DNA from: Limimonas halophila
GTDB taxonomy: Bacteria; Pseudomonadota; Alphaproteobacteria; Kiloniellales; Rhodovibrionaceae
Length of the DNA stretch: 64,000 nucleotides
Assembly: GCF_900100655.1 (NCBI RefSeq)
Contig: NZ_FNCE01000001.1
Span: forward strand, 434,001 to 498,000
Direction of reading: 5' to 3'
The notes under the pieces are model-generated. The model did not search any database, had not been told where the DNA came from, and saw nothing but the letters and a program-made list of their open reading frames with translations. A program made the translations under genes and the position numbers. Shown here in pieces: positions 1 through 64,000 of this stretch. Numbering within the stretch: position 1 is the first letter of the stretch; the number at the start of each line of letters is the position of its first letter.

Positions 1-1000
1 CGAACACCTTGCGCGACGCTTCGGCGGCGCGCTCGGCCGCGTCCTCGCCCCGGCACAGCTTGGTCGCCTCGTACGCGAGCACCTTCTTGGCCTCGTTGAT
101 CTCGGCGCCTTGGAGGTTTTCCAGGCGCGCGATTTCTTCCAGCGGCAGCTCGGTGAACAGGCGCAGGAAGCGGCCCACGTCCGCGTCCTCGGTGTTGCGC
201 CAGAACTGGTAGTATGCGTAGCTGGAGAAGTTGCGCTCGTTCAGCCACACCGCGCCGTCGGCGGTCTTGCCCATCTTGTGCCCGGAGGCCGTGGTGAGCA
301 GCGGGCAGGTGACGCCGTGCAGCTCGGCGTGTTCGATGCGGTGGCCGAGGTCGATGCCCTCGACGATGTTGCCCCACTGATCCGAGCCGCCGAGCTGGAG
401 CCGGCAGCCGTAGCGCCGGTACAGCTCCAGGAAGTCGTAGGCCTGGAGCACCATGTAGTTGAACTCCAGGAAGCTCAGCGGGTGCTCGCGGTCCAGGCGC
501 TGGCGCACGGACTCGTGGCCCAGCATGCGGTTGACGGAGAAGTGCCGCCCGTATTCGCGCAGGAACGCGATGTAGTTGAGGGAGTCCAGCCAGTCCGCGT
601 TGTCCACCATGACGGCGTCGCTCGGGCCGTCGCCGAAGGTGAGGAACTGGCGGAAGATGTTCTTGATGGAGGCCTTGTTGGCCTCGATCTGCCCTTCGTC
701 CAGCAGCTTTCGCTGCTCGTCCTTGCCGGAGGGGTCGCCGATCTTGGTCGTCCCGCCGCCCATGAGCACGATCGGCTTGTGGCCGTGGCGCTGCAGCAGG
801 CGCAGCTGCATGATCGACAGCAGGTGGCCGACGTGCAGGGAATCCCCCGTGCAGTCGTAGCCCGCATAGGCCACCACCGGGGCGTGCTGGCTCAGCAGCG
901 CGTCCAGCGCGGTCTGGTCGGTCGTCTGGTGGATGTAGCCGCGCGCCTGCGCGTCGCGCAGGAAGGTGGAGGCGGGCGGGTCGATCTGGGTCTGGCTCAT
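1..1000 (-). CDS. tyrS: tyrosyl-tRNA synthetase (3' end outside window)
   Basis: Cytoplasmic class I aminoacyl-tRNA synthetase that charges tRNA-Tyr. The minus-strand frame is open from the ATG at 1000 to the window edge, giving the first 333 residues; the family is usually a little over 400 aa, so the C-terminal S4-like tRNA-binding part is cut off. Visible motifs are the HIGH-type box (HVGHL), the tyrosine/ATP pocket with [13 protein letters not shown], and a KMSKS-type loop in the variant form KMGKT. It is divergent from anmK, with an 88-bp gap between the two starts. The family assignment is secure. Confidence 0.95.
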
Positions 1001-1088
1001 GGCGGGTCTGGATCTTGCGGGCTCGGGTTGCGGCGATGACGGGGCATTAGCACACTGCCGCGCGTCTGCCAAAGCCGGGGGAGAACAC

Positions 1089-2189
1089 ATGCCGGGGGCG
1101 GAGCCGGTCCTGGCGCTGGGCCTGATGAGCGGGACGTCGCGCGACGGTGTGGACGCGGCGCTCATCCGCACGGACGGCGACCGCGCGGTCGCCCCGCTGG
1201 CGGCCACGACACGGGCCTACGACGACGCCTTCCGCGCACACCTGGCCGCGGCGGTCGCGGGGGACGCGGATCGGGGTGAGGTTGCGCGCGACCTGACGGA
1301 CCGCCACGCCGATGCGGTCGAGCAGCTTCTGGACCAGGCCGGCGTCAGGCTCGATGCCGTCCGCGTCGCCGGCTTCCACGGGCACACGCTCGCCCACGAT
1401 CCCGCGCGCGGCATGACGCACCAGCTGGGCGACGGGCTGCGCCTCGCCGAGCGCATCGGCATCGACGTGGTGGCGGACTTCCGCAGCGCCGACGTGGCGG
1501 CGGGCGGACAGGGCGCCCCGCTGGCGCCGCTGTATCACCGGGCGCTGGCCGAACAGCTTGAGCGCCCCTTGGCGGTGCTCAACCTCGGCGGCGTCGGCAA
1601 CGTCACCTTCATCGGCCGCGACGACCGTGTGATCGCCTTCGACACCGGGCCTGGGAACGCCTTGCTGGACGATCTGGTCCGGCAGCGCGCCAACGGCTGG
1701 TTCGACTGCGACGGGCGGCTGGGCGCGGCGGGAACCGTGCACGAGCAGATGGTCGCCGGGTTCCTTACCGACCCCTTCTTCGACCGGCCGCCCCCCAAGG
1801 CGCTGGACCGCGACGCCTTCGACGCCAGCCACGCCGACACCCTGGGGCTGGCCGACGCGGCGGCGACGCTGACCGCCTTCACGGCGGCGAGCGTGGCCCG
1901 GGCGCGCGACCACCTGCCGGAAGCGCCCGCCCGCTGGCTGGTCGGCGGCGGTGGGCGCCACAACCCGACCCTCATGGGGGCGCTGCGCGAGCGGCTGGGC
2001 GTGCCGGTCGAGCCGGTGGAAGCGGCGGGCTGGAACGGGGACGCGCTGGAAGCGGAGGCCTTCGCCTACCTCGCGGTGCGCTCGCTGCGCGGCTGGCCGA
2101 TGTCCCTGCCGGCGACGACGGGCGTGCCGGCGCCCCAGACCGGCGGGCAGCTTTTCGTGACAACCCGCGGCCAGCGGCAGGCGGGATAG
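1089..2189 (+). CDS. anmK: anhydro-N-acetylmuramic acid kinase
   Basis: Phosphorylates and opens 1,6-anhydro-MurNAc to MurNAc-6-P in peptidoglycan recycling, in the cytoplasm. The 366-aa product has the usual family length. It opens with the phosphate-binding segment [15 protein letters not shown], has a second nucleotide-binding stretch [11 protein letters not shown] and the [12 protein letters not shown] motif, all typical of AnmK. The frame stays open upstream, but the ATG at 1089 is preceded by GGGGGAG at a good distance and begins directly before the first conserved strand, so it was chosen. anmK next to tyrS is a common alphaproteobacterial arrangement. Confidence 0.93.
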
Positions 2190-2218
2190 GCGGCAGCCGC
2201 GCTCGGCGGCTGCCACCG

Positions 2219-2425
2219 TTAGAGCATCGTGCGTGAAATCGTGTCTGCCGAGAAAGCCGGAAATCTAGGGATAGGTTCGTGCTTTTCCGGTGCGAGCAGT
2301 TTGCGCGCCTGCGGCGCGCGAGCCTTGCGGCTGTCCACGCACGAGCAAGCAGAATCACGCCGGGACGGCCACGGCGGAGTGGGCGTCCGAAAGAGCTGAT
2401 TCCACTTTACGGCGATCTGCTCTAA
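2219..2425 (+). repeat. dispersed repeat, copy 1 (TTAGAGCA-ended)
   Basis: This fills nearly the whole gap between the converging genes anmK and gap. It starts TTAGAGCATCGTGC and ends GATCTGCTCTAA, so its tips are inverted repeats of TTAGAGCA. A second copy in the opposite orientation lies at 29843–29983. The two share the outer arms almost base for base (for example TGAAATCGTGTCTGCCGAGA and GCACGAGCAAGCAGAATCAC) and differ by about 66 bp in the interior. No protein is encoded. Small intergenic elements with similar AGAGCAT ends are known from other Alphaproteobacteria; which family this one belongs to was not checked. Confidence 0.85.
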
Positions 2426-2432
2426 ATGCCCG

Positions 2433-3446
2433 TCAGTCGAGCTTGCCGATCTCCGCGGCGACGTCGAGCATGCGCACGGAGAAGGCCCACTCGTTGTCGT
2501 ACCAGGCGACGACGCGCACGAGGCTGTCGTCGATCACGTTCGTCTCGGGGATGTCCGCGATCGAGGACTCGGCCGTGTGGTTGAAGTCGGCGGACACCAG
2601 CGGCTCCTCGGCGATGCCCAGGATGCCCTTCATCCTGTTGGACGCCGCGGCGTCGCGCAGCGCGTGGTTCACGGACTCGATGGACGCGGGCTGCTTGGCG
2701 TCGAAGGTGAAGTCCACGAGCGAGACGTTGAGCGTGGGCACGCGGATGGCGCCGCCGTCCAGCTTGCCCTTCAACTCGGGCATGACCTCGGCCACGGCGC
2801 GGGCGGCGCCCGTGGTGGTCGGGATCATGTTGCTGGCGCCCGCGCGGGCGCGGCGCTTGTCCTTGTGCGTGGCGTCCACGAGGCGCTGGTCGCCGGTGTA
2901 GGAATGCACCGTCGTCATGTAGCCGCGCTCGATGCCGAAGGTGTCGTGCATCACCTTCACCACGGGCGCGAGGCAGTTCGTGGTGCACGAGCCGTTCGAG
3001 ATCACGCGGTGCTCGGGCGCGAGCTTGTCCTCGTTCACGCCCATCACGACCGTCAGGTCGGCGCCCTTGGACGGCGCGGAGACGAGCACGCGCTTGGCGC
3101 CGGCCTCCAGGTGCTTGCCGGCGTCCTCACGCTTGGTGAACTTGCCGGTGCACTCCAGCACCACGTCGATGTCCAGCTCGCCCCAGGGCAGCTCGGCCGG
3201 GTCTTCCTTCTGGAAGAAGCGGACCGGCGCGCCCAGGCCGGCGTCCAGGCCGCCGTCCACCTGCTCGACCGGGCCCGGATAGGCCCCGTGCGTGCTGTCG
3301 TGCTGCAGCAGGAAGCTGTTGATGTCGAGGCCCGAGCGGTCGTTGACCGCCACCAGTTCGACGTCCTGACGGCTCTGCTCGCGGATTGCCCGCAGCACGA
3401 GCCGGCCGATGCGACCGAAGCCGCTGATCGCCACGCGCGTCGCCAT
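2433..3446 (-). CDS. gap: glyceraldehyde-3-phosphate dehydrogenase, type I
   Basis: Interconverts glyceraldehyde-3-P and 1,3-bisphosphoglycerate with NAD(P) in glycolysis, gluconeogenesis or the Calvin-type pathway. The 337-aa product has the N-terminal dinucleotide motif GFGRIGR and the active-site segment SNGSCTTNCLAP with the catalytic cysteine, plus the substrate-binding GRAR/TTTGAAR-type region. It is the last gene of a minus-strand set tkt–fba–gap, 117 bp after fba. No pgk gene is present between them. The ATG at 3446 is the only start that keeps the complete Rossmann strand. Confidence 0.96.
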   Translation of the reverse strand: MATRVAISGFGRIGRLVLRAIREQSRQDVELVAVNDRSGLDINSFLLQHDSTHGAYPGPVEQVDGGLDAGLGAPVRFFQKEDPAELPWGELDIDVVLECTGKFTKREDAGKHLEAGAKRVLVSAPSKGADLTVVMGVNEDKLAPEHRVISNGSCTTNCLAPVVKVMHDTFGIERGYMTTVHSYTGDQRLVDATHKDKRRARAGASNMIPTTTGAARAVAEVMPELKGKLDGGAIRVPTLNVSLVDFTFDAKQPASIESVNHALRDAAASNRMKGILGIAEEPLVSADFNHTAESSIADIPETNVIDDSLVRVVAWYDNEWAFSVRMLDVAAEIGKLD

Positions 3447-3563
3447 GACGGCCGATGCCCTCCTTGATCCTCACATCCTGGGATGATCGCGTCCGGGGGA
3501 AGTGGCCGCACCGGCCGGCCGCGGCCAGTGCGGCGTCCTGTCGGGGCGTGAGGCGCCCCGGTT

Positions 3564-4574
3564 CTACGCGGCGTAGCGGCCCTGGGCCGCCGCGCTGGTC
3601 TGCTGTGCGCGCGCCATGAAGGCTTCGCGTGCCTGGTTGGCGTTGTCGTTGTTGCCGGCCCAGGTCTTCAGCGCCGCCTGCTGAAGCGCGCGGCCGTAGG
3701 AGAAGCTGAGCGGCCAGGGCGCGCCGTCTTCCTGCGCCAGCTTGTTGATCGCGTCCAGGTTGCGCGTCGCCTGCTCGTCGGTCTGCCCGCCGGAGAGGAA
3801 GACGATGCCCGGCACCGCCGCCGGCACGACGCGCCGGAAGGTGCGCAGCGTGGTCCGCGCGACTTCGGCCGCGCCGGCCTGCTGGCTCGCCTCCTTGCCG
3901 GAGAGCACCATGTTCGGCTTGAGCAGCATGCCCTCCAGGGCGACGCCCTGCTCGGCCAGCTCCGCAAAGACGCCGCGCAGCACGCGCTCGGTCGCCGCGG
4001 CGTGGTCGGCGATGGCGTGGGTGCCGTCCATCAGCACCTCGGGCTCGACGATCGGCACGATGTCGGCCTCCTGGGCCAGCGCGGCGTAGCGGGCCAGGGC
4101 GTGCGCGTTGGCGCGGATGCACTTCTCGCTGGGCTTGTCGTCGTCCACGGAGAAGACCGCGCGCCACTTGGCGAAGCGCGCACCCATCTCCCCGTACTCG
4201 GCGAAGCGCTCGCGCAGGCCGTCCAGCCCCTCGGTGACCTTCTCCGATCCCGTGGGCGCGAGGGGCTTGGCGCCGCGGTCCACCTTGATGCCGGGGATCA
4301 TGCCCGCCTGCTCGATCTGCTTCACGAGCGGCTGGCCGTCCGGGCCTTCCTGGCGGATGGTCTCGTCGAACAGGATCACGCCGGAGATGAACTGGCCGAT
4401 CCCCGGCGTGGAGAACAGCATGTGCCGATAGTCCCGGCGCGTGCGCTCGGTGGACTCGACGTTCACCTGATCGAAGCGCTTCTTGATCGTGTTCGTGCTT
4501 TCGTCGGCGGCCAGCAGGCCCTTGCCGTCGGCAACGATGGCCCGCGCCGTATCGTTCATGCGCTCGACGTTCAT
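3564..4574 (-). CDS. fba: fructose-bisphosphate aldolase, class I
   Basis: Cleaves or forms fructose-1,6-bisphosphate through a Schiff base. The 336-aa protein is recognisably class I: an N-terminal GKGLLAADEST segment, the bisphosphate/active-site region IVPIVEPEVLMDG, and the Schiff-base lysine in GMLLKPNMVL. The start at 4574 lies 67 bp after the tkt stop, and an internal ATG four codons later (MNDTARAIV) is an alternative. Context with tkt and gap suggests one transcript for triose/pentose phosphate metabolism. Class I aldolases do not need a metal, unlike the class II enzyme often found next to tkt. Confidence 0.95.
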   Translation of the reverse strand: MNVERMNDTARAIVADGKGLLAADESTNTIKKRFDQVNVESTERTRRDYRHMLFSTPGIGQFISGVILFDETIRQEGPDGQPLVKQIEQAGMIPGIKVDRGAKPLAPTGSEKVTEGLDGLRERFAEYGEMGARFAKWRAVFSVDDDKPSEKCIRANAHALARYAALAQEADIVPIVEPEVLMDGTHAIADHAAATERVLRGVFAELAEQGVALEGMLLKPNMVLSGKEASQQAGAAEVARTTLRTFRRVVPAAVPGIVFLSGGQTDEQATRNLDAINKLAQEDGAPWPLSFSYGRALQQAALKTWAGNNDNANQAREAFMARAQQTSAAAQGRYAA

Positions 4575-4641
4575 GGTCTCCGTCTCCCCGCGTCGGCTCC
4601 CAGCTGCCAGGGTCGTGTGCGTCCACCCGGATCGGGCGCGG

Positions 4642-6666
4642 TTACAGCCAGTCCTTCACCGTGGCGACCACGGCCTCGGGCGTGATGTTGAAGTGCTGGT
4701 ACAGCTCTTTGTAGGGCCCGGAAGCGCCATAGCCCTTCATCCCGACGAAGGTGCCGTCCAGCCCGGTCCAGCGCTCCCAGCCGAAGCCGCCGGCGGCCTC
4801 GACGGCCACGCGCAGCGAGCTGGGGCCCAGCACCTCGTCGCGGTAGTTGGCGGGCTGCTCCAGGAAGAGCTCCCAGCACGGCATCGACACCACGGCTGCC
4901 TGGATACCCTGCTCGGCGAGCTGCTCCTGCGCCTGGACGGCGATCTGCACCTCGGAGCCCGAGGCCAGCAGCGTCACCTCACGCTGCTGCGCGGCCGGGC
5001 GCAGGATGTAGGCGCCGTGCGCGCAGGAATTCTCGCGCCCGCCGTCCGTGCGCAGCGTGGGTACGTTCTGGCGCGTCAGCGCCAGCACCGAGGGCCGGTC
5101 GTGATTGTTCAGCGCCAGCTCCCAGCACTCCGCCGTTTCCACGAGGTCGCAGGGGCGGAAGGTGCGCAGGCGCGGCATGGCGCGCAGGGCCGCGAGATGC
5201 TCCACCGGCTGGTGCGTCGGGCCGTCCTCGCCCAGGCCGATGGAATCGTGCGTCATCACGAAGATTGAGCGCACGCCCATGAGCGAGGCCAGGCGCATCG
5301 ACGGCCGGCAGTAGTCGGAGAAGATCAGGAAGGTGCCGCCGTAGGGGACCACGCCGCCGTGCAGCGCCATGCCGTTCATGGCCGCGGCCATGCCGTGCTC
5401 GCGCACGCCGTAGTGGATGTAGTTGGCGTCGAAGTGGCCCCGGCTGGCCGCACGGTGCGCGCCCACCTTGGTGCTGTTGGAGCCCGAGAGGTCCGCCGAG
5501 CCGCCGATCAGCTCCGGCATCTCGTCGACGATGCGGGCGAGCACCTTGTTGGAGGCCTTGCGCGTCGCCGTCTCCGGCTTCTCCTCGGCCGCCTTTTCCT
5601 TGAGCTCGTGGATGGCGTCGGCAATGGACGCCGGCAGCTCGCCGCGCTGGCGGCGCTCGAACTCGCTGCGCGTGGCCTCGTCCGCCGCCGCGAGGCGCCG
5701 GTCCCAGGCCGCCGTCAACTCACCGCCGCCGGCGCCGACGCCGCGCCAGGCCGCGTAGATGTGGTCCGGGATCTCGAAGGGGCCGTAGGGCCAGCCCAGG
5801 CGCTCGCGCGTGGCCTGGATCTCGTCCTCGCCCAGCGGCGCGCCGTGTGCCTTCTCGCTGCCCGCGAGCGTGGGCGCGCCGAAGCCGATCGTGGTGCGGC
5901 AGGCGATCAGGGTGGGCTTGTCGCTCTCGCAGGCGCGCGCGATGGCCGCTTCCACCGCCGCCGGGTCGTGGCCGTCCACGCGCTCGGCGTCCCAGCCGTA
6001 GGCCCGGAAGCGCGCCACCTGATCCTGGGTGTCGGCCAACTCGGTGTCGCCGTCGATGGAGATGTGGTTGTCGTCGAACAGCACGACCAGCCGGCTCAGC
6101 CCCAAGTGGCCGGCGAGCGCCGCCGACTCGTGGCTGATGCCCTCCATCAGGTCGCCGTCGCTGGCCAGCACGAAGGTTCGGTGGCTGACGAGATCGTCGC
6201 CGTAGCGCGCGTTCAGCAGCCGCTCGGCGAGGGCCATGCCCACGGCGTTGCCCAGCCCCTGGCCGAGCGGGCCGGTCGTGGTCTCGATGCCGGGCGCGTC
6301 GCCGTATTCGGGGTGGCCGGCGGTGCGGCTGCCGAGCTGGCGGAAGCGCTTCAACTCGTCCAGCGTCATCTCCGGGTAGCCGGTGAGATGCAGCAGCGCG
6401 TACAGCAGCATCGAGCCGTGGCCGGCGGACAGCACGAAGCGGTCGCGGTCGGGCCAGTCGGGGCGCTGCGGGTCGAAGCGCAGGAACTTGGAGAACAGCA
6501 CGGTGGCCACATCGGCCATGCCCATGGGCATGCCGGGGTGGCCGGAGTTGGCCTGCTGGACCGCATCCATCGCCAGCGCGCGGATGGCGTTGGCCATCTC
6601 GTCGTGGGTGGCGTGCGGGGTGCCGGCGCCGTCGGCGGCCGGCTGGGCGGGAGTGGACGCGTCCAT
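4642..6666 (-). CDS. tkt: transketolase
   Basis: Thiamine-diphosphate enzyme that moves two-carbon ketol units in the pentose phosphate or Calvin pathway. The 674-aa product has the ThDP fold: SGHPGMPMGMADV near the N terminus, the GDG-type motif SDGDLMEGISHESA, the pyrimidine domain with IHYGVREHGMAAAMNGMALHG shortened here to VREHGM, and the DGPTHQPVEHL segment of the active site. The frame remains open upstream, but the ATG at 6666 follows GGGGATATCC and starts just before the conserved region. First gene of the tkt–fba–gap set. Confidence 0.95.
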   Translation of the reverse strand: MDASTPAQPAADGAGTPHATHDEMANAIRALAMDAVQQANSGHPGMPMGMADVATVLFSKFLRFDPQRPDWPDRDRFVLSAGHGSMLLYALLHLTGYPEMTLDELKRFRQLGSRTAGHPEYGDAPGIETTTGPLGQGLGNAVGMALAERLLNARYGDDLVSHRTFVLASDGDLMEGISHESAALAGHLGLSRLVVLFDDNHISIDGDTELADTQDQVARFRAYGWDAERVDGHDPAAVEAAIARACESDKPTLIACRTTIGFGAPTLAGSEKAHGAPLGEDEIQATRERLGWPYGPFEIPDHIYAAWRGVGAGGGELTAAWDRRLAAADEATRSEFERRQRGELPASIADAIHELKEKAAEEKPETATRKASNKVLARIVDEMPELIGGSADLSGSNSTKVGAHRAASRGHFDANYIHYGVREHGMAAAMNGMALHGGVVPYGGTFLIFSDYCRPSMRLASLMGVRSIFVMTHDSIGLGEDGPTHQPVEHLAALRAMPRLRTFRPCDLVETAECWELALNNHDRPSVLALTRQNVPTLRTDGGRENSCAHGAYILRPAAQQREVTLLASGSEVQIAVQAQEQLAEQGIQAAVVSMPCWELFLEQPANYRDEVLGPSSLRVAVEAAGGFGWERWTGLDGTFVGMKGYGASGPYKELYQHFNITPEAVVATVKDWL

Positions 6667-6827
6667 GACGGTGGATATCCCCGTTCTCGTCCCATTGGAA
6701 TATTGGGAAAACGCACGAACGCGCCCCGGCCAGCGGGCCGCGGCGTGCGTGCGGACCATGACGCCGGGGGCGTGCGCCGTCAACACAGCCGCGTGGCGTG
6801 ACGGCGACACGGGTGCGCCGCTGTCAA

Positions 6828-6858
6828 TTGACCATTCCGCCCCACGTTGGTGTAGTTT
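6828..6858 (+). promoter_or_regulatory. possible promoter of the DUF4164/zapA genes
   Basis: TTGACC and TAGTTT lie 19 bp apart, about 40 bp before the ATG at 6896. The spacing is longer than ideal, so this is a weak prediction. The -10-like TAGTTT resembles TAGGCT seen at two better candidates in this window. Confidence 0.3.
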
Positions 6859-6895
6859 GCTCCGCGAAGCGAGCGGCTGAGGATCCCACGATCGC

Positions 6896-7117
6896 ATGGC
6901 AACGCTGGATCAAGCGCTGAAACGGCTGGAAACCGCGGTGGACCGGCTGGAACGCGCCAGCGAGACGCATCTCGCCCACGACACGGACAAGGACGAGCTG
7001 GAGCGCCAGCTCTCCGCGATGAAGAGCGAGAACGAGCGCCTGCGCGAAGCCAACGACGACATCGCGGCCCGGCTGGACGCTGCGATCGGTCGCCTGAAGA
7101 ACGTGCTGGAGGCCTAG
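6896..7117 (+). CDS. DUF4164-type small coiled-coil protein
   Basis: A 73-aa, charged, almost wholly helical protein (for example KDELERQLSAMKSENERLRE) expected to form a coiled coil. Such short proteins (DUF4164 family) sit directly before zapA in many Alphaproteobacteria, which suggests a role with ZapA at the division ring, but no function is established from the sequence. It ends two bases before the zapA start, so the two are almost certainly cotranscribed. Confidence 0.8.
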   Translation: MATLDQALKRLETAVDRLERASETHLAHDTDKDELERQLSAMKSENERLREANDDIAARLDAAIGRLKNVLEA

Positions 7118-7119
7118 CT

Positions 7120-7443
7120 TTGGCCCAGGTCGCCTTGGACATCAACGGCCGCCGCTTCGAAGTCGCCTGCGACGACGGGCAGGAACCGCACCTGCGCGCC
7201 TTGGGCGCGGAGATCGACCAGCGCGTGCGCCGGCTTGTCGACTCCGTGGGCCAAGTGGGCGAGATGCGGCTGCTCGTCATGGCCGGGCTGCTGCTTGCCG
7301 ACGATCTCGACGAGCAGACGGGGCAGGTGACCGGCCGCACGCCGGCGCGGCAGCCCTCCGCGGAGGACGCAGAAACCGTCGAGCGCCTGCATGCGGTCGC
7401 CGAGCGCGTCGAGCGTGTTGCCGCGCGCTTCGAGGGCACCTAA
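7120..7443 (+). CDS. zapA: cell division protein ZapA
   Basis: Small cytoplasmic FtsZ-binding protein that bundles FtsZ protofilaments. The 107-aa product begins ALDINGRRFEVACDDGQE, the ZapA N-terminal strand pair, and continues with LRALGAEIDQRVRRLVDS, the start of the long helix. The start is TTG at 7120; no ATG or GTG is available before the conserved region. Its place before a 6S RNA and fau is the conserved proteobacterial order. Confidence 0.9.
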   Translation: MAQVALDINGRRFEVACDDGQEPHLRALGAEIDQRVRRLVDSVGQVGEMRLLVMAGLLLADDLDEQTGQVTGRTPARQPSAEDAETVERLHAVAERVERVAARFEGT

Positions 7444-7447
7444 GTTC

Positions 7448-7623
7448 CCGCGTGGGCGTGCTGCGGGGTTCGACCGGTCGAGCGACTCCCGGGGGCGTTA
7501 CTTGAATGAACGGGAGCTGTCCCTGCCGGGACCCCTCGGGTCTCGGTAGCACGGCACCCACCTGGTCGACCGGCCCGTTGAGGAGGCTGGCAGACCGACG
7601 GCCCGCGCGGCACCGCCCACCCC
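7448..7623 (+). ncRNA. ssrS: 6S RNA (SsrS)
   Basis: The 210-bp gap between zapA and fau is the conserved position of 6S RNA, which binds RNA polymerase holoenzyme as a promoter mimic. A long closing stem can be drawn by eye: GTGGGC at 7452–7457 pairs with GCCCAC at 7615–7620, followed by GTGC with GCAC and TGCGGG with CCCGCG, with small bulges. Inside are further pairable arms such as ACCGGTCGA with TGGTCGACC. No coding frame fits. Exact ends are estimates; a covariance-model search would settle them. Confidence 0.75.
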
Positions 7624-7653
7624 TTTCCATCCGCCAGCCAGCCGGAGCCCGCC

Positions 7654-8277
7654 ATGGCCGAGACGCCGGCCCCCGATCCCGCCTCCGGGCAGGATCCCGC
7701 CAGCCGGAAAAAGGCGCTGCGCAAGCAGGCCAAGCACCAGCGTGCGGAAGCGGCCGCCGCGCATCCCGACGCGGGCGAGCGGCTGGTGGCGCACGTGCTG
7801 GCGATGGTCGCGGACCGGCCGGGCGCCACCGTATCGGCCTACTGGCCCATGGGGGACGAAATCGACCCGCGCCCGGCGATCACGGCCTTGTACGAGCGCG
7901 GTCACACCATCGGCCTGCCGGTGATGCAGGGCGCGGACACGCCGCTGGTCTTCCGCCAGTGGTGGCCGGACGCGCCGCTCGCCGACGGCGGTTTCGGCAC
8001 GCGCATGCCCACCGAGGCCGCGCCCGTCGTGACGCCCGAGGTGCTGCTGGTGCCCTTGCTGGCCTTTAACGGCGCGGGCTACCGCCTGGGCTACGGCGGC
8101 GGCTTCTACGACCGCACCCTGGAAAAGCTGCGCGGCGAAAACCCGGCCACGCTGGCGGTGGGGCTGGCCTACAGCGGCCAGCGCGTCGACGACCTGCCGG
8201 TGGGGCCGTACGATCAGCCGCTCGACGCCATCGTGACGGAAATCGGTCCCATGCCGCTGCGCCAGGCGGAGGGCTGA
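7654..8277 (+). CDS. fau: 5-formyltetrahydrofolate cyclo-ligase
   Basis: Converts 5-formyl-THF to 5,10-methenyl-THF with ATP in folate metabolism. The 207-aa product carries the family signature GYRLGYGGGFYDRTL near the C terminus and an N-terminal basic helix (SRKKALRKQAKHQR) typical of the family. It follows the 6S RNA; in E. coli the homologue (ygfA) is cotranscribed with 6S RNA, and the same is likely here. It is followed after 8 bp by ymdB. Confidence 0.93.
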   Translation: MAETPAPDPASGQDPASRKKALRKQAKHQRAEAAAAHPDAGERLVAHVLAMVADRPGATVSAYWPMGDEIDPRPAITALYERGHTIGLPVMQGADTPLVFRQWWPDAPLADGGFGTRMPTEAAPVVTPEVLLVPLLAFNGAGYRLGYGGGFYDRTLEKLRGENPATLAVGLAYSGQRVDDLPVGPYDQPLDAIVTEIGPMPLRQAEG

Positions 8278-8285
8278 CCGCCGCC

Positions 8286-9101
8286 ATGCGCATCCTCTTC
8301 GTCGGCGACGTGATGGGCCGCGCCGGCCGCGACCTCGTGGCCAGCGAGCTGCCCGGCCTGCGGCGGCGCCTGCAGGCGGACTTCGTCGTGGTCAACGGCG
8401 AGAACGCGGCCCACGGTGCCGGGATAACCGAGAAGATCTGCACGCAGCTTCTCGAATCCGGCGCCGACGTGATCACGGGCGGCAACCACTCCTGGGACCA
8501 GCGCGAGGCCCTGAGCTTCATCGAGCGCCAGCCGCGCCTGCTGCGCCCGCACAACTACCCAGCGGGCACGCCGGGCCGCGGCGCCTCGGTGTTCAAGACG
8601 ACGGGCGAGCGCTCGGTGCTGGTCATCAACCTGATGGGCCGGCTGTTCATGGACCCGCTGGACGACCCCTTCGCGGGCGTGGACCAGATCCTCTCGCGTC
8701 ACCGCTTGGGCCACACCGTCTCGGCGGTGGTCGTGGATTTCCACGGCGAGGCGACCAGCGAAAAGATGGCCTTCGGCCACTACGTCGACGGCCGCGCCTC
8801 CCTATGCGTGGGCACGCACACCCACGTCCCCACGGCGGACGTCATGCGCCTCGACGGCGGCACGGCCTACCAGACCGACGCCGGGATGACGGGCGACTAC
8901 AACTCGGTGATCGGGATGGACAAGCGTGCCCCCATCGCCCGCTTCACCAAGAAGCTGCCGACGGACCGGCTCGGCCCCGCGATGGGCGAGGCGACGCTGT
9001 GCGGGCTGTTCGTGGAAACGGACGACCGCACCGGCCTGGCCAAACGCGCGGAGCCGGTGCGCCTCGGCGGGCGGCTCGGCGAGCACGTGCCCGAGGTGTG
9101 A
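8286..9101 (+). CDS. YmdB-family metallophosphoesterase
   Basis: A 271-aa member of the YmdB/TIGR00282 family of calcineurin-like phosphoesterases, known in Gram-positives as a 2',3'-cAMP phosphodiesterase. Metal-ligand motifs are in order: GDVMGRAGRD at the start, NGENAAHG, GGNHSWD and GTHTHVPTAD. All expected Asp, Asn and His ligands are present. It lies 8 bp behind fau and is probably cotranscribed. The physiological substrate in Alphaproteobacteria is not known from sequence. Confidence 0.9.
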   Translation: MRILFVGDVMGRAGRDLVASELPGLRRRLQADFVVVNGENAAHGAGITEKICTQLLESGADVITGGNHSWDQREALSFIERQPRLLRPHNYPAGTPGRGASVFKTTGERSVLVINLMGRLFMDPLDDPFAGVDQILSRHRLGHTVSAVVVDFHGEATSEKMAFGHYVDGRASLCVGTHTHVPTADVMRLDGGTAYQTDAGMTGDYNSVIGMDKRAPIARFTKKLPTDRLGPAMGEATLCGLFVETDDRTGLAKRAEPVRLGGRLGEHVPEV

Positions 9102-9107
9102 CGGCGG

Positions 9108-9365
9108 TTAGCCGGACCGCTCCAGCGCGCGGAATCGCCGCACCTCGGCGTCCACCAACGCGGCCGCATCGCGGGCGGCGCGGGCGTAGCCGCTGGCGCG
9201 CGACGGTTCGGCCGCGGCCAGCACCCCGTCCAGCGCGGGCACGGCGTTTTCCTGCACATAGGACTCCACGATTCCGGCCGCGCGGGTACGCGTGGCTTCC
9301 GCCGCAACGGGGTCGGCCGGCAGGGTTTCCGCAAGCTGCAGCCCGCCGTTCGTCGTCGAGGCCAT
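9108..9365 (-). CDS. small orphan protein behind a CtrA-type box
   Basis: An 85-aa alanine-rich, probably helical protein with no domain I recognise, no signal peptide and no membrane segment. The start at 9365 is supported by a strong Shine–Dalgarno sequence, GGGAGGA, about 7 bp upstream; the longer start at 9425 would run through the regulatory site and is unlikely. A perfect TTAA-N7-TTAA motif lies 53–67 bp before the ATG, so expression is probably under CtrA. It converges on ymdB, with 6 bp between the stops. The good ribosome site, the codon use matching its neighbours and the upstream box argue that it is real. Confidence 0.6.
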   Translation of the reverse strand: MASTTNGGLQLAETLPADPVAAEATRTRAAGIVESYVQENAVPALDGVLAAAEPSRASGYARAARDAAALVDAEVRRFRALERSG

Positions 9366-9417
9366 GGTGCCGTCCTCCCATGTGGCACAGCACGCCGCGA
9401 CCGTGCCGGGTTTGGCA

Positions 9418-9432
9418 TTAATCACCGGTTAA
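9418..9432. promoter_or_regulatory. CtrA-type binding site
   Basis: TTAA-TCACCGG-TTAA, an exact match to the full CtrA consensus TTAA-N7-TTAA. It lies between the divergent genes at 9365 (minus) and yebC at 9607 (plus), much closer to the former. CtrA itself is encoded at 54527–55288. Confidence 0.6.
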
Positions 9433-9606
9433 TCGGCGGCGTGCGGGCCTTTCCGCCCGGTGCGCCGTGTTGTTACAGCATAGGGCGGAATATCCGAGGA
9501 ACACGCGCGCACCGGCGACGCCGCCGCATCCGCCCGCGACACGCTGGCGGCGCCCGTCGCCGCACGCCGCGCGAGCACACCCGAAGGCGCAGGGAGATCG
9601 AGAGAC

Positions 9607-10380
9607 ATGGCGGGCCACTCGCAGTTTAAGAACATCATGTACCGCAAGGGCGCGCAGGACAAAAAGCGCGCCAAGCTGTTCACCAAGCTGAACCGCGAAA
9701 TCACCGTCGCCGTGCGCGAAAGCGGGCCCGAGCCCGAATCCAACCCGCGCCTGCGCCAGGCCATCGCCACGGCGCTCTACAACAACATGCCCAAGACCAA
9801 CATCGAGCGCGCCATCAAGAAGGCGACCGGCGCGGATGCCGGCGGCGAGTACCAGGAGGTGCGCTACGAGGGCTACGGGCCCGGCGGCGTCGCGGTCATC
9901 GTCGACGGGCTGACGGACAACCGCAACCGCACCGCCAGCGAGGTGCGCGCCGCGTTCAACAAGTACGGCGGCAAGATGGGCGAGCAGAACACCGCTGCCA
10001 TCATGTTCGAGCGCATCGGCCGCATCGTCTACGGCGACGACGTGGCGGATTACGACAGCATCTTCGAGGGCGCCGTGGAAGCCGGCGCCAAGGACGTCGA
10101 GCACACCCCGCCCACGGGCGAGGACGAGACCACGGGCGCTTACGAGATCATCTGCGAGGCCGAGGACTTCTCCGAGGTGCGCGAGGCGCTGCGCGAGCAG
10201 TTCGGCGATCCGCGCGAAGCGCGGCTCGGCTGGCGGCCCATGTCGACGCAGCCGGTGAGCGAGGAGGACGCCCAGACCCTCTTCAAGCTGCTGGACGCGC
10301 TGGAGGACAGCGACGACGTCCAGCAGGTGACCTCGAACTTCGAGGTGTCCGCGGACGTGATGCAGCGGCTGACGGCCTGA
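9607..10380 (+). CDS. yebC: YebC/PmpR-family protein
   Basis: A 257-aa member of the YebC/TACO1 family, described as a DNA-binding regulator in some bacteria and as a translation factor for difficult (for example proline-rich) sequences in others. It has the invariant N terminus MAGHSQFKNIMYRKGAQDKK, the TNIERAIKKATG segment and the YEGYGPGGVAVIVDGLTDN core. It directly precedes ruvC, one base apart, the usual proteobacterial order, and is probably first in a long transcript reaching the tol genes. Confidence 0.95.
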   Translation: MAGHSQFKNIMYRKGAQDKKRAKLFTKLNREITVAVRESGPEPESNPRLRQAIATALYNNMPKTNIERAIKKATGADAGGEYQEVRYEGYGPGGVAVIVDGLTDNRNRTASEVRAAFNKYGGKMGEQNTAAIMFERIGRIVYGDDVADYDSIFEGAVEAGAKDVEHTPPTGEDETTGAYEIICEAEDFSEVREALREQFGDPREARLGWRPMSTQPVSEEDAQTLFKLLDALEDSDDVQQVTSNFEVSADVMQRLTA

Positions 10381-10381
10381 G

Positions 10382-10894
10382 ATGCGCGTGCTCGGCCTGG
10401 ACCCGGGCCTGCGCCGCACCGGCTGGGGCGTCATCGAGAGCGCGGGCACGCGCCTGACGCACTTGGCCAACGGCGTGGTGACCACGGACAACACGCTGGA
10501 CACGGCCCAGCGGCTGGTCGAGCTGCACGAGGGGCTGTCAGCCGTGCTCGGCACCTACCGGCCGGACGCCGCGGCCGTGGAGGAGTCGCTCGCCAACAAG
10601 AACGCCAAGACCTCGCTGAAGCTCGGCGTGGCGCGCGGGGTCGTGCTCCTGGCGCCGGCGCAGGCGGGCCTGCCGGTGACGCAGTACCTGCCCATGATCG
10701 TGAAGAAGGCGGTCGTGGGCACGGGCCACGCGGAAAAGCAGCAGATCGCGCCCATGATCCAGCGCCTGCTGCCCGGCTGCGCCGTGGACAACGAGGACTC
10801 CGCCGACGCCCTGGCGGTGGCCATCTGCCACGCTCACCACGCCGGCACGCGCACCAGCTGGGCGAGCGTGGCACAGCAGGGGCGGGCGTCATGA
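10382..10894 (+). CDS. ruvC: Holliday junction resolvase RuvC
   Basis: Endonuclease that resolves Holliday junctions together with RuvAB. The 170-aa product has the acidic catalytic residues in GLDPG (Asp 7 area), VEES and the C-terminal DSADALAVAICHAHH. Length is normal. The stop overlaps the ruvA start (ATGA), implying translational coupling. Confidence 0.96.
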   Translation: MRVLGLDPGLRRTGWGVIESAGTRLTHLANGVVTTDNTLDTAQRLVELHEGLSAVLGTYRPDAAAVEESLANKNAKTSLKLGVARGVVLLAPAQAGLPVTQYLPMIVKKAVVGTGHAEKQQIAPMIQRLLPGCAVDNEDSADALAVAICHAHHAGTRTSWASVAQQGRAS

Positions 10895-11514
10895 TCGGCA
10901 AGCTGCGCGGCGCCATCGACGAGATCGACGAGGAATCCCTGCTGCTCGACGTGGGCGGCGTCGGCTACCTCGTCTTCGCGTCCTCGCGCACCCTGGCGGA
11001 CCTGCCGCCGCGCGGGCACACCGCCACGCTCGTGATCGTCACCCACGTGCGCGAGGACCACATCCACCTCTACGGCTTCACCGACCGGGCGGAGCGCGAC
11101 TGGTTCAACCTGCTGTGCACGGTGCAGGGCGTCAGCGTTCGTCACGCCCTTGCCATCTTGTCCGTGTTGGCTCCGGGCAAGCTGGCGGAGGCGATCGCGG
11201 CCCAGGACAAGCGCACGGTCTCGCGCGCGAACGGCGTGGGGCCGAAGCTGGCCGGCCGCATCGTCACCGAGCTGAAGGACAAGGCGCCCGGCCTCGCGGC
11301 CCCGGCCGCGGCCGCGGCGCCGGAGGCCGGTGCGGCCGAGGCGGCGGCCGACGACGGGGGCGGCGTGAGCGAGGACGCGGTTTCCGCGCTGGTCAATCTG
11401 GGCTATCAGCGGGCGCAGGCGTTCGGCGCCGTCTCGGCGGCGCGCACGCGCTTGGGCGATGACGCCGGGCTCGACGCGATCATCCGCGAGGGCCTGAAGG
11501 AGCTGACGGCATGA
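10891..11514 (+). CDS. ruvA: Holliday junction DNA helicase subunit RuvA
   Basis: Binds four-way junctions as a tetramer and loads RuvB. The 207-aa product has the N-terminal OB fold ([26 protein letters not shown], shown here only by its start MIGKLRG), helix-hairpin-helix segments around [12 protein letters not shown], an Ala-rich linker and the C-terminal RuvB-binding domain with [12 protein letters not shown]. It overlaps ruvC and ruvB by four bases on each side. Confidence 0.96.
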
Positions 11515-12566
11515 GCGAGCAGCAGGCCCGCGAGGTGCAACCGGAAGCCACCGAGGCCGACGCCGCCGAGGCCACGCTGCGCCCGCAGCACCTGGAGGCC
11601 TTCGTCGGTCAGCAGGAACTGCGCGCCAACCTGCAGGTCTTCATCGAGGCGGCGCGCTCGCGCGGGGAGGCGCTGGACCACGTCCTCTTCTTCGGCCCGC
11701 CTGGGCTGGGCAAGACCACGCTGGCGCAGATCGTGGCGCGCGAGCTGGGGGTGAACTTCCGCCATACCTCCGGCCCGGTAATCGCCAAGCCGGGCGATCT
11801 GGCGGCGATCCTGACCAACCTGCAGCCGCACGACGTGCTCTTCATCGACGAGATCCACCGCCTCTCGCCGCAAGTGGAGGAAATCCTATACCCAGCGATG
11901 GAGGACTTCCAGCTCGACCTTGTGATCGGGGAGGGGCCGTCGGCGCGCTCGGTGCGCATCGACCTGCCGCCGTTCACGCTCGTCGGCGCGACCACCCGCT
12001 CGGGCCTGATCACGAACCCGCTGCGCGAGCGCTTCGGCATCCCCTTGCGCCTGGAGTTCTACACCCCGGCGGAGCTGGAGCGCATCGTGCGGCGCAGCGG
12101 CGAGCTGCTGGGCGCGACGATGACCGCCGACGGCGCCGCCGAAGTGGCCCGGCGGTCACGCGGGACACCGCGCGTGGCCGGGCGCCTGCTGCGGCGCGTG
12201 CGCGACTTCGCCGCCGTGGAGGGCGCGGCCGAGATCGACGGGGCCGTTGCCGACCGGGCGCTGCGGCGGCTGCAGGTGGATTCCCAGGGGCTGGATTCCA
12301 TGGATCACCGCTACCTCCGCTGCCTGGCGGAGACCTACACGGGCGGCCCGGCGGGCGTGGAAACCATGGCCGCCGCGCTGTCCGAACAGCGCGACGTGCT
12401 GGAGGACGTGATCGAGCCCTACCTGATCCAGCAGGGGCTGGTTCAGCGCACGCCGCGGGGCCGGCTGCTCACGGGCGCGGGCTACAAACACATGGGGCTG
12501 GCGCCGCCGGGCGATGCCGCGCCGGCCCGGGATCTGTTCAGCGGATCGGAGGACAGCGCTTCGTGA
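11511..12566 (+). CDS. ruvB: Holliday junction branch-migration ATPase RuvB
   Basis: AAA+ motor that drives branch migration. The 351-aa product has Walker [14 protein letters not shown], Walker [11 protein letters not shown], the sensor segment LVGATTRSG and the arginine-finger region, then a winged-helix C-terminal domain ([20 protein letters not shown]). Start and stop overlap ruvA and ybgC by four bases, so all four genes are translationally linked. Confidence 0.97.
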
Positions 12567-13057
12567 CCACGCCTTCGGCACCGGGAAATAACGCGAGCGG
12601 GCCCGGCGACGCGGCCCTGTCGGGCCGGTTGGAGAACGGCGCGCACCGCTTCTGGGTGCGCGTCTACTACGAGGACACCGACGCCGGGGGAATCGTCTAC
12701 CACGCCGCCTATCTGCACTTTGCCGAACGCGGGCGCACGGAGGCGCTGCGCCTGTGCGGCTTCGAGCAGACGGAGCTGCGCGAGCGCACGGGGATCATCC
12801 TGCCGGTTCGCGCCATCAGCCTGGACTACCGCCGCCCCTGCCGCCTGGACGAGCTGCTGGAGGTGCGCACCACGATCGCGCAGCGCTCGCGCACCAGCCT
12901 GCGCCTGCACCAGGCCATCGGCCCCAGCGGCGAGGCGGAGCCGCGCGTCGCCGTCGACGTGCGCGTGGTGGCGGTGAACGCCGAGGGACGCCCGACGCGC
13001 ATCCCCGAGGTCATCGCCGAGCGCCTGCTGACCGCGCTGCCGCCGGCCGAAAGCTGA
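12563..13057 (+). CDS. ybgC: Tol-Pal-associated acyl-CoA thioesterase YbgC
   Basis: Hot-dog-fold thioesterase linked to phospholipid metabolism and the Tol-Pal system. The 164-aa product has the signature [19 protein letters not shown] with the catalytic Asp and the ERGRTEALR helix. It starts with GTG at 12563, overlapping the ruvB stop as GTGA. The N-terminal 25 residues are low-complexity and not conserved, so a slightly later start is possible. It leads the tol genes as in most Proteobacteria. Confidence 0.92.
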
Positions 13058-13106
13058 CCCGGCCGCAGCCATCCCGTTCCACCGACACGAAAGAGCCGGA
13101 CACGCC

Positions 13107-13838
13107 ATGGCGAACGCCGCTGTCGAGACCGCACAGACCGTGGGCCCCGCCGCGGCCAACGACCTGACCCTGTGGTCGCTGTTCGTGGACGCCGACATCG
13201 TGGTCAAGTTCGTGATGCTGCTGCTGATCGCGGCGTCCGTCTGGACCTGGGCCATCATCTTCGAGAAGGCCGTGACGTTGCGCCGTCTGCGCCGGCGTGC
13301 CGACGCCTTCGAGGAAATCTTCTGGTCGGGCGGCTCGCTCGATGATCTCTACGACCGCGTGGCGCTCGCGCCGACGGACCCGCTGTCGGCGGTGTTCGTG
13401 GCGGCCATGCGCGAGTGGCGGCGCTTCACCGCGCGCGCGTCCTCGGCCAGGGACGAGACGGTGCAGAGCCTGCAGCAGCGCGTCGAGCGCGTCATGGACG
13501 TCACGATGGGGCGCGAGATGTCGCGCCTGGAACGCCAGATGATCTTCCTGGCCTCGGTCGGCTCGGCCGCGCCGTTCGTGGGATTGTTCGGCACGGTGTG
13601 GGGGATCATGAATTCCTTCACCTCGATCGCCGCGTCGCAGAACACCTCGCTGGCCGTGGTGGCGCCCGGCATCGCGGAGGCGCTGTTCGCCACGGCGCTC
13701 GGCCTGGTGGCGGCGATTCCGGCGGTCGTGGCCTACAACAAGCTGACGACGGATATCACGCGCTTCGGCGACCGCACCGAGGCCTTCGCCGGGGAGTTCT
13801 CGGCGATCCTGTCGCGTCAGCTCGAGGAGATGCAGTAA
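13107..13838 (+). CDS. tolQ: Tol-Pal inner-membrane protein TolQ
   Basis: Proton-channel subunit (MotA/ExbB family) that energises TolA for outer-membrane constriction at division. The 243-aa product shows three membrane spans: near residues 25–50 (FVMLLLIAASVWTWAIIF), and a pair around LASVGSAAPFVGLFGTVWG and AEALFATALGLVAAIPAVVAY. It is followed after 3 bp by tolR. Confidence 0.95.
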   Translation: MANAAVETAQTVGPAAANDLTLWSLFVDADIVVKFVMLLLIAASVWTWAIIFEKAVTLRRLRRRADAFEEIFWSGGSLDDLYDRVALAPTDPLSAVFVAAMREWRRFTARASSARDETVQSLQQRVERVMDVTMGREMSRLERQMIFLASVGSAAPFVGLFGTVWGIMNSFTSIAASQNTSLAVVAPGIAEALFATALGLVAAIPAVVAYNKLTTDITRFGDRTEAFAGEFSAILSRQLEEMQ

Positions 13839-13841
13839 GCC

Positions 13842-14291
13842 ATGGCCGGCGGCGACATGAACGGCGGGCCCAAGCTCGGGCGCCGGGGGCGGCGCCGGCG
13901 CGGCCACACGCCCATGAGCCAGATCAACGTGACGCCCTTCGTGGACGTCATGCTGGTGCTGCTCATCGTCTTCATGGTGACGGCGCCGCTCATCACCGTG
14001 GCCGTGCCCGTGCAGCTGCCGCGTACGGATGCGCAGACGGTGAACGAGCCCGTCGAGCCGCTGGTGGTCACGGTCAAGCAGGACGGCACCATCTTCCTGC
14101 AGGAAACCGAGGTGGAACCGGGCAAGCTGGTCCCGCGGCTGCGCGCCATCACCGAGCGCAAGCCGGGTACGCGCATCTATGTGCGCGGGGACGAGCGCTT
14201 GGCCTACGGCGAGATCATGGAGGTGATGGGGATCATCAACGACGCCGGCTTCACGCGCGTCGCGCTCGTGTCCAACCGCAAGGGCCAGTGA
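13842..14291 (+). CDS. tolR: Tol-Pal inner-membrane protein TolR
   Basis: ExbD-family partner of TolQ. The 149-aa product has a basic, Gly-rich cytoplasmic tail, then one membrane span with the conserved channel aspartate (NVTPFVDVMLVLLIVFMVTA) and a periplasmic domain ending with GEIMEVMGIINDAGFTRVAL. Length and motif are normal. It lies 3 bp after tolQ and 4 bp before tolA. Confidence 0.95.
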   Translation: MAGGDMNGGPKLGRRGRRRRGHTPMSQINVTPFVDVMLVLLIVFMVTAPLITVAVPVQLPRTDAQTVNEPVEPLVVTVKQDGTIFLQETEVEPGKLVPRLRAITERKPGTRIYVRGDERLAYGEIMEVMGIINDAGFTRVALVSNRKGQ

Positions 14292-14295
14292 GCCC

Positions 14296-15360
14296 ATGCG
14301 CTCGCCGCTGGTCTATTCGCTGTTGCTTCACCTGGCGGTGGCCGTCGGCCTGACCGTGGGCGCCCCCGATTTCGGCGATCCCATGCCCGCGGAGCAGCCC
14401 GTGCCCGTCAGCGTCGTCAGCGAGGAGGAGTTAGCGAAGCAGCTCGGCGAGGCGCCGCCGGAACCGAAAGAAAGCGAGCCAAAGCAGGCAAAGCCCGAGG
14501 AGCCGGAAGAGCAGGCCCCCGATCCGCCGGAGGAGCCGGCGGAGCCCGCCCCTGAGCCGCCACAGGAGCAGGCCGATACGTCGAGCGCGCCGGCCGTGCC
14601 CGAAAGTGCGCAGCAGCCCGATCCCGAGCCCGCGCCGGAACCGGAGCCCGAGCCCAAGCAGCAGGCGGCGGTGCAGCCGGCGGAGACCCCGGACCCCGCG
14701 CCCGAACCGGAACCGGAGGCGGAGCCAGCACCGCCGACGCCGCAGCAGCGCCCGGAGAAGCCGGAACCGGAGCCCGCCGAGCAGCCCGATCCGGAACCCG
14801 AGCCCGAGGAGTCGGCGCCGGAAGCGCAGGACCAGCAGCCCGAGCCCACGCCCGCGCAGCCGCCGGAAAAGCCGCGCGTGGAAATGGCCGAAAAGTCCGA
14901 GGAGTCCTCGGAACGCAACCTGGATTCGATCCTCAAGGACGTGGAAAAGTCCCTGGGGAACGAGTCGCAACCGGATCAGGCCAAGGCCGACGAGCCGGCG
15001 CCCGAGGAACCGCGCGAGCAGCAGGCCGCGGCCGAGAAGCAGAGCGACCGCGTCACGGCCAGCCAGCGCCAGGCCATCCGCCGCGAGATCGAGGGGTGCT
15101 GGAACGTCCCGGCGGGCGCGCGCGACGCTGAAGAGCTGGTGGTGAAGCTGCGCGTCACCTTCAACCCGGACCGCTCGGTGGGCTCGATCGAGATCCGGAA
15201 CGACGAGCGCATGGACAACTCCTTCTTCTCCGCCGCCGCGCGTAGCGCCGCGCGCGCGGTGCACATCTGCTCGCCGCTGGAAAGCCTCCCGCCGGATGCG
15301 TACGACACGTGGCGCGTCATGGAGCTGACCTTTGACCCCAAGGAGATGCTGGACTCATGA
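14296..15360 (+). CDS. tolA: TolA-like envelope-spanning protein
   Basis: TolA bridges the inner membrane and Pal/TolB. The 354-aa product has an N-terminal anchor (SPLVYSLLLHLAVAVGLTVG), a very long Pro/Glu/Ala-rich segment around residues 35–200 in place of the usual Ala/Lys/Glu helix, and a C-terminal TonB/TolA-like domain with the paired-cysteine region EGCWNVPAGARD and AVHICSPLESLP. The Pro-Glu repeats are low complexity, so similarity there means little; position and both end domains make the call. Confidence 0.88.
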   Translation: MRSPLVYSLLLHLAVAVGLTVGAPDFGDPMPAEQPVPVSVVSEEELAKQLGEAPPEPKESEPKQAKPEEPEEQAPDPPEEPAEPAPEPPQEQADTSSAPAVPESAQQPDPEPAPEPEPEPKQQAAVQPAETPDPAPEPEPEAEPAPPTPQQRPEKPEPEPAEQPDPEPEPEESAPEAQDQQPEPTPAQPPEKPRVEMAEKSEESSERNLDSILKDVEKSLGNESQPDQAKADEPAPEEPREQQAAAEKQSDRVTASQRQAIRREIEGCWNVPAGARDAEELVVKLRVTFNPDRSVGSIEIRNDERMDNSFFSAAARSAARAVHICSPLESLPPDAYDTWRVMELTFDPKEMLDS

Positions 15361-15496
15361 CCGTCGCTTGCCATCCTGATGGCGGGTGACCACAAAAACG
15401 TTGGCGCCGGGCCAAACTTTTGCCCCGTCCGTGCCCCATCCCTTGCCCAAGGCCGGCGCACCCGGCCGCGGGGACCGAGCCGCAAACGGAGACACC

Positions 15497-16846
15497 ATGG
15501 CGCCGTGGAGCCGCCGACGCTTTCTCTCGACCAGTTTCCGCACCGCCCTCGCGGCCGCGCCGGCGATGACGCTCGCACCCGCGGTCAGGGCGGCGCTGAA
15601 GCTGGACATCACGCGCGGGCAGGTGGAGCCGCTGCCCATCGCGGTGACCGACTTTCACGGGTCCAGCGCGGCGCTGCACGAGCGCGGCGGGCGGATCCGT
15701 GACGTCATCACGCAGAACATGCAACGCTCGGCGCTGTTCGAGCCCATCGACCAGCGCGCCTTCATCCAGGAACCGGCGAGCCTGCAGGGCGGCCCGCGCT
15801 TTTCCGACTGGCGCCAGATCAACGCCCAGGCGCTGGTCAGCGGCTCCATGCGCGAGGCGGAGAACGGCCAGCTGCGAGTCGCCTTCCGGCTGTGGGACGT
15901 CTTCGCCGAGCAGCAGATGACGGGGCTGGCCTACACCACGCAGCCGGACAACTGGCGGCGCGTGGCGCACATCATCTCCGACGCCATCTACCGCGAGCTG
16001 ACCGGCGAGCAGGGCTACTTCGACACGCGCATCGTCTACATCGCCGCCGAGGGACCGCAGACCGACCGCACCAAGCGGCTCGCGATCATGGACCAGGACG
16101 GCGCCAACCACCGCTACCTGACGGATGGCGCCAACCTCGTGCTCACGCCGCGCTTCTCGCCGACGACGCAGGAAATCACCTACGTCAGCTACGTCCAGCG
16201 CATGCCGCGCGTCTACCTCTACAACCTCAACACCGGCCAGCGCGAGGTGATCGGCGAGTTTCCGGGCATGACCTTCGCGCCGCGCTTCCACCCCGACGGC
16301 AACCACGTCGTCATGGCGCTGGACACCGAAGGCAACGCCGACCTTTACGAGCTGGATCTGCGCACGCGCGAGCGCCGGCGCCTGACCGAAGGACCCTCGA
16401 TCGACATCTCGGCGTCCTATGCGCCCGACGGCAATCGGCTGGTGTTCAACTCCAACCGGGGCGGGAGCCTGCAACTCTACACGATGAACGCCGACGGCAC
16501 CGACGTGACCCGCATCTCCTTCGGCGACGGGCGCTACGCCACCCCCGTGTGGTCGCCGCGCGGCGACCTGATCGCCTTCACGCGCCAGGCGGATGGCGTC
16601 TTCTACATCGGGGTCATGCGCCCCGACGGTTCCGACGAGCGCATGCTCACCAAGGGCTACCGCGTGGAAGGGCCGAGCTGGGCGCCCAACGGCCGCGTGC
16701 TGTGCTTCTTCCGCCGCGATCGGGCGAATGACGAAGGCGAGTTCAAGAGTTCGCTGCGCACCATCGATCTGACCGGCTTCAACGAACAGGAGCTGGAAAC
16801 CCCCATGGATGCCTCCGATCCGTCCTGGTCGCCGCCGCTGCCGTAA
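15497..16846 (+). CDS. tolB: periplasmic Tol-Pal protein TolB, with Tat-like signal
   Basis: Periplasmic β-propeller that contacts Pal and TolA. The 449-aa product has an N-terminal domain followed by repeated propeller blades ([60 protein letters not shown]). The frame is open upstream, but the ATG at 15497 follows ACGGAG and begins a signal sequence. That signal reads SRRRFLS before a hydrophobic stretch, matching the twin-arginine pattern S-R-R-x-F-L, with a likely cut after AVRA. TolB elsewhere usually uses Sec. Confidence 0.94.
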
Positions 16847-16987
16847 GCGCGGCGCGTCGCCCGGGCCCGTCGAAAGCGCAGCGTTTTTTCGATGAAAGAC
16901 ATGGATTCACCCCGGTGCGCGCGATCCGACGAATGGTTCGATTTGTCGTTTACGCGAAACCGGGGTGCCGGTGCCTTCCAGGTGATC

Positions 16988-17016
16988 TTGAAGCGACTTG
17001 GCGGTGTGGCTAGGCT
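16988..17016 (+). promoter_or_regulatory. predicted promoter of pal
   Basis: TTGAAG and TAGGCT with exactly 17 bp between, in the 332-bp gap (16847–17178) between tolB and pal. The core GGCTAGGCTCTGCC is almost identical to that of the predicted promoter at 45224–45252. Apart from this, nothing else was recognised in the gap. It would let pal and cpoB be expressed apart from tolQRAB. Confidence 0.5.
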
Positions 17017-17178
17017 CTGCCCGACTGACATCCGTGCCCGCCGCCCATCGGACCGGGGGACCGGTGGATGCGTCGGGCGCCGCACCGCCATCCCGAGGGC
17101 GCACATCCAAGGGGGCCGACCCGGATCGCGGGCGCTCACCACACCAACCGCCGGGGACAGATCGCAAAGGGGACAACC

Positions 17179-17760
17179 ATGTGGCGACTCGCATCCGCGC
17201 TGACCGCCGCGCTGCTTCTGGCGGCGTGCTCGACCACGCCGGACAAGCAGGCCGAACAGACCAGCACGAACACGGAAACCCAGGTCGAAACGCAGAGCAG
17301 CGGCGACCAGTCGGGCACGACGCAGGGTGAAAAGGCCGAGACCGGCGACGTCCAGCAGGAGGAGCTGGACGAGGGCCCCGAGCCGGGTACGCAGCAGGAT
17401 CTCGTCGTCGACGTTGGCGACCGCGTCTTCTTCGCCTTCGACAAATCCTCGCTGAGCGATGAGGCGAAGCAGACGATCGAGCGCTTGGCCGCGTGGATGC
17501 GCGAGAACGCCGACACCACGATCACGATCGAGGGGCACGCCGACGAGCGCGGCACGCGCGAGTACAACCTCGCCCTGGGCGCCCGCCGCGCCAGCGCGGT
17601 CAAGGACTACCTCGTGGCGCTCGGCATCAACCCCAATCGCCTGCAGACGGTCTCCTACGGCGAGGAGCGCCCGGCGGTGCTCGGCTCCAATGAAGAGGCC
17701 TGGGCGAAAAACCGGCGCGCCGTCTTCAAGGTGGACGACACGGCCGCGGGCACGACCTGA
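17179..17760 (+). CDS. pal: peptidoglycan-associated lipoprotein Pal
   Basis: Outer-membrane lipoprotein that binds peptidoglycan and TolB. The 193-aa precursor has a lipoprotein signal with lipobox LLAAC (Cys at about residue 17), a Gln/Thr/Glu-rich tether, and an OmpA-like domain with VFFAFDKSSLSDEAKQ and the peptidoglycan-binding EGHADERGTREYNLALG. The ATG at 17179 follows AAAGGGGAC; longer upstream readings would bury the signal peptide and were rejected. Confidence 0.95.
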   Translation: MWRLASALTAALLLAACSTTPDKQAEQTSTNTETQVETQSSGDQSGTTQGEKAETGDVQQEELDEGPEPGTQQDLVVDVGDRVFFAFDKSSLSDEAKQTIERLAAWMRENADTTITIEGHADERGTREYNLALGARRASAVKDYLVALGINPNRLQTVSYGEERPAVLGSNEEAWAKNRRAVFKVDDTAAGTT

Positions 17761-17850
17761 TCGCGGTGAGCGCCGCTTGGCGTCCACATTTGTGCCATGA
17801 AGATCGGCCACGCCGGTCCTGAAACGGCTCGGAGGCAAGGAGTGACGACG

Positions 17851-18909
17851 ATGCCACGCAGTCGACGGGGCACGGTTGGCCGATGCGGGCTCGTGCTGGC
17901 GGCGCCGGTTGTGCTGGCGCTGCTGGCGCCCATGCCGGCCGGGGCGCAGAGCGACGGGAACCTCCAGAACCTCGTGCAGAAGATCGAGCGCCTGCAGCGC
18001 GAGGTTCAAACGCTGCAGCGCGCCGTCTACAAGGGCGAGGAACCGCCCGAGCCCGAGCCGTCGCAATCGCAGGCAAACGCCGGCGGGCAGGGCGGCGGCA
18101 TGCCGTCCGCCGCGGCGGCGCAGCTGCAAAGCCGCGTCTCCAGCCTGACCGAGCAGCTCCAGCGGCTCACGGGCCAGATCGAGGAAACCGGCTTCAAGCT
18201 GCGCAAGCTCAGCCAGCGCGTCGACCGGCTGGCAAAGGACGTGAACTTCCGGCTGAGCCGTCTGGAGAAGCAGGTGAGCGGCGGCACCGCCGCGGGGTCG
18301 GTCGGCGGCGTCCAGAAGCCCGCCGTGCCGGTCGGTGGCGGCGCGCAGACGGCGTCTGCCAGCGGGCAGGCCGGCTCGGCCTCGGCTGCCGGCGGCCAGC
18401 AGAACGGCGAGGGGGACACGCAGACGCTCGGCAGCGTGTCGCAGAAGACGGTCGACGATCTGCGCAGCGAGCAGCCGAGCGGGCCGAGCAACGACGCCAG
18501 CGACGTCCTTCCCGACAAGGCGCCGGGCAAGCAGTACCAGCATGCCTTCCGGCTGTTGCAGCAGGCCGACTACGGCAAGGCGGAAACGGCGCTCCAGGCC
18601 TTCGTCAAGGCGCATCCCGAGCACGACCTCGCCGGCAACGCCAAGTACTGGCTGGGCGAGACCTACTACGTTCGCGGGAACTACAAGAAGGCCGCCGCGA
18701 CCTTCGCGGAGGGCTACAAGACCTATCCAGAGGGCAACAAGGCACCCGACAATCTCTTGAAGCTCGGGATGTCGCTGGCCGCGCTGGAACGCACCGAGGA
18801 CGCGTGCGGGATCTTCCGCGAACTGATGAAGCGCTACCCCGACGCGCCCGCGAACATCCGCCAGCGCGCCAAGCGCGAGCAACAGAAGCTGGACTGTCCC
18901 AAGGCGTGA
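17851..18909 (+). CDS. cpoB: cell division coordinator CpoB (YbgF)
   Basis: Periplasmic TPR protein that couples peptidoglycan synthesis to Tol-Pal. The 352-aa precursor has a Sec signal (LVLAAPVVLALLAPMPAGAQ), an N-terminal coiled coil (KIERLQREVQTLQRAVY and a second one near residue 110), a Gly/Ser/Gln-rich linker and C-terminal TPR-like repeats beginning YQHAFRLLQQADYGKAE. The start at 17851 has AAGGAG 8 bp upstream; a GTG nine bases earlier is also possible. The stop overlaps the tilS start. Confidence 0.92.
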   Translation: MPRSRRGTVGRCGLVLAAPVVLALLAPMPAGAQSDGNLQNLVQKIERLQREVQTLQRAVYKGEEPPEPEPSQSQANAGGQGGGMPSAAAAQLQSRVSSLTEQLQRLTGQIEETGFKLRKLSQRVDRLAKDVNFRLSRLEKQVSGGTAAGSVGGVQKPAVPVGGGAQTASASGQAGSASAAGGQQNGEGDTQTLGSVSQKTVDDLRSEQPSGPSNDASDVLPDKAPGKQYQHAFRLLQQADYGKAETALQAFVKAHPEHDLAGNAKYWLGETYYVRGNYKKAAATFAEGYKTYPEGNKAPDNLLKLGMSLAALERTEDACGIFRELMKRYPDAPANIRQRAKREQQKLDCPKA

Positions 18910-20341
18910 GTCCTGATCCCGGCCGGGTCGGGACCGCCGAGCCGCTCGGCCCGGACACCTTCGATTCCCTGATGGCGCCTCTCGCGCCCGATGACGCCCG
19001 GGCGCCCATCGGGGTCGCCGTGTCCGGCGGGGCGGACAGCCTCGCGCTTCTGACGCTCCTGGCCGACTGGGCGGTGGCGGACGGCCGGTTGATCCACGCC
19101 TTCACGGTCGATCACGGCCTGCGTGCCGAGGCCGCCGCCGAGGCCCGCTGGGTTGGCGAGGTGTGCGCCGCCCACCGCATCCCGCATACCATCCTGCATC
19201 CCGATCCGGCGCTCTCGCCTGATGCGGGTCAGGCCGCGATCCGTGAGGCGCGCTACGCCGCGCTCATCGCCGCGTGCCGGGACGCCGGGCTGGCGGATCT
19301 GGCGCTGGCCCACCACCTGAACGATCAGGCGGAAACCGTCCTGCTGCGCGTGCGCGCCGAAACCGGCCCGGCGGGCCTCGCCGGGATGCCGGCGGTGCGT
19401 CGGCGGGATGGTGTGCGCCTGATCCGGCCGCTGCTGCCGGTGGCGCGGGCGCGGCTGGAAGCCACGCTCCGGGCGCGCGGGCTAAACTGGGTGCGCGACC
19501 CGAGCAACGCGGACCGCCGCTTCACCCGCACGCGCGTCCGCCACGCCATGCCGGCGCTCGCCGAGGCTGGCCTGGACGCCGCGACGCTGGCGGAGATCGC
19601 GCACGGCATGGGCCGCGCCCGGCAGGTGGTGGAAACGGCGTGCACCGAGCTGCTCGCTGGGGCGGCGCGCCTTGAACCCTCGGGTTACGCCGTCGTTGAC
19701 GCGGAGGAATGGGGCGAGCCGCCGCTGCCGCTCGCCCGCGACGCGCTGGCGCGCCTTATCTGCGCGGTCGGCGGGCGGACGCAGGCGCCGCGCGCACAGC
19801 GGCTCGACCGGCTGGCGGGGGCGCTGGCCGAGGGATTCACACAGGCGCGCACGCTCGGCGGCTGCCGCATCGTGCCGCACCGGAACGGCTGGCTGGTCGT
19901 GCGCGAGGTCGGGCGGACCCCGGCGACGCCGCTCGAACCCGGGCGGACGACCCGGGTCGACGGGCGCTTCACCGTACGGTTGTCCCCGGACGCGCCGGAC
20001 GGCTTGGTTGCGGCGCCGCTCGGCCATGACGGCTGGGTGCGGCTCACGGCGGATGCGCCGTCGCTGCGCGCCACGGCCGTGCCCCCGCCGGCGCGGCCTG
20101 CGCTCATGGCCGTGCGGGACGAACACGGGCCGCGGCACGTCCCGGATCTGGGCTGGACGCGCGCGGATGCCGGCGCCGGGGAGCTGGCGGCGTGGTGTCA
20201 CAGCCCCGCGTGCGGGCTGGCCCCGCCAGCCTTTACAGTTGCTCCGCGACCTGTCGACATTATGTCTAGAGACGTGAGCCATCATGGCGGCGCCGCTCCG
20301 GGGCGCGCCGGCCGCGAAACGGCTGAAAAGGATCGGGAACC

Positions 20342-20345
<4 letters not shown>
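18906..20345 (+). CDS. tilS: tRNA(Ile) lysidine synthetase
   Basis: Modifies C34 of the AUA-reading tRNA-Ile to lysidine. The product has the N-type ATP pyrophosphatase loop [11 protein letters not shown] and the [17 protein letters not shown] segment. The GTG at 18906 overlaps the cpoB stop (GTGA) and gives 479 aa; an in-frame ATG at 18972 is the alternative and would remove 22 non-conserved residues. The last 35 or so residues, after FTVAPRPVD, look like translated spacer up to the ftsH start, which the stop overlaps. Confidence 0.92.
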
Positions 20346-22249
<1,904 letters not shown>

Positions 22250-22275
22250 CGCTGCGGCGGCTTCAGCCATGTCTC

Positions 22276-22312
22276 GGGCGGTGTCTGGGCTCCCCAGGCA
22301 CCGCCCGCTTTT
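22276..22312 (+). terminator. terminator after ftsH
   Basis: GGGCGGTGTCTGGG pairs with CCCAGGCACCGCCC (one mismatch), followed by GCTTTT. It closes the long ruv-tol-ftsH run and lies between ftsH and the converging PAS gene. Confidence 0.7.
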
Positions 22313-22382
22313 GTCCGGGGACCTGCTCGACGTTACCGCTGACCCGGTTGCGGAGGCGTTTTTCGGCGATATCTGCCGCCGG

Positions 22383-22847
22383 CTACACCCGCTCGATCAG
22401 CGTCAGGATCTTTTCGATGCGGTCGTCCGCGCCCAGGGGGAGATGGGCGACATCGTAGCGGACGTGGTCGCGGCCCTGCCAGTGCACCGCGTTGCGGGCG
22501 AAGACCGGTGCGGCTTCGTTCACAGCGTGCATGAGGCGCGGGTAGGCGTCGGTCGATAACGGCGACGCGTCATCGGCCGCGATCGTGATACCGGTCAGTT
22601 CCGCCGCGTAAATCTCTCGGATGGCCGTGCCGGCCAACCGGATCTCGAATCGCAGCGGGTCCCGGTGGACGTCCAGCATGATGATCGCCGGCAGCAGGCG
22701 CGGCATGTCCAGTGGATCAATGTGGCGCCGCGGCGGCACGCGCTGACCCGGTGGAATCCGGCCGCGCCAGTACCGCAGCGCTTCGTGGATGCTGGGCGAG
22801 CGGACCTCCTGTTCGGCAAGATCCACGGGGTATTCGGATGACCTCAA
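22383..22847 (-). CDS. PAS-domain protein of the PAS_5 type
   Basis: A 154-aa cytoplasmic protein that is essentially one PAS-like domain: the segments WRGRIPPGQRVPPRRHIDPLDMP and LPAIIMLDVHRDP match the PAS_5 family (only short parts are quoted: LPAIIMLDVH, FEIRLAGTAIREIYAAELTG). These are widespread single-domain sensors of unknown ligand in Alphaproteobacteria. The start is TTG at 22847; a GTG at 22826 is an alternative, and neither has a clear ribosome site. It stands alone, converging on ftsH. Confidence 0.75.
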   Translation of the reverse strand: MRSSEYPVDLAEQEVRSPSIHEALRYWRGRIPPGQRVPPRRHIDPLDMPRLLPAIIMLDVHRDPLRFEIRLAGTAIREIYAAELTGITIAADDASPLSTDAYPRLMHAVNEAAPVFARNAVHWQGRDHVRYDVAHLPLGADDRIEKILTLIERV

Positions 22848-22950
22848 AGCCGGCGGCTCGCGACCCGTAACAATGTCTTAACCCTGACGCCGCACCCCAC
22901 GCTACGACAACCGCCAGCGCATAAAAAGGGTTGAATTTGTAACGTGCCGG

Positions 22951-22986
22951 TGCGCTTCCGGCGCATGGAGAGCGCCGAAGGCGCTC
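22951..22986 (-). terminator. tandem hairpins after nadK
   Basis: Two adjacent small palindromes, AGCGCC/GGCGCT (22971–22985) and TGCGC/GCGCA (22951–22965), just after the NAD kinase stop on its strand. There is no clear run of T, so termination is only a guess. Confidence 0.3.
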
Positions 22987-23000
22987 CGCCAGTGACGGGA

Positions 23001-23768
23001 TCAGGGCAGGAACTGTTCCTTCAGGATGCGCTCTTCCAGGTTGTGCTCGGGGTCGAAGAGCAGGTGCGAGGTGATGTCGCGGTCCTCATACACCGTCACC
23101 GAGCGCACGTCGCGCACCTCGGTGTAGTCCGCCGTGGCGCTCACCGGGCGCTTGCGGGCTTCGCGGATGTTGAAGGTCAGGCGCGCCTTGTGGGGCAGGA
23201 GGGCGCCGCGCCAGCGGCGCGGGCGGAAGGCGCTGATGGGCGTCAGCGCCAGCAGGGGCGCGCCGATGGGGATGATGGGGCCGTGGGCGGAGAGGTTGTA
23301 GGCCGTGCTGCCCGCTGGTGTGGCCACGATGATGCCGTCGCAGGTCAGCTCCTCCAGGCGCGTGACGTGGTCGATCCGCACGTCGATCTTGGCCGCCTGC
23401 CGGCTTTCGCGCAGCAGCGACACCTCGTTGATTGCCAGGGCGTCGCGCTCGGTGCCGTCGGTGCGCTCGGCGAGCATGCGTAGCGGATGCAGCTGCACCT
23501 CGTCGGCGCGGTCCAGGCGCTCGCGCAGGTTGTCGGGGCTGTATTCGTTCATCAGGAAGCCGACGGTGCCCCGGTTCATCCCGTAAATCGGGATCTGTTG
23601 GTCCATGTAGGTGTGCAGGCTTTCCAGCATCAGCCCGTCGCCGCCCAGCGCCACGATGACGTCGGCCTCTTCGGGCGGAACATGGGTGTAGCGGGCCTGC
23701 AGCTCGGCCAGGGCGTCCTGGGCTTCCTCGGCCTCGGAGGCGACGAAGCCGATGTGCCGTCGGCGCAT
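23001..23768 (-). CDS. nadK: NAD kinase
   Basis: Phosphorylates NAD to NADP. The 255-aa product has the GGDG motif ([10 protein letters not shown]), the [10 protein letters not shown] segment, the NEVSLLR motif and [21 protein letters not shown] (shown by [16 protein letters not shown]). The start was fixed by the ribosome site: GAGGAG sits 6 bp before the ATG at 23768 but touches the ATG at 23774. This short form without N-terminal extension is usual in Alphaproteobacteria. Confidence 0.94.
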
Positions 23769-23899
23769 GGGCATCTCCTCGGTGCGTGCGCGTGACCCTA
23801 ACCGGCGCGCGGGCGGGCGGCCACCCGGCGGCGCATTTGACACCCGCCTGCGCGGCGCGATCTTGTGATCGGACACTCGGCCACGCTGCGGGGACCGTC

Positions 23900-24691
23900 A
23901 TGGCATCAGCCCACCGCTTCGCCCTCGTCACCGGCGCCACCAGCGGCATCGGCGCGGCGTTCGCGCGCACGCTGCCCGCCGAAACCAACCTGCTGCTGAC
24001 CGGGCGCAGCCCCGAGCGGCTGGAGCAGATGCGGGCCGAGCTTCAGGTCGGCGAGCGCATCGTGGACACCCTCCAGGCCGACCTCACGCGCGGCGCGGAC
24101 CGTGCCCGCCTGATCGAGCGCGCCGAGGCGCACGCTGTCGATCTGCTGGTCAACAACGCCGGGATGGGCCAGTTCGGCGCGGTGTTGGACAACGATCCGC
24201 AGGCCGAGATCGACACCACGGTGCTCAACTGCACCGCGCCCGTGGAGCTGTCGGTGCGGCTGCTGCCGACGATGCTGGAGCGCGCCCGCGTCACGGGGCG
24301 CAACGCCGGGCTCATCAACGTCTCCAGCACCTTCGCCGTCTCGCCCGTGCCCTATGTGGCGACCTACAGCGCCAGCAAGGCCTTCATCCTGAGCTGGACG
24401 GAAGCCTTCGCGGAGGAGGTGTGCCGCCAGCCGCTGGATGTGCTGGCGTTGTGTCCCGGCGCTACGCGCACCGCCATCGCCGGTCGCGCCGGGCTGCGCG
24501 GTCAGGTTCCCTTCGCCGCGGAGCCCGAGGACGTGGCGAAACAGGGGCTGCGCGCGCTCGGCCGCCACACCGTCCACGTCTGCGGCGCCGGCAGCCGGGC
24601 GGTCCTGACACCCTACTTCGTGCCGCGCAAGCTGGCGGCGTCGGGCCTCAACCTGGCCATGGGCTTCGCCAAGCGCACGCTTGGGCGCTGA
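23900..24691 (+). CDS. short-chain dehydrogenase/reductase
   Basis: A 263-aa classical SDR: cofactor motif TGATSGIG near residue 11, LLVNNAGMGQFG, the catalytic serine in INVSSTF and the YSASK pair of the active site. The TGRSPERL after the second strand suggests NADP preference. The substrate cannot be told. It lies in a gap between nadK (divergent) and the amidase (converging). Confidence 0.9.
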   Translation: MASAHRFALVTGATSGIGAAFARTLPAETNLLLTGRSPERLEQMRAELQVGERIVDTLQADLTRGADRARLIERAEAHAVDLLVNNAGMGQFGAVLDNDPQAEIDTTVLNCTAPVELSVRLLPTMLERARVTGRNAGLINVSSTFAVSPVPYVATYSASKAFILSWTEAFAEEVCRQPLDVLALCPGATRTAIAGRAGLRGQVPFAAEPEDVAKQGLRALGRHTVHVCGAGSRAVLTPYFVPRKLAASGLNLAMGFAKRTLGR

Positions 24692-24702
24692 CGCCGGACC
24701 GC

Positions 24703-26126
<1,424 letters not shown>

Positions 26127-26127
<1 letters not shown>

Positions 26128-27125
26128 CACCCGCCGGTCACGCTCATGTGGCGGCTGACGGCGGGGCGCTGGTGGCGGCGGTCGATGACGAAGTCGTGGC
26201 CCTTGGGCTTGCGCGCGATGGCCTCGTGGATGGCGTCGATCAGCGGGCCGTCGTCGTCGCTCTGCCGCAGCGGCGTGCGCAGGTCGGCCGAATCTTCCTG
26301 GCCCAGGCACATGTGCATCGTGCCCACGCAGTCGACGCGCACGCGGTTGCAGCTTTCGCAGAAGTTGTGGGTCATGGGCGTGATGAAGCCCACGCGCCCG
26401 CCGGTTTCCGCGACCTGCACGTAGCGGGCGGGGCCGCCCGTTTTGTAGGGGATGTCGCTGAGCGTGTACTTTTTCGCCAGCTCGCCGCGCAGCATCGACA
26501 GCGGGTAGAACTGCTCCAGCCGGCTTTCGCCCACGTCGCCGAGCGGCATGACCTCGATGAAGGTGATGTCCCAGCCCTGCTCGTGCGCCCAGTGCATGAG
26601 CGTCTCGAACTCGTCGTCGTTCACGCCCTTGAGCGCCACGGTGTTGAGCTTGACGTGCAGGCCGGCGTCCTTCGCCGCTTCCAGCCCGCGCATCACCTTG
26701 TCGTAGTTGCCCCAGCGCGTGATCGCCTTGAACTTCTCGCGGTCCAGGCTGTCGAAGGAAACGTTGACGCGCTCCACGCCCAGCTCGCGCAGCCGGTGGG
26801 CGTGCTTTTCCAGCTGGCTGGCGTTGGTGGTCAGCGTCAGTTCGCGCAGATCGCCGCTGTCCAGGTGGCGGCTCAGGCGCTCGATCAGCCACATGATGTT
26901 CCGGCGCACCAGCGGCTCGCCGCCCGTCAGGCGCAGCTTGTCCACGCCCAGGCGCACGAGCGTGGAGCACAGGCGGTCCAGCTCCTCCAGCGAGAGGATT
27001 TCCCGCTTGGGCAGGAAGGTCATGTCCTCCGCCATGCAGTAGACGCAGCGGAAGTCGCAGCGATCCGTCACGGACACGCGCACGTAGGTGATCTCGCGGC
27101 CGAAGGGATCGACCAGCTGGCTCAT
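26127..27125 (-). CDS. moaA: GTP 3',8-cyclase MoaA
   Basis: Radical-SAM enzyme that begins molybdopterin synthesis from GTP. The 332-aa product has the N-terminal cluster cysteines C23, C27 and C30 in CDFRCVYC, the C-terminal cluster in [12 protein letters not shown] with a further Cys in MHMCLGQ, and the C-terminal Gly-Gly. It is divergent from the gene at 27279. Other molybdenum genes in the window are fdhD, mobA and fdhBA. Confidence 0.96.
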
Positions 27126-27278
27126 GGTTCGCCTCGCCCTTGCAGCGGCTCAGGTGGTCAGCAGCGTGGGTGTACGCCTTGACTTTAACGCGCCCGCGCG
27201 CGCACGTCGCCCATAGCCGATGTGGGCCTTTGCCGCACCGCGCCAAACAGGCCGCGGACCGACCCCGGGAGGGTGCGG

Positions 27279-28160
27279 GTGAACGCCTATCTGACCACGC
27301 GCGAGGTCGCCGCCTACCTGCGCATCACCGAGCGCCGCGTCTACGAGCTGGTGCGCCAGCGCGCCATTCCATGCACGCGCGCCACCGGCAAGTGGCTGTT
27401 TCCGCGCCCCATGGTGGACCGCTGGCTGGTGGAGCAGCTCGAAGGCCCCGATCCCGGCGCGGCCCGGCCGGCGAACGTGCTCGCGGGCAGCCACGACCCG
27501 CTTTTGAGTTGGGCGGTGCGCGCCAGCGAGAGCGGGCTGGCGCTCATGCCGGGCGGCAGCACGGACGGCCTGCGCCAGGTGGAGCAGGGGCGGGCAGCCG
27601 CGGCGGGGCTGCATCTGCACGATCCCGACAGCGGCGATTTCAACGTCCACGCCGTGCGCACGAGCGCGGCGGTGCGCGGCTGCGTCCTGCTCACCTGGGC
27701 GTGGCGGCGGCAGGGGCTGGTGCTGCCGGCGGGCAATCCGGACGGCGTCACCGGCCTGGCGGACGTGGTCGAGCGCGGCCTGCCGCTGGCGCGCCGGCAG
27801 GCGGACTCGGGCAGCGGGCTGCTGCTCGGCCGGATGCTGGCGGACCTCGGCTACAGCGTCGACGCGCCGCGCTTTGTCGAGGACACGGCCCACGGCGAAA
27901 CCGAGGTCGGCATGGCCGTTCTCCAGGGCCGGGCGCGGGCCGGGCTGGCGGTGGAAGCGGCGGCGCGCGGCCTGGGCCTGGGCTTCGTGCCGCTGACCTG
28001 GGAGCGCTTCGACCTGCTGCTGGATCGCCGCGCCGCCTTCGAGCCGCCGCTGCAGGCGCTGTTCGCCTTCGCGCGCTCGGCGGGGTTTCGCGCCGAGGCC
28101 ACCCGCCTGGGCGGCTACGACATCGCGTCTCTCGGAACGGTTCAGGTGAACGGCCCGTGA
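27279..28160 (+). CDS. HTH regulator with periplasmic-binding-protein-like domain
   Basis: A 293-aa protein with an excisionase-type winged HTH at the N terminus (YLTTREVAAYLRITERRVYE) and a substrate-binding-protein-like domain over the rest (LAGSHDPLLSWAV, ADSGSGLLLGRMLADLGY). This pairing (PBP_like, PF12727 type) is known next to molybdenum and formate dehydrogenase genes, so a molybdate- or tungstate-sensing role is inferred from context. The GTG at 27279 follows GGGAGGG; the earlier ATG has no ribosome site. It is divergent from moaA. Confidence 0.8.
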   Translation: MNAYLTTREVAAYLRITERRVYELVRQRAIPCTRATGKWLFPRPMVDRWLVEQLEGPDPGAARPANVLAGSHDPLLSWAVRASESGLALMPGGSTDGLRQVEQGRAAAAGLHLHDPDSGDFNVHAVRTSAAVRGCVLLTWAWRRQGLVLPAGNPDGVTGLADVVERGLPLARRQADSGSGLLLGRMLADLGYSVDAPRFVEDTAHGETEVGMAVLQGRARAGLAVEAAARGLGLGFVPLTWERFDLLLDRRAAFEPPLQALFAFARSAGFRAEATRLGGYDIASLGTVQVNGP

Positions 28161-28219
28161 GTGGTTGCGGCCGCGCCCGTTTGCTAGCTTGGCGCTCGCG
28201 ATCAAGAAGGAGTGGATCG

Positions 28220-29035
28220 ATGCTGAAGCACGCGATGCGCCATCTGGGTCTGGTGGCCGCCGCCGGCCTCTTCGCCGCGTCCGCCCACGCGGCCGACGTC
28301 CAGTTCCTTGGCCAGGCGACACTAAAGATCAAGACGCAGAACGATCAGACGATCATGGTCGATCCCTTCGTGCGCAAGAACCCGGTGACGCCGGAGGCGG
28401 CGAAGGACCTGAGCACCCACGGCGAAACGGACCTGATCCTGCTCACGCACGGCCACTTCGACCACATCGCCGACGCGCCGGCGCTGGCCGAGCAAACGGG
28501 CGCGGACGTGGCGTTGAACGCGGACATGGGCAACACCTTCCGCACCGAGGGCATCATCCCCGGCGAGCAGCTCATCCGCTTCAACAAGGGCGGCACAATC
28601 ACCCCGCTGGACGGCGTCTCGGTGACGATGGTGCCGGCCGAGCACAGCTCCAACGTGATGTACGGCGCCGACGACAGCGCCAAGAAGCACAACTTCCCCG
28701 GCGGCGAGCCGGCCGGCTACGTCATCGACCTGCCGGACGGGACGACGCTCTACCACGCCGGCGACACCGGGCCGTTCGCCGAGATGCGCTGGATCGCCGC
28801 GCAGCACGAGCCCGACGTGGCCTTCCTGCCCGTCGGCGACCGCTTCACGATGGGGCCGGGCAATGGCGCCGCGGCCGTGACCGAGCTGCTCGGCACGGAC
28901 ACCGTGGTGCCTATCCACCACAGCGCCTTCGACATGCTCACCGGCACGCCCGAAGCGTTCCAAAACGCCCTCGACGACCGCGACTACGACGGCGAGGTCG
29001 TCGTCATGGAGCCGGGCGAAACCAAGGATTTCTGA
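28220..29035 (+). CDS. metallo-β-lactamase-fold hydrolase, exported (UlaG-like)
   Basis: A 271-aa precursor with a Sec-type signal peptide (LGLVAAAGLFAASAHA), then a metallo-β-lactamase fold of the UPF0173 / UlaG type: FLGQATLKIKT, the metal motif THGHFDHIAD, VPAEHSS and YHAGDTGPF. Most relatives are cytoplasmic, so the signal peptide is notable. The start follows AAGAAGGAG. The substrate is unknown. Confidence 0.88.
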   Translation: MLKHAMRHLGLVAAAGLFAASAHAADVQFLGQATLKIKTQNDQTIMVDPFVRKNPVTPEAAKDLSTHGETDLILLTHGHFDHIADAPALAEQTGADVALNADMGNTFRTEGIIPGEQLIRFNKGGTITPLDGVSVTMVPAEHSSNVMYGADDSAKKHNFPGGEPAGYVIDLPDGTTLYHAGDTGPFAEMRWIAAQHEPDVAFLPVGDRFTMGPGNGAAAVTELLGTDTVVPIHHSAFDMLTGTPEAFQNALDDRDYDGEVVVMEPGETKDF

Positions 29036-29049
29036 ACCCGATTCCGGGG

Positions 29050-29114
29050 TAGGGCGGATTGGCCGTAGGCCCGCCTGCGGCGTCGCCGCCGCAAGGCGGC
29101 AATCCGCCGTCCCT
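29050..29114. repeat. palindromic intergenic element (AGGGCGGATT type)
   Basis: AGGGCGGATTG at the left and CAATCCGCCGTCCCT at the right form an imperfect inverted repeat around a GC-rich loop that holds further small palindromes (GTAGGCC, GCCGCCGCAAGGCGGC). GTAGGGCGGATT–AATCCGCC elements are common intergenic repeats in many Proteobacteria. It lies directly after the hydrolase stop and may also act as its terminator. Confidence 0.55.
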
Positions 29115-29392
29115 CATAGGTGTGCTCACCGAGCGGCAACGACAACAAGCCGGGGATGTATCAGCGGGATCTCGTCAGGGTTCTTTCTCCTTTACAGTAT
29201 CGGGCTTCTTTTTCGGAAACAGGCGTGGGGGGCTATGACGACACGCATTCATCGCCTGAAAGCCAGATAACACGGCCATGACGGTTTGGGGCGGACGTTC
29301 TTAATTCTTTACGGTCGCCTTCCGTTGCGGCTGCCCACGGCTTTATTATAGAATTATAAATTATACTATAAAGCAGTATGGAGGGTTTGGAT

Positions 29393-29800
29393 ATGATTGA
29401 CGAGCGTGCTGATCCGAAGCTTGTCAAAATGTTCTCGGATTATATAAATCAAGAAGACGTTCGAGATGCGTTTTTTTATCTTATTGGAATTTCTGCCTCG
29501 TTAGAAAAATACAAATGTATACCGAAAGCCGTCAAAAACGATAAAAATAAGAAAAGCTTCAAAATCCGTAATGTAAAAACGGAAAAGGATGAATTTTCAT
29601 TTATTGTTAATAGAGAATCCATTTTGTTTTATATAAGAAAGCCAGCTTTGGATTCCGGATTTTATGATTTTGACAAAATAAATAATATTTTCGGATGCAC
29701 TGAAAACAATCTAGGTGAGTGGGAGGTTCGGATATTGACCACAAAGGACGCTAAATCGTTGTGGCAATATCTGGAAAAATGCAATCCAAAATTCACCTAA
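29393..29800 (+). CDS. AT-rich orphan protein
   Basis: A 135-aa soluble, Lys/Asp/Asn-rich protein that I do not recognise. The C-terminal part (WEVRILTTKDAKSLWQYLEK) looks like a small α/β domain. The ATG at 29393 has GGAGGG 7 bp upstream; an ATG at 29378 overlaps that site and is less likely. Base composition is sharply lower in G+C than the flanks, as are the upstream 60 bp (with TATACT at 29362–29367, a possible -10). It is bracketed by a palindromic element at 29050 and the dispersed repeat at 29843. All this points to recent acquisition. The 357 bp before it hold that palindrome and nothing else I can name. Confidence 0.65.
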   Translation: MIDERADPKLVKMFSDYINQEDVRDAFFYLIGISASLEKYKCIPKAVKNDKNKKSFKIRNVKTEKDEFSFIVNRESILFYIRKPALDSGFYDFDKINNIFGCTENNLGEWEVRILTTKDAKSLWQYLEKCNPKFT

Positions 29801-29842
29801 AAAGCCTTATTTTATATGTCAGATTCATGTGATGCGCACTCG

Positions 29843-29983
29843 CTAGAGCAGATCGCCGTAAAGCAGAATCACCCGCGTGATTCTGCTTGCTCGTGCGTGA
29901 ATCTGCTCGCACAGGAAAGACAGGAACCTAGCGTGAGGTTTCCGGCCTTCTCGGCAGACACGATTTCATGCACGATGCTCTAA
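29843..29983 (-). repeat. dispersed repeat, copy 2 (TTAGAGCA-ended)
   Basis: Reverse-oriented, shorter copy of the element at 2219–2425. Its tips are CTAGAGCA on one side and TGCTCTAA on the other. Like copy 1 it lies between converging genes, here the AT-rich orphan and the alcohol dehydrogenase, and its tip supplies the dehydrogenase stop codon (TAG, 29982–29980). An internal palindrome AGCAGAATCACGCGGGTGATTCTGCT (given here by its arms AGCAGAATCAC and GTGATTCTGCT) could form a hairpin. Confidence 0.85.
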
Positions 29984-30996
29984 ATTCTATTCGGCTCTTC
30001 TGTAGGCATTTCCATTACAAGAACCGCCGCCCCGTGCAGCTCGCCCTCGCGCAGGCGGCGCAGGGCCTCGTTGGCCTGGTCGAGTGGGAAGGTTTCCACC
30101 TGCGTGGTCACGGGCACCTTGGGCGCGATCTGTAGGAATTCCTCGCCGTCCCGGCGCGTGAGGTTGGCGACCGAGACGACCTCGCGCTCGCGCCACAGGA
30201 TCTCGTAGGGGAAGCTCGGGATGTCGCTCATGTGAATCCCGGCGCAGACCACCGTGCCGCCGGGCCGGACGGCGCGCAGCGCGGCGGGCACCAGCTCGCC
30301 CACGGGCGCGAAGATGATCGCGGCGTCCAACGGCTCGGGCGCGGGCTGATCGCTGTCCTGGGCCGTGGCCGCGCCCAGGTCCTTGGCGAAGCGCTTGGCA
30401 CCCGCGTCGCCGGGGCGCACGAAGGCGTGGATCGTGCGGCCCTGCCAGGTGGCGACCTGGGCGATGATGTGCGCGGCGGCACCGAAGCCGTAGAGGCCCA
30501 GCCGTTTGCCGTCGCCCGCCTTGCGCAGCGACCGGTAGCCGATCAGCCCCGCGCACAGCAGCGGCGCCATCTCGGCGTCCGACTGCTGGCTCTCGGGAAT
30601 GGCGAAGACGTAGCGCGCGTCCGCCACGGCGTATTGCGCGTAGCCGCCGTCCAGGGTGTAGCCGGTAAAGCCCGCGTTCTCGCACAGGTTTTCCTGGCCC
30701 GCGCGGCAATAGACACATTCGCCGCAGGTCCAGCCCAGCCAGGGGATGCCCACGCGCTGGCCCTGGTCGAAGCCCGCGACATTCGCGCCGACGGCATCGA
30801 CGGTGCCGACGATCTCGTGACCGGGGATGACGTCCGGCTTGGGGTGGGCCAGGTCGCCGTCGAGGACGTGCAGGTCCGTGCGGCACACTCCACAGGCGGA
30901 AATGCGCACGCGCACCTGGTTCGCGGCCGGCTCGGGAACCGCGACGTCTTCCGCCGCAAGCGGCTCATCCTGGTCGTGCAGCACCATCGCGCGCAT
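29980..30996 (-). CDS. zinc-dependent alcohol dehydrogenase family protein
   Basis: A 338-aa medium-chain dehydrogenase. The catalytic-zinc segment CGVCRTDLHVLDGDL, the GHEIVG motif and the four structural-zinc cysteines in CGECVYCRAGQENLC are all present; the Rossmann motif is GLYGFGAAAH. The start at 30996 has GGAGG 9 bp upstream, whereas the ATG at 31005 would touch it. Relatives act on primary alcohols or are annotated only as zinc-binding dehydrogenases. The C-terminal residues and the stop codon run into the dispersed repeat. Confidence 0.92.
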   Translation of the reverse strand: MRAMVLHDQDEPLAAEDVAVPEPAANQVRVRISACGVCRTDLHVLDGDLAHPKPDVIPGHEIVGTVDAVGANVAGFDQGQRVGIPWLGWTCGECVYCRAGQENLCENAGFTGYTLDGGYAQYAVADARYVFAIPESQQSDAEMAPLLCAGLIGYRSLRKAGDGKRLGLYGFGAAAHIIAQVATWQGRTIHAFVRPGDAGAKRFAKDLGAATAQDSDQPAPEPLDAAIIFAPVGELVPAALRAVRPGGTVVCAGIHMSDIPSFPYEILWREREVVSVANLTRRDGEEFLQIAPKVPVTTQVETFPLDQANEALRRLREGELHGAAVLVMEMPTEEPNRI

Positions 30997-31140
30997 GGCG
31001 GCCATCCTCCAGCGACTCACACCCGAACACCGCAGAGCTTAGCATTTCGCACGGGGGCGCGGCGACGCGCCGGCACAACTTGTCGCACCGGCGCTCAGGG
31101 CGCATATGCGGGGCAACGAGACACATGCGGGGAGGCCGCC

Positions 31141-32100
31141 ATGCCTGACGACGCCGCCAGCCGCAGCGAGGCGGAGGCGCGCACGGTCAAGCGCGCCCAG
31201 CCCAAGACGGTCGATCAGGCCACGCTGGACCAGTACTGGGTGCGGCCGGCGCCGCAGGATCCGAGGCTCACGCAATGGGTCCACGGCGTCGACCAGGACG
31301 ATCAGCCCATCGAGACGCCGGTGGTGATCGAGCGCCCGCTGACGATCTTCCTCAACGACCAGGAAATCGTCACGGCGATGACGGTCAACGACTACCCGGA
31401 ATACCTCGCCGTCGGCTTTCTCTTGAACCAGAACATGCTGCGCCCCGACGACGTGCTGGAGGGCGTGGACTACGACGACGAGCTGGAGGTGGTGGTCGTG
31501 CGCACCCAGCGCGCGACGAACTACGAGGAAAAGCTGAAGAAGAAGACGCGCACCTCCGGCTGCGCCCAGGGCACCGTCTTCGGCGACATCATGGAGAGCT
31601 TCGAGTCCATCGCGCTGCCGACGAACACGGAGATCCGCACCTCCTGGCTCTACGAGTTGACGAAGACGATCAACGCCACGCCCAGCCTCTACCTGGAAGC
31701 CGGGGCCATCCACGGCTGCGTGCTGTGCAAGGAGAACCGGCCGCTGCTCTACATGGAGGACGTCGGCCGCCACAACGCCGTCGACAAGATCGCCGGCTAC
31801 ATGTTCCGGCACGGGATTTCCGCGGGCGACAAAACCTTCTACACCACGGGGCGGCTGACCTCGGAAATGGTGATCAAGACGGTGCAGATGGGCATTCCCG
31901 TGCTGATGTCGCGCTCCGGCTTCACCGCCTGGGGCGTTGAGCTGGCGCGCCAAGCCGACCTGACGCTGATCGGGCGCGCCAAGGGCAAGCGCTTCATGGC
32001 GCTGGCGGGCGAGCACCGAATCGTGCGCGACGCCGACCCGTCGCAGGTGAGCGAGGAAGACCCCAAGCACCAGCGCAAGGCGGGGCGCGGCGATGGCTGA
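31141..32100 (+). CDS. fdhD: formate dehydrogenase sulfurtransferase FdhD
   Basis: Transfers sulfur from the cysteine desulfurase to the molybdenum centre of formate dehydrogenase. The 319-aa product has the family core (IEREPLTIF-type strand, GFLLNQNMLRPDDVL), the Cys pair in IHGCVLC and the MEDVGRHNAVDKIAGYMF segment. The N-terminal 50 residues are an unusual charged extension. The ATG at 31141 follows GGGGAGG; the long open frame upstream overlaps the divergent dehydrogenase and is a shadow. It overlaps mobA by 8 bp. Confidence 0.94.
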   Translation: MPDDAASRSEAEARTVKRAQPKTVDQATLDQYWVRPAPQDPRLTQWVHGVDQDDQPIETPVVIERPLTIFLNDQEIVTAMTVNDYPEYLAVGFLLNQNMLRPDDVLEGVDYDDELEVVVVRTQRATNYEEKLKKKTRTSGCAQGTVFGDIMESFESIALPTNTEIRTSWLYELTKTINATPSLYLEAGAIHGCVLCKENRPLLYMEDVGRHNAVDKIAGYMFRHGISAGDKTFYTTGRLTSEMVIKTVQMGIPVLMSRSGFTAWGVELARQADLTLIGRAKGKRFMALAGEHRIVRDADPSQVSEEDPKHQRKAGRGDG

Positions 32101-32731
32101 ACGGCTGGACAAGGTCTGCGGCGTGCTGCTGGCGGGCGGCAAGTCGCGGCGCATGGGGGGCGGCGACAAGGCCCTGCGCGAGCTCAACGGCCAAACGCTG
32201 CTGGCCCGCATCCGCGACCGCGCGGCGCCGCAGGTGGACCGCCTCGTCATCAACGCCAACGGCGATCCGGCGCGCTTCGACGGCTACGGCCTGCCGGTGA
32301 CGCCGGACGTGGTCGAGGGCTACGCCGGCCCGCTCGCGGGCGTGCTGACGGGCATGGAATGGGCGGCAGCGAACGCGCCCGACTGCCGCTGGATCGCCAC
32401 CTTCGCCTGCGACGCGCCCTTCTTCCCGCCGGACATCGTGGACCGCCTGCTGCGCGCGGTGGACCGCGAGGACGCGGACCTCGCCTGCGCCGCCAGCCAG
32501 GGCCGCAGCCACCCCGTGTTCGGGCTGTGGCCGGTGCGCCTGCGCGACGACCTGCGTGCGGCCGTGGTGGACGAAGAGATCCGCAAGGTGGACGTCTGGA
32601 CCGCCCGCCACCGCCTGACGACCGTGGACTTCCCCCTTATCGACACACCCACCGGCCCCCTCGACCCCTTTTTCAACACCAACCACCCCGACGATCTGGC
32701 CGAAGCGGAGCGGGTGTTGGGCGATAAATAA
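32093..32731 (+). CDS. mobA: molybdenum cofactor guanylyltransferase MobA
   Basis: Adds GMP to molybdopterin to make the MGD cofactor used by formate dehydrogenase. The 212-aa product has the nucleotide-binding loop GVLLAGGKSRRMGGGDKAL, the metal-binding FACDAPFFPPD and FFNTNHPDDL near the C terminus. It overlaps fdhD by 8 bp, so the two are coupled. The foreign, AT-rich block begins immediately after its stop. Confidence 0.95.
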   Translation: MAERLDKVCGVLLAGGKSRRMGGGDKALRELNGQTLLARIRDRAAPQVDRLVINANGDPARFDGYGLPVTPDVVEGYAGPLAGVLTGMEWAAANAPDCRWIATFACDAPFFPPDIVDRLLRAVDREDADLACAASQGRSHPVFGLWPVRLRDDLRAAVVDEEIRKVDVWTARHRLTTVDFPLIDTPTGPLDPFFNTNHPDDLAEAERVLGDK

Positions 32732-32738
32732 GATTGAC

Positions 32739-32751
32739 GCTACGAGCGCAT
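32739..32751 (+). repeat. left imperfect direct repeat flanking the AT-rich gene
   Basis: GCTACGAGCGCAT, 8 bp after the mobA stop, matches GCTACAAGCGCGT at 35108–35120 in 11 of 13 positions and the same orientation. The pair brackets the AT-rich gene. It could be an insertion-site duplication or chance. Confidence 0.3.
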
Positions 32752-32804
32752 CTTTGTTTTCCATACCCAAAAGATCCAGAAGCGGTTTCTAAAGGGCTGA
32801 CAAC

Positions 32805-35102
32805 ATGAGTGACTATAACTTATCAAAGCTTTCATCATTAGACTTCGAGGAGTTGATCCTTGATCTTCTGAAAGCAGAATGGAGTGTGCGAATCGAATCC
32901 TTTACGTCCGGAAAAGACAAAGGAATCGATCTTCGCCATACTTCTCTAAAAGGTGGTTCCGTAATCGTTCAATGTAAGCACTACGAGAGATCTGGATATA
33001 AACGGCTATTGAACAATTTGATTGAAAACGAGTATAAGAAAATAAAAGCATTGAATCCAGAGCAATATATAGTGGTTACGTCTGTACCGCTAACCCCGCA
33101 TAAGAAGGACGAGATTAAGGAATCGTTAGAGCCGTACGTACAATCTCCCCAAGATATATACGGACGAGACGAGATAGAGGCGCTGATCCGGCAAAACCCG
33201 GACGTGGAAAAGAAGCATTATAAACTTTGGCTAACGAGCACAGCAGTCTTAGAGAATATAGTTCACGCGGCAGAGAGCTTCAACATAAGTTCTGAAATTG
33301 AGCGAATACAGGAAAAGTTACCGGTCTTGGTCCAAACTGACGCGTACGGCCGTGCGCTCACAAAGCTTGAAGAAAATAATGTTGTTGTTGTTACCGGTGC
33401 GCCTGGAATTGGCAAAAGTACTTTGGCCGATATGCTTATATTAAGTCATATACAAATGAATTATGAGCCTATTATTGTAGAATCTGATATAAAGGAGGCT
33501 AAAAATATGTATAAGAAAGACAAAAGACAAGTTATATATTTTGATGATTTTTTAGGAAGAACATTTTTGGGCGAACGAAAAGAGTATCTTGGAAAAAATG
33601 AAGACCAGTCTGTTTCACGATTTATTGATATAGTACAAAGAAGCTCTAATAAGCGTTTTATACTTACGAGCCGAGAGCATATTTTTCGAGATGCACTTGG
33701 CATTTCGGACCGATTCGCGCATATTAATTTGTCAAAGCGGAAATGTGTAATTACATTGGATGATTATGATCGATGGCATAAAGGAAAAATGTTGTTTAAT
33801 CATTTATATTTCAGTTCTGTGCCACCGCAGTTTCTAGAAGAAATAATGCGAGACAATTTTTTCTTGGAAATTATCGATCATCCAAATTTCAATCCTCGTG
33901 TGATTGAGTGGCTATCAAACTATGAGGAGGCGCATGCTGTAGGCCTGAAAAATTATCAATCTCATATTAAAAATTTAATGGATTATCCCGAGAGGATATG
34001 GAACCATGCGTTTGACCATCAAATTGATGATGCATCGCGTAATATTCTTTTCACCCTTTACACCTTGGATTCGACAGCATCACTCGAACATTTAGAACAT
34101 GCGTTCATAAGTTTGCATAAATATTGTCGAGAGCAATACAACTGTAGTTGGAGGAAAAATGATTTTTCGTCTGGAATAAAAAAAATAGAAGGGTCGTTCA
34201 CAAAAACAGGAAAAAAGGAGGTCTCGTTTATTAATCCGTCGGTAGAAGACTTTATTGAATACCGATTAGTCGAGAATACGGGAAATATTGATGATATTAT
34301 TAAATCGTGTGTTGCTACGAAACAGTTGAGAGTTTTATGGAATTTAAGGAAAAAATACAATGGAGCCCGTATTGTAGAAAAGTTTAGGGAAAAGAAGTCC
34401 GATGTGTCCAAGAAGCTAGTAGAAGTTATAAATGAAAGTCCGATTAAAATAGAGCAAAAAGATGGTAGTGTTTTGTCTAGTGTCGTGGATGACGATGCAG
34501 AAGATAAGATTGGATTCCTGAAAGGATTAACAAGAGAGGTCAGCCTTAATAATATTGATAAAATTGTAGAACTTTTAGTAGAGCGGGTATTGAAAGAAAT
34601 TAATTACTGGACGCATTTTCAGTATGTTCTAGTGGATTGTACAAGTCTTATGGATGAAATAGGTTATATTGAGAGCGATAGAATTGTAGATGCAAAGGAA
34701 CGAATAACAAGTGCGATTGAAGATAATTTAAACGAAACGAGTGCAGGAGATTGGGAGATCGTTCTTGAAGGTGATTATATGAATGTGATCGAGCGTTATA
34801 TTGGAGAAGAAGTTGTTTATAGTGCTGTCGAACATTACGTTCGTGAAGGTGCGGTTGAAGAGATTAGGTTATGTGATGATGAAAATGCTCTTGTAGAATT
34901 GGGGGAGCAACTTGATAGGCTAGAAAAACGATATGGATTGGGCCTGACTGAGAGTATTGAAACTTTAAATGAGAAGCTAGCCGAGATGGAATCTGGCGAG
35001 CAAGAGCTGAATGAAGGTGGTTTGCGAAGTAGGCAATTGCGAGAGCCGGAAAAGGTGAGTGACGAAGAGTTGGTGGAACTGTTTCGAGGGTTGTGGGAAT
35101 AA
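32805..35102 (+). CDS. Mrr-like nuclease–STAND NTPase fusion (putative defence protein)
   Basis: A 765-aa protein. Residues 10–130 form a restriction-endonuclease (Mrr-type PD-D/ExK) domain: DFEEL (E15/E16), KGIDL with D42, and VQCKH with Q56 and K58. A linker (YGRDEIEALI, KLWLTSTAVLE) leads to a P-loop NTPase with Walker A GAPGIGKST (198–206), Walker B QVIYFDDFLG and a sensor-like FILTSREH, of the novel STAND (nSTAND3) type. The remaining 450 residues are helical with no named domain, in the place where STAND proteins carry their sensor. The architecture resembles Avs-type antiphage proteins; activity is inferred. Base composition is far more AT-rich than the host, as expected for a horizontally acquired gene. 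Confidence 0.85.
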   Translation: MSDYNLSKLSSLDFEELILDLLKAEWSVRIESFTSGKDKGIDLRHTSLKGGSVIVQCKHYERSGYKRLLNNLIENEYKKIKALNPEQYIVVTSVPLTPHKKDEIKESLEPYVQSPQDIYGRDEIEALIRQNPDVEKKHYKLWLTSTAVLENIVHAAESFNISSEIERIQEKLPVLVQTDAYGRALTKLEENNVVVVTGAPGIGKSTLADMLILSHIQMNYEPIIVESDIKEAKNMYKKDKRQVIYFDDFLGRTFLGERKEYLGKNEDQSVSRFIDIVQRSSNKRFILTSREHIFRDALGISDRFAHINLSKRKCVITLDDYDRWHKGKMLFNHLYFSSVPPQFLEEIMRDNFFLEIIDHPNFNPRVIEWLSNYEEAHAVGLKNYQSHIKNLMDYPERIWNHAFDHQIDDASRNILFTLYTLDSTASLEHLEHAFISLHKYCREQYNCSWRKNDFSSGIKKIEGSFTKTGKKEVSFINPSVEDFIEYRLVENTGNIDDIIKSCVATKQLRVLWNLRKKYNGARIVEKFREKKSDVSKKLVEVINESPIKIEQKDGSVLSSVVDDDAEDKIGFLKGLTREVSLNNIDKIVELLVERVLKEINYWTHFQYVLVDCTSLMDEIGYIESDRIVDAKERITSAIEDNLNETSAGDWEIVLEGDYMNVIERYIGEEVVYSAVEHYVREGAVEEIRLCDDENALVELGEQLDRLEKRYGLGLTESIETLNEKLAEMESGEQELNEGGLRSRQLREPEKVSDEELVELFRGLWE

Positions 35103-35107
35103 TCGCA

Positions 35108-35120
35108 GCTACAAGCGCGT
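35108..35120 (+). repeat. right imperfect direct repeat flanking the AT-rich gene
   Basis: GCTACAAGCGCGT, 5 bp after the stop of the AT-rich gene and only a few bases before the point where similarity to an XRE regulator begins. See the left copy at 32739–32751. Confidence 0.3.
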
Positions 35121-35122
35121 GA

Positions 35123-35224
35123 TCAGGTAAGGGGGGAAGGGCTGATATTCGCGGCTTCCGCCAGGTCCTGCTGCGACCAGTCGAGAAAGCCGCGTGCCGC
35201 CCGGCATTGGTCGCGGCGGATCAT
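35123..35224 (-). pseudogene. truncated duplicate of the XRE regulator
   Basis: A 33-codon frame whose first 25 or so codons repeat the start of the neighbouring XRE gene almost exactly (RRDQCRAARGFLDWSQQDLA). After N-I-S-P-S the similarity fades and a TGA follows at 35123, so only half of the HTH remains. Its ATG overlaps the stop of the intact copy (ATGA). The break lies at the edge of the AT-rich block, which suggests that the insertion cut a tandem copy. Confidence 0.7.
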
Positions 35225-35481
35225 GTGGTCGTCGTATGTGTTTGGGCGTCGCCGGTTTGGGCGGCGGCGCGACAGACGCACGGCGTATCGCCGTTCCTGA
35301 ACGTGAGTCCCGCCTGCTCGAACGCCGCCCGGATCGCGTTGAGGTTGTTGCTGATCGGGTCGCGGCGGCCTTTCTCGAAATCGCGGACGGTGGAGAGGCT
35401 CACGTTCGCGGCGTCCGCCAGATCCTGCTGCGACCAGTCGAGAAAGCCGCGTGCCGCCCGGCATTGGTCCCTGCGCAACAT
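35221..35481 (-). CDS. XRE-family helix-turn-helix regulator
   Basis: An 86-aa DNA-binding protein with one Cro/CI-type HTH (SQQDLADAANVSLSTVRDFE) followed by KGRRDPISNNLNAIRAAFEQAG and GLTFRNGD, a C-terminal pattern frequent in small alphaproteobacterial XRE proteins. The ATG at 35481 starts at the duplicated block; an in-frame ATG at 35538 would add 19 residues and overlaps the presumed operator. It is divergent from the gene at 35593. Confidence 0.82.
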   Translation of the reverse strand: MLRRDQCRAARGFLDWSQQDLADAANVSLSTVRDFEKGRRDPISNNLNAIRAAFEQAGLTFRNGDTPCVCRAAAQTGDAQTHTTTT

Positions 35482-35526
35482 GCGCGGAGATTGGCGTCGC
35501 CGCTGTGGACCGTCAATCTCAATGCC

Positions 35527-35572
35527 TTTCGTTGACATTAGCGACAAATGAATTAGTGTGAGGCCAACGAAA
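35527..35572 (+). promoter_or_regulatory. promoter with inverted-repeat operator
   Basis: TTGACA (35532–35537) and TAGTGT (35554–35559) are 16 bp apart and point at the gene at 35593. An 8-bp inverted repeat, TTTCGTTG (35527–35534) and CAACGAAA (35565–35572), brackets exactly this promoter. This would suit control by the divergent XRE regulator. Confidence 0.5.
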
Positions 35573-35592
35573 AACGTTTTCAGGGGAGGGCC

Positions 35593-35886
35593 ATGAGTGA
35601 AGCGAGCGAGCGTGCCGGGTCCGCGAATCGTGATCGGACGGGACAGGGCGACGCCGACGAATCCCACACCGTGCTCACGGCGCTGGAGAACGAGATCGTC
35701 GAATTGCGCGGGATCGCGGAGGCCGTGGCGGTGTTGGCGCGCGAGGTGGACGAGCGCGCGGCGCAGGCGGCGATGCACGACCGCGCTTCGGCGGCCGGGG
35801 AGGCGCCGTGTAAGGGCTTGATCTGGGCCGTGCGCGCGTTGCAGGCGCGCGTGGCGGCGCTGGATGCCCGCATCGCCGGGGCGTAG
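35593..35886 (+). CDS. small hypothetical protein next to the XRE gene
   Basis: A 97-aa helical, Ala/Glu/Arg-rich protein with heptad-like segments (LTALENEIVELRGIAEAVAV and LQARVAALDARIAG), probably a coiled coil. No family recognised. Translation from the ATG at 35593 is supported by AGGGGAGGG close upstream, and a near-consensus promoter lies before it. Base composition matches the chromosome, not the AT-rich insertion. Confidence 0.6.
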   Translation: MSEASERAGSANRDRTGQGDADESHTVLTALENEIVELRGIAEAVAVLAREVDERAAQAAMHDRASAAGEAPCKGLIWAVRALQARVAALDARIAGA

Positions 35887-35983
35887 GGACTGGCCGGCCG
35901 ACCACATCGCCGTCTCGACGCACGGCATCCCGTCGCGCGATCATTCCCGCGGAAAGGCTCGGTTCCAGGCGAGGGGAGGCATC

Positions 35984-36385
35984 ATGACCGTGACGACCGG
36001 CCGCTGTCTGTGCGGCGACGTTCGCTACGAATGCAGCGGCGAGCCTCTGTGGGCGGCGCACTGCCACTGCGAAAGCTGCCGGCGGTTTCATTCGGCGCCC
36101 TTCATCAGCGCCTTCGGCGTCGCGCGCGATCAGGTGCGCTTCTCCGGTGAGGCCGTGCGCGTCTACGAGTCCTCGCCGGGCGTGCGGCGGTCCTTCTGTC
36201 CCCGTTGCGGCAGTCCCATGAGCTACGAGCGGGACACCGCCCCGGATGAGATCGCCCTCTTCGCGGCCACGCTGGACCATCCCGAACGCTTCCAGCCGCA
36301 GGAACACGTCCTCGCCGACGAGCAGCTTCCCTGGGTCCATCTCGCCGACGGCCTGCCGCGTGATTCCGGCGACCCGGAGAGTTAG
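35984..36385 (+). CDS. GFA-family zinc-binding protein
   Basis: A 133-aa protein of the GFA (glutathione-dependent formaldehyde-activating enzyme-like) family. Zinc ligands are visible in CLCGDVRY, CHCESCRRFHSAPF and CPRCGSPMSY. Most members have no tested activity, so a role in formaldehyde chemistry is not asserted, though formate dehydrogenase is nearby. The start follows GAGGGGAGG. Its TAG stop is in the same reading frame as the next gene. Confidence 0.88.
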   Translation: MTVTTGRCLCGDVRYECSGEPLWAAHCHCESCRRFHSAPFISAFGVARDQVRFSGEAVRVYESSPGVRRSFCPRCGSPMSYERDTAPDEIALFAATLDHPERFQPQEHVLADEQLPWVHLADGLPRDSGDPES

Positions 36386-36508
36386 CGCCCGGCGCGTTCA
36401 GGATTCCGATTCCCGCCACCCGACGACCGAGGTGCCGCGCTGTTCGATCCCGCCGCCGCATCGCCGCACACGCTGCTGCTGACGCTCGCCGGCGGGGTCG
36501 CCCTGCTG

Positions 36509-38140
36509 GTGTGGGCGGCGCGCATGGTGCGCACGGCCGTCCTGCGCGCCTTCGGCAGCGAGATGCGCAGCCTGCTCGCCGGGGCAAGCCGCTCGCGCCT
36601 GGGCGTGTTCGGCGTCGGCCTGGGCGTCACGGCGCTTTTGCAGAGTTCGGCCGCGACGGCGCTGCTGCTGACGGGCTTTGCCGGGCGCGGGATGATCGGC
36701 GTCGCCCCGGCGCTGGCGGCCATGCTGGGCGCCGACATCGGCTCCACGCTGATCGTGCAGGTGCTGTCCTTCGACATCGCGGTGATCGCGCCCGGACTCA
36801 TCCTGTTCGGCGTGCTGATCTTCATGCCCTCGGGCGCGACACGATGGCGGCAGAGCGGGCGCATCCTGCTCGGCCTGGGGCTGATGCTCCTGGCACTGGA
36901 GTTGATCGGCGCCGCGACCGCGCCGCTGGCTGGCAGCGACACCCTGGCCGCCGTGATCGCGCCGCTGGCCGCGGACCCCGTGTTCGCCGTGGTGCTGGGG
37001 GCGCTGGTCGCCTGGGGGGCGCATTCCAGCGTCGCCATCGTGCTGGTCATCATGTCCATGGCCGCCTCGGGGGCGATCGCGCCGCCGCTGGCCTTCGCCC
37101 TCGTGCTCGGTGCGAACGTGGGCTCCGGCCTGATCCCGATCCCCCTGACGCTCGGCGAGCGCGCGCCCGCGCGGCGCATTCCCATCGGCAACCTGCTGGT
37201 GCGCACGCTGGGCGCGGTGGCGGTGCTGCCGCTGGTACAGCTGGCGGCCCCGCATCTCGCCGCCCTGGGCGGTGAGCCGGCGCGGCTGGTCGCCAACTTC
37301 CACACCGGCTTCAATCTCGTGCTTGCGGCCGTGGCGCTGCCGCTGGTGGGCGGCGTGGCGCGGCTGACCGCGTACGCTGTGCGCGGGCGGCGGCACGGCG
37401 ACGAAACCGATCCGGGGCGCCCCCGCTACCTGGACGACAGCGCGGTGGACACCCCGGCCGTCGCCATCGCCTGCGCCACGCGGGAGGTCATGCGGTTGGC
37501 CGATCTGGTCGAGGGGATGCTGCGCGACAGCCTGCGCGTGGTGCGCGAGGACGACGCCAAGCTGATGTCCGACATTGTCGCCCGCGACGATTCCGTCGAT
37601 CGCCTGTTCGACGCCATCAAGCTCTACATCACGCGCATCACGCACGAGGGCACGCCCGACAGCGGCGAAAGCGAGCGCTGCACCGAGCTGCTGACCTTCG
37701 CCATCAACCTGGAGCACATCGGCGACATCGTGGAAACGAACCTCATGGATCTGGCTTACAAGAAGATGCACCACGGGCTGCACTTCTCCGATGCCGGCTG
37801 GGCCGAGGTTCAGCGCATCCATCAGCGCGTGGTCGCCAACATGGGCCTCGCGATTAACGTCTTCGTGTCCCGCGACGTGGCGAGCGCCCGCCAGCTGGTG
37901 AACGAAAAGGCGCACCTGCGGGAACTAGAGCGCGCGGCCTCCGACGCGCACGTGAACCGGTTGCGCGAGGGCAAGCCGGAAAGCGTGGAGAGCAGCGGCC
38001 TGCACCTCGACGTCCTGCGCGATCTGAAGCGCATCAACAGCCACATCACCGCCACGGCCTACCCGCTGCTGGAAGCCGCCGGGGAGCTGCGCGAAACCCG
38101 CCTGCGCGAGCGCTCGGGCGCGCCGCGCGCGGCATCGTGA
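36509..38140 (+). CDS. Na/Pi cotransporter family protein with PhoU-like domain
   Basis: Inner-membrane phosphate-type transporter. Two inverted membrane repeats with the QSSAATALL motif and its counterpart HSSVAIVLV, then a soluble PhoU-like domain with ACATREVMRLADLVEGML and INLEHIGDIVETNLMDLA. From the GTG at 36509 the protein is 543 aa but lacks the first helix, which is encoded in frame just upstream (HTLLLTLAGGVALLVWAARM). No ATG, GTG or TTG occurs in that stretch; a CTG at 36440 with GAGGTG 5 bp before it is a plausible true start. The frame upstream runs back to the TAG of the GFA gene. Confidence 0.88.
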   Translation: MWAARMVRTAVLRAFGSEMRSLLAGASRSRLGVFGVGLGVTALLQSSAATALLLTGFAGRGMIGVAPALAAMLGADIGSTLIVQVLSFDIAVIAPGLILFGVLIFMPSGATRWRQSGRILLGLGLMLLALELIGAATAPLAGSDTLAAVIAPLAADPVFAVVLGALVAWGAHSSVAIVLVIMSMAASGAIAPPLAFALVLGANVGSGLIPIPLTLGERAPARRIPIGNLLVRTLGAVAVLPLVQLAAPHLAALGGEPARLVANFHTGFNLVLAAVALPLVGGVARLTAYAVRGRRHGDETDPGRPRYLDDSAVDTPAVAIACATREVMRLADLVEGMLRDSLRVVREDDAKLMSDIVARDDSVDRLFDAIKLYITRITHEGTPDSGESERCTELLTFAINLEHIGDIVETNLMDLAYKKMHHGLHFSDAGWAEVQRIHQRVVANMGLAINVFVSRDVASARQLVNEKAHLRELERAASDAHVNRLREGKPESVESSGLHLDVLRDLKRINSHITATAYPLLEAAGELRETRLRERSGAPRAAS

Positions 38141-38221
38141 TGGGCCCGGCGGATGCGTTGGCCGCGGTCAGCGGGTAGCTTGGACCGCGTGGTCAAAACG
38201 AGAGAGCAGGGGAGGCGCGGC

Positions 38222-38962
38222 ATGGCCGTGAACGCGCTTGTTTTCGACGCCTACGGCACACTCTACGACACGCAATCGGTCGCGGCGCTGACGGAAGAAA
38301 CCTTTCCAGGCCGCGGCGAGCTGATCACCGCCGTGTGGCGGCAGAAGCAGCTCGAATACACCTGGCTGCGCAGCCTGATGGGCGAGTTCCGCGACTTCTG
38401 GTCGGTCACGCGGGAATCGCTGGAATATACCCTGGACGCGGCGGGCGTCGCCTACACGGCGGATCAGGTGGCGACGATCCTGAACCAGTATCTGGAGCTG
38501 GCGCCGTTTCCCGAGGCGTTCGAGGCGTTGAAGGCGCTGAAGGACGCGGGCTACCGCCTGGCGATCCTGTCGAACGGCGAACAGCGCAGCCTGGACACCC
38601 TGGTGCGCCACACCGGCTTCGACACCGTGCTGGACGACGTGATCACGGTGGACGGCGTGCAGCGCTACAAGCCCGACCCGGCGGTGTACGAGCTGGTGCG
38701 CTCGCGCCTGGGCGTGGCGCTGGACGAGGCGCTGTTCGTCTCCGCCAACGCCTTCGACGCCTGCTCGGCCAAGGCGAACGGGTTGCAGGTGGCGTGGATC
38801 GAGCGCGTGCCCGCCGCGGCGCTTCACAAGGAGTTGGCGGGGCAGGCGACCACGCCGCCCTCGACGGTGTTCAAGATGCTGCGCATGCAGATGGAAAAGT
38901 TCGGCGGCGCGCCGGATCACCGCCTGAGCAGCCTGAGCGAGCTGCGCGAGATCGTGGGATAA
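38222..38962 (+). CDS. haloacid dehalogenase, type II
   Basis: A 246-aa HAD-superfamily hydrolase: nucleophile Asp in FDAYGTLYD, motif II ILSNG, the lysine in YKPDPAVYEL and the type II signature VSANAFDACSAKANG. L-2-haloacid dehalogenases share these features, but the physiological substrate may differ. The ATG at 38222 follows GGGGAGGCGCGGC. It is separate from the transporter gene by 81 bp. Confidence 0.9.
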   Translation: MAVNALVFDAYGTLYDTQSVAALTEETFPGRGELITAVWRQKQLEYTWLRSLMGEFRDFWSVTRESLEYTLDAAGVAYTADQVATILNQYLELAPFPEAFEALKALKDAGYRLAILSNGEQRSLDTLVRHTGFDTVLDDVITVDGVQRYKPDPAVYELVRSRLGVALDEALFVSANAFDACSAKANGLQVAWIERVPAAALHKELAGQATTPPSTVFKMLRMQMEKFGGAPDHRLSSLSELREIVG

Positions 38963-39300
38963 TACCAGCACGCTTATGAACTCGGTTGCGCCAGGACCGG
39001 ACACTTATTCGTGTTCAGGTGTGTGGACGCCCGCAACGGTGTGCGGGCGTGACGCGGCGGGAAAATCCGCACCATCACGTCATGGCCGTTCCGAGCCTGC
39101 CACCGGAGCCCGATCCGGTGGTAACGGCCCATGTGCCCGGACTTGATCCGGGTAATCCACGCCTTGTTTCTGAAAAGCTGTCCGGTCCTGGCGCACCTGA
39201 TTTTGTCGGCTCGGTCGTATAATCGCCGCGCGTTCGGATGTCCGTCACGCCAGGGCGTTGCCGGCCATCACCCCCACCCGGCGGCCTGTCGGCCGCCGAC

Positions 39301-39328
39301 CTCCCCCTCTTCCGCCGAAGAGGGGGAG
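39301..39328. other. perfect 12-bp hairpin in a 549-bp gene-free gap
   Basis: CTCCCCCTCTTC and GAAGAGGGGGAG pair perfectly around CGCC, without a T-run. It lies in the gap 38963–39511 between the dehalogenase and fdhA genes (converging). The sequence before it (CACCCCCACCCGGCGGCC) is of a kind often seen in high-GC intergenic repeats. No gene was found in this gap. Confidence 0.6.
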
Positions 39329-39421
39329 GCGCAGCGCGTGATAGACGGCTCCAGGGATGATCTTCGGTCGTGAGTGACCCATTCATATCCGCGTGACGCC
39401 GACGTCGAATGACACAGGGTT

Positions 39422-39438
39422 CCAAGAATCATTCTTGG
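39422..39438. other. 17-bp perfect palindrome
   Basis: CCAAGAAT-C-ATTCTTGG. The bases after it (GGTCGTGAGAGCCC) echo an earlier GGTCGTGAGTGACCC at about 39366–39380, so part of this gap is an imperfect tandem repeat. Function unknown. Confidence 0.5.
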
Positions 39439-39453
39439 TCGTGAGAGCCCCCA

Positions 39454-39516
39454 CCCATCTGCCATTTGACGCTGGTGTCAAATGACAGATGGGATAAAAC
39501 GGCCTCCCGTTTTATT
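39454..39516 (-). terminator. double hairpin terminating the fdh operon
   Basis: On the fdhA strand, ATAAAACGG pairs with CCGTTTTAT (39494–39516), overlapping the fdhA stop codon, and is followed by a second long stem, CCCATCTG…CAGATGGG with GTCAAATG/CATTTGAC inside (39454–39493). Strong stems directly at the end of the gene make termination likely, although no long U-tract follows. Confidence 0.6.
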
Positions 39517-42286
39517 CGGCGGCGACCTCCATGGGCATGCGCTCGATTTTGGCGGCGCAATACTTGAACTCGGGGATCTTGCCGTAGGGGTCGATCTGCG
39601 GGTTGGTGAGGACGTTGGCCGCGGCTTCCGCGTAGCAGAAGGGGATGAAGACCATGTTGGAGGGCACGTCGCGGTCGGCGCGCACCTTGATCTCGATCGT
39701 GCCGCGGCGGGTGGTGACCCGCAGATAGTCGCCCATCTGGATGCCCTGCTTGCGCATCTCGCGCGGGTGCATCATGCACACCGCCTCGGGCTCGATGCGG
39801 TCGAGGACATCGGACCGCCGGGTCATGGCGCCGGTGTGCCAATGCTCCAGCTGCCGGCCCGTGGACAGGATCATGGGGTACTCGTCGTCCGGCATCTCGT
39901 CCGGCGGGACGATGTCCACCGGGCGGACCGTGCCGCGCCCGTCGGAGGTGTAGAAGGCCTCGTCGAAGATGACGAGATTGCCGTGGGACTTCGGGTCGTC
40001 GCACGGGTAGGCGACGGCGCCCTCGCGTTCCAGACGTTCCCAGGTGATGTTCGTCAACGAGGGCATCACCTGTTCCATCTCGTTGAAGACGTCGCGCGGA
40101 TGCGTGTAATTCCAGTCCATCCCGATGCGGTTGGCGATCTCCTGCACCAGCGCCCAGTCCTGTCGGGCCTGACCCGGGGTGGAGATGGCGGCGCGGCCGA
40201 TCTGCACCTGACGGTTGGAGTTGGTGTAGGTGCCGTCCTTCTCCTGCTGCGAACTGGCGGGCAGGATCACGTCGGCCTGGTACGCCGTTTCGGTCAGGAA
40301 GATTTCCTGAACGACGAGGTGTTCCAGATCGGCGAGGGCCTCGCGGGCGTGGCTCTGGTGCGGATCGGACATGGCCGGGTTCTCGCCCATGATGTACATG
40401 CCCTTGATCCGGCCCTCGTGGATGGCGTTGACGATCTCCACGACCGTCAGACCGGCCTGGCCGTCCAGCTCGGCGCCCCAGAAGTCCTCGTAGTAGTCCT
40501 TGAAGTCGCTGTTCGTGACGGGCTTGTAGTCCGGGTAGACCATGGGGATGAGGCCGACGTCCGAGGCGCCCTGGACGTTGTTCTGCCCGCGCAGGGGATG
40601 CAGGCCCGTGCCGGGCCGGCCCATGTGGCCGGTCACGAGCGAGAGGTTGATGAGCGAGCGTGCGTTGTCCGTGCCATGGACGTGCTGGCTGATGCCCATG
40701 CCCCAGAAGATGATGGAGGCCTGCGCGGTGGCGTAGGTGCGCGCGATGTCGCGGATGGTTTCCGCGGACACGCCCACGTGGTCGGCCATCTTCTCGGGCG
40801 GGAATTCCTTGGCCTTCTCGCGCAGCTCCTCGACGCCGTTGACGTGCGCCTGGATGTACTGCGTGTCCTCCAGCCCTTCCTCGAAGATGACGTGGAGCAT
40901 GGCGTTCAGCAGGGCGACGTCCGTGCCCGGCTGGAACTGCACGTTGGCGTAGGCGTAGCGGCCGAGCTGCTCATTGTAGCGCGGGTCCATGACAATGAGC
41001 TTGGTGCCCTTCTTGGCCGCCTGCTTCATGTAGCTGGACGCGACCGGGTGGTTCTCGTTCGGCCGCGCGCCGATGACGATCATGCACTCGGCCTTTTCGG
41101 CGTCGGTGAAGGGGGCCGTCACCGCGCCAGTGCCCAGGTTCTCGATCATCGCCGCCACCGAGGAGGCGTGGCACAGCCGCGTGCAGTGGTCGACGTTGTT
41201 GGTACCGAAGCCGGCGCGCACGAGCTTCTGGAAGAGGTATGCCTCCTCGTTCGTGCCCTTGGCCGAGCCGAAGCCGGCCAGCGCGCCGCCGCCGTCGCGG
41301 TCGCGGATGGTCTTGAGGCCGTTCGCCGCCTTGTCCAGCGCCTCTTCCCAGCTGGCCTCGCGGAAGTGCGTCCACGGGTTGTCAGGATCGACCTGGACGT
41401 CGGCGCCCTTGGGCGCGTCCTCGCGTCGGATCATGGGCACGGTGAGGCGCTGCGGGCTGCGCGAGTAGTCCGTGCCATAGCGGCCTTTCACGCACAGGCG
41501 GTTCTGGTTCGCCGGGCCGTTGCGGCCTTCCACGTAGAGGATGGAGTCGTCCTTGACGTGGTAGGTGACCTCGCAGCCCACCCCGCAGTACGGGCAGACG
41601 CTGTCGACGGACTCCTCGGCGTAGTTCTCGCGGACGGTTTTGCTTTCGTCCATCAGGCTGGCGGACATGAGCGCGCCCGTCGGGCACGCCTGCACACACT
41701 CGCCGCAGGCCACGCAGGTGGACTCGCCCATGGGATCGTCGAAGTCGAAGACGACCTTGGCGTCGTGGCCGCGGTAGGCCATGCCGATGACGTCGTTGAC
41801 CTGGACCTCGCGGCAAGCACGCACGCACAGGTTGCACTGGATACAGGCGTCCAGGTTGACCGCCATCGCCGGGTGGCTCGGGTCCGCCTGCCAGCCGCCG
41901 CGCGCGTCGAAGCGGCTGCCGGACACGCCCAGGGTGTCAGCGTACTGCCACAGCTTCGACGAGGGATCGGGATGCTGCTCCCGTTCCGGCTGGTCGGAAA
42001 GCAGCAGCTCGAACACCATTTCCTGCGACTTGCGGACGCGCTCGGTGTCGAGCTTGACCTTCATGCCTTCCTTGGGCTCGCGCCAGCACGAGGGCTGGAG
42101 CGCGCCTTCGCCCTCGATCTCCACCATGCAGGCGCGGCAATTGCCGTCGGGCCGATAGCCCGGCTCGGGGCGATGGCAGAGGTGGGGGATGTCGTAGCCC
42201 GCGCGCTCGGCGGCGGTCCAGATCGTCTCGCCGGGCTCCGCGACGATCTCGCGGCCGTCGAGTTCGAAGCGCACCCGATCGCTCAT
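39512..42286 (-). CDS. NAD-linked formate dehydrogenase, catalytic α subunit
   Basis: Oxidises formate (or reduces CO2) at a molybdenum or tungsten bis-MGD centre. The 924-aa protein begins with a NuoG-like part: [2Fe-2S] ligands in HLCHRPEPGY and NCRACMVE, then CIQCNLCVRAC and CVACGECVQACP clusters, then the [4Fe-4S] motif CPYCGVGC and the MGD-binding domains. The metal ligand is cysteine in HCTRLCHAS, so it is not a selenoprotein. The ATG at 42286 overlaps the β-subunit stop (ATGA). It resembles FDH1 of Methylorubrum in organisation. Confidence 0.95.
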   Translation of the reverse strand: MSDRVRFELDGREIVAEPGETIWTAAERAGYDIPHLCHRPEPGYRPDGNCRACMVEIEGEGALQPSCWREPKEGMKVKLDTERVRKSQEMVFELLLSDQPEREQHPDPSSKLWQYADTLGVSGSRFDARGGWQADPSHPAMAVNLDACIQCNLCVRACREVQVNDVIGMAYRGHDAKVVFDFDDPMGESTCVACGECVQACPTGALMSASLMDESKTVRENYAEESVDSVCPYCGVGCEVTYHVKDDSILYVEGRNGPANQNRLCVKGRYGTDYSRSPQRLTVPMIRREDAPKGADVQVDPDNPWTHFREASWEEALDKAANGLKTIRDRDGGGALAGFGSAKGTNEEAYLFQKLVRAGFGTNNVDHCTRLCHASSVAAMIENLGTGAVTAPFTDAEKAECMIVIGARPNENHPVASSYMKQAAKKGTKLIVMDPRYNEQLGRYAYANVQFQPGTDVALLNAMLHVIFEEGLEDTQYIQAHVNGVEELREKAKEFPPEKMADHVGVSAETIRDIARTYATAQASIIFWGMGISQHVHGTDNARSLINLSLVTGHMGRPGTGLHPLRGQNNVQGASDVGLIPMVYPDYKPVTNSDFKDYYEDFWGAELDGQAGLTVVEIVNAIHEGRIKGMYIMGENPAMSDPHQSHAREALADLEHLVVQEIFLTETAYQADVILPASSQQEKDGTYTNSNRQVQIGRAAISTPGQARQDWALVQEIANRIGMDWNYTHPRDVFNEMEQVMPSLTNITWERLEREGAVAYPCDDPKSHGNLVIFDEAFYTSDGRGTVRPVDIVPPDEMPDDEYPMILSTGRQLEHWHTGAMTRRSDVLDRIEPEAVCMMHPREMRKQGIQMGDYLRVTTRRGTIEIKVRADRDVPSNMVFIPFCYAEAAANVLTNPQIDPYGKIPEFKYCAAKIERMPMEVAAE

Positions 42287-44025
42287 CGAACGTCCTCCGG
42301 GAAGAACTTGAAGACGCAGTCCACGGGGTTCGGGGCGGCCTGGCCGAGGCCGCAGATGGACGCGTCGTGCATGACGGTGGAGAGATCGCCCAGCTTGTCG
42401 CGGCTCCACTCGCCGCGCTCCATGAGCTTGCGCGATTTCTCGGTGCCGCAGCGGCAGGGCGTGCACTGGCCGCAGCTCTCGTCCTCGAAGAAGCGCATGA
42501 GGTTGAGCGCGGCGGCCTTCACGTCGTCGCGGTCGGAGAGCACGACGATGGCGCCCGAGCCCAGGAAGCAGCCGTATTCCTCCAGCGTGCCCTTATCCAG
42601 CGGGATGTCGGCCATGCTCTCGGGCAGGATGCCGCCGGACGCGCCGCCGGGCAGGTAGGCCTTGAGCTGCTGGCCGTCCTGCATGCCGCCGCAGTATTCC
42701 TCGACCAGCTCGCGGACGGTGATGCCGATGGGCGCGAGCTTCACGCCGGGGTCCTTCACGCGCCCGGAGACGGAGAAGAGGCGCAGCCCCTGGCGGCCGT
42801 GCCGGCCGTGGCCGGCGTACCAGTCCGCCCCCTGCTCCAGGATGTCGCGGACCCAGTACATCGTCTCCACGTTGTTGGTGAGCGTGGGCTTGCCCCACAG
42901 CCCGACCTCGGCGGCGAACGGCGGCTTGTGCCGGGGCAGGCCGCGCTTGCCCTCGATGCTTTCCAGCATCGCGGACTCCTCGCCGCAGATGTAGGCGCCT
43001 GCGCCGCGGCGCAGGTAGACGGCGCAGGTGCCGTTCAGCCCCTCGGCGACGGCGCGCTCGATCGCCCGCTCCATGATCTCGTAGCACTGCGGGTACTCGT
43101 CGCGCAGGTAGATGTAGCAGGCGCTCGCGTCGGTGGCCCAGCAGCCGATCAGCACGCCTTCCAGGAAGCGGTGCGGATCGCGCTCCATCACCCAGCGGTC
43201 CTTGAAGGTGCCGGGCTCGCCCTCGTCGGCGTTGATGGCGACATAGCGCGGGTAGGTCTGCTTGCGCACGATGCCCCACTTCATGCCCGTGGGGAAGCCG
43301 GCGCCGCCGAGCCCGCGCAGCTTGGAATCCGACAAGGCCTGGACGACGTCGTCGGGAGCGCGCTGGCCGTTCAGGCACTCGCGCAGGACGGTGTAGCCGC
43401 CGCCGGCGACGTAGTCGTCGAAATCGATGTGCTCGGGAACCTCGGGCTCCTGCTCGCCGCTTTCGGCGGCTCGGGCGAGCGTCTGCACGTCGCACCGGTC
43501 GACGAAGCGGTGGCCCACCTCGGCGACGGGCGCGGTGTCGCAGCGGCCCACGCAGGGCGCGCGCACCACGCGCACGTGCTCACCGACCTCGCGGGGCAGC
43601 AGGTTCAGGATCTCGTGCGCGCCCTCCATCTCGCAGGCGATGCCGTCGCACACGCGGATGGTGAGCGGCGGCGGCGCGGGCTCGCCGTCCTCGATGACGT
43701 CGAAGTGGGCATAGAAGGTCGCGACCTCGTAGGCCACGGCCATGGGCAGGCGCATCTCTTCCGCCAGGGCGTGCAGGTGGCGGTAGTGGATGCAGCCGTA
43801 GGTGTCCTGGATAAGGTGCAGGTGCTCGATGAGCATGTCGCCCTGCCGCGAGCGGTCGCCCAGCAGCTCGCGGATTTCGTCCTGCGCCTCGGGCGGCAGC
43901 TGGCGCCCCTTGGGCGTGTTGCGGGTCTTGCCCTTGCCGCCCGGATGGATCAGGCGCTCAAAGGGGCGCTTGTCGCCCGCCTGACCACTGCCGTTCGTGG
44001 TGGGTGTGGCGTTGCCATCGGCCAT
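42283..44025 (-). CDS. formate dehydrogenase β subunit (NuoE–NuoF fusion)
   Basis: Passes electrons from the α subunit to NAD. The 580-aa product joins a NuoE-like thioredoxin-fold domain ([2Fe-2S] Cys in CDGIACEMEG and CVGRCD) to a NuoF-like domain (RGLGGAGFPTGMKW for FMN/NADH, and the [4Fe-4S] motif ESCGQCTPCRCGTEK). The ATG at 44025 has GGGAAAG 7 bp upstream; earlier in-frame ATGs lack a site. First gene of the fdhBA pair. In many bacteria these two domains are separate subunits. Confidence 0.94.
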   Translation of the reverse strand: MADGNATPTTNGSGQAGDKRPFERLIHPGGKGKTRNTPKGRQLPPEAQDEIRELLGDRSRQGDMLIEHLHLIQDTYGCIHYRHLHALAEEMRLPMAVAYEVATFYAHFDVIEDGEPAPPPLTIRVCDGIACEMEGAHEILNLLPREVGEHVRVVRAPCVGRCDTAPVAEVGHRFVDRCDVQTLARAAESGEQEPEVPEHIDFDDYVAGGGYTVLRECLNGQRAPDDVVQALSDSKLRGLGGAGFPTGMKWGIVRKQTYPRYVAINADEGEPGTFKDRWVMERDPHRFLEGVLIGCWATDASACYIYLRDEYPQCYEIMERAIERAVAEGLNGTCAVYLRRGAGAYICGEESAMLESIEGKRGLPRHKPPFAAEVGLWGKPTLTNNVETMYWVRDILEQGADWYAGHGRHGRQGLRLFSVSGRVKDPGVKLAPIGITVRELVEEYCGGMQDGQQLKAYLPGGASGGILPESMADIPLDKGTLEEYGCFLGSGAIVVLSDRDDVKAAALNLMRFFEDESCGQCTPCRCGTEKSRKLMERGEWSRDKLGDLSTVMHDASICGLGQAAPNPVDCVFKFFPEDVR

Positions 44026-44119
44026 GTCTGGCTTTCCCGTCCCTTCCCCTAGCATGTCGTGGCGGCCGCCGCTGGGCCCGCCGTCTTGTTGTGTGTGCAC
44101 GCGGCGCGCCGGCCCGGCG

Positions 44120-44302
44120 TCAGGGCTCGCGCTCGTCGTCCACGGGCTGGAGGCGCGCGTGCGTCACATCGACCAGATGCTTGCCGTCGTGCTCGAAGTT
44201 AACCGTCACGCGGTTGCCGATCACCGACTGGATCTGCCCGACACCCCACTCGGGGGCGTCCGGATTCCGAACCAGCATACCCGGCGCCAGATGGTCCGTC
44301 AT
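44120..44302 (-). CDS. DUF3553 family small protein
   Basis: A 60-aa protein of the DUF3553 type: PGMLVRNPDAPEWGVGQIQS followed by IGNRVTVNFEHDGKH. The fold is a small β-barrel like those at the edge of some helicases, but the role is unknown. The start at 44302 fits the family; the longer upstream reading passes through a 12-C run and is unlikely. It lies before the fdhBA genes on the same strand, 94 bp from the β-subunit start. Confidence 0.8.
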   Translation of the reverse strand: MTDHLAPGMLVRNPDAPEWGVGQIQSVIGNRVTVNFEHDGKHLVDVTHARLQPVDDEREP

Positions 44303-44378
44303 CCGCTTCCATCCCGTTGCCTGCGGCACGTGCGCGGCGGAGAGGCGGGGCTGCCCACCGGCCATCCCGTGGTGATTC

Positions 44379-44390
44379 CCCCCCCCCCCC
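44379..44390. repeat. run of twelve C
   Basis: A homopolymer of 12 C (12 G on the minus strand) lies 77–88 bp before the DUF3553 start, in the gap to chpT. Such tracts slip during replication and can also be sequencing-sensitive. Confidence 0.9.
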
Positions 44391-44529
44391 GTTTGCCGGG
44401 TCGCCAGCAGTCTAGGCGGGCGTCCGGCGCGAGGATCAGCCCCAAACCGACATCGCCGGGGGTTGAAGCGACACCACAGCCCCGAGAAAGTTGGGGACAT
44501 TGTGTCCCACCCACCGAGCCGGAGCCGTC

Positions 44530-45189
44530 ATGAGCGTTCCGATCGATCTGCGCGTCGCGGAGCTGCTGGCATCGCGGCTGTGTCACGATCTCGTCGGCCC
44601 CGTCGGCGCGGTCAACAACGGCATGGAGCTGCTGGCCGACGACCCGGACGGCGACGACATGGCGGATGCGGTGTCCCTGGCCCAGACCTCGGCGCGCCGC
44701 GCCGCCGATGTTTTGCAGTTCTACCGCGCCGCCTACGGCCGGGCGGGCGACGAGATGGACGGCCAGCCGGGCCGCGTGGCGGACGTTGGCGAGCCCTTCG
44801 CCACCCTCCACAAGTGCCGCGCCGAATGGGATCTGCAGGGCCTGCGCCGGGCCCCCGTCGCCGGCAGCGCCAAGCTGGTGCTGAACATGCTCGCGCTGGG
44901 CGTGGAACTGCTGCCGCGCGGGGGCAGGGTCACCGCCGCGGCCGAGCCCGGCGAAACGCTGGTGGTCCGCGTCACCGCACGCGGGCAGGGGGCGGCGCTA
45001 CGGGGCGAGGCGCGTGCGGCCCTGGACACGGATGCCGACCCCGCGAGCCTCTCGCCCCGCGCCGTGCACGCCCACTTTACGGCCGTGCTGGCCCACCGCG
45101 CCGGCGGGCGGCTGACGGTGGACGAAGGCGTCGACGAGATCGGCCTGGCCGCTGCGCTCCCGGCAGCGGGCGTGACGCCCATCGACTGA
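44530..45189 (+). CDS. chpT: histidine phosphotransferase ChpT-like
   Basis: In Caulobacter and relatives, ChpT passes phosphate from CckA to CtrA and CpdR. The 219-aa product has the phosphoacceptor segment ASRLCHDLVGPVGAVNNGMELL, represented by SRLCHDLVGPVGAVNNG with His 19, and a degenerate HATPase-like C-terminal half. The ATG at 44530 begins shortly before that helix. CtrA, the expected target, is encoded 10 kb away. Confidence 0.88.
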   Translation: MSVPIDLRVAELLASRLCHDLVGPVGAVNNGMELLADDPDGDDMADAVSLAQTSARRAADVLQFYRAAYGRAGDEMDGQPGRVADVGEPFATLHKCRAEWDLQGLRRAPVAGSAKLVLNMLALGVELLPRGGRVTAAAEPGETLVVRVTARGQGAALRGEARAALDTDADPASLSPRAVHAHFTAVLAHRAGGRLTVDEGVDEIGLAAALPAAGVTPID

Positions 45190-45207
45190 AGGCGGCAAAC
45201 CAACTAA

Positions 45208-45222
45208 TGCGAGTGATTTGCA
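45208..45222. promoter_or_regulatory. Fur/Mur-like box 1
   Basis: TGCGAGTGATTTGCA matches the perfect palindrome at 45462–45476 in 12 of 15 positions. It abuts the -35 element of the promoter at 45224, 18 bp after the chpT stop. Confidence 0.5.
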
Positions 45223-45223
45223 T

Positions 45224-45252
45224 TTGCATCCGATGCGCGGTGCGGCTAGGCT
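45224..45252 (+). promoter_or_regulatory. predicted promoter of the candidate sRNA
   Basis: TTGCAT and TAGGCT, exactly 17 bp apart. The core GGCTAGGCTCCGCC nearly equals that before pal (GGCTAGGCTCTGCC). The Fur-like box lies immediately upstream. Confidence 0.5.
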
Positions 45253-45258
45253 CCGCCG

Positions 45259-45388
45259 TGTCGTGCGCGGCCCGCACCCGCCGATCGGGTCGACCCGCCC
45301 GCCGCACTGCCCCGGGAGCGGGTGCGCACGCACCGATCTCTCCCGTCTCTGTCACGGCCCCGTCGCCACGTGCGGCGGGGCCTTTTTT
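45259..45388 (+). ncRNA. candidate iron-regulated small RNA
   Basis: Between a promoter with an adjacent Fur/Mur-like box and a strong terminator there are about 130 bp with no plausible ORF. The stretch holds hairpins (for example GGTGCG-CA-CGCACC) and a pyrimidine-rich single-stranded segment (CTCTCCCGTCTCTG) that could pair with ribosome-binding sites. The order promoter–sRNA–terminator, then a second Fur-like box and an iron-transport gene, suggests an RyhB-like role. The start is calculated from the -10 element. It could instead be a long, attenuated leader of the iron gene. Confidence 0.5.
45356..45388 (+). terminator. intrinsic terminator
   Basis: GGCCCCG (45356–45362) pairs with CGGGGCC (45376–45382), followed by six T. 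This is the clearest intrinsic terminator in the window and has no coding gene directly upstream. Confidence 0.85.
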
Positions 45389-45461
45389 CATGGGCGACGC
45401 TGGTTTGCATGGGCGGGACAGGGTTCTCCACGGCCCACCGGCGGCGTTGACGGCTTGCAAG

Positions 45462-45476
45462 TGCAAATCATTTGCA
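45462..45476. promoter_or_regulatory. Fur/Mur-like box 2 (perfect palindrome)
   Basis: TGCAAAT-C-ATTTGCA, a perfect 7-1-7 inverted repeat 50 bp before the iron-binding protein gene. It lies inside a possible promoter, TTGCAA (45455–45460) – 17 bp – TATTGG (45478–45483), so binding would block it. The form agrees with alphaproteobacterial Fur/Mur sites. Confidence 0.7.
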
Positions 45477-45525
45477 TTATTGGGGGTGGTGGATGCACTC
45501 TTGGCGCCACGGGGAGGACACAGCC

Positions 45526-46551
45526 ATGGCGACGCGCGCTTTCCGGACGGTCCTGGCCACGGCCGCGCTGGCGCTTTCCACGAGCGCGGTGGCGGCGGCC
45601 GATGGGGCGGTGAACATCTATTCCGCCCGCCACTATCCCCAGGACGAAAAGCTGTTCAGCGAGTTCACCGAGCGCACGGGAATCGAGGTGAACACGCTCT
45701 CGGGCGGCAGCGACGCACTGATCCAGCGCATCAAGACCGAGGGCCGCAACACGCCGGCCGACGTGCTGGTGACCGTGGATGCCGGACGCCTCTGGCGTGC
45801 CGAGCAGGCGGGCATCCTGTCCAACGTCAACTCGGAGCGCCTCTCCGAGCGTCTGCCGGCCAGCGTGCGCCATCCCGAGGGCGCGTGGTTCGGCTTTTCC
45901 CGCCGGATGCGGCTGATCTTCTACAGCAAGGAGCACTACGACGCGCCGCCCGTGACCACTTACGAAGGGCTGGCCGACGACAAGCTGGCCGGCGAGGTCT
46001 GCATCCGTTCCAGCGGCAACGTCTACAACCAGTCCCTTCTGGCGAGCCTGATTGCCCACCACGGCGCGGAGAAGGCCGAAACCTGGGCCGCCGGCGTGGT
46101 CGACAACTTCGCGCGCGAGCCCCAGGGCGGCGACACCGACCAGATCGCGGGCGTGGCCGCCGGGGTGTGTGGCGTGGCCGTCGCCAACCACTACTACTAC
46201 CTGCGCATGCTGGAGAAGAATCCGGATCTCGCCGAGAAGGTCGGGGTGATCTTCCCCAACCAGGACGGCCGGGGCGTGCACGCCAACGTCTCGGGCGCGG
46301 CCGTCGTCAAGCACGGCCCCAACCGCCAGAACGCCGTCCGCTTTCTGGCGTTCCTGGCCTCGGATTTCGCCCAGCGCTACTTCCCGGCCGGCAACAACGA
46401 GTACCCCGTCGTCGCCGACGCCGGCATCACCGAGGATCTGGAAGCCTTCAAGGAGCTGGGCTCGGTGAAGATCGACGACGTCAACGTGGCGCTCTACGGC
46501 GAACACCAGCCGCAGGCGCAGAAGATCTTTGACCGTGTCGGCTGGAAGTGA
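45526..46551 (+). CDS. fbpA: ferric-iron ABC transporter, periplasmic binding protein
   Basis: A 341-aa precursor with a Sec signal (LATAALALSTSAVAA) and an FbpA/FutA-type fold: VNIYSARHYPQDEKLF, the GADVLVTVD-like segment, and tyrosine-rich iron-binding stretches NHYYYLRML and FPAGNNEYPV. Start at 45526 after GGGGAGGACAC. A perfect Fur-like palindrome lies before it and an intrinsic terminator after it. The permease gene follows on the opposite strand, so the two are transcribed separately. No ATPase gene is present in the cluster. Confidence 0.93.
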   Translation: MATRAFRTVLATAALALSTSAVAAADGAVNIYSARHYPQDEKLFSEFTERTGIEVNTLSGGSDALIQRIKTEGRNTPADVLVTVDAGRLWRAEQAGILSNVNSERLSERLPASVRHPEGAWFGFSRRMRLIFYSKEHYDAPPVTTYEGLADDKLAGEVCIRSSGNVYNQSLLASLIAHHGAEKAETWAAGVVDNFAREPQGGDTDQIAGVAAGVCGVAVANHYYYLRMLEKNPDLAEKVGVIFPNQDGRGVHANVSGAAVVKHGPNRQNAVRFLAFLASDFAQRYFPAGNNEYPVVADAGITEDLEAFKELGSVKIDDVNVALYGEHQPQAQKIFDRVGWK

Positions 46552-46577
46552 GCCCCGTCCATCCTGCCTCGACGCAG

Positions 46578-46612
46578 AACCCCGCGCCGGTTCGCCCGGC
46601 GCGGGGTTTTTC
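46578..46612 (+). terminator. terminator after the iron-binding protein gene
   Basis: CCCCGCGCCGG pairs with CCGGCGCGGGG, followed by five T. It lies between two converging genes and, with the A pair on the other side, may work weakly in both directions. Confidence 0.85.
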
Positions 46613-46621
46613 GTGCGCGCG

Positions 46622-48349
46622 TCAGGCGCCGGGCCGTGAACGGGCGATCGTCTTGGACAGGATGATCACCGGCAGGATGCCGACGGCCACGATCGTCAGC
46701 GCCGGGGTCGCCGCCTCGGTCAGGCGCTCGTCGGAGGCCAGGTTGAAGGCCTGAACGGCAAGGGTATCGTAGTTGAAAGGCCGCAGCACCAGCGTTGCCG
46801 GCAGTTCCTTGAGCACGTCCACGAACACCAGCAGTCCCGCTGTCAGCATGGAGCCGGACACCAGCGGCGCGTGCACGCGCAGCAGCGTGCTCGTCGGCCC
46901 GTGCCCCAGGGTGCGCGCCGCGTCTTCCATGGTCGGGCGGACGCGCGCGAGGCTCGCTTCCATGGTGTTGAGCGCCACGGCCAGGAAGCGCACGAGGTAG
47001 GCGAACACCAGCGCCGCGATCGTCCCCGTCAGCAGCAGGCCGGTGGAGACGCCCAGGTTGGCGCGCAGCCACGCGTCCACCGCGTTCTCCGCGGCGGTGA
47101 AGGGCACGAGCACGCCGATGGCGATGACCGTCCCCGGCACGGCGTAGCCCAGCCCCGCCACGCGGTTCGCCAGCAGGCTGGCGCGGCCCGGCCGCAGCCG
47201 GCGGCCGTAGACCATCACGGTCGCCAGCACCACCGCCAGCACCGCCGTCACCGCCGCCAGGGAAAAGGAATTCCCGGCCATCTCCAGGAAGTTCAGGGAA
47301 TAGGAGCGCTGTGCCGCAGTGATCGCCATGCCCAGCAGGATGCCTGCAGGCAGGAGGAAGCCCGCCAAGATGGGCAGCGCGCACGCCAGCGTGGCCAGCG
47401 CCTGCTTCCCGGGCGACAGCGTCGTGCGTGGCAGCCGGCGGTAGCGCGCGGAGGTGTGGTGGTAGCGCGCCCGCCCGCGGCTCAGGCGCTCCAGCAGCAG
47501 CACGGCGAACACCACGGCCAGCAGCAGGGCCGCGAGCTGCGAGGCCGCGACCGGATCGCCGAACGACGACCACACACGCACGATGCCGGTGGTGAAGGTC
47601 TGCACACCGAAGTAGCTCACCGTGCCGAAGTCCGACAGCGCCTCCATCAGCACGAGGGCGGTGCCGCCCGCGATCGACGGCCGCGCCAGCGGCAGCGCCA
47701 CGCGCAGGAAGTTGCGCCACGGCCCGTAGCCCAGCGTGCGCCCCACCTCCAGCGCGCACACCGACTGCTCCAGGAAGGAGGCGCGCGCCAGCAGGTAGAC
47801 GTAGGGGTAGAGCACGAAGGTCATCATGGCGATGGCCCCCGGCAGCGAGCGCACCTGCGGGAACCACATCGCCCCGGCTTCCAGCTCGAACAGTGTGCGC
47901 AGCGCCGTCTGCACCGGCCCCGTGACCTGGAGGAAGTCGGTGTAGGCGTAGGCCATGACGTAGGCGGGCACCGCGAGCGGCAGGATCAGCGCCCACTCGA
48001 AGATCGGCCGGCCGGGGAAGCGGTACATCGTCACCAGCCACGCCGTGAGCGTGCCGATCACGGGCGCGCCGATCCCCACGCCCAGCACCAGCCACAGCGT
48101 GTTCAACAGATAGCGCGGCAGCACCGTCTGAACGAGGTGGCCCCAGACCTCGGAGTCCGTGGGCAGCACGAGCTGGGCGACCACCGTGATCACCGGGATG
48201 CTCAGCACCGCCGCGATCAGCACGGACGCCCAGCCCAGCACGGCCGTCGCCCGGCTGCCGCGCGAGCGCCCGCCGCGCCGCTGCGGAACCTGCGAAAGGT
48301 CGGCCGGCTCGCCCGCGGCCCAGGAGCTGTCGAAGGTGCTTTCGGTCAT
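46622..48349 (-). CDS. fbpB: ferric-iron ABC transporter permease, fused double domain
   Basis: A 575-aa inner-membrane protein made of two ABC-permease halves of about 270 residues each, with some twelve membrane spans and EAA-loop-like segments (EVGRTLGYGPWRNFLRVALP and DAARTLGHGPTSTLLRVHAP). The start at 48349 follows a short spacer; a Fur/Mur-like box lies about 57–71 bp upstream. It converges on the binding-protein gene, its presumed partner. The ATPase subunit must be elsewhere. Confidence 0.93.
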   Translation of the reverse strand: MTESTFDSSWAAGEPADLSQVPQRRGGRSRGSRATAVLGWASVLIAAVLSIPVITVVAQLVLPTDSEVWGHLVQTVLPRYLLNTLWLVLGVGIGAPVIGTLTAWLVTMYRFPGRPIFEWALILPLAVPAYVMAYAYTDFLQVTGPVQTALRTLFELEAGAMWFPQVRSLPGAIAMMTFVLYPYVYLLARASFLEQSVCALEVGRTLGYGPWRNFLRVALPLARPSIAGGTALVLMEALSDFGTVSYFGVQTFTTGIVRVWSSFGDPVAASQLAALLLAVVFAVLLLERLSRGRARYHHTSARYRRLPRTTLSPGKQALATLACALPILAGFLLPAGILLGMAITAAQRSYSLNFLEMAGNSFSLAAVTAVLAVVLATVMVYGRRLRPGRASLLANRVAGLGYAVPGTVIAIGVLVPFTAAENAVDAWLRANLGVSTGLLLTGTIAALVFAYLVRFLAVALNTMEASLARVRPTMEDAARTLGHGPTSTLLRVHAPLVSGSMLTAGLLVFVDVLKELPATLVLRPFNYDTLAVQAFNLASDERLTEAATPALTIVAVGILPVIILSKTIARSRPGA

Positions 48350-48405
48350 GCGCGCCTGCCGTTCGTGTCGGGCCGACTCTTAAAGTTGGAAACGCCGTCT
48401 GTGAA

Positions 48406-48420
48406 TGCAAATGGCTCGCA
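48406..48420. promoter_or_regulatory. Fur/Mur-like box 3
   Basis: TGCAAATGGCTCGCA is a degenerate match to TGCAAATCATTTGCA, upstream of the permease gene. Placement before the third expected iron-responsive unit raises its credibility. Confidence 0.45.
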
Positions 48421-48600
48421 ATTTCGTCTGGCAGCGGCGCGCGGTCGCAACCCCATGCATCGCCTCGGCCGGAGCGCGTCAGCGGGCCGCGAAATCAACG
48501 GAGTTTTAATCGAAGCGTGTCAGGCTGATTGGCGAGCGACCATTGCGCCGGGCGGGACGCCTGCGGCTGGCGCAGGACCAAGCCACGATCGAGGGCATCG

Positions 48601-51504
48601 ATGGACGACCTGCTCAGCGAGTTCCTGACGGAAACGAACGAAAGCCTTCAGGTCCTCGACACGGAGATCGTGACCCTGGAGCAGAATCCGAACAATCCGG
48701 ATCTGCTGCACAACATTTTCCGTGTCATGCACACCATCAAGGGGACTTGCGGGTTCCTGGGGCTCCCGCGGCTTGAGGCGGTGGCGCACTCGGGCGAAAC
48801 TGTCCTGGGCAAGGTTCGCGACGGCGAGCTGGAGATCAACCAGGACCGCGTTTCCATCGTCCTGGAATGTCTCGACCGCATTCGCGACATCGTCGGCGCG
48901 CTCGAGGAAAACGGCGAAGAGCCGGAAGGCGACGACACCGAGCTGATCAATCGGCTCAACGCCCTGATCGAGAAGGCGGAAGCCGGGGATACCGGCGACA
49001 GCGGCGGCGAGGCGGCCGCCGGCGGCGAAGCCGAGGCGGAGTCCGGCGCCGGCGCGGAAGAGGACGACATGGCGGCGGCCATGGCCGCCATGGAGGCCGA
49101 AGACTCGAGCGAAGCCGAGGCCGAGTCCGACGCCGCGGAATCCGGGGATGCCGGTCAGGGCGGCGAGGGTGACGCGCCCGCCGGGGACTCGGAGAGCCAG
49201 CCGGAAAGCAGCGGGCCACCCGCGCCGGCGTCGCAGACCCAGCCAGCAACCACGAGCGAGAGCCAGCCCCCGGCGGCCAGCAGCGGTGGCGGCGGCCAGG
49301 GCGGCGGCAGCGGCCAAGGCGGCGGCAAGTCCGGCGGTGACAGTGGCCGTCAGGGCGGCGGCGGTGGCGGCGGCCACAGCGGCCCGCAGTCGATCCGCGT
49401 CAGCGTCGACCTGCTGGAAAGCCTCATGACCACGGTTTCGGAGCTGGTGCTCAACCGCAACCAGCTTCTGCAGATCCTGCGCCAGTACAACGAAAGCGAG
49501 TTCGCCGCGCCGCTGCAGCGGCTCAATCACGTCGTGTCCGAGCTGCAGGAAGGCGTCATGAAGACGCGCATGCAGCCGATCGACAACGCATGGTCGAAGC
49601 TGCCGCGCATCGTGCGCGACCTTTCCGCCGATCTGGGCAAGAAGATCGAGCTGAAGAAGAAGGGTGAGGACACCGAGCTCGACCGTCAGGTGCTCGAGCT
49701 GATCAAGGATCCGCTCACCCACATGGTGCGCAACTCCTGCGACCACGGCCTGGAAACGCCGGACGAGCGCCGCGAGGCGGGCAAGCCCGAGGTCGGCACG
49801 ATCGCCCTCAACGCCTACCACGAGGGCGGTCACATCATCATCGAGATCGCCGACGACGGAAAGGGGCTCGACCCGGAGAAGATCAAGGACAAGGCCATCC
49901 GCAACGGCCTCACGACCGAGGCCGACTGCGCCAACCTGACCGAGCAGCAGATCCTTCAGTTCATCTTCAAGCCGGGCTTCTCCACCGCAGCGGCGGTCAC
50001 GGCCGTGTCCGGCCGTGGCGTCGGCATGGACGTCGTGCGCAACAACATCGAGGAAATCGGCGGCACCATCGAGCTGTCCTCGAAGCTGGGGCGCGGCAGC
50101 AAGTTCACGGTGAAGATCCCGCTGACCCTGGCGATCGCCTCGGCGCTGATCGTGGAATGCGGCGGCGAGCGCTTTGCCATCCCGCAGCTTTCCGTGAAGG
50201 AGCTGGTGCGCGCCAAGGGCGACAGCGAGAAGTCCATCGAACGCATCAAGGACACGCCGGTGCTGCGCCTGCGCGACCGGCTGCTGCCGCTGATCAACCT
50301 GCGCCAATTGCTGCGCCTCGACGGCGAGGACCAGCAGCCGCAGCTGGAATCCCCCGCCGGCGCGGGCCAGGAAACGGCGACACAGAGTGGCGATCCTCAG
50401 AGCGAGGAGCGCGACGGTTTCATCGTCGTCAGCCAGGTGGGGACCTACCACTTCGGCATCATCGTGGATCAGGTCTACGACACCGAGGAAATCGTGGTGA
50501 AGCCGGTTGCCCGCATCCTGCGCAACATTCCGCTGTTCTCGGGCAACACCATCCTGGGCGACGGCCGCGTCGTCATGATCCTGGACCCGAACGGCATCGC
50601 CCAGGCGAGTGGCGAGATCACCGTCTCCGAAGGCCAGGACATGGGCGAGGAGGAGCGTGCCGTCAGCGAGGACGAGGCCGTGTCCATGCTGATCTTCCGT
50701 GCCGTGGACGACGCGCCCAAGGCCGTCCCGCTCGGCCTCGTGTCGCGCCTGGAGGAAATCGACCTGGAGAACGTCGAGGTCTCCAACGGCCAGCGCGTGA
50801 TCCAGTACCGCGGGAAGCTGATGCCGCTGATCCTGATGGACGGCGCCAAGGGCCTGGAAAGCCAGGGCAAGCAGCCCGTGCTGGTCTTCACCGACCAGAA
50901 CCGTTCCATGGGTCTGGTCGTGGACGAGATCGTCGACATCGTTCAGGAGAGCATGAATATCGAGCTGAGCGGCGAGCGGGCCGGATTCCTGGGCAGCGCG
51001 GTCATCGCCGGCAAGGCCACGGACATCATCGATACCGGCTACTACCTGACCAAGGCCTATCCGGACTGGTTCCGCGGCGAGGAGCGCCGTGGCCAGAGCC
51101 GGCGGGGCCTGGGACGGCGGGTGCTGTTCGTCGACGACAGCCCCTTCTTCCGCAACATGCTCGTGCCTGTGCTGGATACAGCCGGCTACGACGTCACCTC
51201 GGCGGAAAGCGCCGAGCGCGCCCTGGAGCTGCACAACGAAGGCCGGATGTACGACGTCATCATCTCGGATATCGAGATGTCCGGCATGAGCGGGTACGAG
51301 TTCGCCGAGTACGTGCAGAACCAGACGGACTGGGCCAGCACGCCCATGATCGCGCTGTCCTCCTACGCCGAGCCGCAGGACATGGAGCGCGGCCGCGCCG
51401 CGGGCTTCCGCGACTATGTGGCCAAGTTCGACCGCGAGACCTTGCTTGATACGCTGCGCGAGATTCTGAACGAGGAAAAGCTACCTCAGCGGGGGGCCGC
51501 ATGA
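48601..51504 (+). CDS. cheA: hybrid chemotaxis histidine kinase CheA with receiver domain
   Basis: A 967-aa cytoplasmic kinase. In order: Hpt domain with phospho-His 44 (FRVMHTIKGTCG), a Gly/Glu/Ser-rich linker of about 140 residues, dimerisation and HATPase domains (HMVRNSCDHGLE, GRGVGMDVVRNNI), a CheW-like domain (RLRDRLLPLINLRQLL), a second CheW-like domain (YRGKLMPLILMDG), and a C-terminal receiver domain (VLFVDDSPFFRN, VIISDIEMSGMSGYE). The start at 48601 begins the Hpt helix. First gene of cheA-W-Y-B-R, the same order as the Azospirillum Che1 operon. The stop overlaps cheW. Confidence 0.95.
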   Translation: MDDLLSEFLTETNESLQVLDTEIVTLEQNPNNPDLLHNIFRVMHTIKGTCGFLGLPRLEAVAHSGETVLGKVRDGELEINQDRVSIVLECLDRIRDIVGALEENGEEPEGDDTELINRLNALIEKAEAGDTGDSGGEAAAGGEAEAESGAGAEEDDMAAAMAAMEAEDSSEAEAESDAAESGDAGQGGEGDAPAGDSESQPESSGPPAPASQTQPATTSESQPPAASSGGGGQGGGSGQGGGKSGGDSGRQGGGGGGGHSGPQSIRVSVDLLESLMTTVSELVLNRNQLLQILRQYNESEFAAPLQRLNHVVSELQEGVMKTRMQPIDNAWSKLPRIVRDLSADLGKKIELKKKGEDTELDRQVLELIKDPLTHMVRNSCDHGLETPDERREAGKPEVGTIALNAYHEGGHIIIEIADDGKGLDPEKIKDKAIRNGLTTEADCANLTEQQILQFIFKPGFSTAAAVTAVSGRGVGMDVVRNNIEEIGGTIELSSKLGRGSKFTVKIPLTLAIASALIVECGGERFAIPQLSVKELVRAKGDSEKSIERIKDTPVLRLRDRLLPLINLRQLLRLDGEDQQPQLESPAGAGQETATQSGDPQSEERDGFIVVSQVGTYHFGIIVDQVYDTEEIVVKPVARILRNIPLFSGNTILGDGRVVMILDPNGIAQASGEITVSEGQDMGEEERAVSEDEAVSMLIFRAVDDAPKAVPLGLVSRLEEIDLENVEVSNGQRVIQYRGKLMPLILMDGAKGLESQGKQPVLVFTDQNRSMGLVVDEIVDIVQESMNIELSGERAGFLGSAVIAGKATDIIDTGYYLTKAYPDWFRGEERRGQSRRGLGRRVLFVDDSPFFRNMLVPVLDTAGYDVTSAESAERALELHNEGRMYDVIISDIEMSGMSGYEFAEYVQNQTDWASTPMIALSSYAEPQDMERGRAAGFRDYVAKFDRETLLDTLREILNEEKLPQRGAA

Positions 51505-52016
51505 CCGAGGCAGGCGACGACACGAACGCGGCGGCCGGGTCCGAGCACACGGCGCTGGCGCGCGTGCACAACTCGGAAAACGCCACGGACTACGTCACCT
51601 TCACGATCGCCGACCAGCTTTTCGGCATCCCGGTGAAGCAGGTGCAGGACGTGCTCTCCGGCGGCACGATCACGCGGATACCGTTGGCGCCCAAGGAAAT
51701 CGCCGGCGTGCTCAACCTGCGCGGGCGCATCGTGACGGCCATCGACGTGCGCCTGCGCCTGGGGCTGCCCCCGCGCGAGCGCCGCAGCGATGACATGTCG
51801 CTCGTGGTGGACCACGGCGGGGAACTCTACAGCCTGATGGTGGACGATGTCGGGGACGTGTACAGCATCGATCCGACCACGTTCGACCGGAATCCGCCCA
51901 CGCTGGATCAGAAGATCCGCGAGTTCTCGGCCGGTATCTACCGGCGCAACGAGAAACTCATGGTCGTGCTGGATGTGGAACGGCTGCTCGATTACGAGGT
52001 ATCGCAGGCCGCTTAG
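51501..52016 (+). CDS. cheW: chemotaxis adaptor CheW
   Basis: Couples receptors to CheA. The 171-aa product is a single CheW domain: FTIADQLFGIPVKQVQDVL, GVLNLRGRIVTAIDVRLRLG and SLVVDHGGELYSLMVDDVGD (each shown in part). A poorly conserved 35-residue N-terminal tail precedes the domain. The start overlaps the cheA stop (ATGA). No chemoreceptor gene is found in the operon. Confidence 0.94.
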   Translation: MTEAGDDTNAAAGSEHTALARVHNSENATDYVTFTIADQLFGIPVKQVQDVLSGGTITRIPLAPKEIAGVLNLRGRIVTAIDVRLRLGLPPRERRSDDMSLVVDHGGELYSLMVDDVGDVYSIDPTTFDRNPPTLDQKIREFSAGIYRRNEKLMVVLDVERLLDYEVSQAA

Positions 52017-52028
52017 CCCGGGTGTCCG

Positions 52029-52394
52029 ATGAAACGAGTCTTGGTTGTCGACGACTCCCAGGTCGTCCGCTCCGTCGCCCGCAAGATCCTCGAAGGCCTT
52101 GAGTTCGAGATCTGGGAGGCGAGCGACGGGCAGGAGGCCCTTGAGATCTGCCAGCGCGGGCTGCCGGACGCTGTCCTGCTCGACTGGAACATGCCGGTCA
52201 TGTCGGGTATCGAGTTTCTCCGCGCCCTGCGTCAAATGGATGGCGGTGACGGGCCGATCGTCGTGTTCTGCACGACGGAAACGGACATGCAGCACATTCA
52301 GGAAGCCCTGGGCGCGGGTGCGAACGAATACATCATGAAGCCGTTCGACAGCGACGTCGTCCAATCGAAATTCGAACAGGTGGGATTGCTCTGA
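52029..52394 (+). CDS. cheY: chemotaxis response regulator CheY
   Basis: A 121-aa stand-alone receiver domain. The acidic pocket is in VVDDSQ, the phospho-Asp in LLDWNMPVMSG, the Thr in CTTETD and the Lys in MKPFDSD. CheY-P acts on the flagellar motor or, in relatives, on other targets. It lies 12 bp after cheW and one base before cheB. Confidence 0.95.
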   Translation: MKRVLVVDDSQVVRSVARKILEGLEFEIWEASDGQEALEICQRGLPDAVLLDWNMPVMSGIEFLRALRQMDGGDGPIVVFCTTETDMQHIQEALGAGANEYIMKPFDSDVVQSKFEQVGLL

Positions 52395-52395
52395 G

Positions 52396-53610
52396 ATGAG
52401 CCGGTCGACACGCGGCGAGGCACGCGGCGGCGCCGCGGGCAACGACCCTTATCGTGTTATGGTCGTGGACGACTCCGCCGTCGTTCGCGGCATGACCACG
52501 CGCTTTCTGGAGCGCGACAACGATATCCAGATCGTCTCGTCCGTCGGCGACGGCCAGCGCGCCATCAGTCAACTGGATCGCCACGCGCCCGTCGACGTGG
52601 TCGTGCTCGACATCGAAATGCCCGTGATGGACGGGCTGACGGCGCTGCCGAAGCTGCTGGAAAAGCAGGGCGACGTTCAGGTTCTCGTCTCCTCCACGCT
52701 GACGAAGTCCAATGCCGACATCTCGCTGAAGGCGCTGCGCGCGGGCGCCGCGGATTACGTCACCAAGCCGGGGAACAGCGGCCTGCACACGGCCGACGAG
52801 TTCCAGGAGGAGTTGCGCAGCAAGGTCAAGACGCTGGGGGCCGCGCGCCGCCGCAGCGCGGGCGGCGGCAAGGCCGGCGGCGCGAGCGCGCGCGAGCGCC
52901 CGGGACCGGCCACAGACCGAGCGTCGGTCGGGTCGAGCACGGCCGCGCGCACCGGCCGGGACAAGCCCGCGAGCGCGCCGGCCGCCAGCGCCGCGCCGGC
53001 CACGGTGCAGAAGCGCGCCGCCAGCAACCAGACACCCGAGGTGATCGCGATCGGCTCGTCGACGGGCGGGCCGCAGGCGCTGTTCCAGGTGCTGACGGAG
53101 TTGGGGCCGGTGCGCCAGCCGATTCTGGTCACGCAGCACATGCCCAAGACCTTCACGGCGCTGCTGGCCGATCACATCAAGCGGCAGACGAAGCTGGACG
53201 CGATCGAGGTTGCCGGGGGCGAGTCCCTCGTCGGCGGGCGCGTGCACGTCGCGCCGGGCGGCTCGCACATGGTCGTGGAGCGCGGCAGTGACGGCCTGCA
53301 CCTGAAACTCTCCGACGACCCGCCGGAAAACTTCTGCAAGCCTTCGGTGGACCCGATGCTGCGCAGTCTGGCGACCGTCTTCGGCGGGCGGCTCCTCACC
53401 GTGATCCTCACCGGCATGGGACACGACGGCTACTACGGCTGCCAGACGGTCGTGCAGGCCGGCGGCCAAGTCATCGCGCAGGACGAGGAAAGCTCGGTTG
53501 TGTGGGGCATGCCGGGCGCAGTGGCAAAGGCTGGGCTGTGTTCGGCTGTGCTCCCCCTCGGGGAGATCGCCGATCACATGCGCAAGATCGCGATGAGGTC
53601 GGCCGCATGA
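52396..53610 (+). CDS. cheB: chemotaxis methylesterase CheB
   Basis: Demethylates and deamidates chemoreceptors during adaptation. The 404-aa product has an N-terminal receiver (MVVDDSAVVRG, phospho-Asp in VVLDIEMPVMDG), an unusually long, low-complexity Ala/Arg/Ser linker near residues 150–210, and the esterase domain with the catalytic Ser in AIGSSTGGPQAL, His in TQHMPKTF and Asp in LTGMGHDGY. The stop overlaps the cheR start. Confidence 0.96.
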   Translation: MSRSTRGEARGGAAGNDPYRVMVVDDSAVVRGMTTRFLERDNDIQIVSSVGDGQRAISQLDRHAPVDVVVLDIEMPVMDGLTALPKLLEKQGDVQVLVSSTLTKSNADISLKALRAGAADYVTKPGNSGLHTADEFQEELRSKVKTLGAARRRSAGGGKAGGASARERPGPATDRASVGSSTAARTGRDKPASAPAASAAPATVQKRAASNQTPEVIAIGSSTGGPQALFQVLTELGPVRQPILVTQHMPKTFTALLADHIKRQTKLDAIEVAGGESLVGGRVHVAPGGSHMVVERGSDGLHLKLSDDPPENFCKPSVDPMLRSLATVFGGRLLTVILTGMGHDGYYGCQTVVQAGGQVIAQDEESSVVWGMPGAVAKAGLCSAVLPLGEIADHMRKIAMRSAA

Positions 53611-54461
53611 ACCCCGAAGAGTTCAGCCGTCTCGCCGAGTTGCTGAAGGACCGCACGGGCATCGTGCTCGGCCGGGACAAGGAGTACCTGGCGGAAAGCC
53701 GCTTGGCGCCGGTCGCCCGCAGCTGGGGATTCAACAGTCCCACCGACTTGGTGCGCGCGCTGGTCCGCCGAACGGGGAGCGGGGCGAGCCAGGAACTGCT
53801 CTCGGCGGTGGTCGAGGCCATGACCACCAACGAGTCCTTCTTCTTCCGCGACCAGACGCCCTTCGACCAGTTCCGCGACGTCATGTTGCCCAACCTGATG
53901 AAGGCGCGGGCCGATACGCGCCGCATCCGCATCTGGTCGGCAGCGTGCTCCAGCGGCCAGGAGCCGTATTCGCTCGCCATGGCGATCCGAGAGCTGGGGG
54001 CGAAGGTGAGCGGCTGGCGCTTCGACATCCTGGCCACGGACCTGTCGAAGCAGATCATGAACCGGGCGCAGGACGGCGTTTACACCCAGTTCGAGGTGCA
54101 GCGCGGCCTGCCCATCCAGTACCTCGCCAAGTACTTCGAGCAGGAAGGCGACCGCTGGCGGATCAAGCGCGACATCCGCGACATGGTGACCTTCCGCGCG
54201 CACAACCTCTTGGACAGCGCCCGGCCGCTCGGCAAGTTCGACATCGTCTTCTGCCGCAACGTCCTCATCTACTTCAACCAGGACACCAAGCGGCAGGTGC
54301 TGGACAACATCTCGGAAGTCTTGGCATCGGACGGCTATCTGACGTTGGGCGGCGCCGAGACGGTGCTGGGCCTGACCGACAAATTCCAGGCCGTCTCCGG
54401 CTATCGCGGGCTTTTCGCGCCCACGTCAGCGCAGAAGAAAGCCGCGGCGCCGGGGCGGTAA
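53607..54461 (+). CDS. cheR: chemotaxis methyltransferase CheR
   Basis: SAM-dependent methylation of chemoreceptor glutamates. The 284-aa product has the N-terminal helical domain, TNESFFFRDQTPFDQF, the SAM motif WSAACSSGQEPYSLAM and DIVFCRNVLIYF. The ATG at 53607 overlaps the cheB stop. It is the last gene of the operon, with a hairpin after it. Confidence 0.96.
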   Translation: MNPEEFSRLAELLKDRTGIVLGRDKEYLAESRLAPVARSWGFNSPTDLVRALVRRTGSGASQELLSAVVEAMTTNESFFFRDQTPFDQFRDVMLPNLMKARADTRRIRIWSAACSSGQEPYSLAMAIRELGAKVSGWRFDILATDLSKQIMNRAQDGVYTQFEVQRGLPIQYLAKYFEQEGDRWRIKRDIRDMVTFRAHNLLDSARPLGKFDIVFCRNVLIYFNQDTKRQVLDNISEVLASDGYLTLGGAETVLGLTDKFQAVSGYRGLFAPTSAQKKAAAPGR

Positions 54462-54496
54462 GCGCAAGCGCGCGACAACGCGGCCTGACCCGACGC

Positions 54497-54522
54497 GGCG
54501 AGGGGGCTCAGGCCCCGTCGCC
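54497..54522. terminator. hairpin between converging cheR and ctrA
   Basis: GGCGAGGGGGC and GCCCCGTCGCC pair with one mismatch around TCAG. No T-run on either side, but its place between two converging genes suggests bidirectional termination. Confidence 0.5.
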
Positions 54523-54526
54523 GGGA

Positions 54527-55288
54527 TCACACCGCCTCAGGGCTGACGCGCGCGGGAGCTTGGTCGGCGGGCGCGGCGTCCTCTTCCGTCACATCCGAAC
54601 CAGCTTCAGCTTCCTCGGGATCGCGCAGCATATAGCCGCGGCCCCAGACCGTCTCGATGTAGTTCTCGCCGCCGGTCGCGTTCGCCAGCTTCTTGCGCAG
54701 CTTGCAGACGAAGACGTCGATGATCTTCAACTCGGGCTCGTCCATGCCGCCGTAGAGATGGTTCAGGAACATCTCCTTGGTCAGCGTGGTGCCCTTGCGC
54801 AGCGAGAGCAGCTCCAGGATGCCGTATTCCTTGCCGGTGAGGTGAAGCGGCTGCCCGTCCACCTCCACGGTGCGGGCGTCCAGGTTCACCTTCAGCTTGC
54901 CGGTCTGGATGACGGAATCGGAGTGGCCGCGCGAGCGGCGAACGATGGCCTGGATGCGGGCGACCAGCTCGCGCTTGTCGAACGGCTTGGTGAGGTAGTC
55001 GTCGGCGCCGAAGCCCAGGCCCTTGATCTTCTCGTCCATGCCCGAAAGGCCGGAGAGAATCAGGATGGGCGTCTGGATGCGCGAGGCGCGCATGCGGCGC
55101 AGCACCTCGTAGCCGTCGATGTCGGGCAGCATGAGGTCGAGGACGATGATGTCGTAGTCGTAGAGCTTGCCGATCTCCAGACCGTCCTCGCCCATGTCCG
55201 TGGTGTCGCAGATGTAGTTTTCCGAACGGAGCATCGTTTCGATGCTCTGCGCCATGGCGCTGTCGTCTTCCACGAGGAGGACTCGCAT
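54527..55288 (-). CDS. ctrA: cell-cycle response regulator CtrA
   Basis: OmpR-type master regulator of Alphaproteobacteria; outside Caulobacter it chiefly controls motility and related functions. The 253-aa product has the receiver [20 protein letters not shown] with phospho-Asp in [13 protein letters not shown], then the winged-helix domain ([40 protein letters not shown]). The C-terminal tail after that is a variable acidic extension of about 25 residues. A near-consensus CtrA site lies 70–84 bp upstream. Confidence 0.97.
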
Positions 55289-55357
55289 CGTGGCTCCCCC
55301 GTTCGATCGCGCCGGCGTGGTAAACGCCGCTGTGTTAACCGTAAGGAGTATGCCGCA

Positions 55358-55372
55358 TTAACGTCTGGTTTA
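55358..55372. promoter_or_regulatory. near-consensus CtrA site before ctrA
   Basis: TTAA-CGTCTGG-TTTA differs from TTAA-N7-TTAA in one base. A further half-site, TTAACC, lies at 55335–55340. Autoregulation of ctrA is known in Caulobacter and is plausible here. Confidence 0.4.
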
Positions 55373-55430
55373 CAAACAGCTTTTTCATCAAGTCCCGACT
55401 TCTTCGCGTTTTCTCGGCCTTTTACGGGAA

Positions 55431-56243
55431 TTAACAGGGGGTGCCCAGGTCCGCGCGCGCCCAGGGCAGCACGAAGGGCTCGCCGTGCTGCTCCCCGGTG
55501 ACCGCGCGCACGCCGTAGACCGCGCGCAGGCGGGCGTCGGTGAGGATCTCGCGCGGCGGGCCGGACGCGGCGATGCGCCCGTCCGTGAGCACGATCACGC
55601 GGTCGCAGAAGCGGGCCGCCAGCGTCAGGTCGTGCAGCACCGCCGCGACCGTGCGCCCGCTCGCCGCCAGGCCGTGCAGCTTCGCCATGACGTCGAGCTG
55701 GTGGTAGGGGTCGAGTCCCGCGACCGGCTCGTCCGCCAGCAGCCAGTCCGGCTCCCCCGCGAGCGCGCGCGCCAGCAGCACGCGCGCCGTTTCCCCGGCG
55801 CTGAGGTCGCTCGCCGGCCGGTCCGCCAGCGCATCGGTTCCCGTTGCGGCCATTGCCCGCGCCACGGCGGCTCGGTCGTCGGCCGTCACGCGGCCGAAGG
55901 CGCGGCGATGCGGGGCGCGGCCCAGCCACACCAGCTCGCGCACGGCCATGGGCCAGTGCGGGCGTTCGCCCTGCGCCAGATGCGCCAGCTGCGCCGCCAG
56001 CCGCCGCCGGTCCATCCGCCGCACAGGGCGGCCGTCCAGCACGACCTCACCAGCGGTGGGGGCGATCAGCCCCGCCAGCGCGCGCAGCAGCGTGGTCTTG
56101 CCCGCGCCGTTGGGCCCGATGAGGCCCACCATCTCGCTGCGGGCCAGGGCGCAATCGACCCCGGTGAGCACACGCCGGCCCCCGAGATCGACCGTCAGCC
56201 CGCGCGCCGCGAGCCCTTCGCCGGTGTGGTGCCGTCCGTTCAC
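55431..56243 (-). CDS. btuD: cobalamin/iron-complex ABC transporter ATPase
   Basis: ATPase of a FecCDE/BtuCD-type importer. The 270-aa product has Walker A GLIGPNGAGKTTLLRAL, the signature DLSAGETARVLLARAL, Walker B WLLADEPVAGLD and the switch His in AVLHDL. It starts with GTG at 56243, overlapping the permease stop. The cobalamin riboswitch ahead of the operon makes B12 the likely substrate. Confidence 0.9.
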   Translation of the reverse strand: MNGRHHTGEGLAARGLTVDLGGRRVLTGVDCALARSEMVGLIGPNGAGKTTLLRALAGLIAPTAGEVVLDGRPVRRMDRRRLAAQLAHLAQGERPHWPMAVRELVWLGRAPHRRAFGRVTADDRAAVARAMAATGTDALADRPASDLSAGETARVLLARALAGEPDWLLADEPVAGLDPYHQLDVMAKLHGLAASGRTVAAVLHDLTLAARFCDRVIVLTDGRIAASGPPREILTDARLRAVYGVRAVTGEQHGEPFVLPWARADLGTPC

Positions 56244-57235
56244 GCCAGCCCCCGCCGCGTTCGGATCACCAGGGCGAAGAAGAAGGGCGCGCCGATTAAC
56301 GCCGTCACCACGCCCAGCTTGAGTTCGTTCGTCGGCGTCACCGCGCGCACCAGGATGTCCGCCAGCACCAGCAGCAGCGCGCCGCCCAGCGCGCTCACGG
56401 GCAGCAGTGCGCGGGGGCGGTGGCCGACGAGCGGGCGCAGCGCGTGGGGCACCACCAGCCCGACGAAGCCGATCGTGCCGGCCACGGCCGTCGCCGCGCC
56501 CACCGAAAGCGCCGTGCCGAGCACGAGGCGCACGCGCACGCCGGCCAGGTGGAAGCCCAGACTCTGCGCCGCCTCTTCGCCAAGGGCCAGGGCGTCCAGC
56601 GCCCGACCCACGCTCGCCAGCAGCGCCCAGCCGACGGCCATGAAGGGCAGGGCGAGGGCGACGTGCTCCATCGAGCGGCCGGAGAGCGAGCCAAGCAGCC
56701 AGAACACGATCTCCAGCGCCGCGTAGGGGCTCGGCGCCAGATTGAGCGCCAGCGAGGTCAGCGCCGCCGCCAGCGAGGTCACGGCCACACCCGCCAGGAT
56801 CAGCGTCAGGGTGTCAGCGTGGCGCCCCGCAAGCAGCAGCACCAGCAGCACCGCCGCGATCGCCCCGGCGATCCCGCCCAGGGGCAGGGCCAGCGCGAAC
56901 GCCGCCGCGGCCCCGGTGTAGAGCGTCAGCACCGCCCCCAGGGCCGCCGCGCCGGAGACGCCGATCAGCCCCGGCTCGGCGAGCGGGTTGCGCAGGTAGC
57001 CCTGGAGCGCCGCCCCCGACAGTCCGAGCGTCGCCCCGATGGCCGCCGCCAGCAGCGTGCGCGGCAGGCGGATCTCCCGCACCACCACGGCCGCCGTCCC
57101 GGCATCGGCGTCCACCAGCGCGCCCAGCACCGCGCGCGGCATCAGCCCGGCCGGCCCGATCAGCAGGGAGCCCGCCAGCGCCAGCATGGTGCCGACCGCC
57201 AGCAAGGGGAGCAGGATGCGCGCGCGGTCGGCCAT
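56240..57235 (-). CDS. btuC: cobalamin-type ABC transporter permease (FecCD family)
   Basis: A 331-aa inner-membrane protein of the FecCD/BtuC family with about ten hydrophobic segments. Typical stretches are LPRTLLAAAIGATLGLSGAALQG (shown by LPRTLLAAAIGATLGLSGAA), NPLAEPGLIGVSGAAALGAV and IGFVGLVVPHALRPLVGHR. It starts one base after the binding-protein stop and overlaps the ATPase gene. Confidence 0.93.
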   Translation of the reverse strand: MADRARILLPLLAVGTMLALAGSLLIGPAGLMPRAVLGALVDADAGTAAVVVREIRLPRTLLAAAIGATLGLSGAALQGYLRNPLAEPGLIGVSGAAALGAVLTLYTGAAAAFALALPLGGIAGAIAAVLLVLLLAGRHADTLTLILAGVAVTSLAAALTSLALNLAPSPYAALEIVFWLLGSLSGRSMEHVALALPFMAVGWALLASVGRALDALALGEEAAQSLGFHLAGVRVRLVLGTALSVGAATAVAGTIGFVGLVVPHALRPLVGHRPRALLPVSALGGALLLVLADILVRAVTPTNELKLGVVTALIGAPFFFALVIRTRRGLA

Positions 57236-57236
57236 G

Positions 57237-58088
57237 CTAGGGAACCTCCCGCCGGGCGCGGGCGAGGCGCGTTACGGCCTCGGCGAGCTGCGGCCCGCCG
57301 CAGGTCCACAGCCGCCGAGGGATACGCACAACGCGCGCCCGCGCGCGCACGGCCCGAAGAGCGGGGTGGTCGAGCACCGCCGCCGCCTGCGAGGCCGCGT
57401 TCTGCGCCGATGCCGGCAACACCAGGACATCTGGCTCGGCCGTGACCAGCTTTTCCAGGGACAAGGGCACCATGCCGTCCAGGCCCATCTCGGCGGCCAC
57501 GTTCGTCAAGCCGGCCGCCTTCAGGGCGGCGTGGGGCAGTTGGTTCGCACCCACGGTCACGCCGTTGGGCTGGTAGATCGCCGCTGTCGCCCCGGCTGCG
57601 GCGGTCGCCGGGCTTGCATGCGCGATCCGTGCGTCGAAGCGCCGGATCATGGCCTCGCCGCGCGGGCGAACGTCCAGCACCTTGGCAACGCGCCGGATCT
57701 GGCGGCGCACGTCTTCGATGCTTCGGGGCGGCGCCAGCGTCACCACCTCGTGGCCAAGCCGCCGCAGCAGGCGCACCGTGCTGCGCTGCCGGAACGCGCC
57801 AGCAAGGACCAGATCCGGCTCGAAGCGCAGCACTTCCTCGGCCCGGCCGTGGTTCACGGGGATGCCCTGGGCCCGTTCGGCCATGGGCGAATACCCCGCA
57901 TCCGCCGCCAGCGCCGACACCGAGGCGATGCGCTCGCGCGGCAGCAGGCGCAACGCCAGCAGGTCGGTGCACAGGTTGAGCGAGACCACGCGTCCCGGCG
58001 CAGCCACGGCGGGCGATCCCGCCGGGGCCGCCGTGGCAACCGTCAGGGTCAGCAGCAAGGCTGCCGCTGTGCGCCGGGCGCGGGTCAT
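57237..58088 (-). CDS. btuF: cobalamin-type ABC transporter binding protein
   Basis: A 283-aa precursor with a Sec signal (AAALLLTLTVATAAPAGSPA) and a helical-backbone (class III) binding-protein fold: RVVSLNLCTDLLALRLL, FEPDLVLAGAF and LEKLVTAEPDVLVLP. The start at 58088 lies 5 bp after the btuB stop, so it is in the riboswitch-controlled operon. It belongs to a group in which cysteine follows the first strand (NLCTD). Confidence 0.9.
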   Translation of the reverse strand: MTRARRTAAALLLTLTVATAAPAGSPAVAAPGRVVSLNLCTDLLALRLLPRERIASVSALAADAGYSPMAERAQGIPVNHGRAEEVLRFEPDLVLAGAFRQRSTVRLLRRLGHEVVTLAPPRSIEDVRRQIRRVAKVLDVRPRGEAMIRRFDARIAHASPATAAAGATAAIYQPNGVTVGANQLPHAALKAAGLTNVAAEMGLDGMVPLSLEKLVTAEPDVLVLPASAQNAASQAAAVLDHPALRAVRARARVVRIPRRLWTCGGPQLAEAVTRLARARREVP

Positions 58089-58093
58089 CGCGG

Positions 58094-60058
58094 TCAGAAG
58101 CTCACGCGGGTGCCGACGAAGCCTTCCACGCCGGGGCCCTTGAAGCCGTCGGCGACCTCGTAGTCGGTGTCGGTCAGGTTCTCCACGCGCGCCGTCAGCG
58201 CCACGCGGTCGTTCAGGCGGTAGCGGGCCGCCGCGCGCGCGACGACGTGGTCGTCCAGGTCCACGCGCCCGCCGGTGAAGCCGATGTCCGTGCCGCCGGC
58301 GATCGCCCGCAGGCCGCCCGTCAGCGTCCAGCGCGCGCCCGGCTGCCAGCGCGCTTCGAGGTTCAACTTGTGGCGCGGCCGTCGGACGAGGCGCTGGCCC
58401 GTGTCCGCGTTTTCCGCGTCGAGGTAGGTGTGGTCCACGCGCACGTTGAGCGCCGGCACGGGCGTGACGGCGAGGAAGCTTTCCACGCCCTGGATGTCCA
58501 GGTCCTCGTTGTTCACCGTGGTGGAGTTGAAGTTGGCGTCGAAGACGGTCACCACGCCGTCGTCCACGTCGCTTTGGAAGTAGGTGACGCCGGCCCGCAC
58601 GCGCTCGTCCAAGACGCGTTGTTCGACGCCGATCTCCCAGGAAAAGCTCTCCTCGGCATCCAGGTTCGGGTTGCCGCGGAACGCCGTGCCGGTGTTGGTG
58701 GGCGTGAAGCCGAAGCGCTGGAACAGCGACGGCGTCTTGAAGCCGGTGCCCACGCTGGCCTTCAGCCGCGTGCCGGTCGCCGGAATGGTGTAGCTGGGCG
58801 CGAGGTGCCAGGTGGCCTGGCCGTCGAAGTCCTCGGGCTTGTCGAAGCGCACGCCCACGGTCCCCGACAGCCGCTCGGTGAGCTGGAACACGTCCTGCAC
58901 GTAGGCGGCGGCGGTGGTGGCGTCGGCGTCGGACTGAAGCGTCTGCCGCAAGCCGCCGAAGTCGCGGAAGCCGCTCGCCTCGAAGCTTTCCTCGCGCACC
59001 GACGCACCGAAGACGAGGGTGTGGTCGGCGTGCACGTCCAGTTCGTTTTCCAGACTGAGGCCGGCGCGGCTGCCCTCGTTGCGGGTATCCGTTTCGGTCT
59101 GGCTCAGCGCGTCCGGCCGGTTGGTGTCGTCGCGCGTGAAGTCGCTGTAGCTCACACGCACCGTGGGCCGGTAGCGACCGTCCCAGAAGCTCCCCGCGAG
59201 TTCGGCATTGGTGATGTAGCGCCGCGTTTCGCCCTCGCTGTTGGGATCTTCGGGGCTGGTGTCCAGCTCCGTGCGGGAGTCGGAGATTTCACCGTAGATC
59301 GACAGCTCCAGCCGCTCGGTCAGGTCCACGCCCAGGCGCGCGGTGCCCTTCACCTGGCGGTGGCCGTCGTCCTCGCTGCCGGCGCCGCCCGGGCGCAGGC
59401 GGGCCGGGGTGACGGTGTCGCCGTCGGTGTCCACGCCGCTGAGCGTGGCGGCGAAGGAAACCTCACCCGAGCGGCCGCGCAGCTCGGCGCTGCCGTCGAT
59501 GGTTTCGCGCGTGCCGGCCTCGGCGCGGATGCCGCCGCGCACGCCGTCTTGCTTGGCCTCGCGCGTGATAATGTTGACGACGCCGCCGATGGCGCCGCTG
59601 CCGTAGAGCGAACTCTGCGCGCCGCGCACCACCTCGATGCGCTGGACGTTTTCGGTCGTCAGCCCGCCGAAGTCGAACGCGCCGGCGGGTGTGCTCGGGT
59701 CGGCGATGCGCTGACCGTCCAGCAGCACCAGCGTCTGGTTGGAGTTGGCGCCGCGCATGAAGATCGATGTCGCCGTGCCGCGTGGCCCCTGTTGCACCAT
59801 GCGCAGGCCGGGGACGCTGCGCAGCGCCTCGCCGACCGTACGGTACTGCCGGTCTTCGATGGTCCGGCGGTCGATGACGCTAACCGAGGTGCCGACACGC
59901 TCGATGCTTGTCGGGGTGCGCGTGGGCGTGACCACGATTTCTTGAAGCTGCTCCTGGGCCGCAGCCGGGTCGGGCGAAAGGGCCGTGGCCGTCAGGGCAA
60001 CGCCGGCCGCGGCGGCCGTGAGGGGCAGGCCGTGGACCTGCCGGGACTGGAATCGCAT
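58094..60058 (-). CDS. btuB: TonB-dependent vitamin B12 receptor
   Basis: Outer-membrane β-barrel with N-terminal plug for active B12 uptake. The 654-aa precursor has a signal peptide ending near ALSPDPAAAQ, a TonB box EIVVTPTR at residues 40–47, the plug (GTSVSVIDRRTIEDRQYRT, VVRGAQSSLYGSGAIGGVVN in part) and a C-terminal barrel ending in phenylalanine (GFVGTRVSF). The start at 60058 has GGGAGG 8 bp upstream; longer readings run into the leader. A cobalamin riboswitch lies 238 bp upstream. Confidence 0.94.
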   Translation of the reverse strand: MRFQSRQVHGLPLTAAAAGVALTATALSPDPAAAQEQLQEIVVTPTRTPTSIERVGTSVSVIDRRTIEDRQYRTVGEALRSVPGLRMVQQGPRGTATSIFMRGANSNQTLVLLDGQRIADPSTPAGAFDFGGLTTENVQRIEVVRGAQSSLYGSGAIGGVVNIITREAKQDGVRGGIRAEAGTRETIDGSAELRGRSGEVSFAATLSGVDTDGDTVTPARLRPGGAGSEDDGHRQVKGTARLGVDLTERLELSIYGEISDSRTELDTSPEDPNSEGETRRYITNAELAGSFWDGRYRPTVRVSYSDFTRDDTNRPDALSQTETDTRNEGSRAGLSLENELDVHADHTLVFGASVREESFEASGFRDFGGLRQTLQSDADATTAAAYVQDVFQLTERLSGTVGVRFDKPEDFDGQATWHLAPSYTIPATGTRLKASVGTGFKTPSLFQRFGFTPTNTGTAFRGNPNLDAEESFSWEIGVEQRVLDERVRAGVTYFQSDVDDGVVTVFDANFNSTTVNNEDLDIQGVESFLAVTPVPALNVRVDHTYLDAENADTGQRLVRRPRHKLNLEARWQPGARWTLTGGLRAIAGGTDIGFTGGRVDLDDHVVARAAARYRLNDRVALTARVENLTDTDYEVADGFKGPGVEGFVGTRVSF

Positions 60059-60295
60059 GGGGTGAGCCTCCCGCTCGGTGTGCGCACGCCCCGGCAAACG
60101 GCGGCACGATCGGGCGGGATGGCGCAGCGCGAACCGGCGGCACGAACGGGACACCGCGCGCGGTGGATCGACGCGCGCGGCCGGCGCCGGCGGTGCTTGC
60201 CGAGCGCCGCGACAGCCCCAAGTGATCGTGCATCACCCCAGCGAAAACGCCGCCCCGGTGGATCGACCCCCGTCCGCCGGGCTTGGTGACGCTCG

Positions 60296-60486
60296 GGTGG
60301 CAGGTCTCCTGGCTCGCGGGTCGTCGCCGTAGCCCGGTGCCGTGCACCGGGGCGCTCGGCCTTCCCGGATCGCGGGCGATCCAGTGGCCCTGGCATGAGC
60401 GCCGGCTCGCCGCTCACAGTTGCGGGGGCAGCCGCGGACTCGGCCCATCGCGGGGCCTCACCGCGTTCCCTCTTCACGCCGCCACC
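60296..60486 (-). promoter_or_regulatory. cobalamin riboswitch
   Basis: On the minus strand, in order: GGTGGC (P1, 60486–60481), GAAGAGGGAAC, the conserved core GGCTGCCCCCGCAACTGTGA (60430 region), GCCAGGGCCACTG, GGGAAGGC, the B12 box GAGCCAGGAGACCTGCC (about 60300–60316) and GCCACC closing P1 (60301–60296). All the hallmark elements of an AdoCbl-type aptamer are present. It controls btuB-F-C-D. The 237 bp between aptamer and btuB hold the expression platform, which I could not define. Confidence 0.93.
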
Positions 60487-60659
60487 TCCTAAGAGGCCGC
60501 AGCGCCGCTCCCCGTCGCCGGGACGGGGAACCACCCGTGCACGCGCGAGCCGACCACGCCGCCGTCCCGTGCGCAAGGGGGAACGCGCGGCGCGTGGTCG
60601 CATGGCGCGCAAACCCCTGAGTGTCCGCCAAGAATTCGCCGGGCTGCCGGTTTCGCGGT

Positions 60660-60674
60660 TTAACCCAACCTTAA
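60660..60674. promoter_or_regulatory. CtrA-type binding site before fliI
   Basis: TTAA-CCCAACC-TTAA, an exact match to the CtrA consensus, 66–80 bp before the chosen fliI start. It also argues against the much longer fliI reading from 60603, which would place the site inside the gene. Confidence 0.7.
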
Positions 60675-60739
60675 AAGGCGCGATCCCACAGTGCCCACGG
60701 CGCGACGGCGCGCCGACCAACGACAGGCGAGTGGACGGC

Positions 60740-62206
60740 GTGAGCGAAGCTTCCGCACTCAAGACCTTCCTCGACGACGTGGACCATCTGCCCGCCGAGC
60801 GGCTTTACGGCCGCGTGACTTCGGTGCTGGGCATGCTGGTCGAGGTCGCGGGGCTGGAGCGCGTGCTCTCCATCGGCGGGCGCGTCGACATCCTGACGCG
60901 CGACAACCGGCGCGTGCCGTGCGAGGCCGTGGGCTTCCGCGAGGGCCGGGCGCTGCTGTTGCCCTTCGGTGCGCTCGAGGGCGTCAGCCTGGGCTGCGCC
61001 GCGGAGTTGAGCACCGCCGAGCCCACGGTGCGCCCGACCAATGCCTGGCTGGGGCGCGTGGTCAACGCGCTCGGCGAGCCGGTGGACGGCAAGGGCCCGC
61101 TGCCGCAGGGCCGGGAGAGTTATCCCCTGCGCGCGCAGCCGCCCTCGGCGCACGGCCGCCGGCGCGTGGGCGGCAAGCTCGACCTGGGCGTGCGCGCGAT
61201 CAACACCTTCCTGAGCTGCTGCCGCGGGCAGCGAATGGGCATTTTCGCCGGCTCCGGCGTGGGCAAGTCGGTCACGCTGTCGATGATGGCGCGCTACACC
61301 GAGGCCGATGTGAACGTCATCGGCCTGATCGGTGAGCGCGGGCGCGAGGTTCAGGAGTGGCTGGAGGACGAACTCGGTCCCGAGGGGCTGGCGCGCTCGG
61401 TGGTCGTGGTCGCGACCTCGGACGAGCCGCCGCCGATGCGCCGCCAGGCCGTCTACATGACGTTGGCGCTCGCCGAGTACTTCCGCGACCACAGCGGCGA
61501 AGTGCTGTGCATGCTGGACTCGGTGACGCGCTTCGCCATGGCCCTGCGCGAGATCGGGCTCGCGGCGGGGGAGCCGCCCGCGAGCAAGGGCTACACACCC
61601 TCCGTCTTCGGCGAGCTGCCGCAGGTGCTGGAGCGCGCGGGGCCGGGCACAAGCGCCACGGCGGGCGACATCACCGGGCTGTTCACCGTGCTGGTCGAGG
61701 GCGACGACCACAGCGAGCCCATCGCCGACGCCGTGCGCGGCATCCTCGACGGCCACATCGTGCTGGACCGCCAGATCGCCGAGCGCGGGCGCTATCCCGC
61801 GATCAACGTGCTGCGCTCCATCTCGCGCACGATGCCGGCCTGCAACACCCAGGAGCAGACGGACCTGGTCCAGCGCGCGCGGCGCCTGCTGTCGACCTAC
61901 GAGGACATGGGCGAGCTGATCCGCATCGGCGCCTACAAGAAGGGCTCCGACCCCAAGGTCGACGAGGCCATCCAGTACGTCGACCGCATCGAGTCCTTCC
62001 TCCACCAGGACAAGCAGGAGCGCACGAGTCTGGACGACGGCTACGCCATGCTGGCGCGCGCGCTCGACATGCCGTGGGGTGACGCCAAGAACGACCCGAA
62101 CGATTCCGGCGGCGCCGGCCAGCCCGCGGGCGGCGGCCAGGCCGGCCAGCAGGGCGCCGCGCAGGGTGGTGGCCGGAAGGCGCGCCGACGCGATCGTCAG
62201 GGGTGA
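60740..62206 (+). CDS. fliI: flagellar export ATPase FliI
   Basis: ATPase of the flagellar type III export apparatus. The 488-aa product has Walker [17 protein letters not shown], the [13 protein letters not shown] segment, Walker [21 protein letters not shown] (in part) and SKGYTPSVF. The C-terminal 30 residues are an unusual Gly/Gln-rich, then basic tail. The GTG at 60740 fits the family; a GTG at 60731 and an ATG at 60603 are in frame, but the latter would span the CtrA site. It is followed by fliJ. Confidence 0.93.
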
Positions 62207-62312
62207 TTGATCGAAGCGCCCGGGCCGTTCAGGCCCAAGCGCATCGGGTCCGGGCGATCCGGCGCGCGGGACCGCGCGAATCGCGCGGGCTGCTGCCAGG
62301 AGGGCACGCCGC

Positions 62313-62732
62313 ATGACGGCGCTCAGCGAACTCGTCCGCATCAGCCGCTGGCATCTGGATGAAAAGCGCCAGAAACTCGGCGATCTGGAGCGCCTCGCGG
62401 ATCGCCTGCGCGACGACCTGCGCAAGCTGGACGACACCATCGCGCACGAACAGCGCGTGGTGCAGGAGGACCCCAGCGCCCGCGAAACCTATTCGGCCTA
62501 CATCAAGGCGGAAATGGAGCGCCGCGGCCGGCTGGAGCAATCCATCGCCAACGTCCAGAGCGAGATCGAAAGCGCGCGCGAGGAGGTCGCGGAGGCCTTC
62601 CGCGAGCTGAAGAAGTACGAGATGGCAAAGGCCAACCAGGATCAGCGCGAGACCGAGCGCCTGAAAAAGGCCGAGGAAAAGCAGATGGACGAAATTGGCC
62701 TGCAGCTGCACCAGCGCAACAACAGCGGCTGA
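62313..62732 (+). CDS. fliJ: flagellar export protein FliJ
   Basis: Coiled-coil stalk that links FliI to the export gate. The 139-aa product is helical throughout (ISRWHLDEKRQKLGDLERLA, AYIKAEMERRGRLEQSIANV), as expected for FliJ, and is placed directly after fliI. Sequence similarity in this family is weak, so position counts as much as sequence. Confidence 0.88.
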   Translation: MTALSELVRISRWHLDEKRQKLGDLERLADRLRDDLRKLDDTIAHEQRVVQEDPSARETYSAYIKAEMERRGRLEQSIANVQSEIESAREEVAEAFRELKKYEMAKANQDQRETERLKKAEEKQMDEIGLQLHQRNNSG

Positions 62733-62742
62733 ACCCGTCGCG

Positions 62743-63765
62743 TCACACCTCGATGCTGGCGCCGCCCTGGCCGGGGACCGCCATCATCCGCCAGTCCGGC
62801 CCCGCCGCGAGCTGGAAGCTGCCGTCCAGGCGCGCCGTGCGCCGCGCTTCCGCCGCGATCGCCGTCAGGTCCGACTGGACGGAATCCGCCAGGGCCGCGC
62901 GTGTGCGCAGAATCATGTCGAAACGGCCCGGTTGAATCAGGCCGTCGAGCTGGAATTCGCCCAGCGCGGGCAGTTCGCCCTCGACAATGAAGTGATGGGT
63001 GGTCTCCGGCAGCGGGTGCTCGCCGTCGTGCTCGCGCACGAAGAGGCGCATCTGGTGCACCCCGGTCTCCGCCGCCACGGGGAAGGCGAACACCCGCCAG
63101 TCGCCCTGGGGCTCGCGGGCGAGCTGGCTGAGCTGGCCGAAGTCCCGCTCCAGCTGCCGGGCGAGCGTCCCGTCCGCCTGCGCGAGCCGGTCCAGCGCCG
63201 ATCCCAGCCAGTCGCGAACCTCGCCCGCGGACAGCGCTTGCAGGAAGGCTGCGAGCCCGCCCGCCATGCCGGTGCCGGCGGTGGGGATCGCGGAACTCCC
63301 CTTTGTGCGCGCCCCGCTGAGGGTGCGGGCGGTCTCCGGCGTCGCCAGCGCGCGGTCGAGGGCCGGCCAGATGCGCGTCAGGCTGGCCGCGTCCAGCAGG
63401 TTCTGCGCGGGCGGCTGCCCACCCGCGCGCGAGGCGGCCAGGAGCGCCGCCTGCGTCGGCGTCGTCATCGCGGTGATGCGGGCCTGCAACGTGGCGCCGT
63501 TGGTGATGAGGCGCAGCATCACCTGCGTCCCCGGCGGCGGGTCGTAGCGCGTGGCGAGGTTGACCACGCCCGCCTGGGTGCGCACGAGGAGGTGCCCCTG
63601 GTTGTTGCGGCCCAGAACGGTGCCCTCGACCGTGCGGCCCGTGGGGGCGCTGCGCAGCTCCTGCGGGGCTTCGGGGACGTCGGCGGTTACGCGCGCCGAT
63701 GCGGCCACGGGGAGGGAGTCGATCGTGGCCGTGCCGGGGATGGGCGGCAGGATGCGGCCGGTCAC
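62743..63765 (-). CDS. FliK-like / uncharacterised flagellar-region protein
   Basis: A 340-aa protein whose first 150 residues contain a small β-rich segment (EGTVLGRNNQGHLLVRTQAG) and an Ala/Thr-rich helical part. The C-terminal third (HQMRLFVREHDGEH, HHFIVEGELPALGEFQLDGL) resembles the C-terminal domain of FliK hook-length control proteins in layout, not clearly in sequence. It starts with GTG at 63765, overlapping the preceding stop (GTGA), so it is coupled to the FlhG-like gene. The family call is tentative. Confidence 0.55.
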   Translation of the reverse strand: MTGRILPPIPGTATIDSLPVAASARVTADVPEAPQELRSAPTGRTVEGTVLGRNNQGHLLVRTQAGVVNLATRYDPPPGTQVMLRLITNGATLQARITAMTTPTQAALLAASRAGGQPPAQNLLDAASLTRIWPALDRALATPETARTLSGARTKGSSAIPTAGTGMAGGLAAFLQALSAGEVRDWLGSALDRLAQADGTLARQLERDFGQLSQLAREPQGDWRVFAFPVAAETGVHQMRLFVREHDGEHPLPETTHHFIVEGELPALGEFQLDGLIQPGRFDMILRTRAALADSVQSDLTAIAAEARRTARLDGSFQLAAGPDWRMMAVPGQGGASIEV

Positions 63766-64000
63766 GCCTCGTCCTGCAGGCGGTTGACGATGGTTTCCAC
63801 GTCGCTCGCCGCCGCGGCGTTGGGCTGGCGCTCGAAGATCAGGCTCTGGCGCTTGATGGAATCGCGCACCCAGGCATCCCGGCGGATCACCCCCAGCAAC
63901 TCGGGCTGCACGTTGAGGAAGCTGTCGCACACCTTGCGCAGCGCGCCGAAGATCTGCTCGCCCTGCTTCTGCGAGGACGCCAGGTTGACCACGATCTTCA
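63762..64000 (-). CDS. MinD/FlhG-like ATPase, C-terminal end (start outside window)
   Basis: The last 79 codons or so of a gene that enters from the right edge. MVNLASSQKQGEQIFGALRK, FLNVQPELLGVIRRD and VRDSIKRQSLIFERQP are typical of the C terminus of FlhG/YlxH MinD-type ATPases, which set flagellar number and position. The P-loop lies outside the window. Its neighbours are flagellar genes, in keeping with this. Confidence 0.7.
   Translation of the reverse strand, partial: KIVVNLASSQKQGEQIFGALRKVCDSFLNVQPELLGVIRRDAWVRDSIKRQSLIFERQPNAAAASDVETIVNRLQDEA

Follow-up and report, generated by a model that had tools for sequence, protein, structure and literature searches.

The AT-rich segment analyzed here, in a 64,000-nt stretch of the Limimonas halophila genome (the window), carries a gene that probably encodes a single-gene Avs-like STAND immune sensor of the candidate class PDC-S73, with nuclease domains that would cluster when triggered. 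The order of its domains, the intact residues for catalysis and nucleotide binding, a variable sensor and domain-level fold similarity to Avs proteins, together with defence genes near some homologues and a patchy spread, support the effector-STAND-sensor plan that an initial sequence-only reading had proposed; the antiphage role is putative. That reading had overlooked that the family is, by sequence match, already catalogued as the PADLOC phage-defence candidate PDC-S73: model PDLC05079 matched residues 1-681 with its positions 1-688 of 752 (E 1.7e-164), near full-length and in the same domain order. Homologues are 23-35% identical and patchily distributed; going by the titles or labels of their records, they span at least eight phyla. 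PDC-S73 is thus a widespread candidate defence family for which no published test was found; the literature search, with supplements outside its scope, returned no text naming PDC-S73 and no assay of the family, whether with phages, with plasmids or biochemical. Our analysis links PDC-S73 to Avs-type sensors and its effector to a nuclease domain reported to be activated by clustering.

Domain architecture and relation to known systems

The segment holds a single intact ORF of 765 codons (ATG to TAA, zero internal stops) between a gene that we take to be mobA and a broken regulator gene, in agreement with the initial description. It starts 73 nt past the mobA stop codon and ends 26 nt short of the portion of a truncated HTH gene that matches its intact paralogue (Table 1). 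The Mrr-type residues and the P-loop noted beforehand are present and conserved. Against Pfam, Mrr_cat passed at residues 7-105 (E 1.6e-7, 31.9 bits versus a cut-off of 21) and nSTAND3 at residues 176-336 (E 2.7e-48, above cut-off). D42, Q56 and K58 are invariant in a 23-row alignment (A1) and at least 90% conserved in a 41-row alignment (A2), and the Walker residues (P-loop G198-A-P-G-I-G-K-S-T206; Walker B D247-D-F-L-G251) are invariant or at least 90% conserved in the same two. The mean pairwise identity in A2 is 40% across the nuclease domain and 37% across the NTPase.

Table 1. Positions of the gene, its predicted parts and its neighbours in the window
Feature	Position	Strand	Basis
mobA (presumed)	32093..32731	+	gene name by recall
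Imperfect 13-nt direct repeat, left copy; possible insertion scar	32739..32751	+	11/13 nt identical
PDC-S73-type gene, 765 aa: Mrr-like nuclease, nSTAND3 NTPase, helical sensor, conserved tail	32805..35102	+	ORF, Pfam, PADLOC
Mrr_cat nuclease domain, residues 1-130 (Pfam 7-105); D42 at 32928-32930, Q56-x-K58 at 32970-32978	32805..33194	+	Pfam, alignment
nSTAND3 NTPase, residues 176-336; Walker A 198-206 at 33396-33422, Walker B 247-251 at 33543-33557	33330..33812	+	Pfam, alignment
Conserved helical region, residues 337-483	33813..34253	+	alignment, model
Variable sensor, residues 484-735, predicted alpha-helical array	34254..35009	+	identity, model
Polar linker, residues 734-746, low confidence (pLDDT <50)	35004..35042	+	model
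Conserved C-terminal helical tail, residues 753-764 (DEELVELFRGLW)	35061..35096	+	alignment, model
Imperfect 13-nt direct repeat, right copy	35108..35120	+	11/13 nt identical
Truncated small HTH gene, cut at right border of AT-rich segment	35129..35224	-	32 codons match residues 1-32 of intact paralogue
Intact small XRE-type HTH gene, directly beside truncated copy	35224..35481	-	Pfam

The nuclease domain is homologous to that of the Argonaute-associated Aga effectors: PADLOC 'Aga' models matched it at residues 3-161 (E 6.5e-45), and two Aga-type proteins are 34% and 41% identical to it. The likeness ends at residue 161-175, and the rest of the Aga effector (its APAZ/PNTD-type part) has no match, only positions 2-158 of a 639-position model being covered. 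The DREN nuclease of SPARDA, which has the triad D41/Q60/K62, is reported to be inactive alone but active as a tetramer (PMC12205087). The D-QxK triad of our protein corresponds to these residues, with the nuclease joined here to a STAND NTPase.

Mrr_cat is also the nuclease of Mrr type IV restriction enzymes, in which an N-terminal winged-helix reader precedes it. A type IV enzyme, its NTPase and C-terminal part directing the nuclease to modified or structured DNA without a protein ligand, would account for the Mrr_cat domain, for the 'restriction endonuclease' annotation of many plasmid records and for weak McrB matches confined to the P-loop in the profile search. We nevertheless consider this improbable. 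The nuclease match begins at residue 7, which leaves no space for an N-terminal reader, and no such reader was present among the best 25 of 37 Pfam rows, nor did any reader domain pass the cut-off. Moreover, the NTPase is nSTAND3, Avs proteins and NLRs come nearest in fold, and the C-terminal half is a fast-diverging helical array.

Fold comparison points instead to the Avs-like STAND sensor. The top Foldseek rows for the full model were Avs4 (5.5e-9), EfAvs5 (1.4e-7) and Avs3 (2.6e-7), and further matches comprised a STAND-TPR protein, an AVAST5 filament and the plant NLR RPP1; with TM-scores of 0.11-0.35, the similarity is domain-level only. VIA-align of the full model gave AAA+ proteins and plant NLRs, mainly over residues 150-480, and no Avs chain among the best 50 rows. 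At the sequence level, no AVAST model was among the six PADLOC families matched at E up to 1, a search in which HMMER filters can drop weak matches; the library presumably includes AVAST models. PDB sequence searches returned P-loop and low-complexity matches and no relative (best 60 of 283 rows in one, 50 rows in the other), and PHROGs gave weak P-loop matches only.

Avs4 and Avs3 of the AVAST group are nuclease-STAND-repeat sensors that bind phage portal and terminase. The nuclease-STAND-helical sensor plan is common to them and the PDC-S73-type protein, and the effector-STAND-sensor order extends to AVAST (Avs1-5) in general, but the solved Avs4 and Avs3 chains have 1534-2028 residues versus 765 here. 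Avs5 (SIR2-nSTAND3-repeats) is similar in length and has the same NTPase subtype, nSTAND3 being reported as its predicted NTPase (PMC12931631), whereas its effector is SIR2 rather than an Mrr-like nuclease. STAND proteins with Mrr_cat effectors are also described as cargo of a P4-satellite antiphage hotspot (PMC9122126); by this description only, they resemble our protein in combining Mrr_cat, STAND and C-terminal repeats.

For the PDC-S73-type protein we infer ligand sensing, oligomerisation, nuclease activity and abortive infection. The resting protein would be inactive, with nucleotide held in its nSTAND3 domain. Its trigger may be a product of an infecting phage or plasmid, or a host complex that such a product disturbs, bound by the C-terminal helical array and perhaps by the tail. 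NTPase domains carrying ATP would assemble into oligomers, and the D-QxK nuclease domains at the N-terminus would thereby meet. The clustered nucleases could then cut DNA, perhaps RNA too, with no sequence specificity, and the infected cell would be stopped from yielding phage.

The sensor and its conserved tail

About 450 residues had initially been left without a named domain. Pfam assigned none here either, since nothing passed the cut-off when residues 341-585, 484-765 and 565-765 were scanned separately, but the stretch, almost entirely helical, is not uniform: it includes a conserved helical region (residues 337-483) and a variable sensor (about 484-735). In the former, H359, P364-R365, P395, W399 and P478 are invariant in A1, and a winged-helix-like role may be assigned to it. 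In the sensor, pairwise identity drops to ~12-15%, with a mean of about 12% in A2. A weak Pfam match to DnaG_DnaB_bind (E 0.0016, below cut-off) was not trusted.

Comparison of the C-terminal structure with Avs sensors had been suggested at the outset. For the sensor model alone, no Foldseek match was significant (best E 0.18), and the likeness to Avs4, Avs5 and Avs3 came from the full model at domain level. The C-terminal model matched nothing but common helical repeats (best Z 10.8; rmsd 8.0 and 6.4) and thus has no named fold. No housekeeping C-terminal domain, which the sequence-only reading would have taken as contrary evidence, was seen in the Pfam scans or in the fold search of this model.

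Beyond the sensor and a polar linker lies a conserved tail; in A5, an alignment of the C-terminal part, the columns of F760 and L763 alone reach at least 90%. An LFxxL-type tail ends 51/63 homologues and 24/1567 other ORFs; these counts are descriptive only, as the patterns were composed with the tails already in view, the control consists of mechanically called ORFs of which many are no genes, and the Fisher p-values ignore relatedness. Removing two ORFs that resembled C-terminal fragments of the family changed a control count from 5/1569 to 3/1567. In four members the protein also terminates in an SSB-tip-like D[DV][LV]PF.

The conserved tail could help reveal what the sensor detects. One tentative and rather unlikely reading is that the tail is the part that is guarded or hung on: the LFxxL tail on its disordered linker, along with the SSB-tip-like end in separate lineages, would anchor the family at hubs of replication or repair, through a clamp-like partner or an SSB-binding pocket. 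The varying array ahead of the tail would recognise phage proteins by which such hubs are attacked or replaced. If so, PDC-S73 would be a class of STAND receptors guarding the replication fork, with a trigger that could be sought among SSB- and replisome-interacting phage proteins. The tail is the first target to mutate or pull down in finding the trigger, and the SSB-tip-like ends suggest a concrete class of candidate partners.

Distribution and neighbours of the family

Strong PDC-S73 matches (E<1e-90) occurred in 9/398 genomes of the phylum, our genome included. An alignment-based scan of genome contigs found at least 48 homologue loci, while a single-protein scan of genome contigs gave no relative. 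Homologues were also present on 44 plasmid records, 30 of them typed conjugative (annotated regions were read for 16 of 20 listed records; H10, H16, H17 and H20 were omitted as apparent near-duplicates). Only 2/50,697 phage records had a match, and a viral contig scan gave at least two relatives.

These numbers bear on the possibility that the main targets are plasmids or mobile elements, not phages, the gene being a conjugative-plasmid weapon fired by a rival's conjugation or replication protein. The conjugative plasmids and the scarcity among phage records would suit such a weapon, as would repC within about 3 kb of the gene at two loci (L038 and L053). However, many homologues reside on GTDB genome contigs, several of which are chromosomes or very large contigs, and antiphage-type genes lie beside some homologues. 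We regard plasmids and other mobile elements as the unlikely main target; only the trigger would differ, not the mechanism, so the two are indistinguishable by sequence.

Among the antiphage-type neighbours, a GajB protein (E 4e-260) adjoins the homologue at L076, SIR2 and HsdR-type genes lie near that at L052, and L036 has a DUF1837 and DEAD helicase pair as well as an AAA and helicase pair. Genes of Gabija type adjoin some homologues: GajA models matched three and GajB models two of 87 neighbour ORFs (these 87 of 177 ORFs came from 11 of 22 loci). In a per-ORF PADLOC scan at 1e-15, matches were found for 2/10 nearest downstream ORFs, one only partly, versus 5/83 control ORFs, all five to one generic model; the control took 83 of 94 ORFs from eight regions, one of which (L138) is itself an HTH place. 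By ORF count, the defence-neighbour signal is modest. Counting families instead gave 178 PADLOC families among the 87 ORFs against one in the control, but a single protein can match >100 models, which inflates that figure, and the per-protein scan showed that it overstated the case for defence islands.

Base composition, borders and small HTH genes

The 'strongly foreign composition' of the initial description stood as a measurement: GC is 38.1% and GC3 35%, against 66-72% and 89-94% in five nearby genes, and window GC is 68%. As a sign of import it did not stand. Gene GC is below flank GC at 39 of 40 homologue loci, so low GC is a family-wide trait of PDC-S73 homologues that says little about recent arrival; it is weak evidence for recent import and was rejected as proof of transfer.

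The gene could be a horizontally spread, silent or decaying passenger of no defence value in this host. Its very low GC relative to the host, its position adjoining a truncated regulator copy and the lack of a relative in two other genomes of the bacterial family (it is single copy in its own) would agree with this. We think it very improbable, since the reading frame is unbroken over its 765 codons, the protein retains those catalytic and Walker residues that 40 homologues conserve, and low GC marks the whole protein family rather than decay.

At its own locus, the neighbours of the putative immune sensor gene read, by translation, as metabolic and small HTH genes. The fdhD-mobA order is preserved in 8/9 regions from other genomes of the same order, and neither the HTH gene nor the nuclease-STAND gene was found in any of the nine regions read. 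A same-locus gene of host-like composition across relatives would have spoken against a defence system, and no conserved presence was found. The direct repeats flanking the gene (shuffle p 0.026, mononucleotide shuffles) were too weak to be accepted as a transposition scar; no such pair was seen beside the other HTH places of the genome. No tRNA or tmRNA was found within the window as an insertion site, an Rfam scan of 28-38 kb of the window gave no match over threshold, and a plus-strand promoter scan upstream of the gene start gave no consensus site.

The HTH family was rejected as a general marker of AT-rich genes: in five other genomes, a patch lay within about 1 kb in only 1/11 HTH regions (a patch being defined by the lower of 50% and the regional mean minus 12 points, with some regions ending at contig ends). 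The L. halophila genome has 13 related HTH matches, the truncated copy included, and 10 of 11 HTH places adjoin rare AT-rich patches, three of these with known or candidate defence genes. In this genome, the small HTH paralogues mark sites of AT-rich genes, some of them defence genes, and offer a way to list candidates.

Gene, locus and family membership

The sequence-only reading had placed a single 765-codon gene between mobA and a broken regulator gene; the gene proved real and intact, and its placement was confirmed: an AT-rich segment starts past the mobA stop codon and ends inside a truncated HTH gene that keeps 32 codons, with an intact paralogue directly beyond. The two domains named in that reading were recovered by Pfam as Mrr_cat (residues 7-105) and nSTAND3 (residues 176-336). 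The PADLOC model PDC-S73 matches residues 1-681 (E 1.7e-164), and thus the family is already on record as a phage-defence candidate; PDC-S73 was named in no paper found by our literature search. nSTAND3 is named in two papers, of which one (PMC12931631) deals with Avs5. In a 23-row homologue alignment (A1), the invariant positions include D42, Q56, K58, G198, G201, G203, K204, D247, D248, R290, H359, P364, R365 and W399, and in a 41-row alignment (A2) of the window protein and 40 from other records each of these is either invariant or conserved to 90% or more. It is well supported that the window protein adds a new member to a candidate class already catalogued, that of the Avs-like nuclease-STAND sensors, for which we infer phage defence, a ligand, nuclease activity and oligomerisation. 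Membership in the class is itself expected; specialist attention is best directed at the C-terminal tail and the HTH marker.

Coordinates of the features discussed (window positions unless a locus is named)
Feature	Position	Strand	Details
AT-rich segment	~32.6-35.2 kb
PDC-S73-type gene	32805-35102	+	765 aa, ATG to TAA
G-skewed C-terminal third of the gene	34250-35000
13-nt direct repeats	32739-32751 and 35108-35120		imperfect, 11/13
Truncated HTH gene	35129-35224	-	32 codons kept
Small HTH gene	35224-35481	-	intact
Further AT-rich patch	29.1-30.1 kb
Orphan ORF	29378-29800	+	140 aa, GC 34%
Prosthecochloris homologue	L037:6099-8529
DUF4062 gene	L096:6297-7493	-	product ends NLDDDIPF

The gene has a GC content of 38.1% and a GC3 of 35%, while five genes nearby have 66-72% and 89-94%, respectively, and the window mean is 68% (500-bp blocks). 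The low GC behind the earlier claim of strongly foreign composition was thus seen, but it is unable to date the arrival, since at 39 of 40 loci the homologous gene has a higher AT content than its flanks (mean difference 8.5 points). mobA was found in 28 other genomes of the order. In eight of the nine such regions that were read, fdhD adjoins mobA; the ninth, a short contig, carries only mobA. In none of the nine was the nuclease-STAND gene or the HTH found. Their absence fits an insertion or gain in L. halophila, but no precise empty site was seen in the nine regions. Imperfect direct repeats lie on either side of the gene (shuffle p 0.026); at the other HTH places of the genome no such flanking pair was seen. 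On the coding strand, G exceeds C very strongly in the C-terminal third of the gene (skew 0.44-0.49), and more so than in the first half.

Predicted nuclease effector, putative helical sensor and conserved tail

PADLOC models of Argonaute-associated effectors also match the nuclease domain (residues 3-161, E 6.5e-45), which is shared by two Argonaute-associated-type proteins from other genomes (identity 34% and 41%); a TIR domain lies behind the nuclease in one of them (Pfam; one of two scanned). The triad of the SPARDA DREN nuclease, D41, Q60 and K62, is the same D-QxK triad as that of the window protein, and an excerpt of PMC12205087 describes the DREN monomer as inactive alone and the tetramer in a filament as a collateral nuclease. 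Because of this common triad with a nuclease active as a tetramer, we propose that the nuclease of the window protein would be switched on by clustering.

The full AlphaFold2 model built on A2 had a mean pLDDT of 84 and a pTM of 0.70. Its best Foldseek rows were Avs4 with portal (5.5e-9), EfAvs5 (1.4e-7) and Avs3 with terminase (2.6e-7), followed by a STAND-TPR protein, an AVAST5 filament and the plant NLR RPP1. The TM-scores of the rows from Avs4 to RPP1 are low (0.11-0.35), and therefore the Avs similarity is at the domain level. The 50 VIA-align matches listed for this model include AAA+ proteins and plant NLRs and no Avs chain. For the C-terminal part, read earlier as a sensor, a helical array was predicted but a significant fold match was not obtained: when the last 282 residues are modelled alone (pLDDT 85), the array is helical almost throughout and has one small hairpin, the best Foldseek E against the PDB was 0.18, and the best VIA-align Z of 10.8 (rmsd 6.4-8.0) is typical of common helical repeats.

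In A2, mean pairwise identity drops from 40% for the nuclease and 37% for the NTPase to 12-14% over residues 486-750 and rises to 24% across the final 15 residues; A1 has the same pattern. In the C-terminal alignment (A5), F760 and L763 alone reach at least 90%. The tail is a predicted helix (753-764) past a linker with pLDDT under 50, and its pLDDT is 94 (751-760) in the full model versus 84 (754-763) in the C-terminal model, a gain that would fit docking on the N-terminal half. A strict tail motif occurs in 40 of 63 members versus 3 of 1567 other ORFs, and a looser one in 51 of 63 versus 24 of 1567, the controls being mechanical ORFs of at least 150 aa from the same loci and both patterns having been written after the tails were viewed. 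Three of the 12 members off the loose pattern have LFxxL or LFxxI further inside (L074, L082, L102), and L058, L071, L081, L083, L085, L086, L090, L093 and L100 have neither. The LFxxL-type conserved tail is new here; it may mediate internal docking, oligomer contact or host-partner binding. Literature searches on SSB tips with defence and on STAND tails gave no paper on the PDC-S73 family among the matches listed.

Four members (L074, L082, L085, L093) have D[DV][LV]PF as their very last residues, which we liken to the SSB C-terminal tip, versus one of 1567 other ORFs, a DUF4062 protein adjoining a member. The window protein has the LFxxL tail and lacks this tip. In L. halophila and the hosts from Xanthomonas, Sphingomonas, Bradyrhizobium and Mesorhizobium, the best SSB match terminates with D[DE][DE][IV]PF. 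In the Flavobacterium host of L085, two of three SSB-like proteins terminate with [DN]DLPF. Such an end was not seen in further SSB-like matches of Xanthomonas and Mesorhizobium, and the tip of L074 (VDVPF) is the least SSB-like. The four members occupy three places in the tree, where sister members are without the tip; the tip was likely gained repeatedly, though loss in the sister members may also explain its distribution. A DUF4062 protein directly beside the homologue in L096 ends akin to the SSB tip, and the L052 homologue likewise has a DUF4062 gene next to it. It may be that such ends are commoner among defence proteins.

Distribution and neighbours of homologues

Within the phylum, 9 of 398 genomes, that of L. 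halophila included, have a PDC-S73 match with E <1e-90; the tally of 125/398 consists mostly of short P-loop matches. The window protein is matched in 5 of 385 genomes of the class, three weakly, and in one of three of the family, its own genome alone. Among 72,556 plasmid records, 44 carry homologues, and 30 of the 44 are typed as conjugative; further homologues are in 2 of 50,697 phage records and in at least 48 GTDB loci, and relatives are on at least two viral contigs. The 40 other rows of A2 are labelled as Pseudomonadota, Bacteroidota, Actinomycetota, Campylobacterota, Cyanobacteriota, Planctomycetota and Melainabacteria, except for one viral contig that bears no label; record titles add Acidobacteria (L094) and Paenibacillus (L104), and plasmids add Chlorobiota (L037). 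Metagenome bins account for several of these. The tree groups loosely by phylum (nine label changes versus a minimum of six), and the neighbours of the window protein, Xanthomonas and Acetobacteraceae members, are not close (best 46% over the nuclease-NTPase part). Several homologues (L036, L059, L094, L099, L109, L111) are broken into at least two ORFs, which may reflect frequent loss or sequencing errors, indistinguishable here. The long variants L104, L108 and L110 (1152-1190 aa) have the common nuclease and NTPase and larger C-terminal parts, as if sensors had been swapped.

Sixteen annotated plasmid regions of homologues were examined. L036 carries a DUF1837 and DEAD helicase pair and an AAA and helicase pair, which we take to be the Hachiman and Gabija plans. 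Neighbours annotated in other plasmid regions include SIR2, AbiEii/AbiEi, TrlF, HEPN, CHAT, NACHT and patatin-like phospholipase, together with IS elements, integrases and toxin-antitoxin pairs. In L056, in L059 and on one side of L062, the genes are mainly metabolic, transport or unnamed. The Prosthecochloris homologue lies on a conjugative plasmid near a diversity-generating retroelement (avd, reverse transcriptase and formylglycine-type genes). Among 87 neighbour ORFs at 11 GTDB loci, 178 PADLOC families matched at 1e-15, a count that is inflated, since one protein can match many models, as with an OLD-type protein that alone matches 111 (at 1e-4); within the 25 families shown, GajA models hit three ORFs and GajB models two. 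In the control, for which seven mobA regions and another region of the L. halophila genome supplied 83 ORFs, five matched, all to one generic family, mad3. GajB adjoins the L076 homologue (4e-260) and a partial MkoA match the L082 homologue. In a small sample counted by ORF, these two are the matches to PADLOC among the 10 nearest downstream ORFs. As to the suggested defence islands, clear defence neighbours exist, but any enrichment is measured only roughly.

Small HTH genes and AT-rich patches

The small HTH (the window copy and L138-L146) is matched 13 times in the genome, at 11 places and with the truncated copy counted. All 11 were read; at 10 of them GC falls below 50% in a 500-bp block no more than ~1.2 kb away. 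In 20 other 20-kb stretches of the genome (395 kb unmasked), hand-placed at round positions, one such patch occurs. The patches contain the PDC-S73 gene, an OLD-type nuclease (E 5e-202) and a type II methylase-endonuclease pair (E 4e-105, 4e-71), so that 3 of the 10 places carry recognised or candidate defence genes, as well as a DUF7830/CoiA-like protein, a SEC-C protein, a DUF6338 protein and unknowns. PADLOC matched 3 of 10 non-window patch proteins scanned, from two places. Orientation varies from place to place, and the small HTH may regulate the cargo or mark a favoured site. Of 11 HTH regions from five other genomes of the order, one showed the link, which indicates a trait of the L. 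halophila genome or lineage.

The further AT-rich patch of the window is not beside an HTH of that family. A second AT-rich orphan ORF lies 3.0 kb upstream of the gene; it has no Pfam, PADLOC or NCBIfam match at E up to 1, a weak PHROG match (E 0.007) and, its own genome aside, a relative with 31% identity in one of 190 genomes of the class sample.
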